Shown piece after piece: positions 1 through 43,513 of a DNA stretch of 43,513 nucleotides. The first letter of the stretch is position 1. Every line of letters begins with the position of its first letter. The stretch lies in contig JACTUC010000003.1 in NCBI GenBank assembly GCA_015660995.1, positions 94,525-138,037 of the forward strand, read 5' to 3'. A model generated the notes under the pieces. That model searched no databases. It saw only the letters and a program-made list of their open reading frames with translations, and was not told the DNA's origin. The stretch is from Candidatus Methanomethylicaceae archaeon (lineage in GTDB: Archaea > Thermoproteota > Methanomethylicia > Methanomethylicales > Methanomethylicaceae). A program made the translations under genes and the position numbers.

Positions 1-467
1 GTGCACTTGAAAGTTTTAAGAATATCTCTGACAGTATTCTCATAACCCTCCTTATCCTTGTTGATCTTGCAGTAAAGGTAAGCAATCCTGTTGGCATGGT
101 TATCATACATCACGATCCCGATCACCCTTTGGGGGCTGCCCTTCCTGAGAAACTGCAGAATAGTGTACTTAAATTCATGCAGGAGCATCTCGTGATCGGC
201 ATATTTTACAAGCTCGCCTTTGTAGGTCTCGACATTAATGTAGGACTTGTTCTTCCGTAGGTTCTCAAAGTAGTTGTCGATGAAGGCCTCAACGGTTGCT
301 CCCTGTAACCTGTGCATATCAAGGCTCTCCCAGACAAGATCCAAAGACATGCCCCCCTTTGGGGGCATAAAGGCGACCTGACCCTTTCCATGCTCAGATT
401 TCTTCTCTGTTAGGAGTTTCCAGTCATCTGGGACAGTCAAATTGAAATTGTAATACGAGAATTTCAT
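1..467 (-). CDS. Uncharacterised protein, truncated by the window edge
   Basis: An open frame runs from an ATG at 465-467 leftward off the window, giving 155 codons without a stop. The N-terminus reads MKFSYYNFNLTVPDDWKL. The sequence is mixed alpha/beta, with no signal peptide, membrane segment or cysteine cluster in the visible part. The opening pattern (short strand, then 'VPDDWK') resembles small single-domain proteins that start with a beta strand and a conserved Asp-Trp, but I cannot name a family. It is divergent from the adenosine-specific kinase gene at 561. The C-terminus is unseen, so length and function are open. Confidence 0.7.
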   Translation of the reverse strand, partial: MKFSYYNFNLTVPDDWKLLTEKKSEHGKGQVAFMPPKGGMSLDLVWESLDMHRLQGATVEAFIDNYFENLRKNKSYINVETYKGELVKYADHEMLLHEFKYTILQFLRKGSPQRVIGIVMYDNHANRIAYLYCKINKDKEGYENTVRDILKTFKC

Positions 468-519
468 CCAACTCACCTGTTTTTCAATGGTAACGCAATA
501 GGTCAGTTTAGTAACACAA

Positions 520-534
520 GGATTTATATTTCTT
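520..534 (+). promoter_or_regulatory. TATA-like promoter of the adenosine-specific kinase gene
   Basis: GGATTTATATTTC lies about 30 bp before the ATG at 561. Spacing and composition fit an archaeal BRE/TATA pair with a short leader. Inferred from position only. Confidence 0.4.
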
Positions 535-560
535 ATTGAATAGATCAAGCCGGGAACTAT

Positions 561-1043
561 ATGGAACTAGTGGCGGTTAGGGTCTCTGTTCCTAGGGATG
601 CTAACCTTATCATTGGGCAGACGCATTTCATAAAAAGCGTGGAAGATATCTACGAAAATATAGTGACGACGGTGCCATGTGCCAAGTTCGGCTTCGCCTT
701 CAACGAAGCCTCAGGGGAGTGCTTGGTGAGGCATGAGGGAAACGACAAGACACTCGAGGATGCTGCAGTTCAGGCCTGCCTCGACGTTGGCGCGGGGCAC
801 TCGTTCGTGATTTTATTGAGAGATGCATACCCGATAAACATCTTGAATGGACTTAAATCTGTGCAGGAGGTCTGCAGCATTTTCTGTGCAACGGCCAACC
901 CAGTCGAAGTAATCGTAGCCCAGGGGAAAGATGGGCGGGGGATAATGGGCGTAATAGATGGAAGTTCTCCCAAAGGTGTGGAAAACGATAGGGCTAGATC
1001 TAAAAGGAAAGAGTTCCTCAGGAAGATCGGGTACAAACAGTAG
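561..1043 (+). CDS. Adenosine-specific kinase (DUF355 / Adenosine_kin family)
   Basis: The 160-residue protein matches the family in length and in its signature near residues 124-135 (GIMGVIDGSSPKGVE). It begins MELVAVRVSVP, typical of the family's first strand. Members bind adenosine or AMP; kinase activity is an annotation tradition rather than firmly shown. It is soluble, with no membrane segments. It is a single-gene unit with its own TATA-like box. A role beside the AMP phosphorylase/RuBisCO pathway about 11 kb away would make sense biochemically, but that link is inference from shared nucleotide chemistry, not from an operon. Confidence 0.85.
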   Translation: MELVAVRVSVPRDANLIIGQTHFIKSVEDIYENIVTTVPCAKFGFAFNEASGECLVRHEGNDKTLEDAAVQACLDVGAGHSFVILLRDAYPINILNGLKSVQEVCSIFCATANPVEVIVAQGKDGRGIMGVIDGSSPKGVENDRARSKRKEFLRKIGYKQ

Positions 1044-1138
1044 ATCATAAGGTTTATTTATTTCTTGCAAACAGTTTTTACTGATCTTTTGGACAATAGA
1101 AGGAGAATACAAAGTGCAATTGCCATAGGTGAGCTTCT

Positions 1139-1531
1139 ATGATGAAAGGCAAACAACCATGCACTGCCACGTGTTCTTATTTCAGATGTGGACAAAGAGC
1201 GCTGTTTATTAGGTCTAGGAATCCGCCGCAGCAGCAACAGCAGCAGTACCAGCAGCAAGGCAATAAGACGGGAAATCCGTACGAACAGCGGACCTTCCGC
1301 GACGGTTCGGCATACTGCAACTGGGTAGGAGATTTCTGCGTAGTATCTAAGTGCAACTACGCATTCTGTGAGAGGCGAACGCTGCTACCCGATGGGTCGT
1401 GCGCACTTGAGGAGAGGGAAGGATTCCGACAGTCGAAATCTATCGAGGAAGAGGCAAGTGCAGAAGAGCCGCTAGTCGGGATAGCGAAAAATAAGCTGCT
1501 GAAGAAGAAAGGGATAGAATTCATCGAATGA
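1139..1531 (+). CDS. Small Cys- and Gln-rich protein, unknown function
   Basis: A 130-residue protein starting at tandem ATG codons (1139/1142) with a GGTGAG ribosome-binding site about 6 nt upstream. It has cysteines in two groups: CTATCSYFRC near residues 8-17, and further Cys at about 59, 67, 72, 77 and 88. This suggests metal binding or disulfides. A Gln-rich stretch (residues 30-40, QQQQQQYQQQ) comes from CAG/CAA repeats. The C-terminal third is acidic, then lysine-rich. I do not recognise the family. Coding is supported by the ribosome-binding site, the spaced Cys pattern and a T-run terminator right after the stop. Confidence 0.65.
   Translation: MMKGKQPCTATCSYFRCGQRALFIRSRNPPQQQQQQYQQQGNKTGNPYEQRTFRDGSAYCNWVGDFCVVSKCNYAFCERRTLLPDGSCALEEREGFRQSKSIEEEASAEEPLVGIAKNKLLKKKGIEFIE
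1225..1259 (+). repeat. CAG/CAA-type triplet repeat
   Basis: A run of CAG and CAA codons interrupted by one TAC encodes the Gln-rich stretch of the small Cys-rich protein. Such triplet runs can change length by slippage. The length may therefore vary between strains. Confidence 0.6.
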
Positions 1532-1548
1532 TTCCTGACCTCATTTAA

Positions 1549-1573
1549 TTTTTTTTCTTGCAAAAACTATTTT
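1549..1573. terminator. Oligo-T terminators of two convergent genes
   Basis: Eight T on the plus strand (1549-1556) follow the Cys-rich protein gene by 17 nt. On the minus strand TTTTT (complement of 1562-1566) follows the E1-like gene. Archaeal termination usually needs only oligo-T, so this short spacer can serve both genes. The 13-mer GCAAAAACTATTT at 1560 recurs at 11864, beyond the AMP phosphorylase gene. Confidence 0.45.
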
Positions 1574-2314
1574 TCACGTGCGTTTGGAGCCGCATACAGG
1601 GCATGCTTCATTTCTCCTGAGTGATACCTCTTGAAATGACATGCGCTCCCCGTCATATACTATCAAGCGCCCAACTGCGGGCCTGCCTATGCCCGTCAGC
1701 AATTTTATTGCCTCAGTCGCCTCAAGGCAACCCATAACGCCCGACGTTGTTCCCAAGACGGGAAATTCTTCGGGCATCGGGCATTCGCCAGGATAAATGC
1801 AGCGGAGGCACGGGCTCGATAGCGGGATTATGGTAGTCATGTAGCCCTCCATGCCATAAATCGCAGCATAGACGTAGGGGATCCTCCTCTTCATGCATTC
1901 CATGTTGATGAGCATCCTGGTCGCAATGTTGTCCTGGCCGTCGACGACGAGATCGATGCCGTCCAGAAGACTGGAGACAGTATCCTGCGTTATCCTCTCG
2001 TTAATAGGATCGACCTTGATCTCGGTGTTGAGCTGCATAAGCTTCATAGCAGCTGATTCCACCTTAGGCCTACCAAGATCTGTTGTGAAGTGGACAATCT
2101 GCCTGTTTAAGTTCGAAAGTTCAACAATATCGAAGTCTATGAGGCGGAGATAACCTACACCCGCTGCGGCAAGGTAAATGGAAGCAGGGCTGCCCAGGCC
2201 GCCTATCCCCGCAACTGCAACCCTTGCTTTCCTCAGCTTTTCCTGACCTTCGGCACCGAACCCCCTCAGCATCATCTGCCGTTTGTACCGGTCCTGCCCT
2301 CCAGAAGTAGTCAT
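1574..2314 (-). CDS. E1-like ThiF/MoeB/HesA adenylyltransferase
   Basis: The 246-residue protein begins with RYKRQMMLRGFG and the nucleotide loop VAGIGGLGSPASIYLAAAG (about residues 34-52). These are hallmarks of enzymes that adenylate the C-terminal glycine of ubiquitin-like sulfur carriers. The DFDIVELSNLNRQ stretch and the Zn pair CLRC...CPVC (near 169-172 and 238-241) match MoeB/ThiF. Substrates are probably small archaeal modifier/sulfur-carrier proteins for molybdopterin, thiamine or tRNA thiolation. No carrier protein is in the window. It lacks a C-terminal rhodanese domain. A minus-strand TATA-like TTTTTTATATTG lies about 35 bp upstream. Confidence 0.9.
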   Translation of the reverse strand: MTTSGGQDRYKRQMMLRGFGAEGQEKLRKARVAVAGIGGLGSPASIYLAAAGVGYLRLIDFDIVELSNLNRQIVHFTTDLGRPKVESAAMKLMQLNTEIKVDPINERITQDTVSSLLDGIDLVVDGQDNIATRMLINMECMKRRIPYVYAAIYGMEGYMTTIIPLSSPCLRCIYPGECPMPEEFPVLGTTSGVMGCLEATEAIKLLTGIGRPAVGRLIVYDGERMSFQEVSLRRNEACPVCGSKRT

Positions 2315-2375
2315 TCTATGTCCTCAGGGAACCATCTCTTGCTCGCAATATAAAAAACGATTCCGCAAAGAGAAG

Positions 2376-2384
2376 AAATAAATA
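2376..2384 (+). promoter_or_regulatory. TATA-like promoter of the tRNA-Cys unit
   Basis: AAATAAATAG lies 28-36 bp before the first base of the tRNA. It is likely shared by the tRNA and the two genes behind it, since no further promoter is seen before SepCysS. Confidence 0.4.
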
Positions 2385-2411
2385 GCGAGGAGAGGAAAAC
2401 TTTGATGGTAT

Positions 2412-2484
2412 GCTAGGGTGGCTGAGCGGTTTAGGCGACGGGCTGCAGACCCGTTACACTGGGGTTCGAATCCCTACCCTAGCT
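2412..2484 (+). tRNA. tRNA-Cys: tRNA-Cys (anticodon GCA)
   Basis: A complete cloverleaf can be drawn. The acceptor stem GCTAGGG pairs with CCCTAGC. The anticodon stem ACGGG/CCCGT closes the 7-nt loop CTGCAGA, giving anticodon GCA. The T-loop is TTCGAAT. The discriminator base is T (U73), the known cysteine identity base. There is no intron and the CCA is not encoded. It sits 14 nt before a small ORF that leads directly into SepCysS, the enzyme that makes cysteine on this very tRNA. Confidence 0.95.
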
Positions 2485-2498
2485 TCATGGTGATTTTA

Positions 2499-2678
2499 AT
2501 GGCACTCGCGCAGGAAGTTGACGAAGTAATCAATCAGATGATTAAGATCGATCAGCAGTTAAGGGCAACCTCTCCCCTCCACAGAATGAGCGAAGAGCAG
2601 AAGAGGATGGTCCTCGATGCAATCTCCAAGTCGGAGGAGAGTCTCAAGGAAATGAGGGAGGAGGCTTGCAGGGCATGA
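2499..2678 (+). CDS. Small helical protein coupled to SepCysS
   Basis: The start at ATG 2499 is set by a strong ribosome-binding site GGTGAT (2489-2494). The frame stays open upstream through the tRNA, but that part is not protein. The 59-residue product (MALAQEVDEVINQMIKID...) is predicted almost wholly alpha-helical, with heptad-like hydrophobics. Its stop overlaps the SepCysS start (ATGA), so the two are probably translationally coupled. SepCysS in methanogens works with a scaffold, SepCysE, and some SepCysS proteins carry an extra N-terminal helical region. This could be a free-standing version of such a docking piece. That is inference; I see no sequence signature proving it. Confidence 0.7.
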   Translation: MALAQEVDEVINQMIKIDQQLRATSPLHRMSEEQKRMVLDAISKSEESLKEMREEACRA

Positions 2679-3880
2679 AGATTCCGCAGGACCGGCTCAA
2701 CCGCTATATAGGCTTGAAGAGGGACTTTGCCGAGGAGGAGTACATCAACCTCCAGCCAATCCAAAGGGGAGGGATTCTAACTGAAGAGGCGAGGAGGGCG
2801 ATACTAGAGTTTGGGGACGGGTACTCGACCTGCGACTGGTGCCCGCCTAAGACTGCGAGGCTAGACATGATAACAGATCCGCCGATACAGCAGTTCTATC
2901 AGGACCTTGCTGAATTCTTGGGAATGGACATCGCAAGGGTTGTGACCAGATGCAGGGAGGCTAAGTTTATCGCGTTCAGGATGCTGGGAAGGCCGGGCGA
3001 TTATGTTGTGCTGGACAGCACTGCGCACTATTCCAGCTATCTGGCAGCGGACCTTGCAGAGCTGAAGGTCAAGGAGGTCCCTAATGGTGGCGCCCCGGAG
3101 TTCAGGCTGAACCTTGATGCGTACGCAGAGAAGATCGAAGAGGTGAAAAGGGAGACAGGCAAACTTCCGGCAGCGCTGCTGCTGACCCACGTGGACTACC
3201 TCTACGGAAATTTGAATGAAGCGAAGGTCGTGGGCAAGATCGCGAAGGATTACGGCGTTCCGTTGATACTGAACTGCGCTTACACTGCTGGAGTTATGCC
3301 AGTTGACGGCAGGGAGGTTGGTGCCGACATCATCACCAGCAGCGGGCACAAGAGCTGGGCTGCCAGCGCTCCGACGGGAATACTGGCGCTTGAGAAATCC
3401 CTTGAGGAGAAGCTCTTGGCGAGGGCAAAGATAGAGGGGGACCTTACGAAAAGGAAGTTTGGGCAGAAGGAACTGGGAATGCTTGGGTGCACCGTGATGG
3501 GTGCGCCGCTAATCACGCTGATGGCGTCGTTCCCTGAGGTCGTGAGGCGTGTCGAGAGGTGGGGAGAGGAGGTTGAGAAGGTAAGGTACCTTGTCACCGA
3601 GCTAGAGAAGATCGAGGGCATAACGCAGAGGGGGATGAAGCCTAAGATGCACACTCTAACGCATATGGAGACAGATGGGTTCTATAAGGTCTCCGAGACC
3701 CATAAGAGGAAGGGATACTTCCTCTATGACGAGCTGAGGGCAAGGAAGATCGTAGGGATACAGCCCGGGCTTACGAAGCACTTCAAATTCAATACGTACG
3801 GGCTGACGTGGGAGCAGGTGAAATACGTAAAGGATGCCTTCTTCGAGATAGCAGGCAAGTACGGTATGAAGATCAGCTAG
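2675..3880 (+). CDS. pscS: O-phospho-L-seryl-tRNA:Cys-tRNA synthase (SepCysS)
   Basis: This PLP enzyme converts Sep-tRNA(Cys) to Cys-tRNA(Cys) in the indirect cysteine pathway. The PLP-lysine motif SGHKSWAASAP lies near residue 222. The N-terminal redox cysteine pair is in YSTCDWCPP (C53, C56), and a further Cys sits in GMLGCTVMG. The length of 401 residues is normal. An upstream TTG (2666) is in frame, but ATG 2675 overlaps the preceding stop and has GGGAGGAGG at a suitable distance, so it is preferred. SepRS, which charges the tRNA with phosphoserine, is not in the window. The gene faces the PHP hydrolase, with 4 nt between their stops. Confidence 0.95.
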   Translation: MKIPQDRLNRYIGLKRDFAEEEYINLQPIQRGGILTEEARRAILEFGDGYSTCDWCPPKTARLDMITDPPIQQFYQDLAEFLGMDIARVVTRCREAKFIAFRMLGRPGDYVVLDSTAHYSSYLAADLAELKVKEVPNGGAPEFRLNLDAYAEKIEEVKRETGKLPAALLLTHVDYLYGNLNEAKVVGKIAKDYGVPLILNCAYTAGVMPVDGREVGADIITSSGHKSWAASAPTGILALEKSLEEKLLARAKIEGDLTKRKFGQKELGMLGCTVMGAPLITLMASFPEVVRRVERWGEEVEKVRYLVTELEKIEGITQRGMKPKMHTLTHMETDGFYKVSETHKRKGYFLYDELRARKIVGIQPGLTKHFKFNTYGLTWEQVKYVKDAFFEIAGKYGMKIS

Positions 3881-3884
3881 CCAG

Positions 3885-4559
3885 CTACCGGGTTTTTATC
3901 CGCTTCAGAAGCAGGTCGGGGTTCTCGAAGACGATCCTTTCAGACTCCGCTCCTGTAAGGCCCGAATCCTGCGCTACCCCAAGGGCGGCTCTAGGCGTAA
4001 GGTGATCGCCGATGTTGTGGGCATCTGAGTCGACGAGGAGTTGGGCACCACATTTCTTTGCGAGCTGTGCCACATGGCCGTTCCCTAAGCAGTGGCCACC
4101 CCTGTAGGACAATTCAAGGAATATTCCGTTCTCCTTTGCTTTCATGGCTGCCTCCTCTGTTATCATGCCAGGGTGTGCCAGGATATCCACATCAGCACAA
4201 CTGCATGAGGCTAAGTTTGTGCCCTCCTGAACTGGCTCCACCGGAGTCTCGCCATGGATGACAACTACTTCTGCACCTAGCTTCTTTGCTTCCCTTGCAA
4301 GGTATGGTATGCTCTTTGGCGGGATGTGGGTCAGCTCCACACCCGGTATGAGCCTGAAGCCATCAACGTACTTCGAAGTGAAATCCGAGGCGCGGATGAG
4401 CGACTTTATGACGTGCTCCAGGTTTGAAGGGTCAGCGTGATCGGTTATGGCGATGACTCGGTTCCCGAGAACGTAGGTCCGCCTTACGATCTCTGCGGGC
4501 AGGAGGTCACCGTCGCTGAAAAGGGAGTGCATGTGGAAGTCGCAGATCTTGCGCGGCAT
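3885..4559 (-). CDS. PHP-domain metal-dependent phosphoesterase
   Basis: The 224-residue protein shows the PHP metal ligands in order: DFHMHSLFSDGD (7-18), ITDHAD (38-43), an HGE motif (near 100), DILAHPGM (near 126) and DSDAHNIGD (near 177). This is the trinuclear-metal fold of histidinol phosphatase and YcdX-type phosphatases. The substrate cannot be told from sequence; candidates include histidinol phosphate or nucleoside phosphates. It is soluble. No other histidine-biosynthesis gene is nearby. Transcription probably starts from a TATA box at 4582-4592 that is shared with trpS on the other strand. Confidence 0.85.
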   Translation of the reverse strand: MPRKICDFHMHSLFSDGDLLPAEIVRRTYVLGNRVIAITDHADPSNLEHVIKSLIRASDFTSKYVDGFRLIPGVELTHIPPKSIPYLAREAKKLGAEVVVIHGETPVEPVQEGTNLASCSCADVDILAHPGMITEEAAMKAKENGIFLELSYRGGHCLGNGHVAQLAKKCGAQLLVDSDAHNIGDHLTPRAALGVAQDSGLTGAESERIVFENPDLLLKRIKTR

Positions 4560-4581
4560 GATGGAAATAGAAACGAGTTGA

Positions 4582-4592
4582 CTTTATAGGTT
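4582..4592. promoter_or_regulatory. Shared two-way TATA box between PHP hydrolase and trpS
   Basis: CTTTATAGG reads as TTTATA on the plus strand and CCTATAAAG on the minus strand. It is about 28 bp from the PHP start (4559) and about 40 bp from the trpS start (4628), so one A/T element may serve both genes. Confidence 0.4.
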
Positions 4593-4627
4593 TGTGGTAG
4601 AAATTAGCTAACGTACGGTGTCCTGAG

Positions 4628-5749
4628 ATGGAGAAAGGCGAGAGCACGGTAACCCCATGGGAGGTAAAGGGCGAGGTCGATTATGACGCGCTCATCAAGC
4701 AGTTCGGCGTGGAGCCACTTGACGATGTGCTACTGGAAAGGCTGAAGAAGCAGGCTGGCTTCCTTCACATCCTGCTTAGAAGGAGAATGTTCTTCGCCCA
4801 TAGGGAGCTCGGCGATTGGATCTCCTCCTACGATAAAGGGGTCAACGCCGCCTTGTACACGGGAAGGGGACCGTCAGGCAACACTCATTTGGGCCACCTC
4901 ATACCGTGGATATTCACGAAGTACCTGCAGGACGCTTTCGGCTCAGAGCTCTACTTCCAGATCACCGACGATGAAAAGTTCTACGTCAACCCCGATCTAA
5001 CTCTGGAAGAGATAGCCGGTTATACAAAGGACAACCTGCTGGACATAATAGCGGTGGGGTTCGACCCCAAGAAGACCAAGATATTCTGCGACATGGAGTA
5101 CACCAAGGAACTCTATGGGATAGCGGCGAGGGTAGCGAAGCATGTTACTTTCTCGACTGCGAAGGCTGCCTTCGGGTTCACCGACAGCTCTAACATAGGG
5201 ATAATATTCTTCCCCGCGATCCAGGCAGCGCCCTGCTTCCTGCCTCAGAGGCTTACCGGGAAGGACGCGCACATCCTGATTCCGTGTGCAATAGATCAGG
5301 AGCCATACTGGAGGGTGACGAGGGACGTGGCACCAAAGCTAGGTTTCAGGAAGCCAGCTGGGGTCTATAGCAAGTTCATCCCTGGGCTGGGCAGCGGTGG
5401 AAAGATGAGCGCAAGCCTTCCGGAGACCGCCATATTCTTGTCTGATTCGCCTGAGGCTGGTGCGAAGAAGATCAAAAACGCGTTTACTGGCGGGCAGCCT
5501 ACCATAAAGGAGCAGAAGGAGAAGGGCGGCAACCCGGATGTCTGCGTGATATACTCCTACCTCTACAGCCTCTTTGATGAGGACGACAAGAACGTAATGG
5601 AGACCTACAACCAGTGCAAGTCGGGGGGGATCATGTGTGGCACCTGCAAGAACAGGCTCGCTGAGATGATCAAGATCTTCCTCACGGAGCACCAAAAGAA
5701 GAGGGCAGATGCAAAGGCAATGGTAAATGAGTTCATGCTTAAGGGATAG
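4628..5749 (+). CDS. trpS: Tryptophanyl-tRNA synthetase
   Basis: A class I aminoacyl-tRNA synthetase of 373 residues, the usual archaeal/eukaryotic TrpRS size. The HIGH-like motif is SGNTHLGH (near residue 82) and the KMSKS-like motif is GGKMSAS (near 261). GRGPSGNTHLGHLIPW and FFPAIQAAPCF are typical of the archaeal type. The C-terminal CGTCKNRLAEMI region for anticodon binding is intact. Near the end, 'QCKSGGIMCGTCK' holds three Cys that may bind metal. No sign of frameshift. Confidence 0.95.
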   Translation: MEKGESTVTPWEVKGEVDYDALIKQFGVEPLDDVLLERLKKQAGFLHILLRRRMFFAHRELGDWISSYDKGVNAALYTGRGPSGNTHLGHLIPWIFTKYLQDAFGSELYFQITDDEKFYVNPDLTLEEIAGYTKDNLLDIIAVGFDPKKTKIFCDMEYTKELYGIAARVAKHVTFSTAKAAFGFTDSSNIGIIFFPAIQAAPCFLPQRLTGKDAHILIPCAIDQEPYWRVTRDVAPKLGFRKPAGVYSKFIPGLGSGGKMSASLPETAIFLSDSPEAGAKKIKNAFTGGQPTIKEQKEKGGNPDVCVIYSYLYSLFDEDDKNVMETYNQCKSGGIMCGTCKNRLAEMIKIFLTEHQKKRADAKAMVNEFMLKG

Positions 5750-5792
5750 GCCCGCGCAGGTATTGTAGACGACCTGCCATTTGAAGAAGCAG

Positions 5793-6026
5793 TTAAGGGG
5801 AACCGACAAGCGTCGTCGTCTGTCTGACGCCAGGGATCCGCCTGATCTGGGTAACTATGTCGTCCATCATTGCCAGATCACCCACCTCGAACCTGAGGAA
5901 GACGTCGAACTCGCCATAGACCATCCTGCTCTCCGTGACGCTCTTCACATCCTTTATATGGTCTAGCACCTCGTACTCCTTGCCTGTCTCGGTTGTGAGA
6001 AGGATGTAGGCGATGACCACCGTCAA
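5793..6026 (-). CDS. Stand-alone Lrp/AsnC-type RAM ligand-binding domain
   Basis: The 77-residue product corresponds to the C-terminal effector/oligomerisation domain of Lrp/AsnC regulators, without the DNA-binding helix-turn-helix. The GEFDVFLRFEV and IRRIPGVRQTTT segments fit the beta-alpha-beta-beta-alpha-beta RAM fold. Such free domains are common in archaea and form dimers or octamers that bind amino acids, or pair with full-length regulators. The start is TTG at 6026 or GTG at 6020. It lies between trpS and ubiX on the opposite strand, so it is its own unit. Confidence 0.85.
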   Translation of the reverse strand: MTVVIAYILLTTETGKEYEVLDHIKDVKSVTESRMVYGEFDVFLRFEVGDLAMMDDIVTQIRRIPGVRQTTTLVGSP

Positions 6027-6134
6027 GACTGTTCCCAGTAGATCACTTGGTTGCAGGGCTTAATAATACTTAATCAACTCGTCCTGAACGGAATCGATAT
6101 CAATCCGGGAGTCAATGATCAGGGTGTGGTCAAG

Positions 6135-6695
6135 ATGAAGGTCGTAGTAGGGCTCACGGGGGCTAGCGGGGCAGTCTATGGCTACCGGTTGGTGGAGAGG
6201 CTCTACGGGACCAAGGTCGAGCTCCTGATAATTGTGTCGGACGTGGCCCTTGCCATATTAAAGGACGAGGTAGGGATCGGGAAGGAGAAACTTTCCAAGT
6301 GTGGGAGGGTATACGGGAATAGTGAGATGATGGCGCCAACTGCCAGTGGAAGCTTCCAGTTCGATGCCATGGTAGTAGCGCCCTGCAGCATGAAGACCCT
6401 AGCCTGCATCGCGAATGGCATCTCCTCTACGCTTATAGCCCGGACTGCGGAAGTGGCCCTGAAGGAGAAGAGGAAGCTGGTGCTGGTCACCCGGGAGACC
6501 CCTCTGAGCTTGGTAGATATCCGGAATATGGAGAAGGCAGCCGAGGCAGGGGCGGTGATTCTGCCGGCATGCCCGGGTTTCTACCATAAGCCAAAGACAT
6601 TGGAGGAGCTGGTGGACCATGTTATCGGCAAAGTCTTCGATCAACTCGGGATTAAGCACAACCTGTTCAAGCGCTGGGAAGGGTCAAGCAGATAG
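6135..6695 (+). CDS. ubiX: UbiX-type flavin prenyltransferase
   Basis: UbiX adds dimethylallyl phosphate to FMN to make prenyl-FMN for UbiD decarboxylases. The 186-residue protein starts MKVVVGLTGASGAVYG, the FMN-binding loop. It contains APCSMKTLACIANGIS (near 83-98) and LVLVTRETPLS (near 120), all diagnostic. The open frame extends upstream to 6051, but the family begins exactly at the ATG 6135. No UbiD gene is in the window. An LpdD-like gene 1.6 kb away may be functionally related. Confidence 0.93.
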   Translation: MKVVVGLTGASGAVYGYRLVERLYGTKVELLIIVSDVALAILKDEVGIGKEKLSKCGRVYGNSEMMAPTASGSFQFDAMVVAPCSMKTLACIANGISSTLIARTAEVALKEKRKLVLVTRETPLSLVDIRNMEKAAEAGAVILPACPGFYHKPKTLEELVDHVIGKVFDQLGIKHNLFKRWEGSSR

Positions 6696-6701
6696 TAGAT
6701 C

Positions 6702-7790
6702 CTATGGATCGCCCTTTGTCAATGATTGAACCCATTCGCGCCTCGCCCAGAGTGCGCACCCGCCCCCAGTTTCATGGAGTTGAGAGTGGCTGTTACGGAT
6801 TGTCTCCAAGAATTTTGACTGTAGTGCCTGCTTGAGCGTGGCGTGGTTCAGGTTGGTGTCAGAATAGGGGATGAACGGGCAAGGCTCTAGGTCCCCTTCA
6901 GCACTGATGTGGACAAAGCCCCTTCCTGCAGAGAGGCACCCGCCGATCTCTTCCTCGTCGGCCGGAAGGGTAATGAACATGGCGGAAAACTTGGAACGGA
7001 ATGAATCTCTGAGCGTGTGGAGGCTGGCCCTCTGCTGCTCCGTGATGACCCAATCTTTGGTCCCTTCTTTTATGGGGGTGTATTCGACAAGCATGAAGAG
7101 CTTGCAGCCCAGATTCACTAACCCTTTGATGAACTTGTCATCAGTGGCCGTGGAAAAGTTTATCCTTGTCAAGGTGAGCGAGGTCCCCCAGAACACTCCG
7201 TTCGCCTTTAGGTCCGCGAGGGTCTTCTGCAGCTGCTTGTATACGCCAGCGCCCCTGCGCCCATCAGTCTCCCCCTGGAAGCCTTCCAAGCTGATCAGCG
7301 GGACGAAATTCTTTTGTTTCTTCAGCCGCTTGATCACCCCTTCATCGATCAGCAGGCCATTTGTGAACATCAGGAAGAGGATTTCTGGGTAATTCTCGGT
7401 TATGTCAAGTATCTCTTTACGCATTAGCGGCTCACCCCCGCCAAAGACAATGAACGAGATCCCAAGCTCCTTTGATTCGGCGACCAACTGGCACATCCGG
7501 TCGGCGCTTATTTCGGTAGACGGCGGATCGCGGAGGGCGCGGTGGTAGCAGCCTTGGCAGTGGAGGTTACACTGGTTCGTGACACTGAAGACGAGGATCG
7601 GCGGGACGTGGATCCCTTGCATCTTCCAGCGGGCTCTTATCTTTGCGGCCTTGTTTTGCCAGTTCAAGGTGCGGATGAAGAAACGAGCCTGGGAGGGATT
7701 AGTGAGAGCAGTACGCACAGCAGCCTTGTAGAAGATTCTCAGCGAATTATTAAGAAGTTTGGTAAAGTCAATGTCCGTCATAATATTCAT
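6702..7790 (-). CDS. Radical SAM protein with SPASM-like C-terminus
   Basis: The 362-residue protein has the radical SAM cluster motif TNQCNLHCQGCYHRA (CxxxCxxC, near residues 71-85) and the GGGEPL SAM-binding motif near 117-122. Cysteines in the C-terminal part (EEIGGCLSAGRG, LEPCPFIPYS, GGGCALW) suggest an auxiliary iron-sulfur cluster. Proteins of this type modify peptides, hopanoids/lipids or cofactors; the substrate cannot be decided. An N-terminal region of about 65 residues rich in basic and hydrophobic residues precedes the barrel. The gene ends 7 nt from ubiX, tail to tail. A TATA-like AGATTTATAG sits about 35 bp upstream of the start. Confidence 0.85.
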   Translation of the reverse strand: MNIMTDIDFTKLLNNSLRIFYKAAVRTALTNPSQARFFIRTLNWQNKAAKIRARWKMQGIHVPPILVFSVTNQCNLHCQGCYHRALRDPPSTEISADRMCQLVAESKELGISFIVFGGGEPLMRKEILDITENYPEILFLMFTNGLLIDEGVIKRLKKQKNFVPLISLEGFQGETDGRRGAGVYKQLQKTLADLKANGVFWGTSLTLTRINFSTATDDKFIKGLVNLGCKLFMLVEYTPIKEGTKDWVITEQQRASLHTLRDSFRSKFSAMFITLPADEEEIGGCLSAGRGFVHISAEGDLEPCPFIPYSDTNLNHATLKQALQSKFLETIRNSHSQLHETGGGCALWARREWVQSLTKGDP

Positions 7791-8338
7791 ACAGGTTACT
7801 TTCAGAAAGTCTATAGCTACTATAAATCTTTATGTTAGGAAGCAACTTGGAACTTTATTCCATTTAAGATGATTATTGTATCATAATTTATTTTAGTGAT
7901 TCATCAAGTTTTAAGAGGATTGCGATATTCACGGAACCTCTCTAGATGCACCATTTTGTCATGCTTCTACCACTAGTTATGTCGAGTTTGCAACCTTTTT
8001 TTGAATAATTAAACACTCTAGACATTGCCAGACTTCTATTTCTTCCTCGCACCGACCCACATCATGGTTTTCCTTCGCGGTTTTTTGAATGGCCCGCCCG
8101 AGATCCTTCGTTTCCTGTCAAATTTCTTTTTCCAATGTCCTGCTGCTTCTGGCATAAAATCTCACCTTAGTACCACACCTTTAGTAACAGCCCATAGAGA
8201 TAAGATCGATTGTTCTATGAACAGTTAGCGGCTTAATATGGGGTGTGTTATTACAATTTGTCGGGCATATAAAAAATAGAGCGCATTTTGTTCATGTTGC
8301 CAATCTAAACATTCCAAATTTTAGCCCACTAATATTAT
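7791..8338. other. AT-rich gene-poor spacer
   Basis: This 548-bp stretch is distinctly AT-rich. Apart from the radical SAM promoter at its left end and a 39-codon basic ORF on the minus strand (8036-8155), I see no gene, tRNA or repeat array. The 67-codon frame on the plus strand at 8025 is the antisense shadow of the small basic ORF and has no ribosome-binding site. Confidence 0.6.
8036..8155 (-). CDS. 39-residue highly basic microprotein
   Basis: The ATG is the complement of 8153-8155, preceded by AAGGTGAG, a strong ribosome-binding site, 5 nt upstream. The product starts MPEAAGHWKKKFDRKRR and ends VGARKK; about 15 of 39 residues are Lys or Arg. This composition fits a nucleic-acid or ribosome binder, like the very small archaeal ribosomal proteins. 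I cannot match it to a named one. A TATA-like TTTTTATATG lies about 115 bp upstream on the minus strand. Small size is the main reason for caution. Confidence 0.55.
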   Translation of the reverse strand: MPEAAGHWKKKFDRKRRISGGPFKKPRRKTMMWVGARKK

Positions 8339-8677
8339 TCAAACCTTATCCAGAAGGATTTTTACGCACTTTGTGGAATTCTCCACGAGCGTCTTAATTT
8401 CACTCTTGGATGCGCTATTGACATGGATGCCTACTATCACTATGCATCTGCGTCCGGTTGCCTCCGTAATCCTTTCAGCAGCCTCATCTGAGACAATATG
8501 GTCTTCATGCCCGGGGATAGAGATCGTGAGTAGCTTGCCCCCTTTTTCGAAGATCGATGCAGAACCAATGTGAGGCTTGTCTCCACCGCCAACATACACT
8601 ATAAGATCGTCCCCAGCACCGATGATGTCTGCCCAGATCCTGTATTTACCTTCGCCATACTCAGCAATGTGACCCAA
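8339..8677 (-). CDS. LpdD-like prenylated-flavin chaperone family protein
   Basis: The 112-residue protein has the pattern 'GDDLIVYVGGGDKPHIGSASIFE' split over residues 22-44 and 'PGHEDHIVSDEAAERI' near 55-70. These match my memory of the small LpdD family, which helps UbiD-type decarboxylases acquire prenyl-FMN. It has no membrane segment. It lies 18 nt downstream of top6A on the same strand, so it is co-transcribed with the topoisomerase VI genes, an odd partnership. The UbiX gene 1.6 kb away fits the proposed role, but no UbiD is present. Moderately sure of the family, unsure of the function here. Confidence 0.6.
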   Translation of the reverse strand: MGHIAEYGEGKYRIWADIIGAGDDLIVYVGGGDKPHIGSASIFEKGGKLLTISIPGHEDHIVSDEAAERITEATGRRCIVIVGIHVNSASKSEIKTLVENSTKCVKILLDKV

Positions 8678-8695
8678 TTTCGCCCGCCCGTTCTT

Positions 8696-9853
8696 TTACT
8701 TTATCCATTCCTTGTTGCTTATCTTCTCCGGCAGGTACACATCGGAGAGAAAGCGAAAGCCCTTGGACGATTTCGCCTCTATCTCCGCCTTCACGCGTCT
8801 CGTGAGGAAGAGTTTGATCTCCTTCCGCCACTGTTTGGAGCTGTGGAACCAAGGGTATCTAGGCTGACCTGTCACCTCGTCCATTGCAAGCAGCTCCTTT
8901 GCCCTCTTGATGTCACTATCGTTGGCCTTGATCAGGTGATCCTTGGGGATCTCGTACTTCTCCAGGTCGGTCATGGTCATCCCCAAGAACTTCGCGGACG
9001 GGCATGCCAGCCTGAATGACTCGTATGAGAGTGAAATGCTACCCGCCCTATAGGTGGAGTAGATATACCACCCGAAGGGGTCTGCATCTGTCAGCACATA
9101 GATCGGGAGCTCCCACTCCTCGTTGAGCCTTCTAACCATACGCCTGGTCGCTCTGTCGGCCTGCCCTTTGCCGGTGATTAGGAGACACTTGTTCTTTCTC
9201 CAGAACTCATAATCGTTAAGCCTCTGAAATATAGCGTCTTTCTCCACGACCAAGACGTAATCAGCATCCACGTCGAGTATTGGTATTTGGTCGCAGAGCG
9301 ATGGGATATTGAAGGCTCCAATGCCAAATTTGGAGCAGTCGATCTTGTTCCCCTTCGACTCGAGCACGACCTGCCCGACCATCGCACCCCTCGACTCTGC
9401 CACCACACCCATTTGCTCCCTTAGGAGTCCGGTCATGACTTCTATATCTTGGAAGATCGTGTTTGACTCGTCCTGGTTGTTAAAGGTCTCGACTTCGGTC
9501 CCCTCGATTGTGTGCAGCGTGTAGTAGTAGAGATCCCTTATCGTGGGGTGGTCGTCGTGCACTAATGCCTCATGGATCGCCCTGGCGAGGAGGCAAGTCT
9601 GCATGAAGGATCGCACACCCCCTATTTCGTTGAACTTGCGCTCACCCTCCCTCTCCCCTAGCGTCAGCATGTCGCGCTTCTCGTCGAATATTGTGTTGGA
9701 AGCGGTCCTGAGGGGGATGCGCATCACGGGAGGTTTCTCGTTGACGACGTTGTCGGCGAGGTCAACGAATATCTGCTTCAGCTTCTTTTCGGCACTGTCA
9801 AAGGTCTCGAGCTGCCGTGCCTTTGAGGGATCTCTGGATTTCTTCATGATCAT
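8696..9853 (-). CDS. top6A: DNA topoisomerase VI subunit A
   Basis: Subunit A makes the transient double-strand break. The 385-residue protein contains the catalytic tyrosine in TIRDLYYYT (Y110 by analogy with Spo11 RDxxY). The Toprim domain has VLVVEKDAIF (glutamate) and LTDADPFGWYIYSTYR (DxD-type acidic pair). The N-terminus overlaps the end of top6B by 4 nt (ATGA), showing a coupled operon. The length is normal for archaea. It probably relaxes and decatenates DNA during replication together with subunit B. Confidence 0.95.
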   Translation of the reverse strand: MIMKKSRDPSKARQLETFDSAEKKLKQIFVDLADNVVNEKPPVMRIPLRTASNTIFDEKRDMLTLGEREGERKFNEIGGVRSFMQTCLLARAIHEALVHDDHPTIRDLYYYTLHTIEGTEVETFNNQDESNTIFQDIEVMTGLLREQMGVVAESRGAMVGQVVLESKGNKIDCSKFGIGAFNIPSLCDQIPILDVDADYVLVVEKDAIFQRLNDYEFWRKNKCLLITGKGQADRATRRMVRRLNEEWELPIYVLTDADPFGWYIYSTYRAGSISLSYESFRLACPSAKFLGMTMTDLEKYEIPKDHLIKANDSDIKRAKELLAMDEVTGQPRYPWFHSSKQWRKEIKLFLTRRVKAEIEAKSSKGFRFLSDVYLPEKISNKEWIK

Positions 9854-11799
9854 CGCCCTAAATAAGAGTCGAGCGTATGCTGTGGCTTTTTCTCGGCCTT
9901 CTTCTGCGGAGCCACTTCCGCTTCTATCTGAATGGCAGGGGCGGCTTGCATTGCAGGAGGCTCAGAGATCGTTGGAACTGTCGGTGAAGGAGTCGTCGGC
10001 ACAGCCAGTATTATTGGAGGTTTTGCAATCAGCTCTGCAGCTTTCTTGGGTTTCTTGTGTTTCACCGACTCCAGCAGCCTCTCCAGCAGAACCTGCTCGT
10101 CCCTCCCAGCTAGGATTGATAGGTCCTTGGCTACCTCCTTCGCATATATCTGGAAGATGCTCTGCCTGTGCATCTCGTGCTCCTGCCTCTGCCTGTGCGA
10201 AATAAACGCGTAGATCATTCGCCCTAAGGTCTGCAGGGCAAGTCTGAGCTGCTCCCTGATCTCTTCGTGATACGCAACCGCGAACTTTCCGGGGACAATA
10301 TAGGGGACCTTGGTGGAGATGAGCGAAACCACCATAACGATCGGGGCGTATGGGAGGTTCCCCTCGTCCTGTGAAAGCTTGTAGTTTCTCCAATTGATCT
10401 CCTTGACCACCTTGTACAGCAGGCAGTCCTTAGAGTCGTAAATGAGTGGGCACTTGTTTCCTAGCCTTATGACCCTAGACTTGAAAACCCCCTCCCTCAC
10501 ACTGTCACAGTCGTTTATGACTGCCTGCCCGCCGTAGGCGCAGCCGACTTCGACCTGGAACGGCACCCCCCGGTAGGACCATGGTTCCCTGGCCGTTGCT
10601 CCTATGAACTCCGCGTCTGGAAAGATCCTTCGCAGTGATGCCTCCAGTGCTCCCTCTCCTATGGGGCTCAGCACATCGAGGGGCGGGCGCATGATGTCGC
10701 CTCCCCGGGCAGCCTTTAGCAAGGCCTCTACGTCAATCTCCTTTGGGGAAGCGTTCGGGGGCAACTTTGCAGTCTTCAGGAGCTGCAGGGCTTTACCATC
10801 GGATATCCTGACAAAGTGCTTCGTAAGGAATTGTTTCGCGCTCTTGCAACAGGCGTCGTTGGACTTCATCTCCAGCAGGGCACCGGGCTCCATTGAGAGA
10901 AGGTGGGGTTTGATCTCCCGTGGCGTGGGCGGGAGAACTTCAGTAGCTCTCTTCAGGTGAAGCGTCCTCTGGTCCTTCGTTGTCGAGGCCTTTACCTTGA
11001 ACTTGAGGTCAGCGTGCGGATTGGCGAGCGAGACCTCTCTAAGGAAAGCTTCTACCTTATCAGTATAGGCACCCGCGACCATCAGCTCGATCCTCGTCCC
11101 ATGGAGCCTCTCGAACGGGGCCTCCTCAGCGGAGACCACGACTGGTGCGTTCTTCTCGGTGTCGATCTTGAGGACGACCTTGTACCCCATCAGGTCAGTC
11201 TCTGTTTTTGTAACAATGGTGACAGGCTCCAGTGAGGTCAGCTGGGCGTAAATTATTGCGGCATGGACCCCCAGCCCCTGCTGACCGCGGGACTGCTTGA
11301 AGGAGAAGAACTTCGAGCCATACAGGACCTTTCCGAAGCACTTCGCAACCTTCCCCCTGACCACCCCGCACCCGTTATCCTCGACTGAGACCCTGAAGAT
11401 CGGGAAGGTACGGACGCTCCCCTCCTTTGTCTTGTTCGTGACGACTTCATACTGCTTAGCCGTAGCGGTGAGCTTCACTGTAATTTCTGGGAGTACACCC
11501 ATTAGCTCGCAGGCGTCGAGCGAGTTGTCCATCAGCTCCTTTATGGTCTGGACGAGGGCGTGCTCGGGGTCGCCGAATCCAAGCTGCCCGAGGTTCTGCC
11601 GGTAGTACTGGGCGGGGTTGACGGTGCGCATCTTCCGGGCTTCGGCCTCTGCGACAGTGGCAGGTTCCGCGTTCTCTGGCTTCGCGACTCTCCTCCGCCT
11701 GATCTTTCTTCTGTGCCTCTCTTTTACGGACTTGCCTTTTGCCACTACCTTTGGCGCCTCTGCCTCCTCTCTCTCGACCGCAGCGGTGGTTTCAGTCAA
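9850..11799 (-). CDS. top6B: DNA topoisomerase VI subunit B
   Basis: The ATPase subunit, 649 residues. GHKL motifs are in order: KELMDNSLDACE (N-box, near 87), EDNGCGV (near 137) and SRGQQGLGVHAA (near 163). A middle H2TH and transducer domain follow. The N-terminal 55 residues are a charged, lysine/arginine-rich extension (KERHRRKIRRRRVAK) and the C-terminal 60 are Pro/Ala-rich, both likely disordered, making this longer than the minimal family. A minus-strand AT-rich box (GATAAATAG) lies about 75 bp upstream. First gene of top6B-top6A-LpdD-like. Confidence 0.95.
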   Translation of the reverse strand: MTETTAAVEREEAEAPKVVAKGKSVKERHRRKIRRRRVAKPENAEPATVAEAEARKMRTVNPAQYYRQNLGQLGFGDPEHALVQTIKELMDNSLDACELMGVLPEITVKLTATAKQYEVVTNKTKEGSVRTFPIFRVSVEDNGCGVVRGKVAKCFGKVLYGSKFFSFKQSRGQQGLGVHAAIIYAQLTSLEPVTIVTKTETDLMGYKVVLKIDTEKNAPVVVSAEEAPFERLHGTRIELMVAGAYTDKVEAFLREVSLANPHADLKFKVKASTTKDQRTLHLKRATEVLPPTPREIKPHLLSMEPGALLEMKSNDACCKSAKQFLTKHFVRISDGKALQLLKTAKLPPNASPKEIDVEALLKAARGGDIMRPPLDVLSPIGEGALEASLRRIFPDAEFIGATAREPWSYRGVPFQVEVGCAYGGQAVINDCDSVREGVFKSRVIRLGNKCPLIYDSKDCLLYKVVKEINWRNYKLSQDEGNLPYAPIVMVVSLISTKVPYIVPGKFAVAYHEEIREQLRLALQTLGRMIYAFISHRQRQEHEMHRQSIFQIYAKEVAKDLSILAGRDEQVLLERLLESVKHKKPKKAAELIAKPPIILAVPTTPSPTVPTISEPPAMQAAPAIQIEAEVAPQKKAEKKPQHTLDSYLGR

Positions 11800-11902
11800 C
11801 TACTTTCCCCATTAAAAAAGGTTTTCAATAATCAGGACTGCTGTTTTCTGCTTCCACTTATCCGCAAAAACTATTTATCATTATAGGGCGGTCCCGGGCG
11901 GA

Positions 11903-13414
11903 TCAGTAGCCCGGTATCTCCTCTAGCAGCATCCCCTCTATGAGAAATGGTGGTTTTCTAGCGATAACTGCCTGCGCCTCTCTGAGGTCTGACTCCCTCT
12001 CGGCAAAGATCTCGATCACTGGGTCTCCCTTCTTAACCGCATAGCCCATCTTTGCGTAGAGCTTGACCCCTGCTCCCTTGCAACGTGGCGAGCCTGCAGC
12101 TTTCGCTATGGCGTTTATCGAGCTGTTGTTTATTGAACTGATGTAGCCATCGGCAGGCGAGGTTATTGTGTATCTCTTGTCGCCCACGGGTATCTCCTCT
12201 GGCTTGATGTTGGGTTTCCCGCCCTGCTGCTTAATTATCTCCTGCATCTTCTGATATGCCCTTCCGCTCCTCAAGATATCCTTCGCTAAGCGCTGCCCCT
12301 CTCCCTTGGCGCTCACCCCGTTCATCTCAAAGAGCATTCCCGCGAGCGCGGTGGACTTCTCTATGAGCGAGTTGGGACCGTTTCCCATCAGTGTCTCAAG
12401 CGCCTCCCTTGCCTCGAGCGCTGATCCTACGGTGTGGCCGATTGGCTGCCCTCCGTAGGTGATGCCACACCGCACCCTGATCCCGAGGCGGCTGCCCAGC
12501 TCGACGAACTCGTTGCCCAGCTTCCTGGCATCGTCAAAGCTCTCCACCTTGGTTCCTTTTCCGGTGGGCAGGTCCAATACCATAGCATTGGTCCCGACAG
12601 CTAGCTTCTTCGCCATTATAGAGGCGAGCATCTGGGACTTTGGATCGATTGACAGGGGATGCTCCACTTGTATGAACAGGTCATCGGCCGGCGCCAGGTT
12701 CAGGCTCCCTCCCCAGGTGATGTATCCGCCGACTTTCTGTAGGAGCTGCTTCAGCTCCTCCACGGAGAACTCAACCGGCGCCAAGACCTCCATTGTATCA
12801 GCCGTGCCAGATGGGCTGGTTATTGCCCGGCTGCTGGTCTTGGGAATTTTGAGCCCCCCAGCAGCGACGATCGGGACGATCAGCAGTGTGACCTTGTTTC
12901 CTGGCACCCCTCCGATGGAGTGCTTGTCAACGATCGGCTCGCCAAAATCAATTGTATTCCCGGTCTCGACCATCGCGCGGGTAAGGTCCTCCACCTCGTC
13001 CATGTTCATCCCGACGAACTCCTCGGACATCAGGAAGGCAGCTATCTCAAGCTCGCTTAGTGAATGCGAAATAGTGTCTTTTACTATGCTCAGTAACTCT
13101 GGCTTTTCCAAAGAACCGCCCTTCATCTTCTTCCTTATGAAGTCCACCGACGGCGGTGTGAGCGCAATCGAGAGGTCCACCAGCTCACCATCTTCGGCTG
13201 GGAACTCGGTTAGGAGATCTTTGTAGACGCCGAGTTGGCCCCTGCTAACCATCGAGTCCGAGATATCTACCATGGCTATCACATTATAGCCACCCTTCGT
13301 CAGCTTCACACGATCTCCTATTCTTAGCATGAGCTCATCGGCGTCAATTTCGCTGATAACGACGCTCTTATCGCCCGTTTTGATGTCAATTACCTTGGCG
13401 CTGTAAGTTGGCAT
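11903..13414 (-). CDS. deoA: AMP phosphorylase
   Basis: AMP phosphorylase converts AMP and phosphate to adenine and ribose-1,5-bisphosphate (R15P). The 503-residue product begins MPTYSAKVIDI, matching the archaeal family; the frame also extends 18 codons upstream to a TTG that is probably not used. Motifs shared with thymidine phosphorylases are KHSIGGVPGNKVTLL (near 164) and SRAITSPSGTADTMEVL (near 195). The roughly 80-residue N-terminal extension is typical of the AMP enzyme. A TATA-like TTTTTATTAATAAG lies about 30 bp upstream. Next to RuBisCO and R15P isomerase, it completes the AMP pathway. Confidence 0.95.
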   Translation of the reverse strand: MPTYSAKVIDIKTGDKSVVISEIDADELMLRIGDRVKLTKGGYNVIAMVDISDSMVSRGQLGVYKDLLTEFPAEDGELVDLSIALTPPSVDFIRKKMKGGSLEKPELLSIVKDTISHSLSELEIAAFLMSEEFVGMNMDEVEDLTRAMVETGNTIDFGEPIVDKHSIGGVPGNKVTLLIVPIVAAGGLKIPKTSSRAITSPSGTADTMEVLAPVEFSVEELKQLLQKVGGYITWGGSLNLAPADDLFIQVEHPLSIDPKSQMLASIMAKKLAVGTNAMVLDLPTGKGTKVESFDDARKLGNEFVELGSRLGIRVRCGITYGGQPIGHTVGSALEAREALETLMGNGPNSLIEKSTALAGMLFEMNGVSAKGEGQRLAKDILRSGRAYQKMQEIIKQQGGKPNIKPEEIPVGDKRYTITSPADGYISSINNSSINAIAKAAGSPRCKGAGVKLYAKMGYAVKKGDPVIEIFAERESDLREAQAVIARKPPFLIEGMLLEEIPGY

Positions 13415-13440
13415 AGTACCACTGTAGTTAGATAGGAACG

Positions 13441-13455
13441 GCTTATTAATAAAAA
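13441..13455 (-). promoter_or_regulatory. TATA-like promoter of AMP phosphorylase
   Basis: Minus-strand TTTTTATTAATAAG is centred about 30 bp before the ATG at 13414. It indicates that AMP phosphorylase has its own start of transcription, apart from the RuBisCO genes upstream. Confidence 0.45.
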
Positions 13456-13560
13456 TCTCGAAGCCCAATTTATTCGTTATTCTGTTTTTGCTCTTGTCAG
13501 CAGCTCACAGACTTCAATTTGATGAAAAAGCCAGTTAATCTGCCAAGGGCGCTTGCTTCT

Positions 13561-14874
13561 TCAATCCTCCGACAGCGGCTTCTCACCCCACTTGGCTAGT
13601 GCCTGCGCCAGCTCCTTGTGGGTCTTAGCATACTCGTCGAGGGTAACCCCTTCCATGCATGCCTCGATGGCCTGCTTCATCGCCGCAGCCCCAGCCCTTG
13701 TCCCCTGCGGGTGGCCATGTATTCCTCCGCCTGCGTTTATCACAAAGTCAATGCCGAACACTTTGAAGTTTGCCGGGACAAAGCCAGGGTGAATGCCTCC
13801 CGACGCGACGGGGAATGTTCTCCTGAGCCCGTACCACTCCTGCTTCAGGGACGCTAGGATTGGCCCAAGATCGTGGGTGCGCTCCTCGGTGCTCCCCATC
13901 TTCCCGGCGCCTGAGCCAGTGTGGAGCTGATCGCCGCCGAGCATCCTGGCTATCTTCGCTATCGGGAGCATGGATATGCCGTGCCTAGGGTTTCTGGTGA
14001 AGGCAGCATGCATCGCCCTATGCATGTGCCACGGGACTTTGAAGTCGTATTCCTTTATGAACCACTCCACGGTCGGAAGCCCAAGTATGAGTATATCGAG
14101 CATTAGTGTGTTGGCGCCATTCTTGATTGCGGTCTCCGCCAGCTTGACCATCCTGTTCGGAGCCCCTGTCACATTCACCGCAAAGAGGACCGGCCTCCCA
14201 GTCTCCGCCTTTGCCTTGTCCAGCGCGCTCATCACCTTCGACACTCGCGCCTCTAAGGGGCAGAATTTCTGGTTCACGAGGGTCTCGTCGTCCTTTATGA
14301 AATCAACGCCCCCCATCGCAGCCTCGTAGCATACTTTTGCGGTCTGTTCTGGGTCCAAGCCGACTTTGGGTTTCACTATTGTTCCCAGGTGCGGCCGTGG
14401 CCTCTTGTTGGTGCCTACAAGCTTCCTGACCCCGTCTATGCCGAATCGGGGACCGATGAACTGCTTTACAACCGCCTTGGGGAAGTTGACGTCCATGAGG
14501 CGGATGTTGGTTATGGCAGTCAGGCCGAAGAGGTTCCCTGCGACCATACTCAGGATATTCGCAATCCCGCTGGTCTCCACGTCAAAGAGGTCCAAAGGAA
14601 AGGCTATATACACAAAGCCAGTGTCCCCTTTGCCCTCGGTCTTGAATACCTTGGCAGGGAGCCTGCTGCGCACCCAGTCGTTTGTGGTGGTTATCTCTGT
14701 CCAGGTACCAATTGACTCCTCAGTTGCTATCGCTATCCCGGTTGACCTGAGCCCCATGGGGCTTTCCACGTAATACTTCGCGGTGATGTATTTTTCCGGG
14801 TCTATCGACTCGGGCTCAGCAACGAAGATCTCATCCATGTACAGGCCAGTTTTGGGGGTCTCTTTCTTGCTCAC
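13561..14874 (-). CDS. rbcL: Type III ribulose-1,5-bisphosphate carboxylase (large subunit)
   Basis: The 437-residue protein carries RuBisCO catalytic motifs: TIVKPKVGLD (near 165-174), the carbamylated lysine site GGVDFIKDDE (K194, D196, E197), the HMHRAMHAAF stretch (His pair) and HTGSGAGKMG (loop 6 lysine). Its short N-terminus and sequence style are those of archaeal form III, which works without small subunits and takes RuBP made from AMP to two 3-phosphoglycerates. It lies 3 nt after R15P isomerase and is in the same operon. All catalytic residues I looked for are present. Confidence 0.96.
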   Translation of the reverse strand: MSKKETPKTGLYMDEIFVAEPESIDPEKYITAKYYVESPMGLRSTGIAIATEESIGTWTEITTTNDWVRSRLPAKVFKTEGKGDTGFVYIAFPLDLFDVETSGIANILSMVAGNLFGLTAITNIRLMDVNFPKAVVKQFIGPRFGIDGVRKLVGTNKRPRPHLGTIVKPKVGLDPEQTAKVCYEAAMGGVDFIKDDETLVNQKFCPLEARVSKVMSALDKAKAETGRPVLFAVNVTGAPNRMVKLAETAIKNGANTLMLDILILGLPTVEWFIKEYDFKVPWHMHRAMHAAFTRNPRHGISMLPIAKIARMLGGDQLHTGSGAGKMGSTEERTHDLGPILASLKQEWYGLRRTFPVASGGIHPGFVPANFKVFGIDFVINAGGGIHGHPQGTRAGAAAMKQAIEACMEGVTLDEYAKTHKELAQALAKWGEKPLSED

Positions 14875-14877
14875 TCT

Positions 14878-15867
14878 CTATTCCTCCTCAACAAGCGTCT
14901 TTCCGATATGCTCCTCGCCGATCGTCCACCCATACTCTTCCATAAGGATAAGGATGGCTGCCTGCGGCGGGATCAGACCCTTCTCCGTAATGATCATGTC
15001 GATCAGCTCCGGCGGAGTCACGTCGAACGCGGGGTTAAGAATTTTAACACCGTTCATTTTCTTCATCTCCTCCTTAGGTACGATCTCCTCCGGTGAGCGC
15101 TCTTCGATCTCCACCAGCTCGCCCAAGACAGTACTCGGACTGAACTTGTAGGTCTCGGCGCAGACGAAGACTCTGACCCTTGCCTCCTTCGCGACCAAGG
15201 CGATCTGGGAAGTACCTATCTTGTTGACCACAGCGCCGTTTGCGGTGACCACGTCCGCTCCCACGAAGACCTTGTCGACCTTCGGCATGTAGTTCCTGGC
15301 TGCCGAATCGATTATCAGCGTGGTGGGTATCCCAGCGTCAGCGAGCGCTTTCGCCGTGAGCCTACCCTGGAACCTTGGCCGAGTCTCCGTTACCATTACG
15401 CTGAACTCCTTACCGGATCTCTTTGCCTGGATGAGCGTGGAGATCGCGACGGAACTGTTGCAGTGGGTCATAAGTAGGTCGCCGTCTTTGATCCTCTTGG
15501 AGCCCATCTCGCTAATCCTCTTCACGGCTTCTAGTGAGGATTTCTTGAAGTCTTCGGCTGCCCTCATCGTCAACGCCCGCAGCTCATCCGTGTCCATGCC
15601 CCTCTTGTAGGCCTGGTCGACGCGGTGCTTGACGTAGCGCAGTGCGTTTGGCAGCGAGACAGCAGTGGGGCGGGTCTCAAGAAGCAGCTGGTAGACCTCC
15701 TCGAACTGGTCCATGTAGGCCTGCGGCTTCACGGCTTTTGAGCTGGTTGCAAAGACTTCCAGCCCGTCAACAGCTGCCCGCCCGATCTCCGCTGCGCCCC
15801 TGATCCGCATGGTCTTGATGTCGTTCGCGAGTTTCGTAAGGTCTCTTGGAGCCAAGAATATCACCAA
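14878..15867 (-). CDS. Ribose-1,5-bisphosphate isomerase (aIF2B/MtnA family)
   Basis: This enzyme turns R15P into ribulose-1,5-bisphosphate for RuBisCO. The 329-residue protein has family motifs: IKTMRIRGAAEIGRAA (18-33), LLMTHCNSSVA with the catalytic Cys (near 135), VTETRPRFQGR (near 159) and VFVGADVVTANG with the catalytic Asp (near 200). The start is among TTG 15867, GTG 15864 and a later TTG; no clear ribosome-binding site decides. It is followed within 3 nt by rbcL. Archaeal eIF2B-like proteins look similar, but the RuBisCO neighbour fixes the role. Confidence 0.9.
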   Translation of the reverse strand: MVIFLAPRDLTKLANDIKTMRIRGAAEIGRAAVDGLEVFATSSKAVKPQAYMDQFEEVYQLLLETRPTAVSLPNALRYVKHRVDQAYKRGMDTDELRALTMRAAEDFKKSSLEAVKRISEMGSKRIKDGDLLMTHCNSSVAISTLIQAKRSGKEFSVMVTETRPRFQGRLTAKALADAGIPTTLIIDSAARNYMPKVDKVFVGADVVTANGAVVNKIGTSQIALVAKEARVRVFVCAETYKFSPSTVLGELVEIEERSPEEIVPKEEMKKMNGVKILNPAFDVTPPELIDMIITEKGLIPPQAAILILMEEYGWTIGEEHIGKTLVEEE

Positions 15868-15935
15868 AATTGACTATTATGTCCTCGGCAAGATCGGCTA
15901 AAAAGGTTAGTGTTTTGGCAACCGTTTTCTCAGAG

Positions 15936-16490
15936 TCAAAGTAGGGCGTATATGTAGGCTGTCTCAACGGCAGCGGCAACGAAGAGCAGAATAACCGAGA
16001 CTATTATCAGCTTTGCCGTGTTTTTCAGTTCGCGCCCAATTGTGCGGTTAGCAATGCCGTACGCAAGCCAGAGGCTGCTGGTGATGGCTATTGAATACGC
16101 AGCGAACTCAAGCCATGCGTATGGCCTCAGCAGAAGCTGGAAAAGAACGGATGAGGGGGAGAGATTGTGCGCAATTGCCTCGCCTGCTATAGCACGGCCG
16201 GTACCAAAAAAGGCATAGCCAGAGTACAATGGCCCCACGAATGGCAGAAAAGAGATGATTGTTATTGTGAGGTTATTCCAGAATATGCCGAGGAGGACCA
16301 TGTTATTCTCTTTGAAGGATTGGACCAGCTGGTTCACCTGATTATTGAGTGCGATAGCAGTCTGCATATCCATTGGCTGGAGTGTTGCCAGCGCGGTCAG
16401 CACTAGAGCAGCTAGCAATACTATGAAGAATACAACTATCTTTCTCCAGCGGGAGGGCGTCACTTTCCAAGAGTGTGGGTCCATAAGCAA
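15936..16490 (-). CDS. SpoIIM-like integral membrane protein (DUF95)
   Basis: The 184-residue protein has about five hydrophobic segments (near residues 17-37, 67-92, 100-110, 123-140 and 158-182). FWNNLTITIISFLPFVGPLYSG is the recognisable stage-II-sporulation-M pattern. Archaeal members are common but of unknown role, often thought to take part in membrane organisation. The start is TTG 16490 or ATG 16484. It sits between prs and the R15P isomerase, in an otherwise enzymatic nucleotide operon, which is its odd feature. Confidence 0.8.
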   Translation of the reverse strand: MLMDPHSWKVTPSRWRKIVVFFIVLLAALVLTALATLQPMDMQTAIALNNQVNQLVQSFKENNMVLLGIFWNNLTITIISFLPFVGPLYSGYAFFGTGRAIAGEAIAHNLSPSSVLFQLLLRPYAWLEFAAYSIAITSSLWLAYGIANRTIGRELKNTAKLIIVSVILLFVAAAVETAYIYALL

Positions 16491-16500
16491 CAGTCCTGCG

Positions 16501-17388
16501 TCACTTTTTCAGCGCTTCGGTGATCAGGGGGGAAACGGAAACTTTTGCCGCAGGGTTCGCCACGGTGTCTGTGGCAATCAGCTCAGAGAGCCCGGCGCGT
16601 TTCAGCTTTGGCAGGGCATTCTCCACAAGGAGTGCGTGAGTCACCAAGGCGTCTATCCTGCTGGCTCCCTCGGCTTTTAACCTCGAGATGACTTCCATCA
16701 AGGTCTTGCCAGTGCTGATAATATCGTCAACAAGGACTACACTCCGGCCTTTGACGCAGAGATCCCCAGAGACCTCCACATCCCTGTCGCCCAGCCGCTC
16801 CTTCTCGAGTATGGTGTAGTCGGTAGAGAGCTTCTCAGCCACCGACTCTGCCCACTGTTCTGACTCCTTATCCGGGCCGATGACCAAAGCATTCCTCGAG
16901 CTACGTCTCTTTCCATAATATTCAGCCAGCAGAGGCATAGCTGAGAGGTTGACTGCGGGGATTCTGAATACCTGACCTATTTCCTTAAAACGATGCAGGT
17001 GCATGTCCACCGTGATTACGCGGTCCGTGCCAGCATCCTCAATGAGCCTCGGGAAGAGCTTTGCACTGAGGGCTTCGCCACTCTGGAAACGGCGGTCCTG
17101 GCGAGTGTATGCGAGGTATGGTACAATAGCCGTCACGGATCCGCAGCCGGACCCTCTTGCAGCGTCGGCAATCAGGGCGTACTCCATGAACAATTGGTCA
17201 GGGTTCAGCCCGAAGGATTGGACAATGGCAACGTCCTCCCCAGATAATTCCCCCGTTATTTTGACATACTGCTCCCCGTCAGGGAAACGCCTACAGCTCG
17301 TCTTAGCAAGGGTCTGGCCAGTGATCTTGCTGATGGACTTCGCGAGGTCCTCGCCTGCTGACCCGTATGTGATGATCAATGGAGCCAC
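16501..17388 (-). CDS. prs: Ribose-phosphate pyrophosphokinase (PRPP synthetase)
   Basis: Makes PRPP from ribose-5-phosphate and ATP. The 295-residue protein is archaeal-size. It shows TRQDRRFQSGEALSAKL (ATP/flexible loop), DMHLHRF (near 126) and the PRPP loop VVLVDDIISTGKTLMEV (near 216-232). It starts with GTG directly after the TAG of the alcohol dehydrogenase, so the two are coupled. PRPP feeds both nucleotide synthesis (PurP neighbours) and AMP turnover through the RuBisCO route. Confidence 0.95.
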   Translation of the reverse strand: MAPLIITYGSAGEDLAKSISKITGQTLAKTSCRRFPDGEQYVKITGELSGEDVAIVQSFGLNPDQLFMEYALIADAARGSGCGSVTAIVPYLAYTRQDRRFQSGEALSAKLFPRLIEDAGTDRVITVDMHLHRFKEIGQVFRIPAVNLSAMPLLAEYYGKRRSSRNALVIGPDKESEQWAESVAEKLSTDYTILEKERLGDRDVEVSGDLCVKGRSVVLVDDIISTGKTLMEVISRLKAEGASRIDALVTHALLVENALPKLKRAGLSELIATDTVANPAAKVSVSPLITEALKK

Positions 17389-18573
17389 CTAGTATCCTTC
17401 GAGCATATTTCTGTACAGGAAGAGGAGGTCTTCCCTAGACGGTTTTCTTGGGTTCTTTACAATGAAACGATTGTAATTCTTCAGCAGGTCGTCGACCATT
17501 GGTTCCAGGTCTTCCTCGCCCAGCTCAAGGTCTTCTAGGCTCATGGGGAGCCCCAGCGTCCCAGTTATGTCAAGCATCCTCATGGCTGCAGCCTCGCCAG
17601 CCTCGCTGCTCGTCAGGCCTTCTGTATCAATGCCAAGGCCAGCTGCTATGATCTTCATCTTCTCTGGGATCGCCGGCGCGTTGAACTCCACGGCGTATGG
17701 CTCCGCAACCGAGACGGAAGTGCCGTGCGGCAGGCCACACCTCATCGCATAGGTGTAGGCTATTCCGTGGGCGATGCAGAGCCCCGCATTGGCAAAGGCC
17801 ATGCCAGCAAGGGCGGAGGCGAGTGCCAGCCCGTTCCTGGCTTCTATGTCCGAGCCGTTGCAGTACGCCTTCTCCAAGCACTCGTCGACGAGGTCTATCG
17901 CCTCGAAGGCAAGCGAACTGGTGATCGGGTTGGAGTCGACCGACATTATTGATTCAACCGCGTGGCAGAGCGCGTCCATCCCAGCAGAGGCGGTTGCCGT
18001 GGGCGGCGCGGTGACGGAGAGGGTAGGGTCGATGATCGCGAGAGAGGGGTAGAGCGCATGGTGGCGAAGGGCCAGCTTCGCGGTCTTCTCGACCAATATG
18101 GAGATTGGCGTCACTTCGGATCCGGTGCCTGAAATGGTGGGTATGGTGACGATTGGCGGGCCCTTTCTGGCAACGGGTTCACCCTTGAAGTACTTCAGTG
18201 GCTCCTTCTCATTGGCGGCCACGAGCGAAGCGACTTTCGCCATGTCCATTGTGCTCCCGCCTCCCAGGCCCACAACGATGTCGGGCGGGTTCCTCCTGAC
18301 CTCCTCCGATAAATTTGCCAAAAGAGAAACGTCTGGTTCGGGCGATATGCTCGTAAACTCCACAGACTTGCCCAGCGAGGAGAGGGTCTCCCGGACAGCT
18401 GCGCAGGCTTCTGTGTGGCAGACTGTCCTCCCAGTGAGGAGGAGCGCCTGCTTGAATGCGAAGGGCTTTAGCTCTTCCTTAAGCCTGCTGATGGAATTCA
18501 CTCCAAAGACAATTCTGGTTGGCATGAAATATGAATAATTCTTCAGAAGCGGGTAATAGACGCCTTCGTCCAT
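17389..18573 (-). CDS. Iron-containing alcohol dehydrogenase
   Basis: The 394-residue protein belongs to the group III Fe-ADH family. The NAD-binding pattern is VVGLGGGSTMDMAK (near 101-114), followed by TISGTGSEVTPISI (near 144). The metal-binding residues lie in GMDALCHAVES (near 197) and AHGIAYTYAMRCGLPHG (near 269-285). It begins MDEGVYYPLLKNYSYFMPTRIVFG; an inner ATG (YFMPTRIVFG) is an alternative start but lacks the GGTGGTG ribosome-binding site found before 18573. Substrate unknown: short-chain alcohols or aldehydes are usual. It heads the operon that continues with prs. Confidence 0.9.
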   Translation of the reverse strand: MDEGVYYPLLKNYSYFMPTRIVFGVNSISRLKEELKPFAFKQALLLTGRTVCHTEACAAVRETLSSLGKSVEFTSISPEPDVSLLANLSEEVRRNPPDIVVGLGGGSTMDMAKVASLVAANEKEPLKYFKGEPVARKGPPIVTIPTISGTGSEVTPISILVEKTAKLALRHHALYPSLAIIDPTLSVTAPPTATASAGMDALCHAVESIMSVDSNPITSSLAFEAIDLVDECLEKAYCNGSDIEARNGLALASALAGMAFANAGLCIAHGIAYTYAMRCGLPHGTSVSVAEPYAVEFNAPAIPEKMKIIAAGLGIDTEGLTSSEAGEAAAMRMLDITGTLGLPMSLEDLELGEEDLEPMVDDLLKNYNRFIVKNPRKPSREDLLFLYRNMLEGY

Positions 18574-18641
18574 AGTGCAACACCACCGTAAATATGCTTT
18601 TAATACTCTTAAAACCTTATCATGAGATGGGTTGAGATCTT
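18574..18641. promoter_or_regulatory. Divergent promoter region, Fe-ADH/prs and purP operons
   Basis: A 68-bp AT-rich spacer separates the two operons. On the minus strand TATTAAAAGCATATTTA precedes GGTGGTG and the ADH ATG. On the plus strand CTTTTAATAC is about 38 bp before the PurP TTG start. The close packing suggests coordinate control of the two nucleotide-related operons. Confidence 0.4.
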
Positions 18642-19739
18642 TTGATCAGTAGGGATGACGTCCTTGGGATTCTAGGAACCTATGACAAGGAGCACCTGAC
18701 CATCGGCACCCTTGGCAGCCACTCGGCCCTTGACATCGTCGACGGCGCCAAGGACGAGGGATTCAGGACCGTGGTCGTGTGCCAGGAGGGGAGGGAACTC
18801 CCATACAGGATGTATCGAAGGATCGTGGACGAGGCAATAGTCCTTGAGAAGTTCAGCCAGATAACTAAGGACGACGTCCAGTCTGCCCTGAGGGGGAAGA
18901 GCACGATCTTCGTCCCCCACAGGGCGTTCACGACATACGTCCCCTACGACGAGATAGAGGGGAAGTTTCTCATCCCATTGTTCGGGAATAGGCAGATCCT
19001 CAAATCGGAGGAGAGGACAGCAAGCAGGAACCAGTACTACCTACTTGAGAAGGCGGGGATCAGGCAGCCAAAGAAATTCAGATCACCTATTGATATTGAC
19101 CGTCTTGCGATCGTGAAGGTTCAGGAAGCCAAGCGCAGGATCGAGAGAGCATTCTTCTACGCCACCGGCGAGAAGGACTTCTGGGAGAAGGCCGAGAAGA
19201 GGATAGCCTCTGGCCTGATCAGGAGGGAGGACTTAGAGAAGGCGGTGATCGAGGAGTTTGTCATTGGGACGTACTTCAACTTCAACTACTTCTACTCGCC
19301 ACTGAGGAAGGAGGTGGAGTTCATGGGTATAGACAGGAGACTCCAGACTAACCTCCATGACTTTGTCGCGCTCCCCGCAAAGCAGCAACTCGAAGTGGAC
19401 GTCGTGCTGCAGAACATTGAGATTGGCCACATGGGTGCGACTGTTAGGGAGTCAATGCTGGAGCAGGTTTTTGAGATCGGGATCAAGTTCGCCGATGTGG
19501 CGAAGAGGGAGTACTCACCGGGGATGATCGGTCCCTTCGCGCTGCAGGGGGCTGTCAACAAGGAGCAGGAGATCGTGATATTCGATGTGTCCCCGAGGGT
19601 GCCCGGTAGCCCAGTAATTGGGACGACGAGCCCTTACACGAAGTATTCGTACGGCAAGCAGATGAGCGTCGGGAGGAGGATCGCAGTTGAGGTCCGCGAG
19701 GCAGCAGAGACGGACAGCCTGAGGGAGGTAGTAACATGA
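18642..19739 (+). CDS. purP: PurP-family ATP-grasp protein, divergent copy
   Basis: PurP joins formate to AICAR with ATP (FAICAR synthetase), replacing folate-dependent PurH in archaea. The 365-residue protein has the family's N-terminus (MISRDDVLGI...TIGTLGSHSALDI) and matches throughout. TTG 18642 is the only fitting start. Where its neighbour has the ATP-grasp loop [10 protein letters not shown], this copy reads VQEAKRRIERAF (near 160-171): all glycines are lost. It also reads VPHRAF where the neighbour reads VPHGTL. It therefore probably has changed ATP or substrate handling. It overlaps the next gene by 4 nt. Confidence 0.85.
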   Translation: MISRDDVLGILGTYDKEHLTIGTLGSHSALDIVDGAKDEGFRTVVVCQEGRELPYRMYRRIVDEAIVLEKFSQITKDDVQSALRGKSTIFVPHRAFTTYVPYDEIEGKFLIPLFGNRQILKSEERTASRNQYYLLEKAGIRQPKKFRSPIDIDRLAIVKVQEAKRRIERAFFYATGEKDFWEKAEKRIASGLIRREDLEKAVIEEFVIGTYFNFNYFYSPLRKEVEFMGIDRRLQTNLHDFVALPAKQQLEVDVVLQNIEIGHMGATVRESMLEQVFEIGIKFADVAKREYSPGMIGPFALQGAVNKEQEIVIFDVSPRVPGSPVIGTTSPYTKYSYGKQMSVGRRIAVEVREAAETDSLREVVT

Positions 19740-20773
19740 GGGCGACGGTTGCCACGATAGGGTCGCATTCTGCCTTGCAGATACTCAAGGGTGCCAAGGA
19801 TGAGGGCCTGCGGACGCTTCTTCTCTGCATCAAAGGGAGGGAGGAGCTCTACGAAAGGTTCGGGCTGGCTGATAGCATGATTACGATAAAAAATGTTGAA
19901 GACCTTCTCGATCCCAAGATCCAGGAGAAGCTTCTCGATGAAGACGCCATCATTGTCCCGCACGGCACGCTGATCTCGGGCGGGAAGCTGGATGAGTTCG
20001 AGAAGCATTTCAGGCCGAAGGTATTCGGGAACCGCTTCATATTCAAGTGGGAGTACGACCGGGAACTCAAGGATAGGATCCTGAAGGAAGCTGGGATAAG
20101 GATCCCGCAGAGGTTCTCACCCAGCGACAGTATTGACCGGCCCGTGATCGTAAAGCTCCCAGGCGCTGAGGGAGGTAGGGGTTACTTCGTTGCCAGGGAC
20201 TCTAAGGACCTGGAGAGGAAGCTTAAGAGCTTCTCCCAGAAGGGGCTCCTGAAGAGAGGTGAGGATGAGGAGATCTTCGTCCAGGAGTACATAGTTGGGG
20301 TTACGGTTTACCCGCACTACTTCTACTCGCCTCTCAATAGCAAGGTAGAGCTGCTTGGATGCGACAGGCGGTACGAGACGAACGTTGACGGGATGGGCAG
20401 GATCGGAGCCAAGGATCAGCTAGAGCTTGATCTAGTGCCGACTTTCAGGGTAGTCGGGAACATCCCCATTGTCTTGAGGGAATCTATACTGATGGAGGTC
20501 TTTCAGGCGGGGGAGGGATTTGTCAAAGCCTCAAAGAAGCTTGTGAAGCCGGGGATAATCGGTCCGTTCTGCCTCGAGATGGTATGCGACGAGGAGGGCA
20601 GGCTCTTTACATTTGAGTTCTCTGGCAGGATAGTCGCGGGAACGAACCTCTTCGTCAATGGCTCGCCATACAGCGACCTACTGTACGCAGAGCCGATGAG
20701 CATGGGCAGGAGGATCGCGAGGGAGATAAGAGAAGCTGCACAGAATGGAAAGCTCACCGAGGTCACCACCTAG
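19736..20773 (+). CDS. purP: Formate-dependent FAICAR synthetase PurP, canonical copy
   Basis: The 345-residue second PurP has the full ATP-grasp signature [19 protein letters not shown] (near 135-153) and [10 protein letters not shown] (near 74-83). It lacks the first ~16 residues of the longer copy, starting directly at [16 protein letters not shown]. It is translationally coupled (ATGA) to the divergent copy. Known chemistry: formate + ATP + AICAR to FAICAR. The tandem pair suggests either a hetero-oligomer or two different substrates. Confidence 0.9.
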
Positions 20774-20783
20774 GTGCTCGAAA

Positions 20784-21491
20784 GTGTACCACCTTAAGTG
20801 CTCGAAGGATGATATCGCAAAGAGAGTCCTGACCTGTGGGGATCCAGGCAGGGTCTCCAAGATAGCAGGGATGCTCGAAGGGGCAAAGCTGGTGAACAGC
20901 AACCGAGGGCTCCTTGTGTACACCGGCCAGTACAAAGGCGAGGCAGTCACTGCAGCAACCACAGGAATGGGCGCACCCTCTGCAGCGATAGTCAGCGAGG
21001 AGCTTGCCATGCTGGGGGCGAAAGCCTTGATTAGGGTCGGGACGACGGGCGCGATAGCTAGTGGCATTATTCTTGGCGACATAATCATACCCACGGAAGC
21101 CATCCCTTTGGACGGGGCAACCCAGGCATACATGAAGATCGGGGGAGTACCTAGGGCAGACCCCGGAATAGTGCAAGCTTTGAAGGAGAGGCTTGGGAAA
21201 AGCGGTGCTAGGTTCCACGTGGGCAGAATTTGTACCAGCGACACGTTTTACTTAGAGGAGGAGAAGGATGCGCAGACCTGGGCGGCAAAAGGAGTGCTCA
21301 GCTTTGAGATGGAATGCTCAGTCACTTTCGCCATAGGTATCCTGCGCGGGTATAGGGCAGGCGCGATCCTCGCTGCAACTGGAAAGATCTATGGGGAGGA
21401 TGATAGGGTCCTGGAGATCTCAAAGACACAGGAGAGCATAGATCTTTGCATAGCATCGGCCCTTGACGTTGCAACAGGTCTTACCATATGA
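20784..21491 (+). CDS. Uridine/purine nucleoside phosphorylase family protein
   Basis: The 235-residue protein is of the hexameric PNP/UDP superfamily. VLTCGDPGRVSKIA (near 16-29) binds phosphate, ATTGMGAPSAAIVSEEL lies near 65-81, LIRVGTTGAIA near 92-102, and GVLSFEMECSVTFAI near 182-196 holds the ribose-binding Met-Glu. It splits nucleosides into base and ribose-1-phosphate; base preference cannot be read from sequence. The frame extends up to ATG 20745 inside purP, but GTG 20784 with AGGTG 8 nt upstream fits family length better. Same operon as the PurP pair. Confidence 0.9.
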   Translation: MYHLKCSKDDIAKRVLTCGDPGRVSKIAGMLEGAKLVNSNRGLLVYTGQYKGEAVTAATTGMGAPSAAIVSEELAMLGAKALIRVGTTGAIASGIILGDIIIPTEAIPLDGATQAYMKIGGVPRADPGIVQALKERLGKSGARFHVGRICTSDTFYLEEEKDAQTWAAKGVLSFEMECSVTFAIGILRGYRAGAILAATGKIYGEDDRVLEISKTQESIDLCIASALDVATGLTI

Positions 21492-21511
21492 GCCTCACTC
21501 ATATACTAACT

Positions 21512-21547
21512 CGAAAATATTAGAGGAATCCCGAAAAATATTAGGTC
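21512..21547 (+). repeat. Short imperfect direct repeat after the phosphorylase gene
   Basis: CGAAAATATTAGAGG and CGAAAAATATTAGGT follow each other about 21 bp apart in the AT-rich spacer. Their role is unknown. The oligo-T at 21557 just after them could end the upstream transcript. Confidence 0.4.
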
Positions 21548-21577
21548 TCTACAACAGTTTTTTGGCTTTTCAATAGA

Positions 21578-21597
21578 CCATGAAAAGTTGATTCATA
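21578..21597. repeat. Small inverted repeat
   Basis: GTTGAT and ATCAAC pair across an 8-nt spacer. It may be a protein site or a weak hairpin in the spacer before the structured RNA. Confidence 0.35.
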
Positions 21598-21655
21598 AAT
21601 ATCAACTAATTTGTTTAGAGGTTTCAGTTTATTAACGAACAGACAGAACTTTTCC

Positions 21656-21711
21656 CGCGTTTACATCAAGTACCATACCCAACAGCAACATGGGATTTTG
21701 ATTCAAACGCG
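21656..21711. repeat. Long hairpin-forming inverted repeat upstream of the structured RNA
   Basis: CGCGTTT (21656-21662) pairs with AAACGCG (21705-21711). Inside this, TCAA (21666-21669) pairs with TTGA (21698-21701), and CCC (21778-equivalent position 21678-21680) pairs with GGG (21692-21694). It ends 40 bp before the structured RNA. It could be a regulatory element or a separate small RNA. Confidence 0.45.
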
Positions 21712-21750
21712 AATATGACAAGTTAAGTAAAGCCTCTGTCTATTATCTGA

Positions 21751-22015
21751 TTGCCGCAGTTAAGGCGAAGAGGGCCTGCAACAGCAAATGGCGGGAAACT
21801 ACGGGTGGAACAACCCTTAGCGGGGAAGGAAAGCCCGGAAGCACTGTCAGGCGCAAAGAGCAGGATGCGTGATGGGACGATCCAGGGCGTCAGGATAAAA
21901 TCGGACGCCACGGCCAAAGGCAAGTCATAGCATGGGAACAACGGAAGATGGAGTCGACCCATGGACCGATTCCTGAACCGGGGTTCTCCCTGAGATTCGC
22001 ACTTAACTGCGGTTT
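21751..22015 (+). ncRNA. Candidate structured RNA, about 265 nt, family unknown
   Basis: The ends pair strongly: 21754-21764 (CCGCAGTTAAG) with 22002-22012, then GCGAA (21765-21769) with TTCGC (21996-22000) around a single bulged A, then AGGG (21771-21774) with CCCT (21988-21991). Inside are several hairpins: GGCGTC/GACGCC around 21886-21908, CATGGG/CCCATG around 21939-21966, and GAAC/GTTC near 21975-21986. Linkers are purine-rich (GGAAAC, GGAAGGAAAG), as in ribozyme-like RNAs. It is GC-rich inside AT-rich flanks. A TATA-like TTAAGTAAAG sits about 28 bp upstream on the plus strand. I could not fit RNase P, SRP or group I/II intron cores. Confidence 0.65.
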
Positions 22016-22103
22016 CTATTTTGGAACTACCATTTTCTCATGATTTTTATCCGATTTTCATATATACAATCAGATAAAACTGTATTAGCGCGGTGGTTTT
22101 CGG

Positions 22104-22517
22104 ATGGCAAGGCCTAGGAAGGGGATCAAGTATTACCTGCAGCTCGAGGCAGAGCTGAAAGCGGCGATAGAAGAGATGAACTACGGAACTTCCCTAGTTG
22201 TGGTCGAGGGAAAGCACGACGAGGATGCATTAAGGAAGATCGGCCTAAAATCTCCGGTGGTTCAGTTCTGCAACTGTGGGCTACCTGTCTTCGCTTTTGT
22301 CGACGGGATAGTAGAGAGCTATCGAGGTTCAACAGTAGCAGTGCTTTTGGACTTTGACAAGGAGGGTACGAAGATGAGTGAGAGGCTGAGCAAGGAACTC
22401 GAAGAGAGAGAGGTTAAGATAGATCACTTCCACCGCAAGAGGTTGGCGGAGATTCTTACCAAGGAAGGAGTCTTCAGAATAGAGGAACTTGCGCAGATCA
22501 TTTCCAGGGCGTCCTAA
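22104..22517 (+). CDS. Small Toprim-domain protein
   Basis: The 137-residue protein is little more than a Toprim domain. LVVVEGKHDEDALRKIG (near 31-47) holds the catalytic-type Glu and VAVLLDFDKEG (near 78-88) the DxD. This is the compact type related to RNase M5 and small primase-like proteins, not a full DnaG. A TATA box (CATATATAC, about 45 bp upstream) and GGTGG precede the ATG. It lies 88 nt downstream of the structured RNA. RNase M5 processes 5S rRNA in some bacteria; whether this one acts on RNA is inference. Confidence 0.8.
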   Translation: MARPRKGIKYYLQLEAELKAAIEEMNYGTSLVVVEGKHDEDALRKIGLKSPVVQFCNCGLPVFAFVDGIVESYRGSTVAVLLDFDKEGTKMSERLSKELEEREVKIDHFHRKRLAEILTKEGVFRIEELAQIISRAS

Positions 22518-22561
22518 TAAAGGAGCCATGGATAATTCACATCAAATAAGATTAATAATAG

Positions 22562-23158
22562 TTGATACAAACGCCTTTATGGGGAATTTTATTGGTACAG
22601 GTGGGCTTTGAACCCAAGCTTGCATTTATCTGCCCATTATGCAATAAGGAAGTGGAGCTGGTCTTCGATCGCTCCAAGGGCGAATGGGTGTCCGATCACG
22701 CAGGGTGCCTGAACTTCTCGGTGATCAGAAGGATGCCCAGATGGCTGGACCCTGCAGAGGGTCCCCTGGTATTTGCTGGGCTCGAATCCAACTTCTCTGT
22801 AAGGGAGACGGTGGAGGGGCTGCGAGCGCTGGTAAAGGAGGAGTCGGACCAGTCGAAGAGACAGAAGCTAGAGACAGGCGTGAGGAGACTCGAGTCAAAG
22901 CTGGGCTCCGCCGAGAAGAACCTGCCCCATCTCATGGACGTTCTCAAATCAGGAGCCTTCGGGCTTAAAGTCGTCTCAGGCAAAGGGATATCCGCCTTGG
23001 TCTGGAAATCCGGGGAGAGGTACTTCGGGGTGGCAGAGTCCGAGGGCTTCCCATTAAAGCAGCATGATGCCGTTTTGGCTGCAGATGGCGTGGAGGAGGC
23101 GGAGAAGTTCATTTCATACTGGCTTCGCTACTGGGAGCAGGGCAGGATAATCGTGTAA
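22562..23158 (+). CDS. Zinc-ribbon protein of unknown function
   Basis: The open frame has 198 codons from TTG 22562, but a TATA-like TTAATAATAG overlaps that codon region, so a start at TTG 22592 or GTG 22601 is likelier. FICPLCNKEVEL (near 23-34) with a following HAGC suggests a zinc ribbon. The middle (residues 80-120) is a charged helix with possible coiled coil (EESDQSKRQKLETGVRRLE). The C-terminal 70 residues look like an alpha/beta domain. I do not recognise the family. Codon use matches neighbours. Confidence 0.7.
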   Translation: MIQTPLWGILLVQVGFEPKLAFICPLCNKEVELVFDRSKGEWVSDHAGCLNFSVIRRMPRWLDPAEGPLVFAGLESNFSVRETVEGLRALVKEESDQSKRQKLETGVRRLESKLGSAEKNLPHLMDVLKSGAFGLKVVSGKGISALVWKSGERYFGVAESEGFPLKQHDAVLAADGVEEAEKFISYWLRYWEQGRIIV

Positions 23159-23211
23159 AGGGATAAAAAGCTCGAACTGAAAAACAAGAGTGTATAAAGA
23201 AGGGCTAAGCC

Positions 23212-23691
23212 TTGACAACAAGATTCGAAATAAGGGAGTTCAGGCCTGAGGATTTGGATACAGTGGCCCTGATTAATAGGGCATGCCTCCCCGAGAATTA
23301 CTCCCCCTCCTTCTTCCTCGAGCACTATTATGAGAACCCGAAGATCTTCCTGGTGGCAGAGGCGGAGGGGAAGGTCGTTGGCTACAACATGTGCAGGATA
23401 GAGTTTGGCGTATCTAACGTGAGGACTGCCTTCGCGAAGAAGGGGCACGTTATCTCAGTAGCGGTCATGCCAGAGTACAGAGGACTGGGCATCGGGAAAG
23501 CGTTAATGGAGCGCGGGTTGGCAGGTGTAAAGGAAGGTGGGGCAGCTGAGATTTACCTGGAGGTCAGGGTCAGCAATACCATCGCGGTAGGGCTGTACAA
23601 GAAGCTTGGCTTCAAAATAAACAGGGTCTCGGATGCATATTACCGCGACGGGGAAAATGCCTACGTTATGGTGAAGGACTTTTCGATATAA
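23212..23691 (+). CDS. rimI: RimI/Ard1-type GNAT N-acetyltransferase
   Basis: The 159-residue GNAT protein has IREFRPEDLDTVALINRACLPENY at the start (split over 7-30), where LPENY is typical of archaeal N-terminal acetyltransferases. The acetyl-CoA loop is SVAVMPEYRGLGIGKALM (near 83-100), and VRVSNTIAVGLYKKLGF (near 118-134) is the closing helix. It probably acetylates protein N-termini. It starts with TTG. Its 3' end overlaps the opposite-strand membrane protein by 26 nt. Confidence 0.92.
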   Translation: MTTRFEIREFRPEDLDTVALINRACLPENYSPSFFLEHYYENPKIFLVAEAEGKVVGYNMCRIEFGVSNVRTAFAKKGHVISVAVMPEYRGLGIGKALMERGLAGVKEGGAAEIYLEVRVSNTIAVGLYKKLGFKINRVSDAYYRDGENAYVMVKDFSI

Positions 23692-23887
23692 CTGCCGAGG
23701 ATTTCCCTTTCCGCCACGTATAGAAGGAGTATCCGACAAGTAGGGCGAGCGGCAGGTAGAAGAGAAATGCCTCAAACTGAAGCTGGAAGAACGGCGTTCC
23801 CGCGAGCCTCAAGCCAACTGGCACTGCAGCTATTATTCCCATGAGCGCAGTTGCCGCAATGGCGCTTTTGAGCTCGCTGATTGCCAT
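23666..23887 (-). CDS. Small membrane protein, unknown function
   Basis: The frame opens at 23962, but a TATA-like TTTTATATTGG on the minus strand about 26 bp before the ATG at 23887 points to a leaderless start there. The 73-residue product begins MAISELKSAIAATALMG and has two hydrophobic segments (near 10-30 and 44-60), ending in a basic, serine-rich tail. Family not recognised. It is antisense to the last codons of rimI. Confidence 0.55.
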   Translation of the reverse strand: MAISELKSAIAATALMGIIAAVPVGLRLAGTPFFQLQFEAFLFYLPLALLVGYSFYTWRKGKSSAVISKSPSP

Positions 23888-23973
23888 AGTCACAGACTTC
23901 ACAACCCAATATAAAAGGGTGACCACGCTCAAATCATATATCGCACCGAAAGCAAATGACATGGATGGTACAG

Positions 23974-24309
23974 ATGACCCGGATAATCTTGCTGCTTATG
24001 AGGTTACCCGCGTCCGAGGAGGAGGCGGAGAGGATCTTGAGCGTTACTTTCCGCGCCCTGGAGAGGGGGTCGGAGGCTGTGATTTACCTCCTTGGGGAGG
24101 GGGTCCTATGGTCGAAGGGTCTGATGCCAAGAAAGCACCTTGGCAAGGTTCTTGAGTCAGGGGGAAAAGTGAGGGCAAGTAAGAAGGATCTATTGGCTAG
24201 GGCGATCAGACTAGACCTGATGGAGAGCCGCATCGAAGTGGTAGGGGATCTGGAGGGTGAGCTCGTGGATGATGCAATGATGCCATCGACCCAGGTGATT
24301 TCATGGTAG
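23974..24309 (+). CDS. DsrE-fold protein, TusB/DsrH-like position
   Basis: First of three consecutive DsrE/TusBCD-type small proteins. From ATG 23974 the product is 111 residues (MTRIILLLMRLPASEEEAER); two earlier in-frame ATGs lie at 23956 and 23965. A TATA-like CATATATC about 32 bp before 23974 suggests a leaderless start. The GSEAVIYLLGEGVLWSKG stretch is the usual strand-loop of the fold. It has no cysteine, so it cannot carry persulfide itself. It overlaps the next gene by 7 nt. Probable role: structural subunit of a sulfur-relay complex. Confidence 0.75.
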   Translation: MTRIILLLMRLPASEEEAERILSVTFRALERGSEAVIYLLGEGVLWSKGLMPRKHLGKVLESGGKVRASKKDLLARAIRLDLMESRIEVVGDLEGELVDDAMMPSTQVISW

Positions 24310-24713
24310 CTGAAACTGGTTTGAAGCAAACGCTTGCACTAGTGCTCTTCTCTGCACCCTACGGAAACCAGTATGCGGATCACATGTGCCGCGTAGCGGA
24401 GAGAGCCCTTGGAAAGGGGTACTCCGTCGAAATCTTCCTCTACGGCGACGCGATCCATTCACATCTGATCGAGCAGAAGCCAAAGAACTTTTTCAACATT
24501 GGCGAGGCTCTTACGCGTCTAGGGGATAAGGGAGCCACCATTTACAGCTGTCTGATCTGCGCAATCGCTCGGGGCTATATGAGGGAGTTTGATGAAGCCA
24601 AGAAAGTTTACAATTCACCCATAACGTTGCCCTTCGTAAAATTCGTGACTGTGCAGGGGTTCGTAAGCATGATAAAGAGAGCGGACAGGCTCATGATGTT
24701 CGGGAGTTCTTGA
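24303..24713 (+). CDS. DsrE/TusD-like sulfur-relay protein with Cys pair
   Basis: The 136-residue protein has the DsrE-fold opening TLALVLFSAPYGNQYADHM (10-28), VEIFLYGDAIHSHL (near 42-55) and IYSCLICAIARGYM (near 80-93). The last holds the cysteines where TusD/DsrE carry persulfide sulfur. It is the only one of the three DsrE-fold proteins here with cysteines in this position, so it is the likely active subunit. It overlaps the preceding gene and is followed 3 nt later by the third. Confidence 0.85.
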   Translation: MVAETGLKQTLALVLFSAPYGNQYADHMCRVAERALGKGYSVEIFLYGDAIHSHLIEQKPKNFFNIGEALTRLGDKGATIYSCLICAIARGYMREFDEAKKVYNSPITLPFVKFVTVQGFVSMIKRADRLMMFGSS

Positions 24714-24716
24714 TCT

Positions 24717-25079
24717 ATGAAGAGCGTTATAATGGAACTGACGCATCCCCCTTTCGGGCGAGAGAACACCTACGCGGCGCTCTTCGTCGGATCAGCGTCA
24801 GTATCATTGGGGGTTAAAGTGACTGTTGTCCTTGCAGGTGAGGGGGTGTACGTCGGTTTGAAGGGCCAAGTTGATCCCCAAGGCAACATAGATCTCCCGT
24901 CGACTGAGCAGCAGGTCCGGGACTTCATGGAGCTAGGCGGAAGGGTGGTTGTCGAAGAGCAGTCGTTGTCGTCACGGGGCATATTCAGCGCTGAGCTGAT
25001 AGAGGGGCTTGAAGTTCTAGACTCTAAGAATGTGACTGATCTCCTATTGGACAAAGGGGATCAGATAATGGTTTTTTGA
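24717..25079 (+). CDS. DsrE-fold protein, TusC/DsrF-like
   Basis: The 120-residue protein shows the DsrF/TusC layout: MELTHPPFGRENTYAALFVG (6-25), VKVTVVLAGEGVYVGLKGQ (33-51) and a C-terminal KGDQIMVF. It contains no cysteine. It completes a TusBCD-like trio. Its last codons form the first copy of a 32-bp direct repeat whose second copy lies just before tusA, evidence that this gene once ran directly into tusA. Confidence 0.85.
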   Translation: MKSVIMELTHPPFGRENTYAALFVGSASVSLGVKVTVVLAGEGVYVGLKGQVDPQGNIDLPSTEQQVRDFMELGGRVVVEEQSLSSRGIFSAELIEGLEVLDSKNVTDLLLDKGDQIMVF

Positions 25080-25089
25080 AGTGGCTGCT
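25058..25089 (+). repeat. 32-bp direct repeat, copy 1
   Basis: Identical in all 32 bases to 25577-25608. It starts GGATCAGATAATGG and ends GTGGCTGCT. It covers the end of the dsrF-like gene, its stop, and what was the first three codons of tusA. Confidence 0.97.
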
Positions 25090-25137
25090 AAAGAAATGCA
25101 GTTTGCAACTGTGCAAGAAAGCTTTTCAATCAAAAAA

Positions 25138-25527
25138 TTAAGGTATGGTTTTTTCTTCTTCCATTTTGTCGTCCTTCACAGCGAAGAACCGCAATGACTT
25201 GCCTGAGCCCTGGGATATATGGACTATGTCCATGGTCCCCGAACCCGAAACCTCACCTGTCCAGAAAGCCCACAGCTCATCGCTTTCCTCAACGACCCTC
25301 CTATTACGGCTGCTTATACCCAATGGCCCTGGAGGATTGAACTCCTCGAACTTGATCTGATGGCTTATCAGGTAATCCCTTATCCAGGAGTCCCTTGTCA
25401 TTGGGCACCCTGCCAATATTACTTCGGTGCCAGGTTTCAGGTTCTCATCAAAGAATTTGTAGATGGTTTCAATGGCTTTTGGGTCAGTGAACTTGGTACG
25501 CCTGCTTCCTACGATAGCTAGCTTCAT
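25138..25527 (-). CDS. SLOG-like nucleotide-binding protein inserted in the sulfur operon
   Basis: The 129-residue protein begins MKLAIVGSRRTKFTDPKAI, a Rossmann-like start with GSR. It continues with EVILAGCPMTRDSWIRDYL (near 35-53) and ISSRNRRVVEESDELWAFW (near 71-89). This RN..v..sDelwaFw pattern is seen in SLOG-superfamily proteins (YspA/DprA-like), which bind nucleotides or nucleotide-derived ligands. Function unknown; some relatives work in signalling or defence. It runs opposite to its neighbours. Together with 48-49 bp on either side it fills the space between the two copies of a perfect 32-bp repeat. Confidence 0.75.
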   Translation of the reverse strand: MKLAIVGSRRTKFTDPKAIETIYKFFDENLKPGTEVILAGCPMTRDSWIRDYLISHQIKFEEFNPPGPLGISSRNRRVVEESDELWAFWTGEVSGSGTMDIVHISQGSGKSLRFFAVKDDKMEEEKTIP

Positions 25528-25562
25528 TCAAGTCCTCTCATTTTCCTAAATTCTTAATGGGA

Positions 25563-25571
25563 ATATTTAAG
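25563..25571. promoter_or_regulatory. AT-rich promoter element for the SLOG-like gene and perhaps tusA
   Basis: ATATTTAA lies about 30 bp before the GTG of tusA, and on the other strand about 36 bp before the SLOG-like start. After the operon was interrupted, tusA may rely on this element rather than on read-through. Confidence 0.35.
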
Positions 25572-25576
25572 GAAGC

Positions 25577-25608
25577 GGATCAGATAATGGTTTTTTGAAG
25601 TGGCTGCT
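25577..25608 (+). repeat. 32-bp direct repeat, copy 2
   Basis: Identical to 25058-25089. It includes the GTG start (25600) and the first three codons of tusA, plus an untranslated remnant of the dsrF-like C-terminus. Confidence 0.97.
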
Positions 25609-25836
25609 GTGGCTGACGAGACCCTTGACTGCATGGGCATGGTCTGTCCAGAGCCCCTGCTGGAGACCTTTAAGAGGCTCAGAAGGATGGAAGTCGGCAA
25701 AACTCTTGAGGTCTTCGGAGACTTCCCCCTTTCTAAGGAAGAGATACCGGCTGGAATGAAGGAGGCTGGCCAGGATGTGGTATCGATAAGCGAGAAGGGA
25801 AACGTCTGGCACATAATAATCAGGAAAACAAAATGA
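25600..25836 (+). CDS. tusA: TusA/SirA-like sulfur carrier
   Basis: The 78-residue protein has the TusA signature LDCMGMVCPEPLLETFKRL (near 9-27), with the persulfide cysteine in CPxP. Starts at GTG 25600. TusA accepts sulfur and passes it to DsrE/TusD-type proteins for tRNA thiolation, cofactor synthesis or sulfur metabolism. The three DsrE-fold genes 0.5-1.6 kb upstream are its natural partners, now separated by the SLOG-like insertion. Confidence 0.93.
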   Translation: MAAVADETLDCMGMVCPEPLLETFKRLRRMEVGKTLEVFGDFPLSKEEIPAGMKEAGQDVVSISEKGNVWHIIIRKTK

Positions 25837-25890
25837 GGCTTATTTGGCCTTTAAAAATTCAATCCATTGGAAGATAAAAATAAAGAAGGA

Positions 25891-26160
25891 TTAAGCGGCC
25901 TGGTTCTTGATGAGCCACTTCAGCGGTATATCCTGGTGCCTGCCGTCCGGCAGCCTGCGCCTAATGGTGATAGGCAGTACGCCCTCCTTGAGCTCTTCGT
26001 CAGCTATCTCGAGAGGCGTAACAGCCTTGCTCTCGATCAGCGGCGGGGCACCCATGGATATCTGTAGAGCCCTTGCGCCGAGGATACGGGCTTTCTCAAA
26101 CCTTGTCAGCACCGACGGGCCAAGGATCTGCCTGATTTCTTTTTCTTTCTCCTGGGTCAA
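25891..26160 (-). CDS. rpoK: RNA polymerase subunit K (RpoK/Rpb6)
   Basis: The 89-residue product from TTG 26160 ([16 protein letters not shown]) contains [20 protein letters not shown] (near 19-38), the universal Rpb6/omega core that clamps the largest subunit. It ends with the basic [16 protein letters not shown]. The open frame extends upstream inside the thermosome gene, but a start 1 nt after that stop fits better. It is co-transcribed with the thermosome gene. Somewhat longer C-terminus than the shortest RpoKs. Confidence 0.93.
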
Positions 26161-26161
26161 C

Positions 26162-27826
26162 TTACATGCCGCCCATGCCGCCCATACCACCCATACCCGG
26201 AGGCATGCCTTCGTGGCCGTGCTCTGGCGGACCTCCGCCCTTTGGCGCGGTAGCTGCTATGACATCGTCGATCTTCAGCAAGGTTATAGCAGCTTCAGTT
26301 GCAGATTTTATCGCCTGCTTCTTTACGCTTGCCGGCTCCAGCACACTTGTCTTGGACATGTCGCGAACCTTGCCTTCGGTTACATCGACGCCCACTGATT
26401 TCTGGCCCTTTGCATGGCTTGACCTCAGCTCGACTAGAATATCTACGGGGTCAAGGCCGGAGTTCTCTGCTAGCGTAAGTGGCACTTCCTCCATTGCCTC
26501 TGCGAACTTAAGGACCGCCAACTGTTCCCTTCCGCTGAAGGACCTTGCAAAGTCCCTCAGCTTGGATGCGACCTCCTCTTCGGGGGCGCCTCCGCCTGGA
26601 ACAAGCCACGGGTCCTGCACAACGTTCCGGACGATGCATTTTGCATCGTGCAGTGAGCGCTCAGCCTCGTCGACCATCCTGTCGGTTCCACCCCTAATGA
26701 GTATGGTGACCGACTTGGGGTTCTTGCAGCCCTCGACGAAGACCATCTTGTCCTTGCCGATCCTCCTTTCCTCAACCAGCTTGGCGTAGCCGAGGTCTTT
26801 GGCACTGAGATCATCTACGGTTGTGATGATCCTTGCGCCGCTAGCCTTGGCCAGGTTTTCTATGTCCGACCTCTTCGCTCTCCGCATTGCCATCACACCC
26901 TTCTTTGCGAGGTAATGCTGGGCTATGTCGTCTACTCCCTTCTGGATCACCAAGACGTTGGCGCCAGAATTGACGATGTAGTCGACCATGCCCTTGAGCA
27001 TTGAGGACTCTTCGTCGAGGAAGCTCTTCATCTGATCAGGCGATGTGATGTTGATCTTTGCGGTCATCTCGGTCTTCTCGATCTCGAGTGCGCAATCGAG
27101 TATGGCTATCTTGGCGTTCTCGACCCTTTTAGGCATTCCAGGGTGGACTACTTCCTTGTCAAGTACGACGCCCCTAACAAGCTGTGTGTCATCAAGGGTC
27201 TCGCCCTTCTTCTTTTCTAACTTGATGTTGTCGAGATCGACCACGTACTTGTCGCCAACCTTCTCTGCCACCTGCATCACAGCCTCGACGATGAGTCCTG
27301 CGAGCCTCTCGTAGTGGCCAGAAACGACGCTCTTTCCGCTCAGCGATGTGATTGCGGCTTCCTTGAGTTTCTTCTCGTCCATCGGGTCAACTTTAGTGGC
27401 CATCTTGTCGATTATCTCAATAGCCTTTTCCATGGACTTCTTGTAGCCCTCGATAATGACAGTAGGGTGGATGTCCTGATCAAGCAGGTCCTCCGCCTTC
27501 TTCAGCATAGAGCCGGCGAGGATCACCGCAGTGGTTGTTCCATCGCCCACCTCGGCGTCCTGTGTCTTAGCGACCTCGACCAGCATCTTTGCGGCGGGGT
27601 GCTGAACGTCCATCTCCTTGACGATGGTGGCGCCGTCGTTGCTTATAGTGACGTCGCCAAAGCTGCTGACAAGCATCTTGTCCATGCCTTTGGGACCTAG
27701 GGAAGATCTGATTGTCTCCGCAAGGGTCACAGCAGCCATTATATTGGCTTTCTGGGCATCCCTTCCTGTAGTTCGGGCGGTGCCCTCTTTCAAAACTAAA
27801 ACCGGTAGACTTTGGGTCGCTGCCAT
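26162..27826 (-). CDS. ths: Thermosome subunit (group II chaperonin)
   Basis: The 554-residue chaperonin subunit has [12 protein letters not shown] (near 41-52), [13 protein letters not shown] (near 58-70), [16 protein letters not shown] (near 97-112) and the C-terminal ATPase stretch [12 protein letters not shown] (near 408). It ends in a GGM-rich tail typical of group II chaperonins. It folds proteins as a double-ring complex in the cytosol. Only one subunit gene is in this window. Its promoter has a palindrome at the expected transcription start. Followed by rpoK after a 1-nt gap. Confidence 0.97.
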
Positions 27827-27857
27827 GGTTCAAATCACCTAAAATGTAACACTATTA

Positions 27858-27875
27858 TTGTCTTGCAAAAGACAA
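27858..27875. promoter_or_regulatory. Palindrome at the predicted thermosome transcription start
   Basis: TTGTCTT and AAGACAA form a perfect 7-bp inverted repeat around GCAA. It is centred about 23 bp downstream of the minus-strand TATA box at 27886-27892, where transcription should begin. That is the classic place for a repressor to block archaeal initiation, for example by a heat-shock regulator. Alternatively it is a terminator hairpin for larB. Confidence 0.45.
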
Positions 27876-27885
27876 GATGCACTTC

Positions 27886-27892
27886 TATATAT
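27886..27892 (-). promoter_or_regulatory. TATA box of the thermosome gene
   Basis: Minus-strand AAAATGATATATAG includes a good TATA element with A-rich BRE upstream. The thermosome ATG is about 60 bp downstream, leaving a leader of roughly 35 nt with GGTGATT as ribosome-binding site. Confidence 0.5.
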
Positions 27893-27933
27893 CATTTTTC
27901 CTTATCGGAGCTGCGCCGCGAAGGCATCTCCGG

Positions 27934-28716
27934 TTATTTTTTCGCCTCGACCCTCTTTGAAATCAACGCAGCCGCCACAGCTGCGCCAACGCCATTATCG
28001 ATATTGACAACCACGAGGCCAGGGCTGCAGGACTGGAGCATGGATATGAGGGCACCTTCGCCTTTCCCTCCTGCGCCGTATCCTGAAGAAGACGGAACCC
28101 CAATCACGGGCATGGACACCAGTGCGCTTACTACCGATGGGAGAGCCCCTTCCATCCCCGCCACTACTATTATGCAGTCGACATCCTCCTCTAGGCATCT
28201 CTTGATAGCGGGGAAGAGCCGATGTATTCCAGCAATACCAATGTCATAGAATGTCAGGACGTGGCAACCCATCTCTGCCAGCACAGTCCTCGCCTCCTCT
28301 GCAACCATGACGTCAGCTGTGCCTGCCGTTATGATTGCCACTTTACCGTGCTTGAGCAATTCAGCCTTAGACTTAGTCTTCAAAACCATCGAACCCGCCT
28401 TCATGTTGCGGGTGATCTTGGCTTTGCCCTTGAGCATTTTCCCGAGAGCTGTGACCTGGGGTTCACTTATTCTGGTTATTATGACTCTTCCTTCCTCTTC
28501 GAGGAATGCCATGCTTATCCTCGAGAGCTCTTCGATAGACTTGCCCTCGGCGAATATTATTTCCGGGACACCCTTCCTCAGCTCGCGGGAGACATCGAGG
28601 CATGCATCCTCCACCTCTTTTACTGCCTGAAGCCTCAGCATCTTCACGGCTTCATCCACCGGTAATTTTCCATCCCGGACCGAATTGAGCAATTCCTTGA
28701 GGTCCAACAGAGACAC
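27934..28716 (-). CDS. larB: LarB, nickel-pincer nucleotide cofactor synthesis (NaAD carboxylase/hydrolase)
   Basis: The 260-residue protein has a PurE-like C-terminal domain: VAIITAGTADVMVAEEAR (near 125-142), DIGIAGIHRLF (near 157), VVAGMEGALPSVVSALV (near 179-195) and GVPSSSGYGAGGKGEGAL (near 201-218). The N-terminal 100 residues match LarB rather than PurE. It carboxylates nicotinic acid adenine dinucleotide at the first step to the nickel pincer cofactor. It starts with GTG. LarC is divergent from it, sharing a 54-bp promoter region. Confidence 0.92.
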   Translation of the reverse strand: MSLLDLKELLNSVRDGKLPVDEAVKMLRLQAVKEVEDACLDVSRELRKGVPEIIFAEGKSIEELSRISMAFLEEEGRVIITRISEPQVTALGKMLKGKAKITRNMKAGSMVLKTKSKAELLKHGKVAIITAGTADVMVAEEARTVLAEMGCHVLTFYDIGIAGIHRLFPAIKRCLEEDVDCIIVVAGMEGALPSVVSALVSMPVIGVPSSSGYGAGGKGEGALISMLQSCSPGLVVVNIDNGVGAAVAAALISKRVEAKK

Positions 28717-28770
28717 CGCACGAGTAACTGATATATCAACAGCAGTAATAGTGGAATTTGGTGCAAGTAT

Positions 28771-29979
28771 TTGAAGGTAGTGTTTATCGATGGCTCCATG
28801 GCAGGAGTATCTGGGGACAAGATGCTCTCGGCGTTTGTAGGGGCGGGAGCCAATGCAAGGAGAATTGAGGAGGATATCTCAAAGGCATTGCGCTCTATCG
28901 GCGTCAAGGCGGGAGGTGTGAAGTTCCAAAAAGCAGAGAGTTGTGGAATTCAAGGAACAAGGATGATTGCAGATCTAGGGACGAGGACAATGGGAGCGGA
29001 GGAGGTTGTGAAGGCTGTTGAAATCGCGAGCAGGGCAATCGGCTTGAGTGCATGGGGTAGGGAAGTCGCCAAAAAGGCTCTAGATGAGCTCGTTGGAGCG
29101 GAGATAGAGATCCATGGAAGCGCGCACCTCCACGAGCTGGGGGAGGTAGATACTGTGGTCGACTTGATCGGCACAGCGGATGCTGCAGAGCTCATGGGGT
29201 TGGAGAGAGCGGAGTTCTACACGACGCCCGTTGCGGTCGGCTGCGGCTCGGTGGTAAGCAGGCACGGGACACTGCCAGTGCCAGCCCCAGCTACCCTGAA
29301 GATACTCCAGAAGCACGGCATCGCAATAACCGCAACGAGCCAGTTAGGCGAGCTCACGACCCCCACCGGTGCCGCGCTTGTGGCAGCGTTCACAGGAGGG
29401 AAGCAGGACGCACCCCCTTTTGCGGTGGAGGGCGAGGGAACTGGAATCGGCAGCAGGGTCCTGAAGATACCAAACATTGCAAGGGTGCTGTTGGGCGATA
29501 TACAGTATGGCTACGAGAGGGTAAAGGTCCTCGAGACGAATCTTGATGACGTGAGCGGCGAGGTATTAGGATGGTTCATTGAGAGGTTGCAGGGCAGTGT
29601 CGAGGACATAACGGTCTTCCCAATGACTACCAAGAAGAACAGGCCCGGATTTTCCGTCAGGGTCGTGGTCAAGCCAGAGGGGGTGGAGGAGGCAATAAAG
29701 GCGATGGTTAGGGAGACGGGCACTCTTGGGGTAAAGATCTTCGACTGCCAGAGGTACAGGGAAAAACGGGAAATGACGTCAGAAAATGTGAGAATCCGCG
29801 AGAGATACTACCCTGTCCGCATCAAGATGAGCGGGGAGGGGAGGAAGAGGATTAAGCCAGAGTATGAGGATCTCAAGGCAATAGCTCTCAGCGAAGAGAT
29901 GAGCTTAAAGGATGTAGGCGACGAGGTAATCTTGCAGGTAAGGCAAAAATACGCAAAGGAGGGAAGGGATCATTGGTGA
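28771..29979 (+). CDS. larC: LarC, nickel insertion into the pincer cofactor
   Basis: The 402-residue protein begins KVVFIDGSMAGVSGDKML, the archaeal version of the LarC start, and has SAHLHELGEVDTVVDLIG (near 112-129), GELTTPTGAALVAAF (near 192) and LETNLDDVSGEVLGW (near 254). It is a CTP-dependent enzyme that puts nickel into the pincer nucleotide. It is a single uninterrupted frame; in some bacteria it is split in two. It starts with TTG. LarE, the sulfur-donating enzyme, and LarA-type racemases are not in the window. Confidence 0.93.
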   Translation: MKVVFIDGSMAGVSGDKMLSAFVGAGANARRIEEDISKALRSIGVKAGGVKFQKAESCGIQGTRMIADLGTRTMGAEEVVKAVEIASRAIGLSAWGREVAKKALDELVGAEIEIHGSAHLHELGEVDTVVDLIGTADAAELMGLERAEFYTTPVAVGCGSVVSRHGTLPVPAPATLKILQKHGIAITATSQLGELTTPTGAALVAAFTGGKQDAPPFAVEGEGTGIGSRVLKIPNIARVLLGDIQYGYERVKVLETNLDDVSGEVLGWFIERLQGSVEDITVFPMTTKKNRPGFSVRVVVKPEGVEEAIKAMVRETGTLGVKIFDCQRYREKREMTSENVRIRERYYPVRIKMSGEGRKRIKPEYEDLKAIALSEEMSLKDVGDEVILQVRQKYAKEGRDHW

Positions 29980-30323
29980 AAAGAGAAATGCAGGTTCCTG
30001 TAAACGTAGAGGTTGCTGAGATAAGGGACCTGGCTAGGTTAGTGGCTTCCACAGTTTCCATGGGACAGCCCATCTACGTAGTCAACTTCGAGCATAACAA
30101 GAAATTTTATTTTGGCGTCCTGGGAGTCTACAACCACTATTATGAAAAGCAGGGCATGCCCCTATTTTACTACTTCTCGACGGACCAGCCACGGATGGAT
30201 AAGTATATCCTTGTAAAGATGGATGAAAGGGAAGAATTTGCCTTCGGCGATGGGATTAGGCCAGGCTGGATAGCGGTTCCGATAATACACCTAAAGAAGA
30301 AGCCGAGTTTCATCGAGTTTTAG
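29976..30323 (+). CDS. Conserved-looking small protein of unknown function
   Basis: From GTG 29976, overlapping the larC stop (GTGA), the product has 115 residues (MKREMQVPVNVEVAEIRDLAR). It is rich in aromatic residues (YFGVLGVYNHYYEKQGMP, FYYFST), alpha/beta in pattern, with no cysteine and no membrane segment. I do not recognise it. Coupling to larC suggests a link with the nickel cofactor or its user enzyme, but this is context only. A GGGAAGG ribosome-binding site lies just upstream. Confidence 0.7.
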   Translation: MKREMQVPVNVEVAEIRDLARLVASTVSMGQPIYVVNFEHNKKFYFGVLGVYNHYYEKQGMPLFYYFSTDQPRMDKYILVKMDEREEFAFGDGIRPGWIAVPIIHLKKKPSFIEF

Positions 30324-30697
30324 TCAGCCAAGCTGACCTTGACGAACTCGCCCCGCTTAACCTTTTTGAGGGCTGTCCAATCGGAGGTAACTTTTCCTAT
30401 GATGTTGACCGGGCTGTAGGGTTGGGTTTTGCCAAAGAATATACAGAAGGCCTTGCCTGGCGGCCAGTATGCTATGTCGCCTGTCCTAACATTGGCCTTT
30501 GGGCGTTCGGGACCAACTGAGACAGGTGTCTCAAAGTAGACCTCATCCTGCCACAGAAAAGTGCTTGATGAAAAAGGCAGCACCTTAACAAGGGACTCTA
30601 TGGTGCGCGGTGATAGGATCCTTACGAACTCACCAGTCGCTTCGAGGCTCTGAAAAGTAATTTTTATGGAGAATTTTTCGAGCAGTGCATTACTCAA
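30320..30697 (-). CDS. Cyclophilin-like fold protein
   Basis: The 125-residue protein matches the small prokaryotic cyclophilin-like family (TM1367 type): LPFSSSTFLWQDEVYFETPV (near 40-59), RTGDIAYWPPGKAFCIFFG (near 71-89) and PYSPVNIIGKVT (near 93-104). These have the beta-barrel of cyclophilins but not the usual isomerase residues; function unsettled. It starts with TTG. Its stop overlaps that of the unknown gene on the other strand by 4 nt. Confidence 0.85.
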   Translation of the reverse strand: MSNALLEKFSIKITFQSLEATGEFVRILSPRTIESLVKVLPFSSSTFLWQDEVYFETPVSVGPERPKANVRTGDIAYWPPGKAFCIFFGKTQPYSPVNIIGKVTSDWTALKKVKRGEFVKVSLAD

Positions 30698-30712
30698 ACA
30701 AATGCCTCGCGC

Positions 30713-31012
30713 TTATGCTGCAACGTAAACGTCGACGCGGCGCGTGCTCTTCATGAGCTTGAGGATTCCCTGCTTTGCAAGGGACTCGAGAATGTCCTTG
30801 GAGACGCTGTACCTAAGATTGTATTTGGAGTATAGCTGGTAGGGTGTTACATACTTCATCTTCGGGACATCTTTCTTTATCTGCTCGAGTACCTTCGGCT
30901 CAACGACTGAGGTTGCGATTGACTTCGTGATCTCCTTCTTTGGCTCCTCTTTCTTTGGAGCTTCCCTAAGGTCCCTTCTCTTCTTCGGCGCTGTCTTCTT
31001 TGCTCCTCCCAT
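30713..31012 (-). CDS. rps25e: Small-subunit ribosomal protein S25e
   Basis: The 99-residue protein has a Lys-rich N-terminal tail (MGGAKKTAPKKRRD) and the winged-helix core VTPYQLYSKYNLRYSVSKDI (near 55-74), followed by a basic C-terminal end. S25e is shared by TACK-type archaea and eukaryotes, which supports the placement of this genome. GTG 31021 is also in frame, but ATG 31012 with GGTG before it is preferred. Confidence 0.93.
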   Translation of the reverse strand: MGGAKKTAPKKRRDLREAPKKEEPKKEITKSIATSVVEPKVLEQIKKDVPKMKYVTPYQLYSKYNLRYSVSKDILESLAKQGILKLMKSTRRVDVYVAA

Positions 31013-31087
31013 AATCAACACCTATAGCGAGATGGTAAAGACGGTCGAAATAAAAAGGTTGTGGTGTGGAAACTTAGAATCAATTGC

Positions 31088-31138
31088 AAAAAAAAGTTGG
31101 AGGAGTTATGGAGGGCACCCTCTGCTATGGGGTGCTCC
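31088..31138 (-). terminator. Hairpin and T-run after the SPFH gene
   Basis: Read on the minus strand, GGAGCACCC/GGGTGCCCTCC (complement of 31110-31138, with a 2-nt bulge) forms a hairpin just past the SPFH stop. It is followed by eight T (complement of 31088-31095). This looks like an intrinsic terminator isolating the SPFH gene from S25e. Confidence 0.5.
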
Positions 31139-31145
31139 ACTCCCT

Positions 31146-32096
31146 TTACACGTTCTTGTCTTCCGATTTCTTCTTCTCGAGCATTTCGGGCTTCAGGATC
31201 ACTGGAGTTACACCTGCGGCCTCCGAGAAGACATTAACCAGGGGGGCGCCCTCTGGAACTACGAGTTTCATCGTGCCGCTACCGAATGACGTCTCTGCTG
31301 CCTGGATCTTCCTCAGGTCCTGCGCGGCGCCGACAAAGTACTGCTGTGCAGCTTGGTTGACGAGTTTTATGGCTTGGGCATCGCCCTCGGCCTTGAGTAT
31401 CTTTGCCTGCCGCTCTCCTTCAGCCGAGAGGATCGCGGCTGCTCTCTCTCCTTCAGCTTTCTTTATTGCCGCCCTCCTCATACCGTCGGCTTCGGTCTCC
31501 CTGGCGGTCGCGAAGTCTATTGCCGCAATCTTCGTGTTCTCTGCCTTTACGACTTCGTTCATTGTCTGCTGCACGTCCTTCGGAGGATCGATCTCCTTCA
31601 GCTCAGTCCTGACGACGTTGATGCCCCAATTCTTTGTCTCGGTGGCCAAAGTGTTCATGAGCTCAAGGTTGATCCTGTCCCTCTGCGAGTTTGCCTCGGT
31701 CAGGGTCAGCGTGCCAATGATGTTCCGGAGCGTCGTCCTCGCGAGCTGTACGATCTGTATGGTGTAGTTGAAGACGTTGTACTGCGATGCCTTGATTGAT
31801 TCCTCGTCGTCTTTTACCTTGAAATATATCTGCGCATCGACTGTGGCGTTTAGTTTGTCCTTGGTGATTATCTGCTGGGGCTCGGCGGTGACCAGCTGTT
31901 CGGTGATGTTTACCCTGACGACTTTCTCCACAAGCGGTATGACGGGGTGGAAGCCCTGGCCGACTAGGCGGTTATACCTGCCCAGCCTCTCAACAAGGCC
32001 TCTGGAAGTCGGTCTGATGATCACGAAGCTTTTGTAAAGTGCTGCTAGTATAGCGACAGCAATGATGAATATAATCAGAGTATCCAAAATATCCAC
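31146..32096 (-). CDS. SPFH/stomatin-like membrane protein
   Basis: The 316-residue protein has one N-terminal membrane segment (near 4-24), then the SPFH domain with FVIIRPTSRGLVERLGRYNR (near 25-44) and HPVIPLVEKVVRVNI (near 53-67). A Glu/Ala-rich coiled coil (near 200-260, RETEADGMRRAAIKKAEGE) ends it. It should oligomerise at the membrane. In many archaea a serine protease/NfeD protein is adjacent, but none is seen here. GTG start. Confidence 0.93.
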   Translation of the reverse strand: MDILDTLIIFIIAVAILAALYKSFVIIRPTSRGLVERLGRYNRLVGQGFHPVIPLVEKVVRVNITEQLVTAEPQQIITKDKLNATVDAQIYFKVKDDEESIKASQYNVFNYTIQIVQLARTTLRNIIGTLTLTEANSQRDRINLELMNTLATETKNWGINVVRTELKEIDPPKDVQQTMNEVVKAENTKIAAIDFATARETEADGMRRAAIKKAEGERAAAILSAEGERQAKILKAEGDAQAIKLVNQAAQQYFVGAAQDLRKIQAAETSFGSGTMKLVVPEGAPLVNVFSEAAGVTPVILKPEMLEKKKSEDKNV

Positions 32097-32215
32097 TGTT
32101 CTCTACTCCCCTGAGTATATTTCCGACGTGTTATATTTGAAAGCTTGTTTTTTCTAATAGGGGACGGTTGCACAACTGCCGGATGAAAGAGAGAGGAAAA
32201 ATATGGGTGGTAGGA

Positions 32216-33664
32216 TTATGCGGGGCAACTGTAGATCTTCTCCAAGCTGGTCCTGTGTATGGAGTTCATTGTGCAGAAGGGTATGATCTTGCCATCTGGA
32301 AATGCGTAGTGTATAGTGCAGCGTTGTACCCGTTCAAGGTCGAAGTTGTACGGATCCATGAAGTGCATGCAACCTATCAGAATGACCTTCTTCATGAAGT
32401 CGCCAAGTGAGCTGTAGTCCCCTTTGAGGAGTACCGACGATACGAGTTCCCTCATGAGACCGAATTTCACATGCCTTGCAGTGCCCGCCAGATACATCTT
32501 TGCCTTCAGGGTAGAGCCTTTAGAGGCGGCGTCGTATACCTTGTCCATTGCGGACATGAACTTGTCTACATCGGCGTATCTCGTGATTGGCACCAGCTTG
32601 TCGCCTTCCGGAAAAATGATTGTAGCCATGCCGCAATGCTGGTGATTAGTGAACTCCTGATACCGCTTCCCCTTGAGGGCGCCGACGGCTTTCGATATAG
32701 GCACAACAATCGGTATGGGGTAGAAGTCGGTGGTCTTTATCTGCCCGTTTGTCTGCGCTTCAGCGAGCTTGAGGAAGTCGGGGATGGTGATCCTCATCTC
32801 CCTCAACTTCTGCTTGTCGATCCTTCCGGCCATTGAAACTGGCTGGAAATTGACGCCCCTCACCACGTCGAAGTTCTTGGCTGCGAACCTGATTATATCG
32901 CCAACCTGGTCGTCGTTGACGCCCCTCACAAGAGTCGGGACGAGGACAACGCCAAGGATACCGGCAGCCCTGCAGTTATCGAGAGCTTTAAGCTTCGTGT
33001 CCAAGAGGTCCAGACCCCTCGCAGCGATGTACGGTCCTGGCGTCAAGCCATCGAACTGCAGGTAGAGCGTGCTGATGCCGGAGTCAATGAGTTTCTTGAG
33101 GAAGGCAGGATCCTTCGCAATCCTGATGCCGTTCGTATTGACCTCCACATGGTCAAAGCCGGCTTTCTTCGCCATGGCGATCAGCTCAGGGAGATCGTCC
33201 CTTACCGTCGGCTCGCCACCAGAGAACTGGAGCGAGTTGGGCGGGACTGGCAAGTTCTCGCGCAGGTTCTTCAGCATCCCCTGTATCTGGTCCTGGGTCG
33301 GCTCGTAGGTGTAGCCTGCGGTGGCCGCATTCGCGAAGCAGATCGGGCAACGGAGGTTGCACCTATTGGTGACGTCAATAATTGAGAGAACGGTGTGCGA
33401 CTTGTGCTGCGGGCATAAGCCGCAGTCATACGGGCACCCCTTTGCAGTCTGCGTTCTAGGATTGCTTATGCCATCTCCAATGCACTCGTACTGCTCTGCC
33501 CTCTTGAAGAGTTCATAGTCACTCCAGTAAACGTCATCAAACCTGCCATGCTCTTTGCAGGTCTTGCCAATGTAAACGACGCCGCCATCCTCATATATCT
33601 CGGCGTCAAGCACTTTCATGCATTCTGGGCACAGGCTTTTCGTCGTCTTCAGGGTCTGCATCAT
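32216..33664 (-). CDS. tes: Radical SAM protein, tetraether lipid synthase (Tes) family
   Basis: The 482-residue protein has an N-terminal Cys/His module (CPECMKV, CKEHGRF, then GCPYDCGLCPQHKSH near 78-92) and the radical SAM motif DVTNRCNLRCPICFANA (near 97-113), with SGGEPTVRDDLPEL following. This layout is that of Tes, which couples two diether chains into tetraether (GDGT-type) lipids; COG1964 relatives also exist. A Tes role fits a membrane-spanning-lipid archaeon. The start is ATG 33664 or 33661; GTG 33667 is also in frame. Divergent from a TrmB-type regulator. Confidence 0.8.
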   Translation of the reverse strand: MMQTLKTTKSLCPECMKVLDAEIYEDGGVVYIGKTCKEHGRFDDVYWSDYELFKRAEQYECIGDGISNPRTQTAKGCPYDCGLCPQHKSHTVLSIIDVTNRCNLRCPICFANAATAGYTYEPTQDQIQGMLKNLRENLPVPPNSLQFSGGEPTVRDDLPELIAMAKKAGFDHVEVNTNGIRIAKDPAFLKKLIDSGISTLYLQFDGLTPGPYIAARGLDLLDTKLKALDNCRAAGILGVVLVPTLVRGVNDDQVGDIIRFAAKNFDVVRGVNFQPVSMAGRIDKQKLREMRITIPDFLKLAEAQTNGQIKTTDFYPIPIVVPISKAVGALKGKRYQEFTNHQHCGMATIIFPEGDKLVPITRYADVDKFMSAMDKVYDAASKGSTLKAKMYLAGTARHVKFGLMRELVSSVLLKGDYSSLGDFMKKVILIGCMHFMDPYNFDLERVQRCTIHYAFPDGKIIPFCTMNSIHRTSLEKIYSCPA

Positions 33665-33728
33665 CACACCGACGCCTAATGAACACTCATTTATATTTGA
33701 ATGTTTTCATACAATTCATACGGTGTGA
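33664..33728. promoter_or_regulatory. Divergent promoter of tes and trmB-like gene with inverted repeat
   Basis: TCACACCG (33664-33671) and CGGTGTGA (33721-33728) are perfect inverted copies at the two ends of the spacer, each next to a start codon. Between them lies TTTATATTTG, a TATA-like element readable on both strands. The copies may be operator half-sites for the TrmB-like protein, or simply two equal GGTG ribosome-binding sites. Confidence 0.45.
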
Positions 33729-33731
33729 AGT

Positions 33732-34487
33732 TTGTCAGAATCTGCTGCCGTGGAGAAGTTGAAGGCGCTCGGCCTTACGGAGACAGAGGCTAGGCTGTAC
33801 ATTGCCCTGCTTAGGGGAAGTTCAGACGCCAAGAGGCTAAGCCAAAAAACGGGGGTGCCGTACTCCAAAATCCATACTGTGTTGTCCAAGCTGATCCGCA
33901 AGTCCCTAGTAATGGAGAAGACAGGAAGACCTGCAACCTATGAGGCTAAGGGAGCTGCGGAGGGGCTCGCGGAGTACAGGCGGTCAATGGTGGAGAGGCT
34001 CGACGCTGACCTCAAGAGTGCGGAAGCAACGTTACTCGAGACGGTTGCGGAAGGCGAATCTGAGAAGTCGGACATCTGGATAATAAAGAATCAGGAGGAC
34101 ATACTTAGGAAAGCCTACCAATCCCTTAACGGTGCCAAGAATGAGGTGAAGGTGGCTCTGCCGGTAGCGCCAGACTGGGCAATCCCAGTTCTTGTTCCGA
34201 TCGTGACGAGGCTCAGATCAGAGGAGGTCGCCCTCAAGCTACTTCTCTCCCATGACCTACAGGAGGGGAAGCTCGGGAAGCTAACAGCCCTCGCAGAGAT
34301 AAGGTTCAGGGACAAGATGTTCGGGGGCGGGATAATCGTGGACGACAGGGAAGCGCTCCTATTCATAGGGAGCGATGGCAGCTCGATCAACATGGCCATA
34401 TGGTCCAACAACGTCGGTCTCGTCCATGTATCCAGGACTTACTTTGACTACCTGTGGGGATCTGCGGTGGAGAGCCCAGTATCTTGA
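33732..34487 (+). CDS. TrmB-family transcription regulator
   Basis: The 251-residue protein has an N-terminal winged helix: LKALGLTETEARLYIALLRG (near 10-29) and RLSQKTGVPYSKIHTVLSKL (near 36-55), the TrmB pattern. It then has a helical linker (ADLKSAEATLLETVAEGE) and a C-terminal alpha/beta domain (near 110-250) for effector sensing. It lacks the long sugar-binding extension of large TrmB proteins. It starts with TTG and shares a 64-bp promoter region with tes, so control of tes and itself is the simplest guess. Confidence 0.85.
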   Translation: MSESAAVEKLKALGLTETEARLYIALLRGSSDAKRLSQKTGVPYSKIHTVLSKLIRKSLVMEKTGRPATYEAKGAAEGLAEYRRSMVERLDADLKSAEATLLETVAEGESEKSDIWIIKNQEDILRKAYQSLNGAKNEVKVALPVAPDWAIPVLVPIVTRLRSEEVALKLLLSHDLQEGKLGKLTALAEIRFRDKMFGGGIIVDDREALLFIGSDGSSINMAIWSNNVGLVHVSRTYFDYLWGSAVESPVS

Positions 34488-34600
34488 TTTTTTCATGAAA
34501 TATCGCTCTTGCACCATCTTTTCCCAGGGAGGATTCTTGAAAGAAAGGTATAATAACACCAATAGTTCTTTCAAAGTTATTGTTTTTGGAGGACAGTCCT

Positions 34601-35575
34601 ATGGCAAAAAATGGGAAAAGGATTCTAGTTGCCTTGGGAGGCAACGCAATAAAGCAAGCTCACGAAAAAGGCACAGCCGACGAGCAGTTCAAGAACGTGG
34701 CTATAACAGCAGAGCACATTGTGCACATGATAGAGAAGCTTGGCAATGAAGACAGGCTGATAATTACGCATGGCAACGGACCGCAGTCTGGCAATCTTGC
34801 CCTGCAGCAAGATCTAGCAAAGGCAGAGATACCGGCGCAGCCGCTGGACGTCGTTGGCGCCATGACTCAAGGGCAGATAGGATACATGTTCCAGAACACA
34901 ATGGAGAACATAATGAATGCCAAGGGAATGAAAACCCCAATTGTCTCCTTAGTGAACCAAGTACTAGTGGACAGGAAAGACCCAGAGTTTGTGGGCGAGA
35001 ATGCTTCTAAGCCAGTCGGTAACTTCCTTACCGAGGAGGAAGCCATGAAGATGAAAGCGGAGAAGGGCTGGATAGTAAAGAAGGTTAAGCCCACAGCCCC
35101 CAAGCCCTGGAGAAGAGTCGTCCCGTCCCCTGATCCGATAGCCAACGTTGAGGCGCAGGCCATAAAGATCCTTGTCAATGCGGGAGCCGTAGTCGTCGCT
35201 TCTGGTGGAGGAGGGATACCCGTCGTGAACGACAATGGCAAGCTAGTTGGCGTTGAGGCAGTAATCGACAAGGACCTTGCGGGCGAGAGGCTTGCAGAAG
35301 TTGTTGAGGCAGACACCTTCCTCGTACTTACCGACATCGAGAAGGCAAAGCTCAACTTTGGCAAGCCGGACGAGAAGGCCATTGACAGGATGACGGTCAC
35401 CGAAGCAAAGAAATACCTCGCAGAGGGGCACTTCCTGGCTGGCAGCATGGGACCAAAGGTCAAGGCATGTATTAGGTTCCTCGAGTGGGGAGGCCATGAG
35501 GCCATAATCACCTCGCTGGATAAGGCCGTAGATGCCCTAGAGGGAAGGACTGGCACAAGGATAGTGAAGGGTTAA
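34601..35575 (+). CDS. arcC: Carbamate kinase
   Basis: Carbamate kinase transfers phosphate between carbamoyl phosphate and ADP. From ATG 34601, with TTTTGGAGGACAG as a good ribosome-binding site, the product has 324 residues. Motifs of the amino-acid-kinase fold: RILVALGGNAIKQAHEKG (6-23), ITHGNGPQSGNLALQQ (near 54-69), VVASGGGGIPVVN (near 205-217) and VIDKDLAGERLAE (near 228). No arginine deiminase or ornithine transcarbamylase is nearby, so the carbamoyl-phosphate source is unclear. Confidence 0.95.
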   Translation: MAKNGKRILVALGGNAIKQAHEKGTADEQFKNVAITAEHIVHMIEKLGNEDRLIITHGNGPQSGNLALQQDLAKAEIPAQPLDVVGAMTQGQIGYMFQNTMENIMNAKGMKTPIVSLVNQVLVDRKDPEFVGENASKPVGNFLTEEEAMKMKAEKGWIVKKVKPTAPKPWRRVVPSPDPIANVEAQAIKILVNAGAVVVASGGGGIPVVNDNGKLVGVEAVIDKDLAGERLAEVVEADTFLVLTDIEKAKLNFGKPDEKAIDRMTVTEAKKYLAEGHFLAGSMGPKVKACIRFLEWGGHEAIITSLDKAVDALEGRTGTRIVKG

Positions 35576-35733
35576 ACCTTCACCTTTTTTCCATTTCCTT
35601 ATGTTAAGTTTTGGGCTCTGTTCTGATGTCACTCTTCATCCTTAGTAAATCCGTAATACCAGCATTCATCATAGCCCACTAACACTTCGCTTTGAGTTTT
35701 AATAAATTTGACGATTTTGTTAATCGCTATCGG

Positions 35734-38421
35734 TCAAGCATACTTCTCTATTGCTTTTGAGTAACGCTTGTAGAACCATCTTTTCATCAGTTCCACAAGG
35801 AACAAGTAGATGACTATGAAGCCTAGTAGGATGAGATAGAAACTTAGCGGCAGCAGTATCATTTGGAACCATTTGCCTATCAGCGTGAAGGGAATCAAGA
35901 TAGCTAATGCAACCACCACTAAGCTGCTCAGGACCAAAGGCTTGCTCGGCCTGCTCTTCCAGAATGGCGTCTTCCTCGTCCTTATGACGAATATCACGAG
36001 AGTCTGTGTACAGAGCGACTCCGTGAACCATGCAGTCTGGAAGAGGGGGGGGTTGTTCCATGCGTTGAATATGAATAGCATTATGAAGAATGTGGCGAAG
36101 TCGAAGATCGAGCTGATTGGGCCGAAAAGGATCATGAAGCGCCTTATATAGGATATGTCCAGCCGTTTCGGCTTCTCAACGTACTCCTTGTCTACGTTGT
36201 CAGTCGTTATCGAAAGCTCGGACAGATCGTAAAGGAAGTTGTTCAGAAGGATCTGGATAGGAAGCATCGGAAGGAATGGCAGGAATAATGATGCACCAGC
36301 TGCACTGAACATGTTCCCGAAGTTGGAGCTGATTGCCATCAGGACATACTTCATCGTATTGCCAAAGGTCTTCCGCCCCTCAATTACACCCTCCCCAAGG
36401 ACCGAGAGGTCTTTCTGAAGCAGGATGATGTCTGCAGATTCCTTCGCAACATCGACCGCATTGTTGACAGAGATGCTCACGTCAGCGACCTTCATGGAGG
36501 GTGCATCGTTGATGCCGTCGCCGAGGAAGCCCACAACATGCTTATTGCTTTTGAGTGCGTTTATGATCCTATTCTTCTGGGCGGGGTTCACCCTCGCAAA
36601 GATATTGGCAGATTCCACCACCCTGGCCAATGCATCATCATTCATTTGAAAGATCTGCTCCCCGAGAACGACTCCCTTCACCTCAAAGCCGAGCTGCTGA
36701 CATACGTTCCTTGTTACCAGCTCGTTGTCGCCCGTGATTATCTTCATCTCTATGCCAGTGCTCTTCAGGAATTGGAGTGACTGCTTTGCAGTCTCCTTGG
36801 GAGGGTCTATGAACGCGACGAAGCCCAGGAAGACCATGTCTATTTCATCGCTAACCTTGTAAAGTGGCTTGGCTTCCTTGAGCTTCCTATATGATATTCC
36901 CAAGACTCTGAAACCCTGCTCGCTCAGCTCGAGATACTTCTGGTGGATCTTTTTTATTACCTCAGCATCCAAATCGAGGATCTGCCCGTCGTGATCATAA
37001 TACGTGCAGACCTTGCTGATCTCTTCGGGAGCGCCCTTCGTAATAAAGAACCTCTCACCCTGTCTGTCCACAACAACAGAGACGCGCTTCCTAGTGAAGT
37101 CGAATGGAACCTCGTCGACCTTCTTGTACTCGGAAACGTCAAGCGTGCCGAATCCTAGGATCGCCTCGTCAAGAGGACTCTTGAGACCTGTCTGGTGGTA
37201 GCTATTGAGGTAGGAGTACAGTAGGACCTTCTGGCTGTCGTTGCCGTCCATGTCAATGTGGAGGATTAGAGAGACCTTGTTCTCGGTGAGAGTCCCGGTC
37301 TTGTCCGTGCAGAGCAAATCCATGTTGCCGAAGTTCTGGATTGATGACAGGCGCTTGACTATGACCTTCTTCTTGGACATGGCCTCGGCACCCCTGGAGA
37401 GATTGACCGTGAGTATCATCGGAAGGAGCTCGGGAGTCAAGCCTACTGCTAAGGCCACAGCGAAGAGCAATGACTCAAGGATACTGCGCTGGTAAAGGGC
37501 GAGCACGGCGAACACAACTACAACGAGCAGAAATGTCACCTCCATGAGCAGTAAACCGAACCTTTTGAGCCCACGCTCAAACTCCGTAGCAGGACCACTT
37601 TGGGTGATGCTCTTGGCGATCTTCCCATACTCGGTCGAACTGCCCGTCTTTACAACTACTGCTGATGCAGACCCGCTAACTATGGATGTGCCCATGAAGA
37701 GGTAATCTGTCCATTCCGTCACCGCAGGAACATCTACCCCTTTTAGGGGAGCAGCAGTCTTCTCCACGGGGAAGGATTCGCCGGTCAATGAAGACTGATC
37801 AACGAAGAAATCTTTGGCCATGAGTACCCTGGCATCAGCAGGAATTAGGTCTCCGCCAACGAGGAAGATTATGTCCCCCGGCACAACTTCTGAGAGCTTA
37901 ATCTCCTGCTTGGTGCCGTCCCTCAGCACAGTTGCTGTTGTGGTTACCCGCTCTTTAAGCGCTTCCGCAGCATTCTCTGCCTTCGTCTCTTGATAGAAGG
38001 TGAGGACGATGCTCAGCGAGACGATCGCATAGATTATGACGGTGGCGTTAAAATCGCCGAGGAAGCCAGCAATCGTGCCAGCAAAAAGGAGTATTAGTAT
38101 AAGCGGGTTGAGAAGTTGCGCGAGAAGGCGCTTGACTCTCCTTCCCCTTTCGCGCTTCACTATCTCATTTGGGCCATAGATCTCGAGGGCCTTTTTAGAA
38201 GTCTCGCATGTCAGGCCAGAAACCGAGGTGTTCAGTTTGGAGAGGAGCTCGTCTGTAGGAAGTTGTAGCAGTTCTTCGTTGCTTAAGCATTGCGATCTCC
38301 CGTTTGATTCGCTCTTACTGCGATCCTTCGAAGGTTGGGACATCGGCTCAATCCGACCTATTGCTGGGTGTTTCCTTGCACATTTCAGAATGAAGGCGTG
38401 GAGGAAGGGTCTTATACGCAT
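35734..38421 (-). CDS. mgtA: MgtA-type magnesium-transporting P-type ATPase
   Basis: The 895-residue protein is a type IIIB P-type ATPase. TGES (actuator, near 218), the phosphorylation site LLCTDKTGTLTENKV (near 371-385), and GDGINDAPSMKVADVSI (hinge, near 635-651) are present, with about ten membrane segments. It imports Mg2+ (or related divalent ions) at the cytoplasmic membrane. The first ATG is used here because a TATA-like TTTAAAG lies about 28 bp before it; ATG 38343 (MSQPSKDRSKS) is an alternative nearer to the usual family start. No Mg2+-sensing leader is evident. Confidence 0.93.
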   Translation of the reverse strand: MRIRPFLHAFILKCARKHPAIGRIEPMSQPSKDRSKSESNGRSQCLSNEELLQLPTDELLSKLNTSVSGLTCETSKKALEIYGPNEIVKRERGRRVKRLLAQLLNPLILILLFAGTIAGFLGDFNATVIIYAIVSLSIVLTFYQETKAENAAEALKERVTTTATVLRDGTKQEIKLSEVVPGDIIFLVGGDLIPADARVLMAKDFFVDQSSLTGESFPVEKTAAPLKGVDVPAVTEWTDYLFMGTSIVSGSASAVVVKTGSSTEYGKIAKSITQSGPATEFERGLKRFGLLLMEVTFLLVVVVFAVLALYQRSILESLLFAVALAVGLTPELLPMILTVNLSRGAEAMSKKKVIVKRLSSIQNFGNMDLLCTDKTGTLTENKVSLILHIDMDGNDSQKVLLYSYLNSYHQTGLKSPLDEAILGFGTLDVSEYKKVDEVPFDFTRKRVSVVVDRQGERFFITKGAPEEISKVCTYYDHDGQILDLDAEVIKKIHQKYLELSEQGFRVLGISYRKLKEAKPLYKVSDEIDMVFLGFVAFIDPPKETAKQSLQFLKSTGIEMKIITGDNELVTRNVCQQLGFEVKGVVLGEQIFQMNDDALARVVESANIFARVNPAQKNRIINALKSNKHVVGFLGDGINDAPSMKVADVSISVNNAVDVAKESADIILLQKDLSVLGEGVIEGRKTFGNTMKYVLMAISSNFGNMFSAAGASLFLPFLPMLPIQILLNNFLYDLSELSITTDNVDKEYVEKPKRLDISYIRRFMILFGPISSIFDFATFFIMLFIFNAWNNPPLFQTAWFTESLCTQTLVIFVIRTRKTPFWKSRPSKPLVLSSLVVVALAILIPFTLIGKWFQMILLPLSFYLILLGFIVIYLFLVELMKRWFYKRYSKAIEKYA

Positions 38422-38458
38422 TTCGCACTAGGAAGTAAAGCAAACTTTAAAAAAGCAG

Positions 38459-38473
38459 GATTATTTTATAATC
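38459..38473. promoter_or_regulatory. Palindrome between mgtA and the integrase gene
   Basis: GATTATTTTATAATC is a perfect palindrome around TTT. It lies about 40 bp before a TATA-like CTTTTTATAG that precedes the integrase start by 25 bp. It could be a control site or the edge of the inserted region. Confidence 0.3.
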
Positions 38474-38528
38474 ATATCGTTAAAGTGTAGCATAACTTTT
38501 TATAGATAAAACCATAAAATATTGAAGT

Positions 38529-39845
38529 ATGCGGAGCAAAAAGGACCCGGTTAATTGGGAAGATCCAGTTGTCAAACGCTGGATAGGCGGCATCACAAGG
38601 GCAAGCACCCAGAGTTATTACAAATCAGCTTTCAGAATCTATATCAGCTTCACGGGGAAAACGCCATCAAAACTCATTGATGAGGCCCTTAAGGACTCAA
38701 AGAGGGAGCCCAGGAAAAAGCAGGACGTGGTTATGAGGAGCCTTGTCGATTTTTACAACTGGCTCAAGACCGAGTACAATGTGAGGAGCAGGGGGAAAGG
38801 GGAGCACGTTGTCGTGGGAAAAGGGGTCAGCGACAAGGTAGCCGGGACCTATGCAAATGTTGTAAGGTCATTCTATGACACCTTCGGGATTTCTGTCAAG
38901 ATGAAGGGTCGCCATGCGCTCCCCAGGGGGAGAGTCACCAATAAGAGAATCAGGATCAACGCAGAGCAGGTCCGGCAGCTTGCGGACCATACGCGCACTC
39001 CTCGTGATAAGGCCATAATCCTCACCCTCTTCCAATCGGGCATGGATGTCAGCACGCTCTGTTCGCTGAAGTATGGCGATATTGCAGCTGGTTTGAAGGC
39101 TGACGATCTGCCCTTGAGGCTGGACCTTTACAGGCCAAAGACCTGCGTCGAATATTTCACCTTCTTGGGGAAGGATGCGGTCGAAGCGATCAAGACCTAC
39201 CTGAAGGATTGCGAATCCAGAGGGATAAAGCTCACAAAGGATACAGCACTCTTCCTCACCGAACGAGGGAGGGAGCCCATTGAAACGCATAACGTACAGA
39301 ATATGCTGAGGGATGCGGCAATAAAGGCAGGGTTTATTTCAAAAGAAGAGAGTGGAAACCCCAGGTTCTTTAACCCCTATGGACCGCACGCACTCAGGGA
39401 ATCATTCGGTTCGCTTATGATAAACTCGGGGGTCCCGGATACGATAGTCGATTTCTGGCTGGGCCACAGCATAGGCCAGATGGCGGAGGCTTACAAAGGG
39501 ATCCAGGCTGAGAGCGTCAAGAAGATGTTTACAGAGAGAGAACATCTTCTAAGTCCCTTCGCTGCGATGTCAAACGGCGAACTCCAAAAGAAGGTTGATG
39601 TTATTGTTAGTGAGAAGAGCAAGACGCTGAACGAAGGGATGGCCACTTTAGCGCTGAAAAATGCAGATTTGGAGAACAGATTGACAGCCATGATAGCAGA
39701 AAACGCTTCGCTGAAGAGCCAGTTCGAGGATGTGCGGCAAGAGGTCAGTGAGCTGACTATAAACTTCAAGGAGATTCAGCGTTTAGTCGCTGCGAAGATA
39801 AAAGAAGTCTCAAACGAAGACAATGAAATGCTGAAGAAGTCATAA
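38529..39845 (+). CDS. Tyrosine recombinase/integrase with C-terminal coiled coil
   Basis: The 438-residue protein has an N-terminal SAM-like DNA-binding domain (residues 10-140) and a catalytic domain with PHALRESFGSLMINSG (HxxR, near 286), DFWLGHS (near 306) and the tyrosine in AEAYKG (near 317). Where the first catalytic Arg normally stands (GLRxSEL), it reads SGMDVSTLCSLKYGD (near 172-186), so this Arg is missing or moved. About 100 C-terminal residues form a long coiled coil (KNADLENRLTAMIAENASL). It probably catalyses integration or excision. Confidence 0.85.
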   Translation: MRSKKDPVNWEDPVVKRWIGGITRASTQSYYKSAFRIYISFTGKTPSKLIDEALKDSKREPRKKQDVVMRSLVDFYNWLKTEYNVRSRGKGEHVVVGKGVSDKVAGTYANVVRSFYDTFGISVKMKGRHALPRGRVTNKRIRINAEQVRQLADHTRTPRDKAIILTLFQSGMDVSTLCSLKYGDIAAGLKADDLPLRLDLYRPKTCVEYFTFLGKDAVEAIKTYLKDCESRGIKLTKDTALFLTERGREPIETHNVQNMLRDAAIKAGFISKEESGNPRFFNPYGPHALRESFGSLMINSGVPDTIVDFWLGHSIGQMAEAYKGIQAESVKKMFTEREHLLSPFAAMSNGELQKKVDVIVSEKSKTLNEGMATLALKNADLENRLTAMIAENASLKSQFEDVRQEVSELTINFKEIQRLVAAKIKEVSNEDNEMLKKS

Positions 39846-39912
39846 AGATTGAAGCAAAAATAATAGGCTGCTTTCTGCCCCAGAAAAATAGGAGTCGTTT
39901 AGACACACAGAT

Positions 39913-40779
39913 TTAAAGTATAGATAATTGAGAAGAAATAAGTTGCTGTAGCTCAAAGGCTTCTCTTTGAAGCTTATTCATTGTTTCATTGCTTTCACGA
40001 CATACCAATTGTAGAAATTCTATTCGCTTCATTATTCCGTTGTGTATCCATTTTTGCTCAGCGGGGCTTAGAGACAGTATGCTGTTACGTTTTTCTTGGG
40101 ATAGTAAAATATAGACCTCGATTGAAAGGTTCAGAATTAATTCATCGAACTCTTCTTGCCAAAACCCCTTGTCATTTAAGGCGAAAGAAGGGATCTGTGA
40201 GTTGAAGATAAGCTGTCGCACTTTTGCCAGCTTATCTTCCTCTTTCTTGGCCCTCTTCTTGGGATTTATCCCAAAATCTTTATCAGAATGCCTATAAAGT
40301 GGATCTTTGAAGATAGTTTTCCCACGTATTAATTTGGAAAGTGGGAGGGGTAATGCGACAGAGAAATATGCTGAAAAGTCGCTAGCGCCGATGAATGCGC
40401 TTAACAGTTTGCGAAATAGAGGATCGTAGTAAGAAGCACTCCATAAAAAGCACTGGTCATTGAGAGTAGCATCATTGGCGAAGATTGCCAATTTGTGGCA
40501 GAGCAACATTCCATATGTGGTCAATCTATAAGCCTTCGTTTCCCTGTCGCCTGGCAATTGCCATGTCTCGATGATCTTCCATTTTTTGAACATATCGACA
40601 TACTTTTCTGTTGAAGATCGTGGCCAACTTGTTATGAAATGAGTCCCTAAAGAATAAACGGAGTTTGGCTTTCCATCTTCTTCAGGCATGACTTCACGAT
40701 AGGCAATTCTCGTGAGCACTTGCAATAATCGGCTGTTTATTTCTGCCTTCTTTTTCCTACCAACGCCTTCATCCCCCAT
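39913..40779 (-). CDS. Unknown protein in the mobile region, possible winged helix
   Basis: The start at ATG 40779 has GGTGG 6 nt upstream; the frame extends 4 codons further to TTG. The 288-residue product begins MGDEGVGRKKKAEINSRLL. Residues 60-110 (KYVDMFKKWKIIETWQLPG, then TKAYRLTTYGMLLCHKLAIF) look like a winged-helix DNA-binding segment. The rest is helical, with a basic stretch near 175-190 and a coiled-coil end. I recognise no family. AT-rich codon use suggests foreign origin. Confidence 0.65.
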   Translation of the reverse strand: MGDEGVGRKKKAEINSRLLQVLTRIAYREVMPEEDGKPNSVYSLGTHFITSWPRSSTEKYVDMFKKWKIIETWQLPGDRETKAYRLTTYGMLLCHKLAIFANDATLNDQCFLWSASYYDPLFRKLLSAFIGASDFSAYFSVALPLPLSKLIRGKTIFKDPLYRHSDKDFGINPKKRAKKEEDKLAKVRQLIFNSQIPSFALNDKGFWQEEFDELILNLSIEVYILLSQEKRNSILSLSPAEQKWIHNGIMKRIEFLQLVCRESNETMNKLQREAFELQQLISSQLSIL

Positions 40780-40880
40780 AAATTCCACCAAGTCGTTTTA
40801 TGAACCTACTCATTTTCCTTGCAGAAATGACCACTTCGCTGATTTAAAAAGGGTTACTGTCGATTCACTAGGGTTGACAG

Positions 40881-41024
40881 ATGGCTGGTGAAAAAAGTCT
40901 TCAAAGAAGACTCCTGAGGAGTATTGACCTCGAATTTCTGTTAGAACTTCAGAGCCAGCTAGCAACTTTTCAGGATAATCTAGAGAAGCTGCAGCGAAAC
41001 CTGAAGGAGAAGGAGGAATCATGA
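40881..41024 (+). CDS. 47-residue coiled-coil small protein
   Basis: From ATG 40881 the product is 47 residues: MAGEKSLQRRLLRSID at the start, then an amphipathic helix (LELQSQLATFQDNLEKLQ) with a heptad pattern. Its stop overlaps the following ATG (ATGATG). It may dimerise; function unknown. The upstream ribosome-binding site is weak. Confidence 0.45.
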   Translation: MAGEKSLQRRLLRSIDLEFLLELQSQLATFQDNLEKLQRNLKEKEES

Positions 41025-41263
41025 TGGGTTTCGGATTGAACTCATTTTCCTCCTTTCGAAGGGTTTATAGTTTAAGTATGATGCGCTCTGCCTTGCAGAA
41101 TCATACCACTGCCGATTTCTTAATAGGTTTTTGTGGTGATGAAAAACATGCCGACAACTCAAGGCCACCTGTTGAGGCGCCCTTTAGTTCTCGGCAGTTC
41201 CTCTCATTATTTATTTTTCAGCATATATCAGCCGCAGGTCCAGCTTTTGAACCAGGGGGGTAA
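41021..41263 (+). CDS. Possible 80-residue ORF ahead of the transposase
   Basis: The start ATGATG has a strong AAGGAGG ribosome-binding site 5-6 nt upstream and overlaps the previous stop. The stop is 3 nt before the transposase start. The product (MMGFGLNSFSSFRRVYSLS...) has no recognisable domain and an unusual composition rich in Ser and Phe, so it may be chance. Good translation signals are the only support. Confidence 0.35.
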   Translation: MMGFGLNSFSSFRRVYSLSMMRSALQNHTTADFLIGFCGDEKHADNSRPPVEAPFSSRQFLSLFIFQHISAAGPAFEPGG

Positions 41264-41266
41264 TAT

Positions 41267-42349
41267 ATGACGGCAACCCCACCCCTCCAAAGTAAATTAG
41301 ATGACTTTGAAACACAAAAAAGCATCTCTACGGACGATATACGCTTTCGTTTATACGCGATGAGGTTGGGGGGCTTTCCATTAGATTTTTATGTAAAAAA
41401 GTGCAAAAAATGCGGTGGCCCCGTCCACTACTACAATATCCGCAAGAACCTGAGAGGCGACACTCCACGGTATCGCTGTCGCGATTGTGGCAAATATTGC
41501 ATATTTGATGTCAATCGCAACGGCCATATGAGAAGTGAGATTGTAAATGAAGTCCTACTTTCAAAAGCGCTTGGCGATAGCAACGATAAGATGGTTCAAC
41601 GGATAATGAACAATAGTAAACACGAGATCTCTATAGCTGCGGTTTATGGCATAGAAAAAAAGTGCCTTAAATTATTATATAGTTTCGAGATGTTCGCTTT
41701 ACAGGGGCTTTCAATTTTTCCTTTGGAACGGGTCTGGGCGATGGACACGCATTACCAAGACCTGCCCTACAAACGCGTGAATGGAAAGCTAGAAAAAAGC
41801 GGTGGGCATCCGCATATGTATGTTGCAGCAGTCATAGACGAAGAGTCGGGTTACATTCTCTCATGTTGCGTATCGCTTCAACAGGATCATCATCTTGCTG
41901 AGAAGACGCTTGGGTTAGCAATCCAACGCGCAGGGACTCTACCAAAAGAGCTGAAGATCGATTACGACAGTGCCCTCTACATTGCTGCTAAGGCCTTGTT
42001 GCCTGAGGAAAGAATTACCCGGATTAACAAGCAAGAACCTGGCAATTACGCACGCAATAATATAATCGAAGGCATGTGGTCGCAATTCGTAAAATGTTTT
42101 CGGAAACATGAATGCAGTTATAGGAAAGTAGAAACGTTTGAATTAGCCGCCAATATTTGGCGTTTCTATAGGAATTACCTGAACCCCTATAAGGAGAGTG
42201 GCAAGACTCCGGCCGAGTCTCTTGGGTTAAGACTGCCACCTGAAATCAAACATAATTCTTTCATTGGGTTGTTGGAGTTCGCGGATGCCCTTGTAGATTT
42301 TGTCGAAGAGTCAAAAGATAATGAAAATAATAGTCACTTAGGTTTATGA
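41267..42349 (+). CDS. IS6/IS240-like DDE transposase with zinc ribbon
   Basis: The 360-residue protein has an N-terminal zinc ribbon (KKCKKCGGPVHYY, then RYRCRDCGKYC, residues 44-85), a helical linker, and a DDE core: WAMDTHYQD (first Asp, near 161), LKIDYDSALY (second Asp, near 226) and NNIIEGMWSQF (Glu, near 261). This matches the integrase fold of IS6/IS240-type transposases. It appears full length. Its last 16 nt overlap the convergent transposase gene. No terminal inverted repeats were found. Confidence 0.85.
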   Translation: MTATPPLQSKLDDFETQKSISTDDIRFRLYAMRLGGFPLDFYVKKCKKCGGPVHYYNIRKNLRGDTPRYRCRDCGKYCIFDVNRNGHMRSEIVNEVLLSKALGDSNDKMVQRIMNNSKHEISIAAVYGIEKKCLKLLYSFEMFALQGLSIFPLERVWAMDTHYQDLPYKRVNGKLEKSGGHPHMYVAAVIDEESGYILSCCVSLQQDHHLAEKTLGLAIQRAGTLPKELKIDYDSALYIAAKALLPEERITRINKQEPGNYARNNIIEGMWSQFVKCFRKHECSYRKVETFELAANIWRFYRNYLNPYKESGKTPAESLGLRLPPEIKHNSFIGLLEFADALVDFVEESKDNENNSHLGL

Positions 42350-43458
42350 TTTGAGGCATCCCGAATCAGTTGAAACCAATTCATTTTTCTTTTCATGATG
42401 CCTGCAGCCTGTCCAGGTGTCCTTCCTTTAAGTGCTTCATTCGATCGTATCATGTCGTAATATATGGGAAAGCCTTTCGTAAAAGTAAGGGCGCCTCTCA
42501 TGCTATTCAGTTGCCCCATTGCCCTGATGCGCCCCTTCAATGTTCCATTGAACCGCTCGATTTTGTTGTTATTTATCTTCCCGACTAAGGGGCCTTTGAT
42601 ATGGAGTATCTTTCCCTCATCTGTTTCAGAACCTTTATTGAGCTCCTCAATGGCCCCTTCATATGAGGGATTTCCGTCCGTTACTAGTTCTAATGGGCGA
42701 TTGTTAGCCGATGCCACGCCTTTCTTGAGAAAGGCTATTGCTTCGTGGGCGTCCCTTCTCCTGCTCACGTGCATTGCAATCAAATAGCGAGTCTCCGAGT
42801 CGAGCAAAGCCCACATAACGATCTGCCTTCCGCTGAGCCTGACCATAGTCTCGTCCGCATGCCAGCGTTCAGATGTGTTTGGCTTCAGGCCTTCCGTGTA
42901 TTGGCTAACAAGTTCGACATATTTCCTAATCCAGTTATAGATTGTGCCATAGGAAACTGTAATGCCATAGGACGACTGCAGGTGCTCAGCGACCTGTTTT
43001 AAACTTATCCCGCGGAAATATAAGTCGAGACCAGCGACTACGACCGTTGCATGGTTCTTCATCTTCTCGAACCCAGGCCTTTCAGTTAACCAATGTTTGC
43101 ATTTTTTGCAGTAGAGCCTCGGAACAGTTCCGCTCTGATTATACCTGTAGCCACTCTTCACTAGGTCTCTGTTTGAAAGGCATTTTGGGCATATTGTGTT
43201 GCTTTCGAAGCTCCTTACTCCCGTCGCAACTTCTCTTAGGGTAAGGAAGTATGATACTGCGCAAAGATGCTTGCATTTGCCTTTTCTTTCCAAATGGTCT
43301 TTGCAATCGCAACTCCATCGCCCTCCAGCAGAGATTATGCGATACCATTTTTTGGGATTAGACTGCGATCGAACTCGGAAGTTGGAGCGGCTCAACTGCT
43401 TGACATTATTGCCCTTTAGCAATAATTGGATTGCTTTAATCTCACGTTTTTCGGTCAT
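42334..43458 (-). CDS. IS6/IS240-like DDE transposase with SWIM and zinc-ribbon modules
   Basis: The 374-residue protein begins with a SWIM zinc finger (WSCDCKDHLERKGKCKHLC, near 48-66), then a zinc ribbon (ICPKCLSNRD...YCKKCKHW, near 90-120), a helix-turn-helix (SLKQVAEHLQSSYGITVSYG, near 152) and the DDE core: RWHADETMVRL (near 199), LELVTDGNPSYEG (near 257) and NNNKIERFNGTLKGR (near 296). All three acidic residues are present. It looks intact. The element's left end must lie inside the neighbouring transposase gene or be lost, and its right end is near or past the window edge. Confidence 0.88.
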   Translation of the reverse strand: MTEKREIKAIQLLLKGNNVKQLSRSNFRVRSQSNPKKWYRIISAGGRWSCDCKDHLERKGKCKHLCAVSYFLTLREVATGVRSFESNTICPKCLSNRDLVKSGYRYNQSGTVPRLYCKKCKHWLTERPGFEKMKNHATVVVAGLDLYFRGISLKQVAEHLQSSYGITVSYGTIYNWIRKYVELVSQYTEGLKPNTSERWHADETMVRLSGRQIVMWALLDSETRYLIAMHVSRRRDAHEAIAFLKKGVASANNRPLELVTDGNPSYEGAIEELNKGSETDEGKILHIKGPLVGKINNNKIERFNGTLKGRIRAMGQLNSMRGALTFTKGFPIYYDMIRSNEALKGRTPGQAAGIMKRKMNWFQLIRDASNHKPK

Positions 43459-43513
43459 CAGGTCCCATCTTCCTTTGTTTCGTTTTATGGGTCAGATCGT
43501 ATGGCTTACAGAT

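Follow-up and report, generated by a model that had tools for sequence, protein, structure and literature searches.

The window (the whole 43,513-nt stretch of DNA that was analyzed) holds, between two protein genes, a segment that a sequence-only reading had described as an unassigned large structured RNA, belonging either to a new class or, in divergent form, to a known one. The locus thus raises the question of which of the two it is, and of what such an RNA might do. The evidence favors a new class, because strong covariation was found over 22 species, no Rfam family matches, and the RNase P and SRP RNA genes are located elsewhere. Judged from its sequence, the window RNA is of a class not described before, without a known relative; “categorically new” denotes here a new RNA class, and a new biochemical activity is not part of the claim. 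The RNA was not found described in a literature search covering open-access papers. Its presence throughout one archaeal family, its duplication in several genera, and the conservation of its compact four-way junction make it very likely that the RNA is functional. The features of the locus are as follows:

20745-21491, plus strand: PNP/uridine-phosphorylase family gene, the upstream neighbor (PF01048, E = 7.8e-39), syntenic
21698-21702, plus strand: TTGAT, putative upstream promoter element around -52 (29 of 33 copies have T at -54)
21723-21727, plus strand: TTAAG, weak TATA-like box at about -28 to -30 (32 of 33 copies have A at -27)
21752-22016, plus strand: RNA gene, span of the covariance model R1 (218 bits, E = 1.3e-62), with all helices inside
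about 21753-22013, plus strand: mature RNA with inferred ends, ~262 nt
22013-22024, plus strand: U-rich tail TTTCTATTTTGG, putative terminator, recurring past the 3′ end in most copies
22104-22517, plus strand: gene for a small toprim-domain protein, the downstream neighbor (PRK04017-type model, 51 bits, under the cut-off)

Relation to Known RNA Families

One possibility is that the RNA is a very divergent RNase P/MRP RNA, SRP RNA, group I intron, or member of another Rfam family. The archaeal RNase P RNA (RF00373) and SRP RNA (RF01857) are indeed, like the window RNA, about 260–310 nt in length and have a long closing helix, but they are separate genes in the same genomes, with another promoter type. 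An Rfam search of the whole window returned one tRNA only, and the covariance models, whose use had been proposed as a check in the sequence-only reading, matched no family at the RNA locus at E values up to 10. Among the relatives, including distant ones, no family reached its gathering score, and the sub-gathering scores were to miRNA hairpin models and the like. Neither RF00373 nor RF01857 matched the locus, whereas canonical genes for both were found elsewhere in the genome (G000:C3:39615-39912, 213.5 bits, and G000:C7:64900-65211, 137.4 bits, respectively). No group I intron family matched, and the RNA occupies the spacer that separates two intact genes. The OLE, GOLLD, and ROOL families also gave no match at the locus, and none at the gathering level in the relatives. 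The misfit to RNase P, SRP, and group I introns that had been noted from the letters was thus borne out, and the reading as a divergent known RNA, now barely credible, is largely refuted. In a separate observation, RF00373 found no match among the four genomes of genus g5 (G004, G009, G014, and G017; loci L107-L110; completeness 80–92%), three of which yielded an SRP RNA; the RNase P RNA may be unusual in this genus.

The earlier statement that no long open reading frame explains the RNA was also upheld. The sole recurrent AUG, within CCAUGG, opens frames that differ between copies (4–50 codons), and a small conserved reading frame starting there was rejected, as the frames are not the same among the copies.

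Distribution among Genomes

When 61 genomes were searched at the DNA level, copies turned up in 17, all of them members of the window's GTDB family (Methanomethylicia; Ca. Methanosuratincola, Methanomethylicus, and kin). The covariance model R1, built from 24 copies, detected the RNA in 22 of 22 genomes of the family (E from 1e-80 to 3e-6), and the RNA was absent by R1 from 18 genomes elsewhere in the class, one of which is the sole other genome of the same order. A second model, R2, which includes divergent copies, detected all 22 family members at E ≤ 1.2e-22, the value to which the weakest member improved, and gave no convincing match outside the family among the class genomes. When R1 was run over 398 genomes of the phylum, two weak scores only were obtained outside the family. 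The scores of outsiders (R1 and R2 over the class, R1 over the phylum sample) were weak and chance-like, with 21 bits in G390, 18 in G193, and 14 in G030. An exact 28-base pattern, searched in about 85,000 GTDB species representatives, occurred in 16 stretches, all from Methanomethylicia, in records named Ca. Methanosuratincola, Ca. Methanomethylicus, or Methanomethylicota. The RNA was not found in viral, phage, and plasmid collections.

Covariation and Strand

Covariation was assessed in an alignment built by sequence only, with a mean pairwise identity of 69%. The 43 consensus pairs were formed in 96.9% of the alignment cells, whereas sliding the 3′ partner by 1–3 columns, as a control, reduced pairing to 30–44%. 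Covariation among relatives, another check that had been proposed at the outset, was found; 15 pairs showed two-sided changes, compared with 6.6 in shuffles (none of 500 as high), which is the covariation that a structured non-coding RNA with conserved secondary structure should display. The alignment cells contained 81 G-U or U-G pairs, compared with 8 A-C or C-A combinations, indicating selection on the plus-strand RNA, since a G-U pair becomes an A-C mismatch on the reverse strand. The plus strand of the window RNA folds with a minimum free energy (MFE) of -106.4 kcal/mol (z = -3.99; 0 of 200 dinucleotide shuffles equally stable), the minus strand at the locus folds more weakly, and the plus strand is the more stable one in 30 of 31 copies. 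These data establish a conserved plus-strand RNA structure with a four-way junction.

Architecture of the RNA

The structure comprises a closing helix (P1) and three arms:

21753-21769, plus strand: 5′ strand of P1, the terminal helix (MFE; in the alignment, pairing in 97.4% of cells and two-sided changes at 5 pairs)
21775-21864, plus strand: arm A (MFE, alignment, single-copy folds)
21865-21933, plus strand: arm B, with stem AUGCGUGAU/GUCAUAGCAU, asymmetric internal loop, and apical hairpin (alignment)
21934-21988, plus strand: arm C, a hairpin with a palindromic apical loop (MFE, single-copy folds)
21959-21964, plus strand: palindrome of the arm C apical loop (palindromic in 31 of 31 copies)
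21996-22013, plus strand: 3′ strand of P1 (MFE and alignment, as for the 5′ strand)

The 16-bp terminal helix with one bulge, reported originally at 21754-21769/21996-22012, is present exactly, closing about 230 nt, and is lengthened by a G-U pair (21753-22013) and three G-C pairs (21772-21774/21987-21989). The internal hairpins, of which at least three had been seen, correspond to the three arms of the junction. When the copies were folded singly, 27 of 31 formed P1 and exactly three arms (MFE structures, mean z -8.1), with a closing helix of about 16–22 pairs (~20 bp). The arms, typically at 25–114, 115–183, and 184–239, abut with no unpaired nucleotides between them, and the layout is, as modeled, a four-way junction almost without joining bases.

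The base of arm A (CCUGC/GCAGG) is strongly conserved, and its distal part varies, usually ending in a stable, ordinary tetraloop; in two genera, arm A is a very long, near-perfect helix. Arm B has the highest sequence conservation in the RNA. It carries the apical hairpin GGCGUC/GACGCC and, in most copies, a conserved asymmetric internal loop with GGGACGAUCCA opposite CGACCGCGG(A/U)AAG. In G010 (L099), this internal loop is lost and arms only remain, indicating that the arm B loop is not indispensable everywhere.

Genera g6 and g7 have strongly diverged sequences of the RNA, yet keep its layout, with the arms extended to near-perfect helices. The arms of G005 and G010 are near-perfect palindromes, and the G010 copy (284 nt) folds with -204.6 kcal/mol. 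The strongest argument for the importance of the shape is that very different sequences arrive at it. In genus g6, the copies at L098 9757-10061 and L099 9796-10079 were noted to form an almost fully paired cross (-202 and -205 kcal/mol); the long perfect arms of this genus suggest that the helices have been regenerated repeatedly.

Genomic Setting and Transcription Signals

One copy per family genome sits between the PNP-family gene and the small toprim gene, in the conserved order purP-purP-PNP-RNA-toprim-GNAT-thermosome. In the window, two tandem PurP-type genes (DUF1246/DUF1297; 18642-20773), both under the NCBIfam cut-offs, lie upstream of the PNP gene, and the order of this pair is kept across the family. 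Extra copies of the RNA occur at unrelated sites in five genomes of three genera (G000, which is the window's own genome, G002, G003, G008, and G016). Their neighbors, where read, are housekeeping genes, for example, those of Alba, ribosomal proteins, and a small heat-shock protein, as named from sequence and not by family search. Four dispersed copies, taken from three genera, group together in a single well-supported clade despite their differing neighborhoods. An Alba-like gene was observed to adjoin a dispersed copy in two genera (L080 9052-9648 and L094 4372-4749), in opposite orientations relative to the RNA.

In the window's own genome, at least two further near-identical copies broke the assembly, so that this genome holds at least four copies. 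Contig ends fall inside RNA copies at L082 1-121 and 11850-11915, L083 1-121, and L081 7940-8005. The near-identical copies have about 57 bp upstream in common and diverge just beyond this stretch and just after the RNA; the duplicated unit would thus be promoter plus RNA, as for an RNA gene. A circular 11.9-kb element was considered for contig C16, which has RNA halves at both ends, and was rejected, since ribosomal-protein and other housekeeping genes are aboard and the terminal halves are collapsed repeats.

Across the copies, the RNA is preceded by TTGAT or TTGC near -52 and a weak TATA-like box, and followed by a U-rich tail. The TATA-like box of the sequence-only reading is present, as a weak one at -30, and the conserved element near -52 had been missed. 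In the same genomes, the genes for SRP RNA and RNase P RNA have ordinary TATA boxes and lack such an element upstream, and a promoter type shared between them and the window RNA was rejected. Among the stable RNA genes that were compared, only this RNA has the combination of the -52 element and a weak TATA box, which may point to a transcription factor of its own. The upstream elements and the U-rich tail presumably function as promoter and terminator, respectively. The dispersed copies in three genera, with the same promoter-like stretch, strongly support free-standing transcription, and the window RNA is most likely a free-standing RNA gene.

Across the family, the start of the toprim gene lies about 20–120 nt downstream of the RNA, on the same strand, as would be expected if the RNA were a cis-acting 5′ leader of that gene (a riboswitch or a protein-binding autoregulatory leader). 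However, nine complete extra copies are followed by different genes, often on the opposite strand, so that no consistent downstream gene was found among the dispersed copies, and a U-rich tail separates the RNA from the toprim gene. The adjacency itself is weak evidence, because the entire gene neighborhood is conserved, and in genomes outside the family, the space before the toprim gene is too small for a leader. A leader is, accordingly, quite unlikely. The same adjacency, strict within the family, bears on the proposal that the RNA is a partner or substrate of the small toprim protein, which would trim P1 or bind the RNA in the manner of an RNase M5-like enzyme. RNase M5 is the maturase of 5S rRNA and cuts double-stranded RNA ends. 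The protein resembles the small toprim proteins of PDB entries 2i5r/2fcj (E about 8e-4), and its similarity to the RNase M5 model is weak (18.5 bits, against a cut-off of 110.65). It is a possible partner of the RNA, but the link is weak, since the toprim gene occurs without the RNA in other families of the class and the neighborhood is conserved as a whole; the proposal is considered unlikely.

Dispersed near-identical copies, the near-perfect palindromic arms of G005 and G010, and an arm C tip that is palindromic also as DNA could instead suggest an element acting at the DNA level, such as a cruciform, a protein-binding palindrome, or a small mobile element. The 81:8 ratio of G-U to A-C and the strand bias in stability point to RNA, however; no transposase-like reading frames were recognized beside the copies whose neighbors were read, and the collections of viruses, phages, and plasmids contain none. 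A DNA element is thus very improbable, and an RNA gene with its own promoter is the preferred reading.

The Palindromic Loop of Arm C

The apical loop hexamer of arm C is CCAUGG in 28 copies, CCUAGG in two, and UUAUAA in one, the most divergent copy, and a single palindrome-breaking change was found in none of the 31. Being neighbors, the central AU or UA nucleotides could not pair with each other in a single molecule. In a cryo-EM study of OLE, GOLLD, and ROOL, the same kind of switch from palindrome to palindrome in OLE and GOLLD loops was read as evidence of intermolecular kissing (PMC12286853). The arm C loop likewise stays palindromic through its changes, as expected of a homo-oligomeric RNA, with few events and moderate strength. 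The case rests on three departures from CCAUGG, one of these copies (L104) folds ambiguously in arm C, and the outer C-C/G-G pairs would likewise be retained by a hairpin whose loop has two nucleotides. Because of the few events and the ambiguous fold, homodimerization via an arm C kissing loop is given about an even chance. A second palindrome, CCGCGG in arm B, was considered as a dimer site, but is not palindromic throughout (CCAAGG or CCGAGG in some copies).

The conserved loop also holds the start-codon context CCAUGG, and the RNA might act in trans as an antisense regulator, the exposed loop pairing with mRNA start codons. The three copies with CCUAGG or UUAUAA retain the palindrome but not the complementarity to AUG, which makes this role distinctly improbable.

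Proposed Mechanism and Significance

The favored reading, with a probability of roughly 0.55, is a new, free-standing RNA family of Methanomethylicia. The RNA would be transcribed from its own promoter, and in the folded transcript, a long closing helix and three arms would meet at a four-way junction. Two copies would then pair by kissing of their palindromic loops at the arm C tips. A protein or ligand would likely bind at the conserved, asymmetric internal loop of arm B, and with such a site, the dimer would act as the scaffold of a ribonucleoprotein. This last role, proposed by analogy with OLE, is tentative, with odds of about one in three.

To our knowledge, few large structured RNAs have been described in archaea besides rRNA, RNase P RNA, SRP RNA, and guide RNAs. 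The carriers of the window RNA are methyl-reducing methanogens of one Thermoproteota family. The group has an isolate, Methanosuratincola petrocarbonis LWZ-6 (PMC12244365), with which expression and partners are open to testing. If dimerization is true, it would extend RNA-only assemblies to archaea, and provide an unusually small system for structural work.

Comparison with OLE, GOLLD, ROOL, and the HIV-1 DIS

The OLE (Ornate Large Extremophilic) RNA is, like the window RNA, free-standing, structured, and limited to certain lineages. It dimerizes through a symmetric kissing loop, the palindrome of which has switched in evolution (PMC12286853). OLE differs in being bacterial, much larger, and associated with the partners OapA and OapC, and its covariance model does not match the window RNA. 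GOLLD and ROOL, both orphan structured RNAs, use kissing loops for self-assembly (PMC12286853). Both are much larger, of bacterial or phage origin, and form multimeric nanocages, whereas the window RNA matches neither Rfam family and was not found in viruses or phages. The dimerization initiation kissing loop of HIV-1 (DIS) is comparable as a motif only, not as an RNA; set beside it, the arm C loop of the window RNA, whose dimerization is predicted, typically reads a purine followed by CCAUGG. With slightly less than even odds, the window RNA would represent a new archaeal class of self-dimerizing RNA, an RNA-only counterpart of the OLE type, built on a near-perfect four-way junction and universal in one family of Thermoproteota methanogens.
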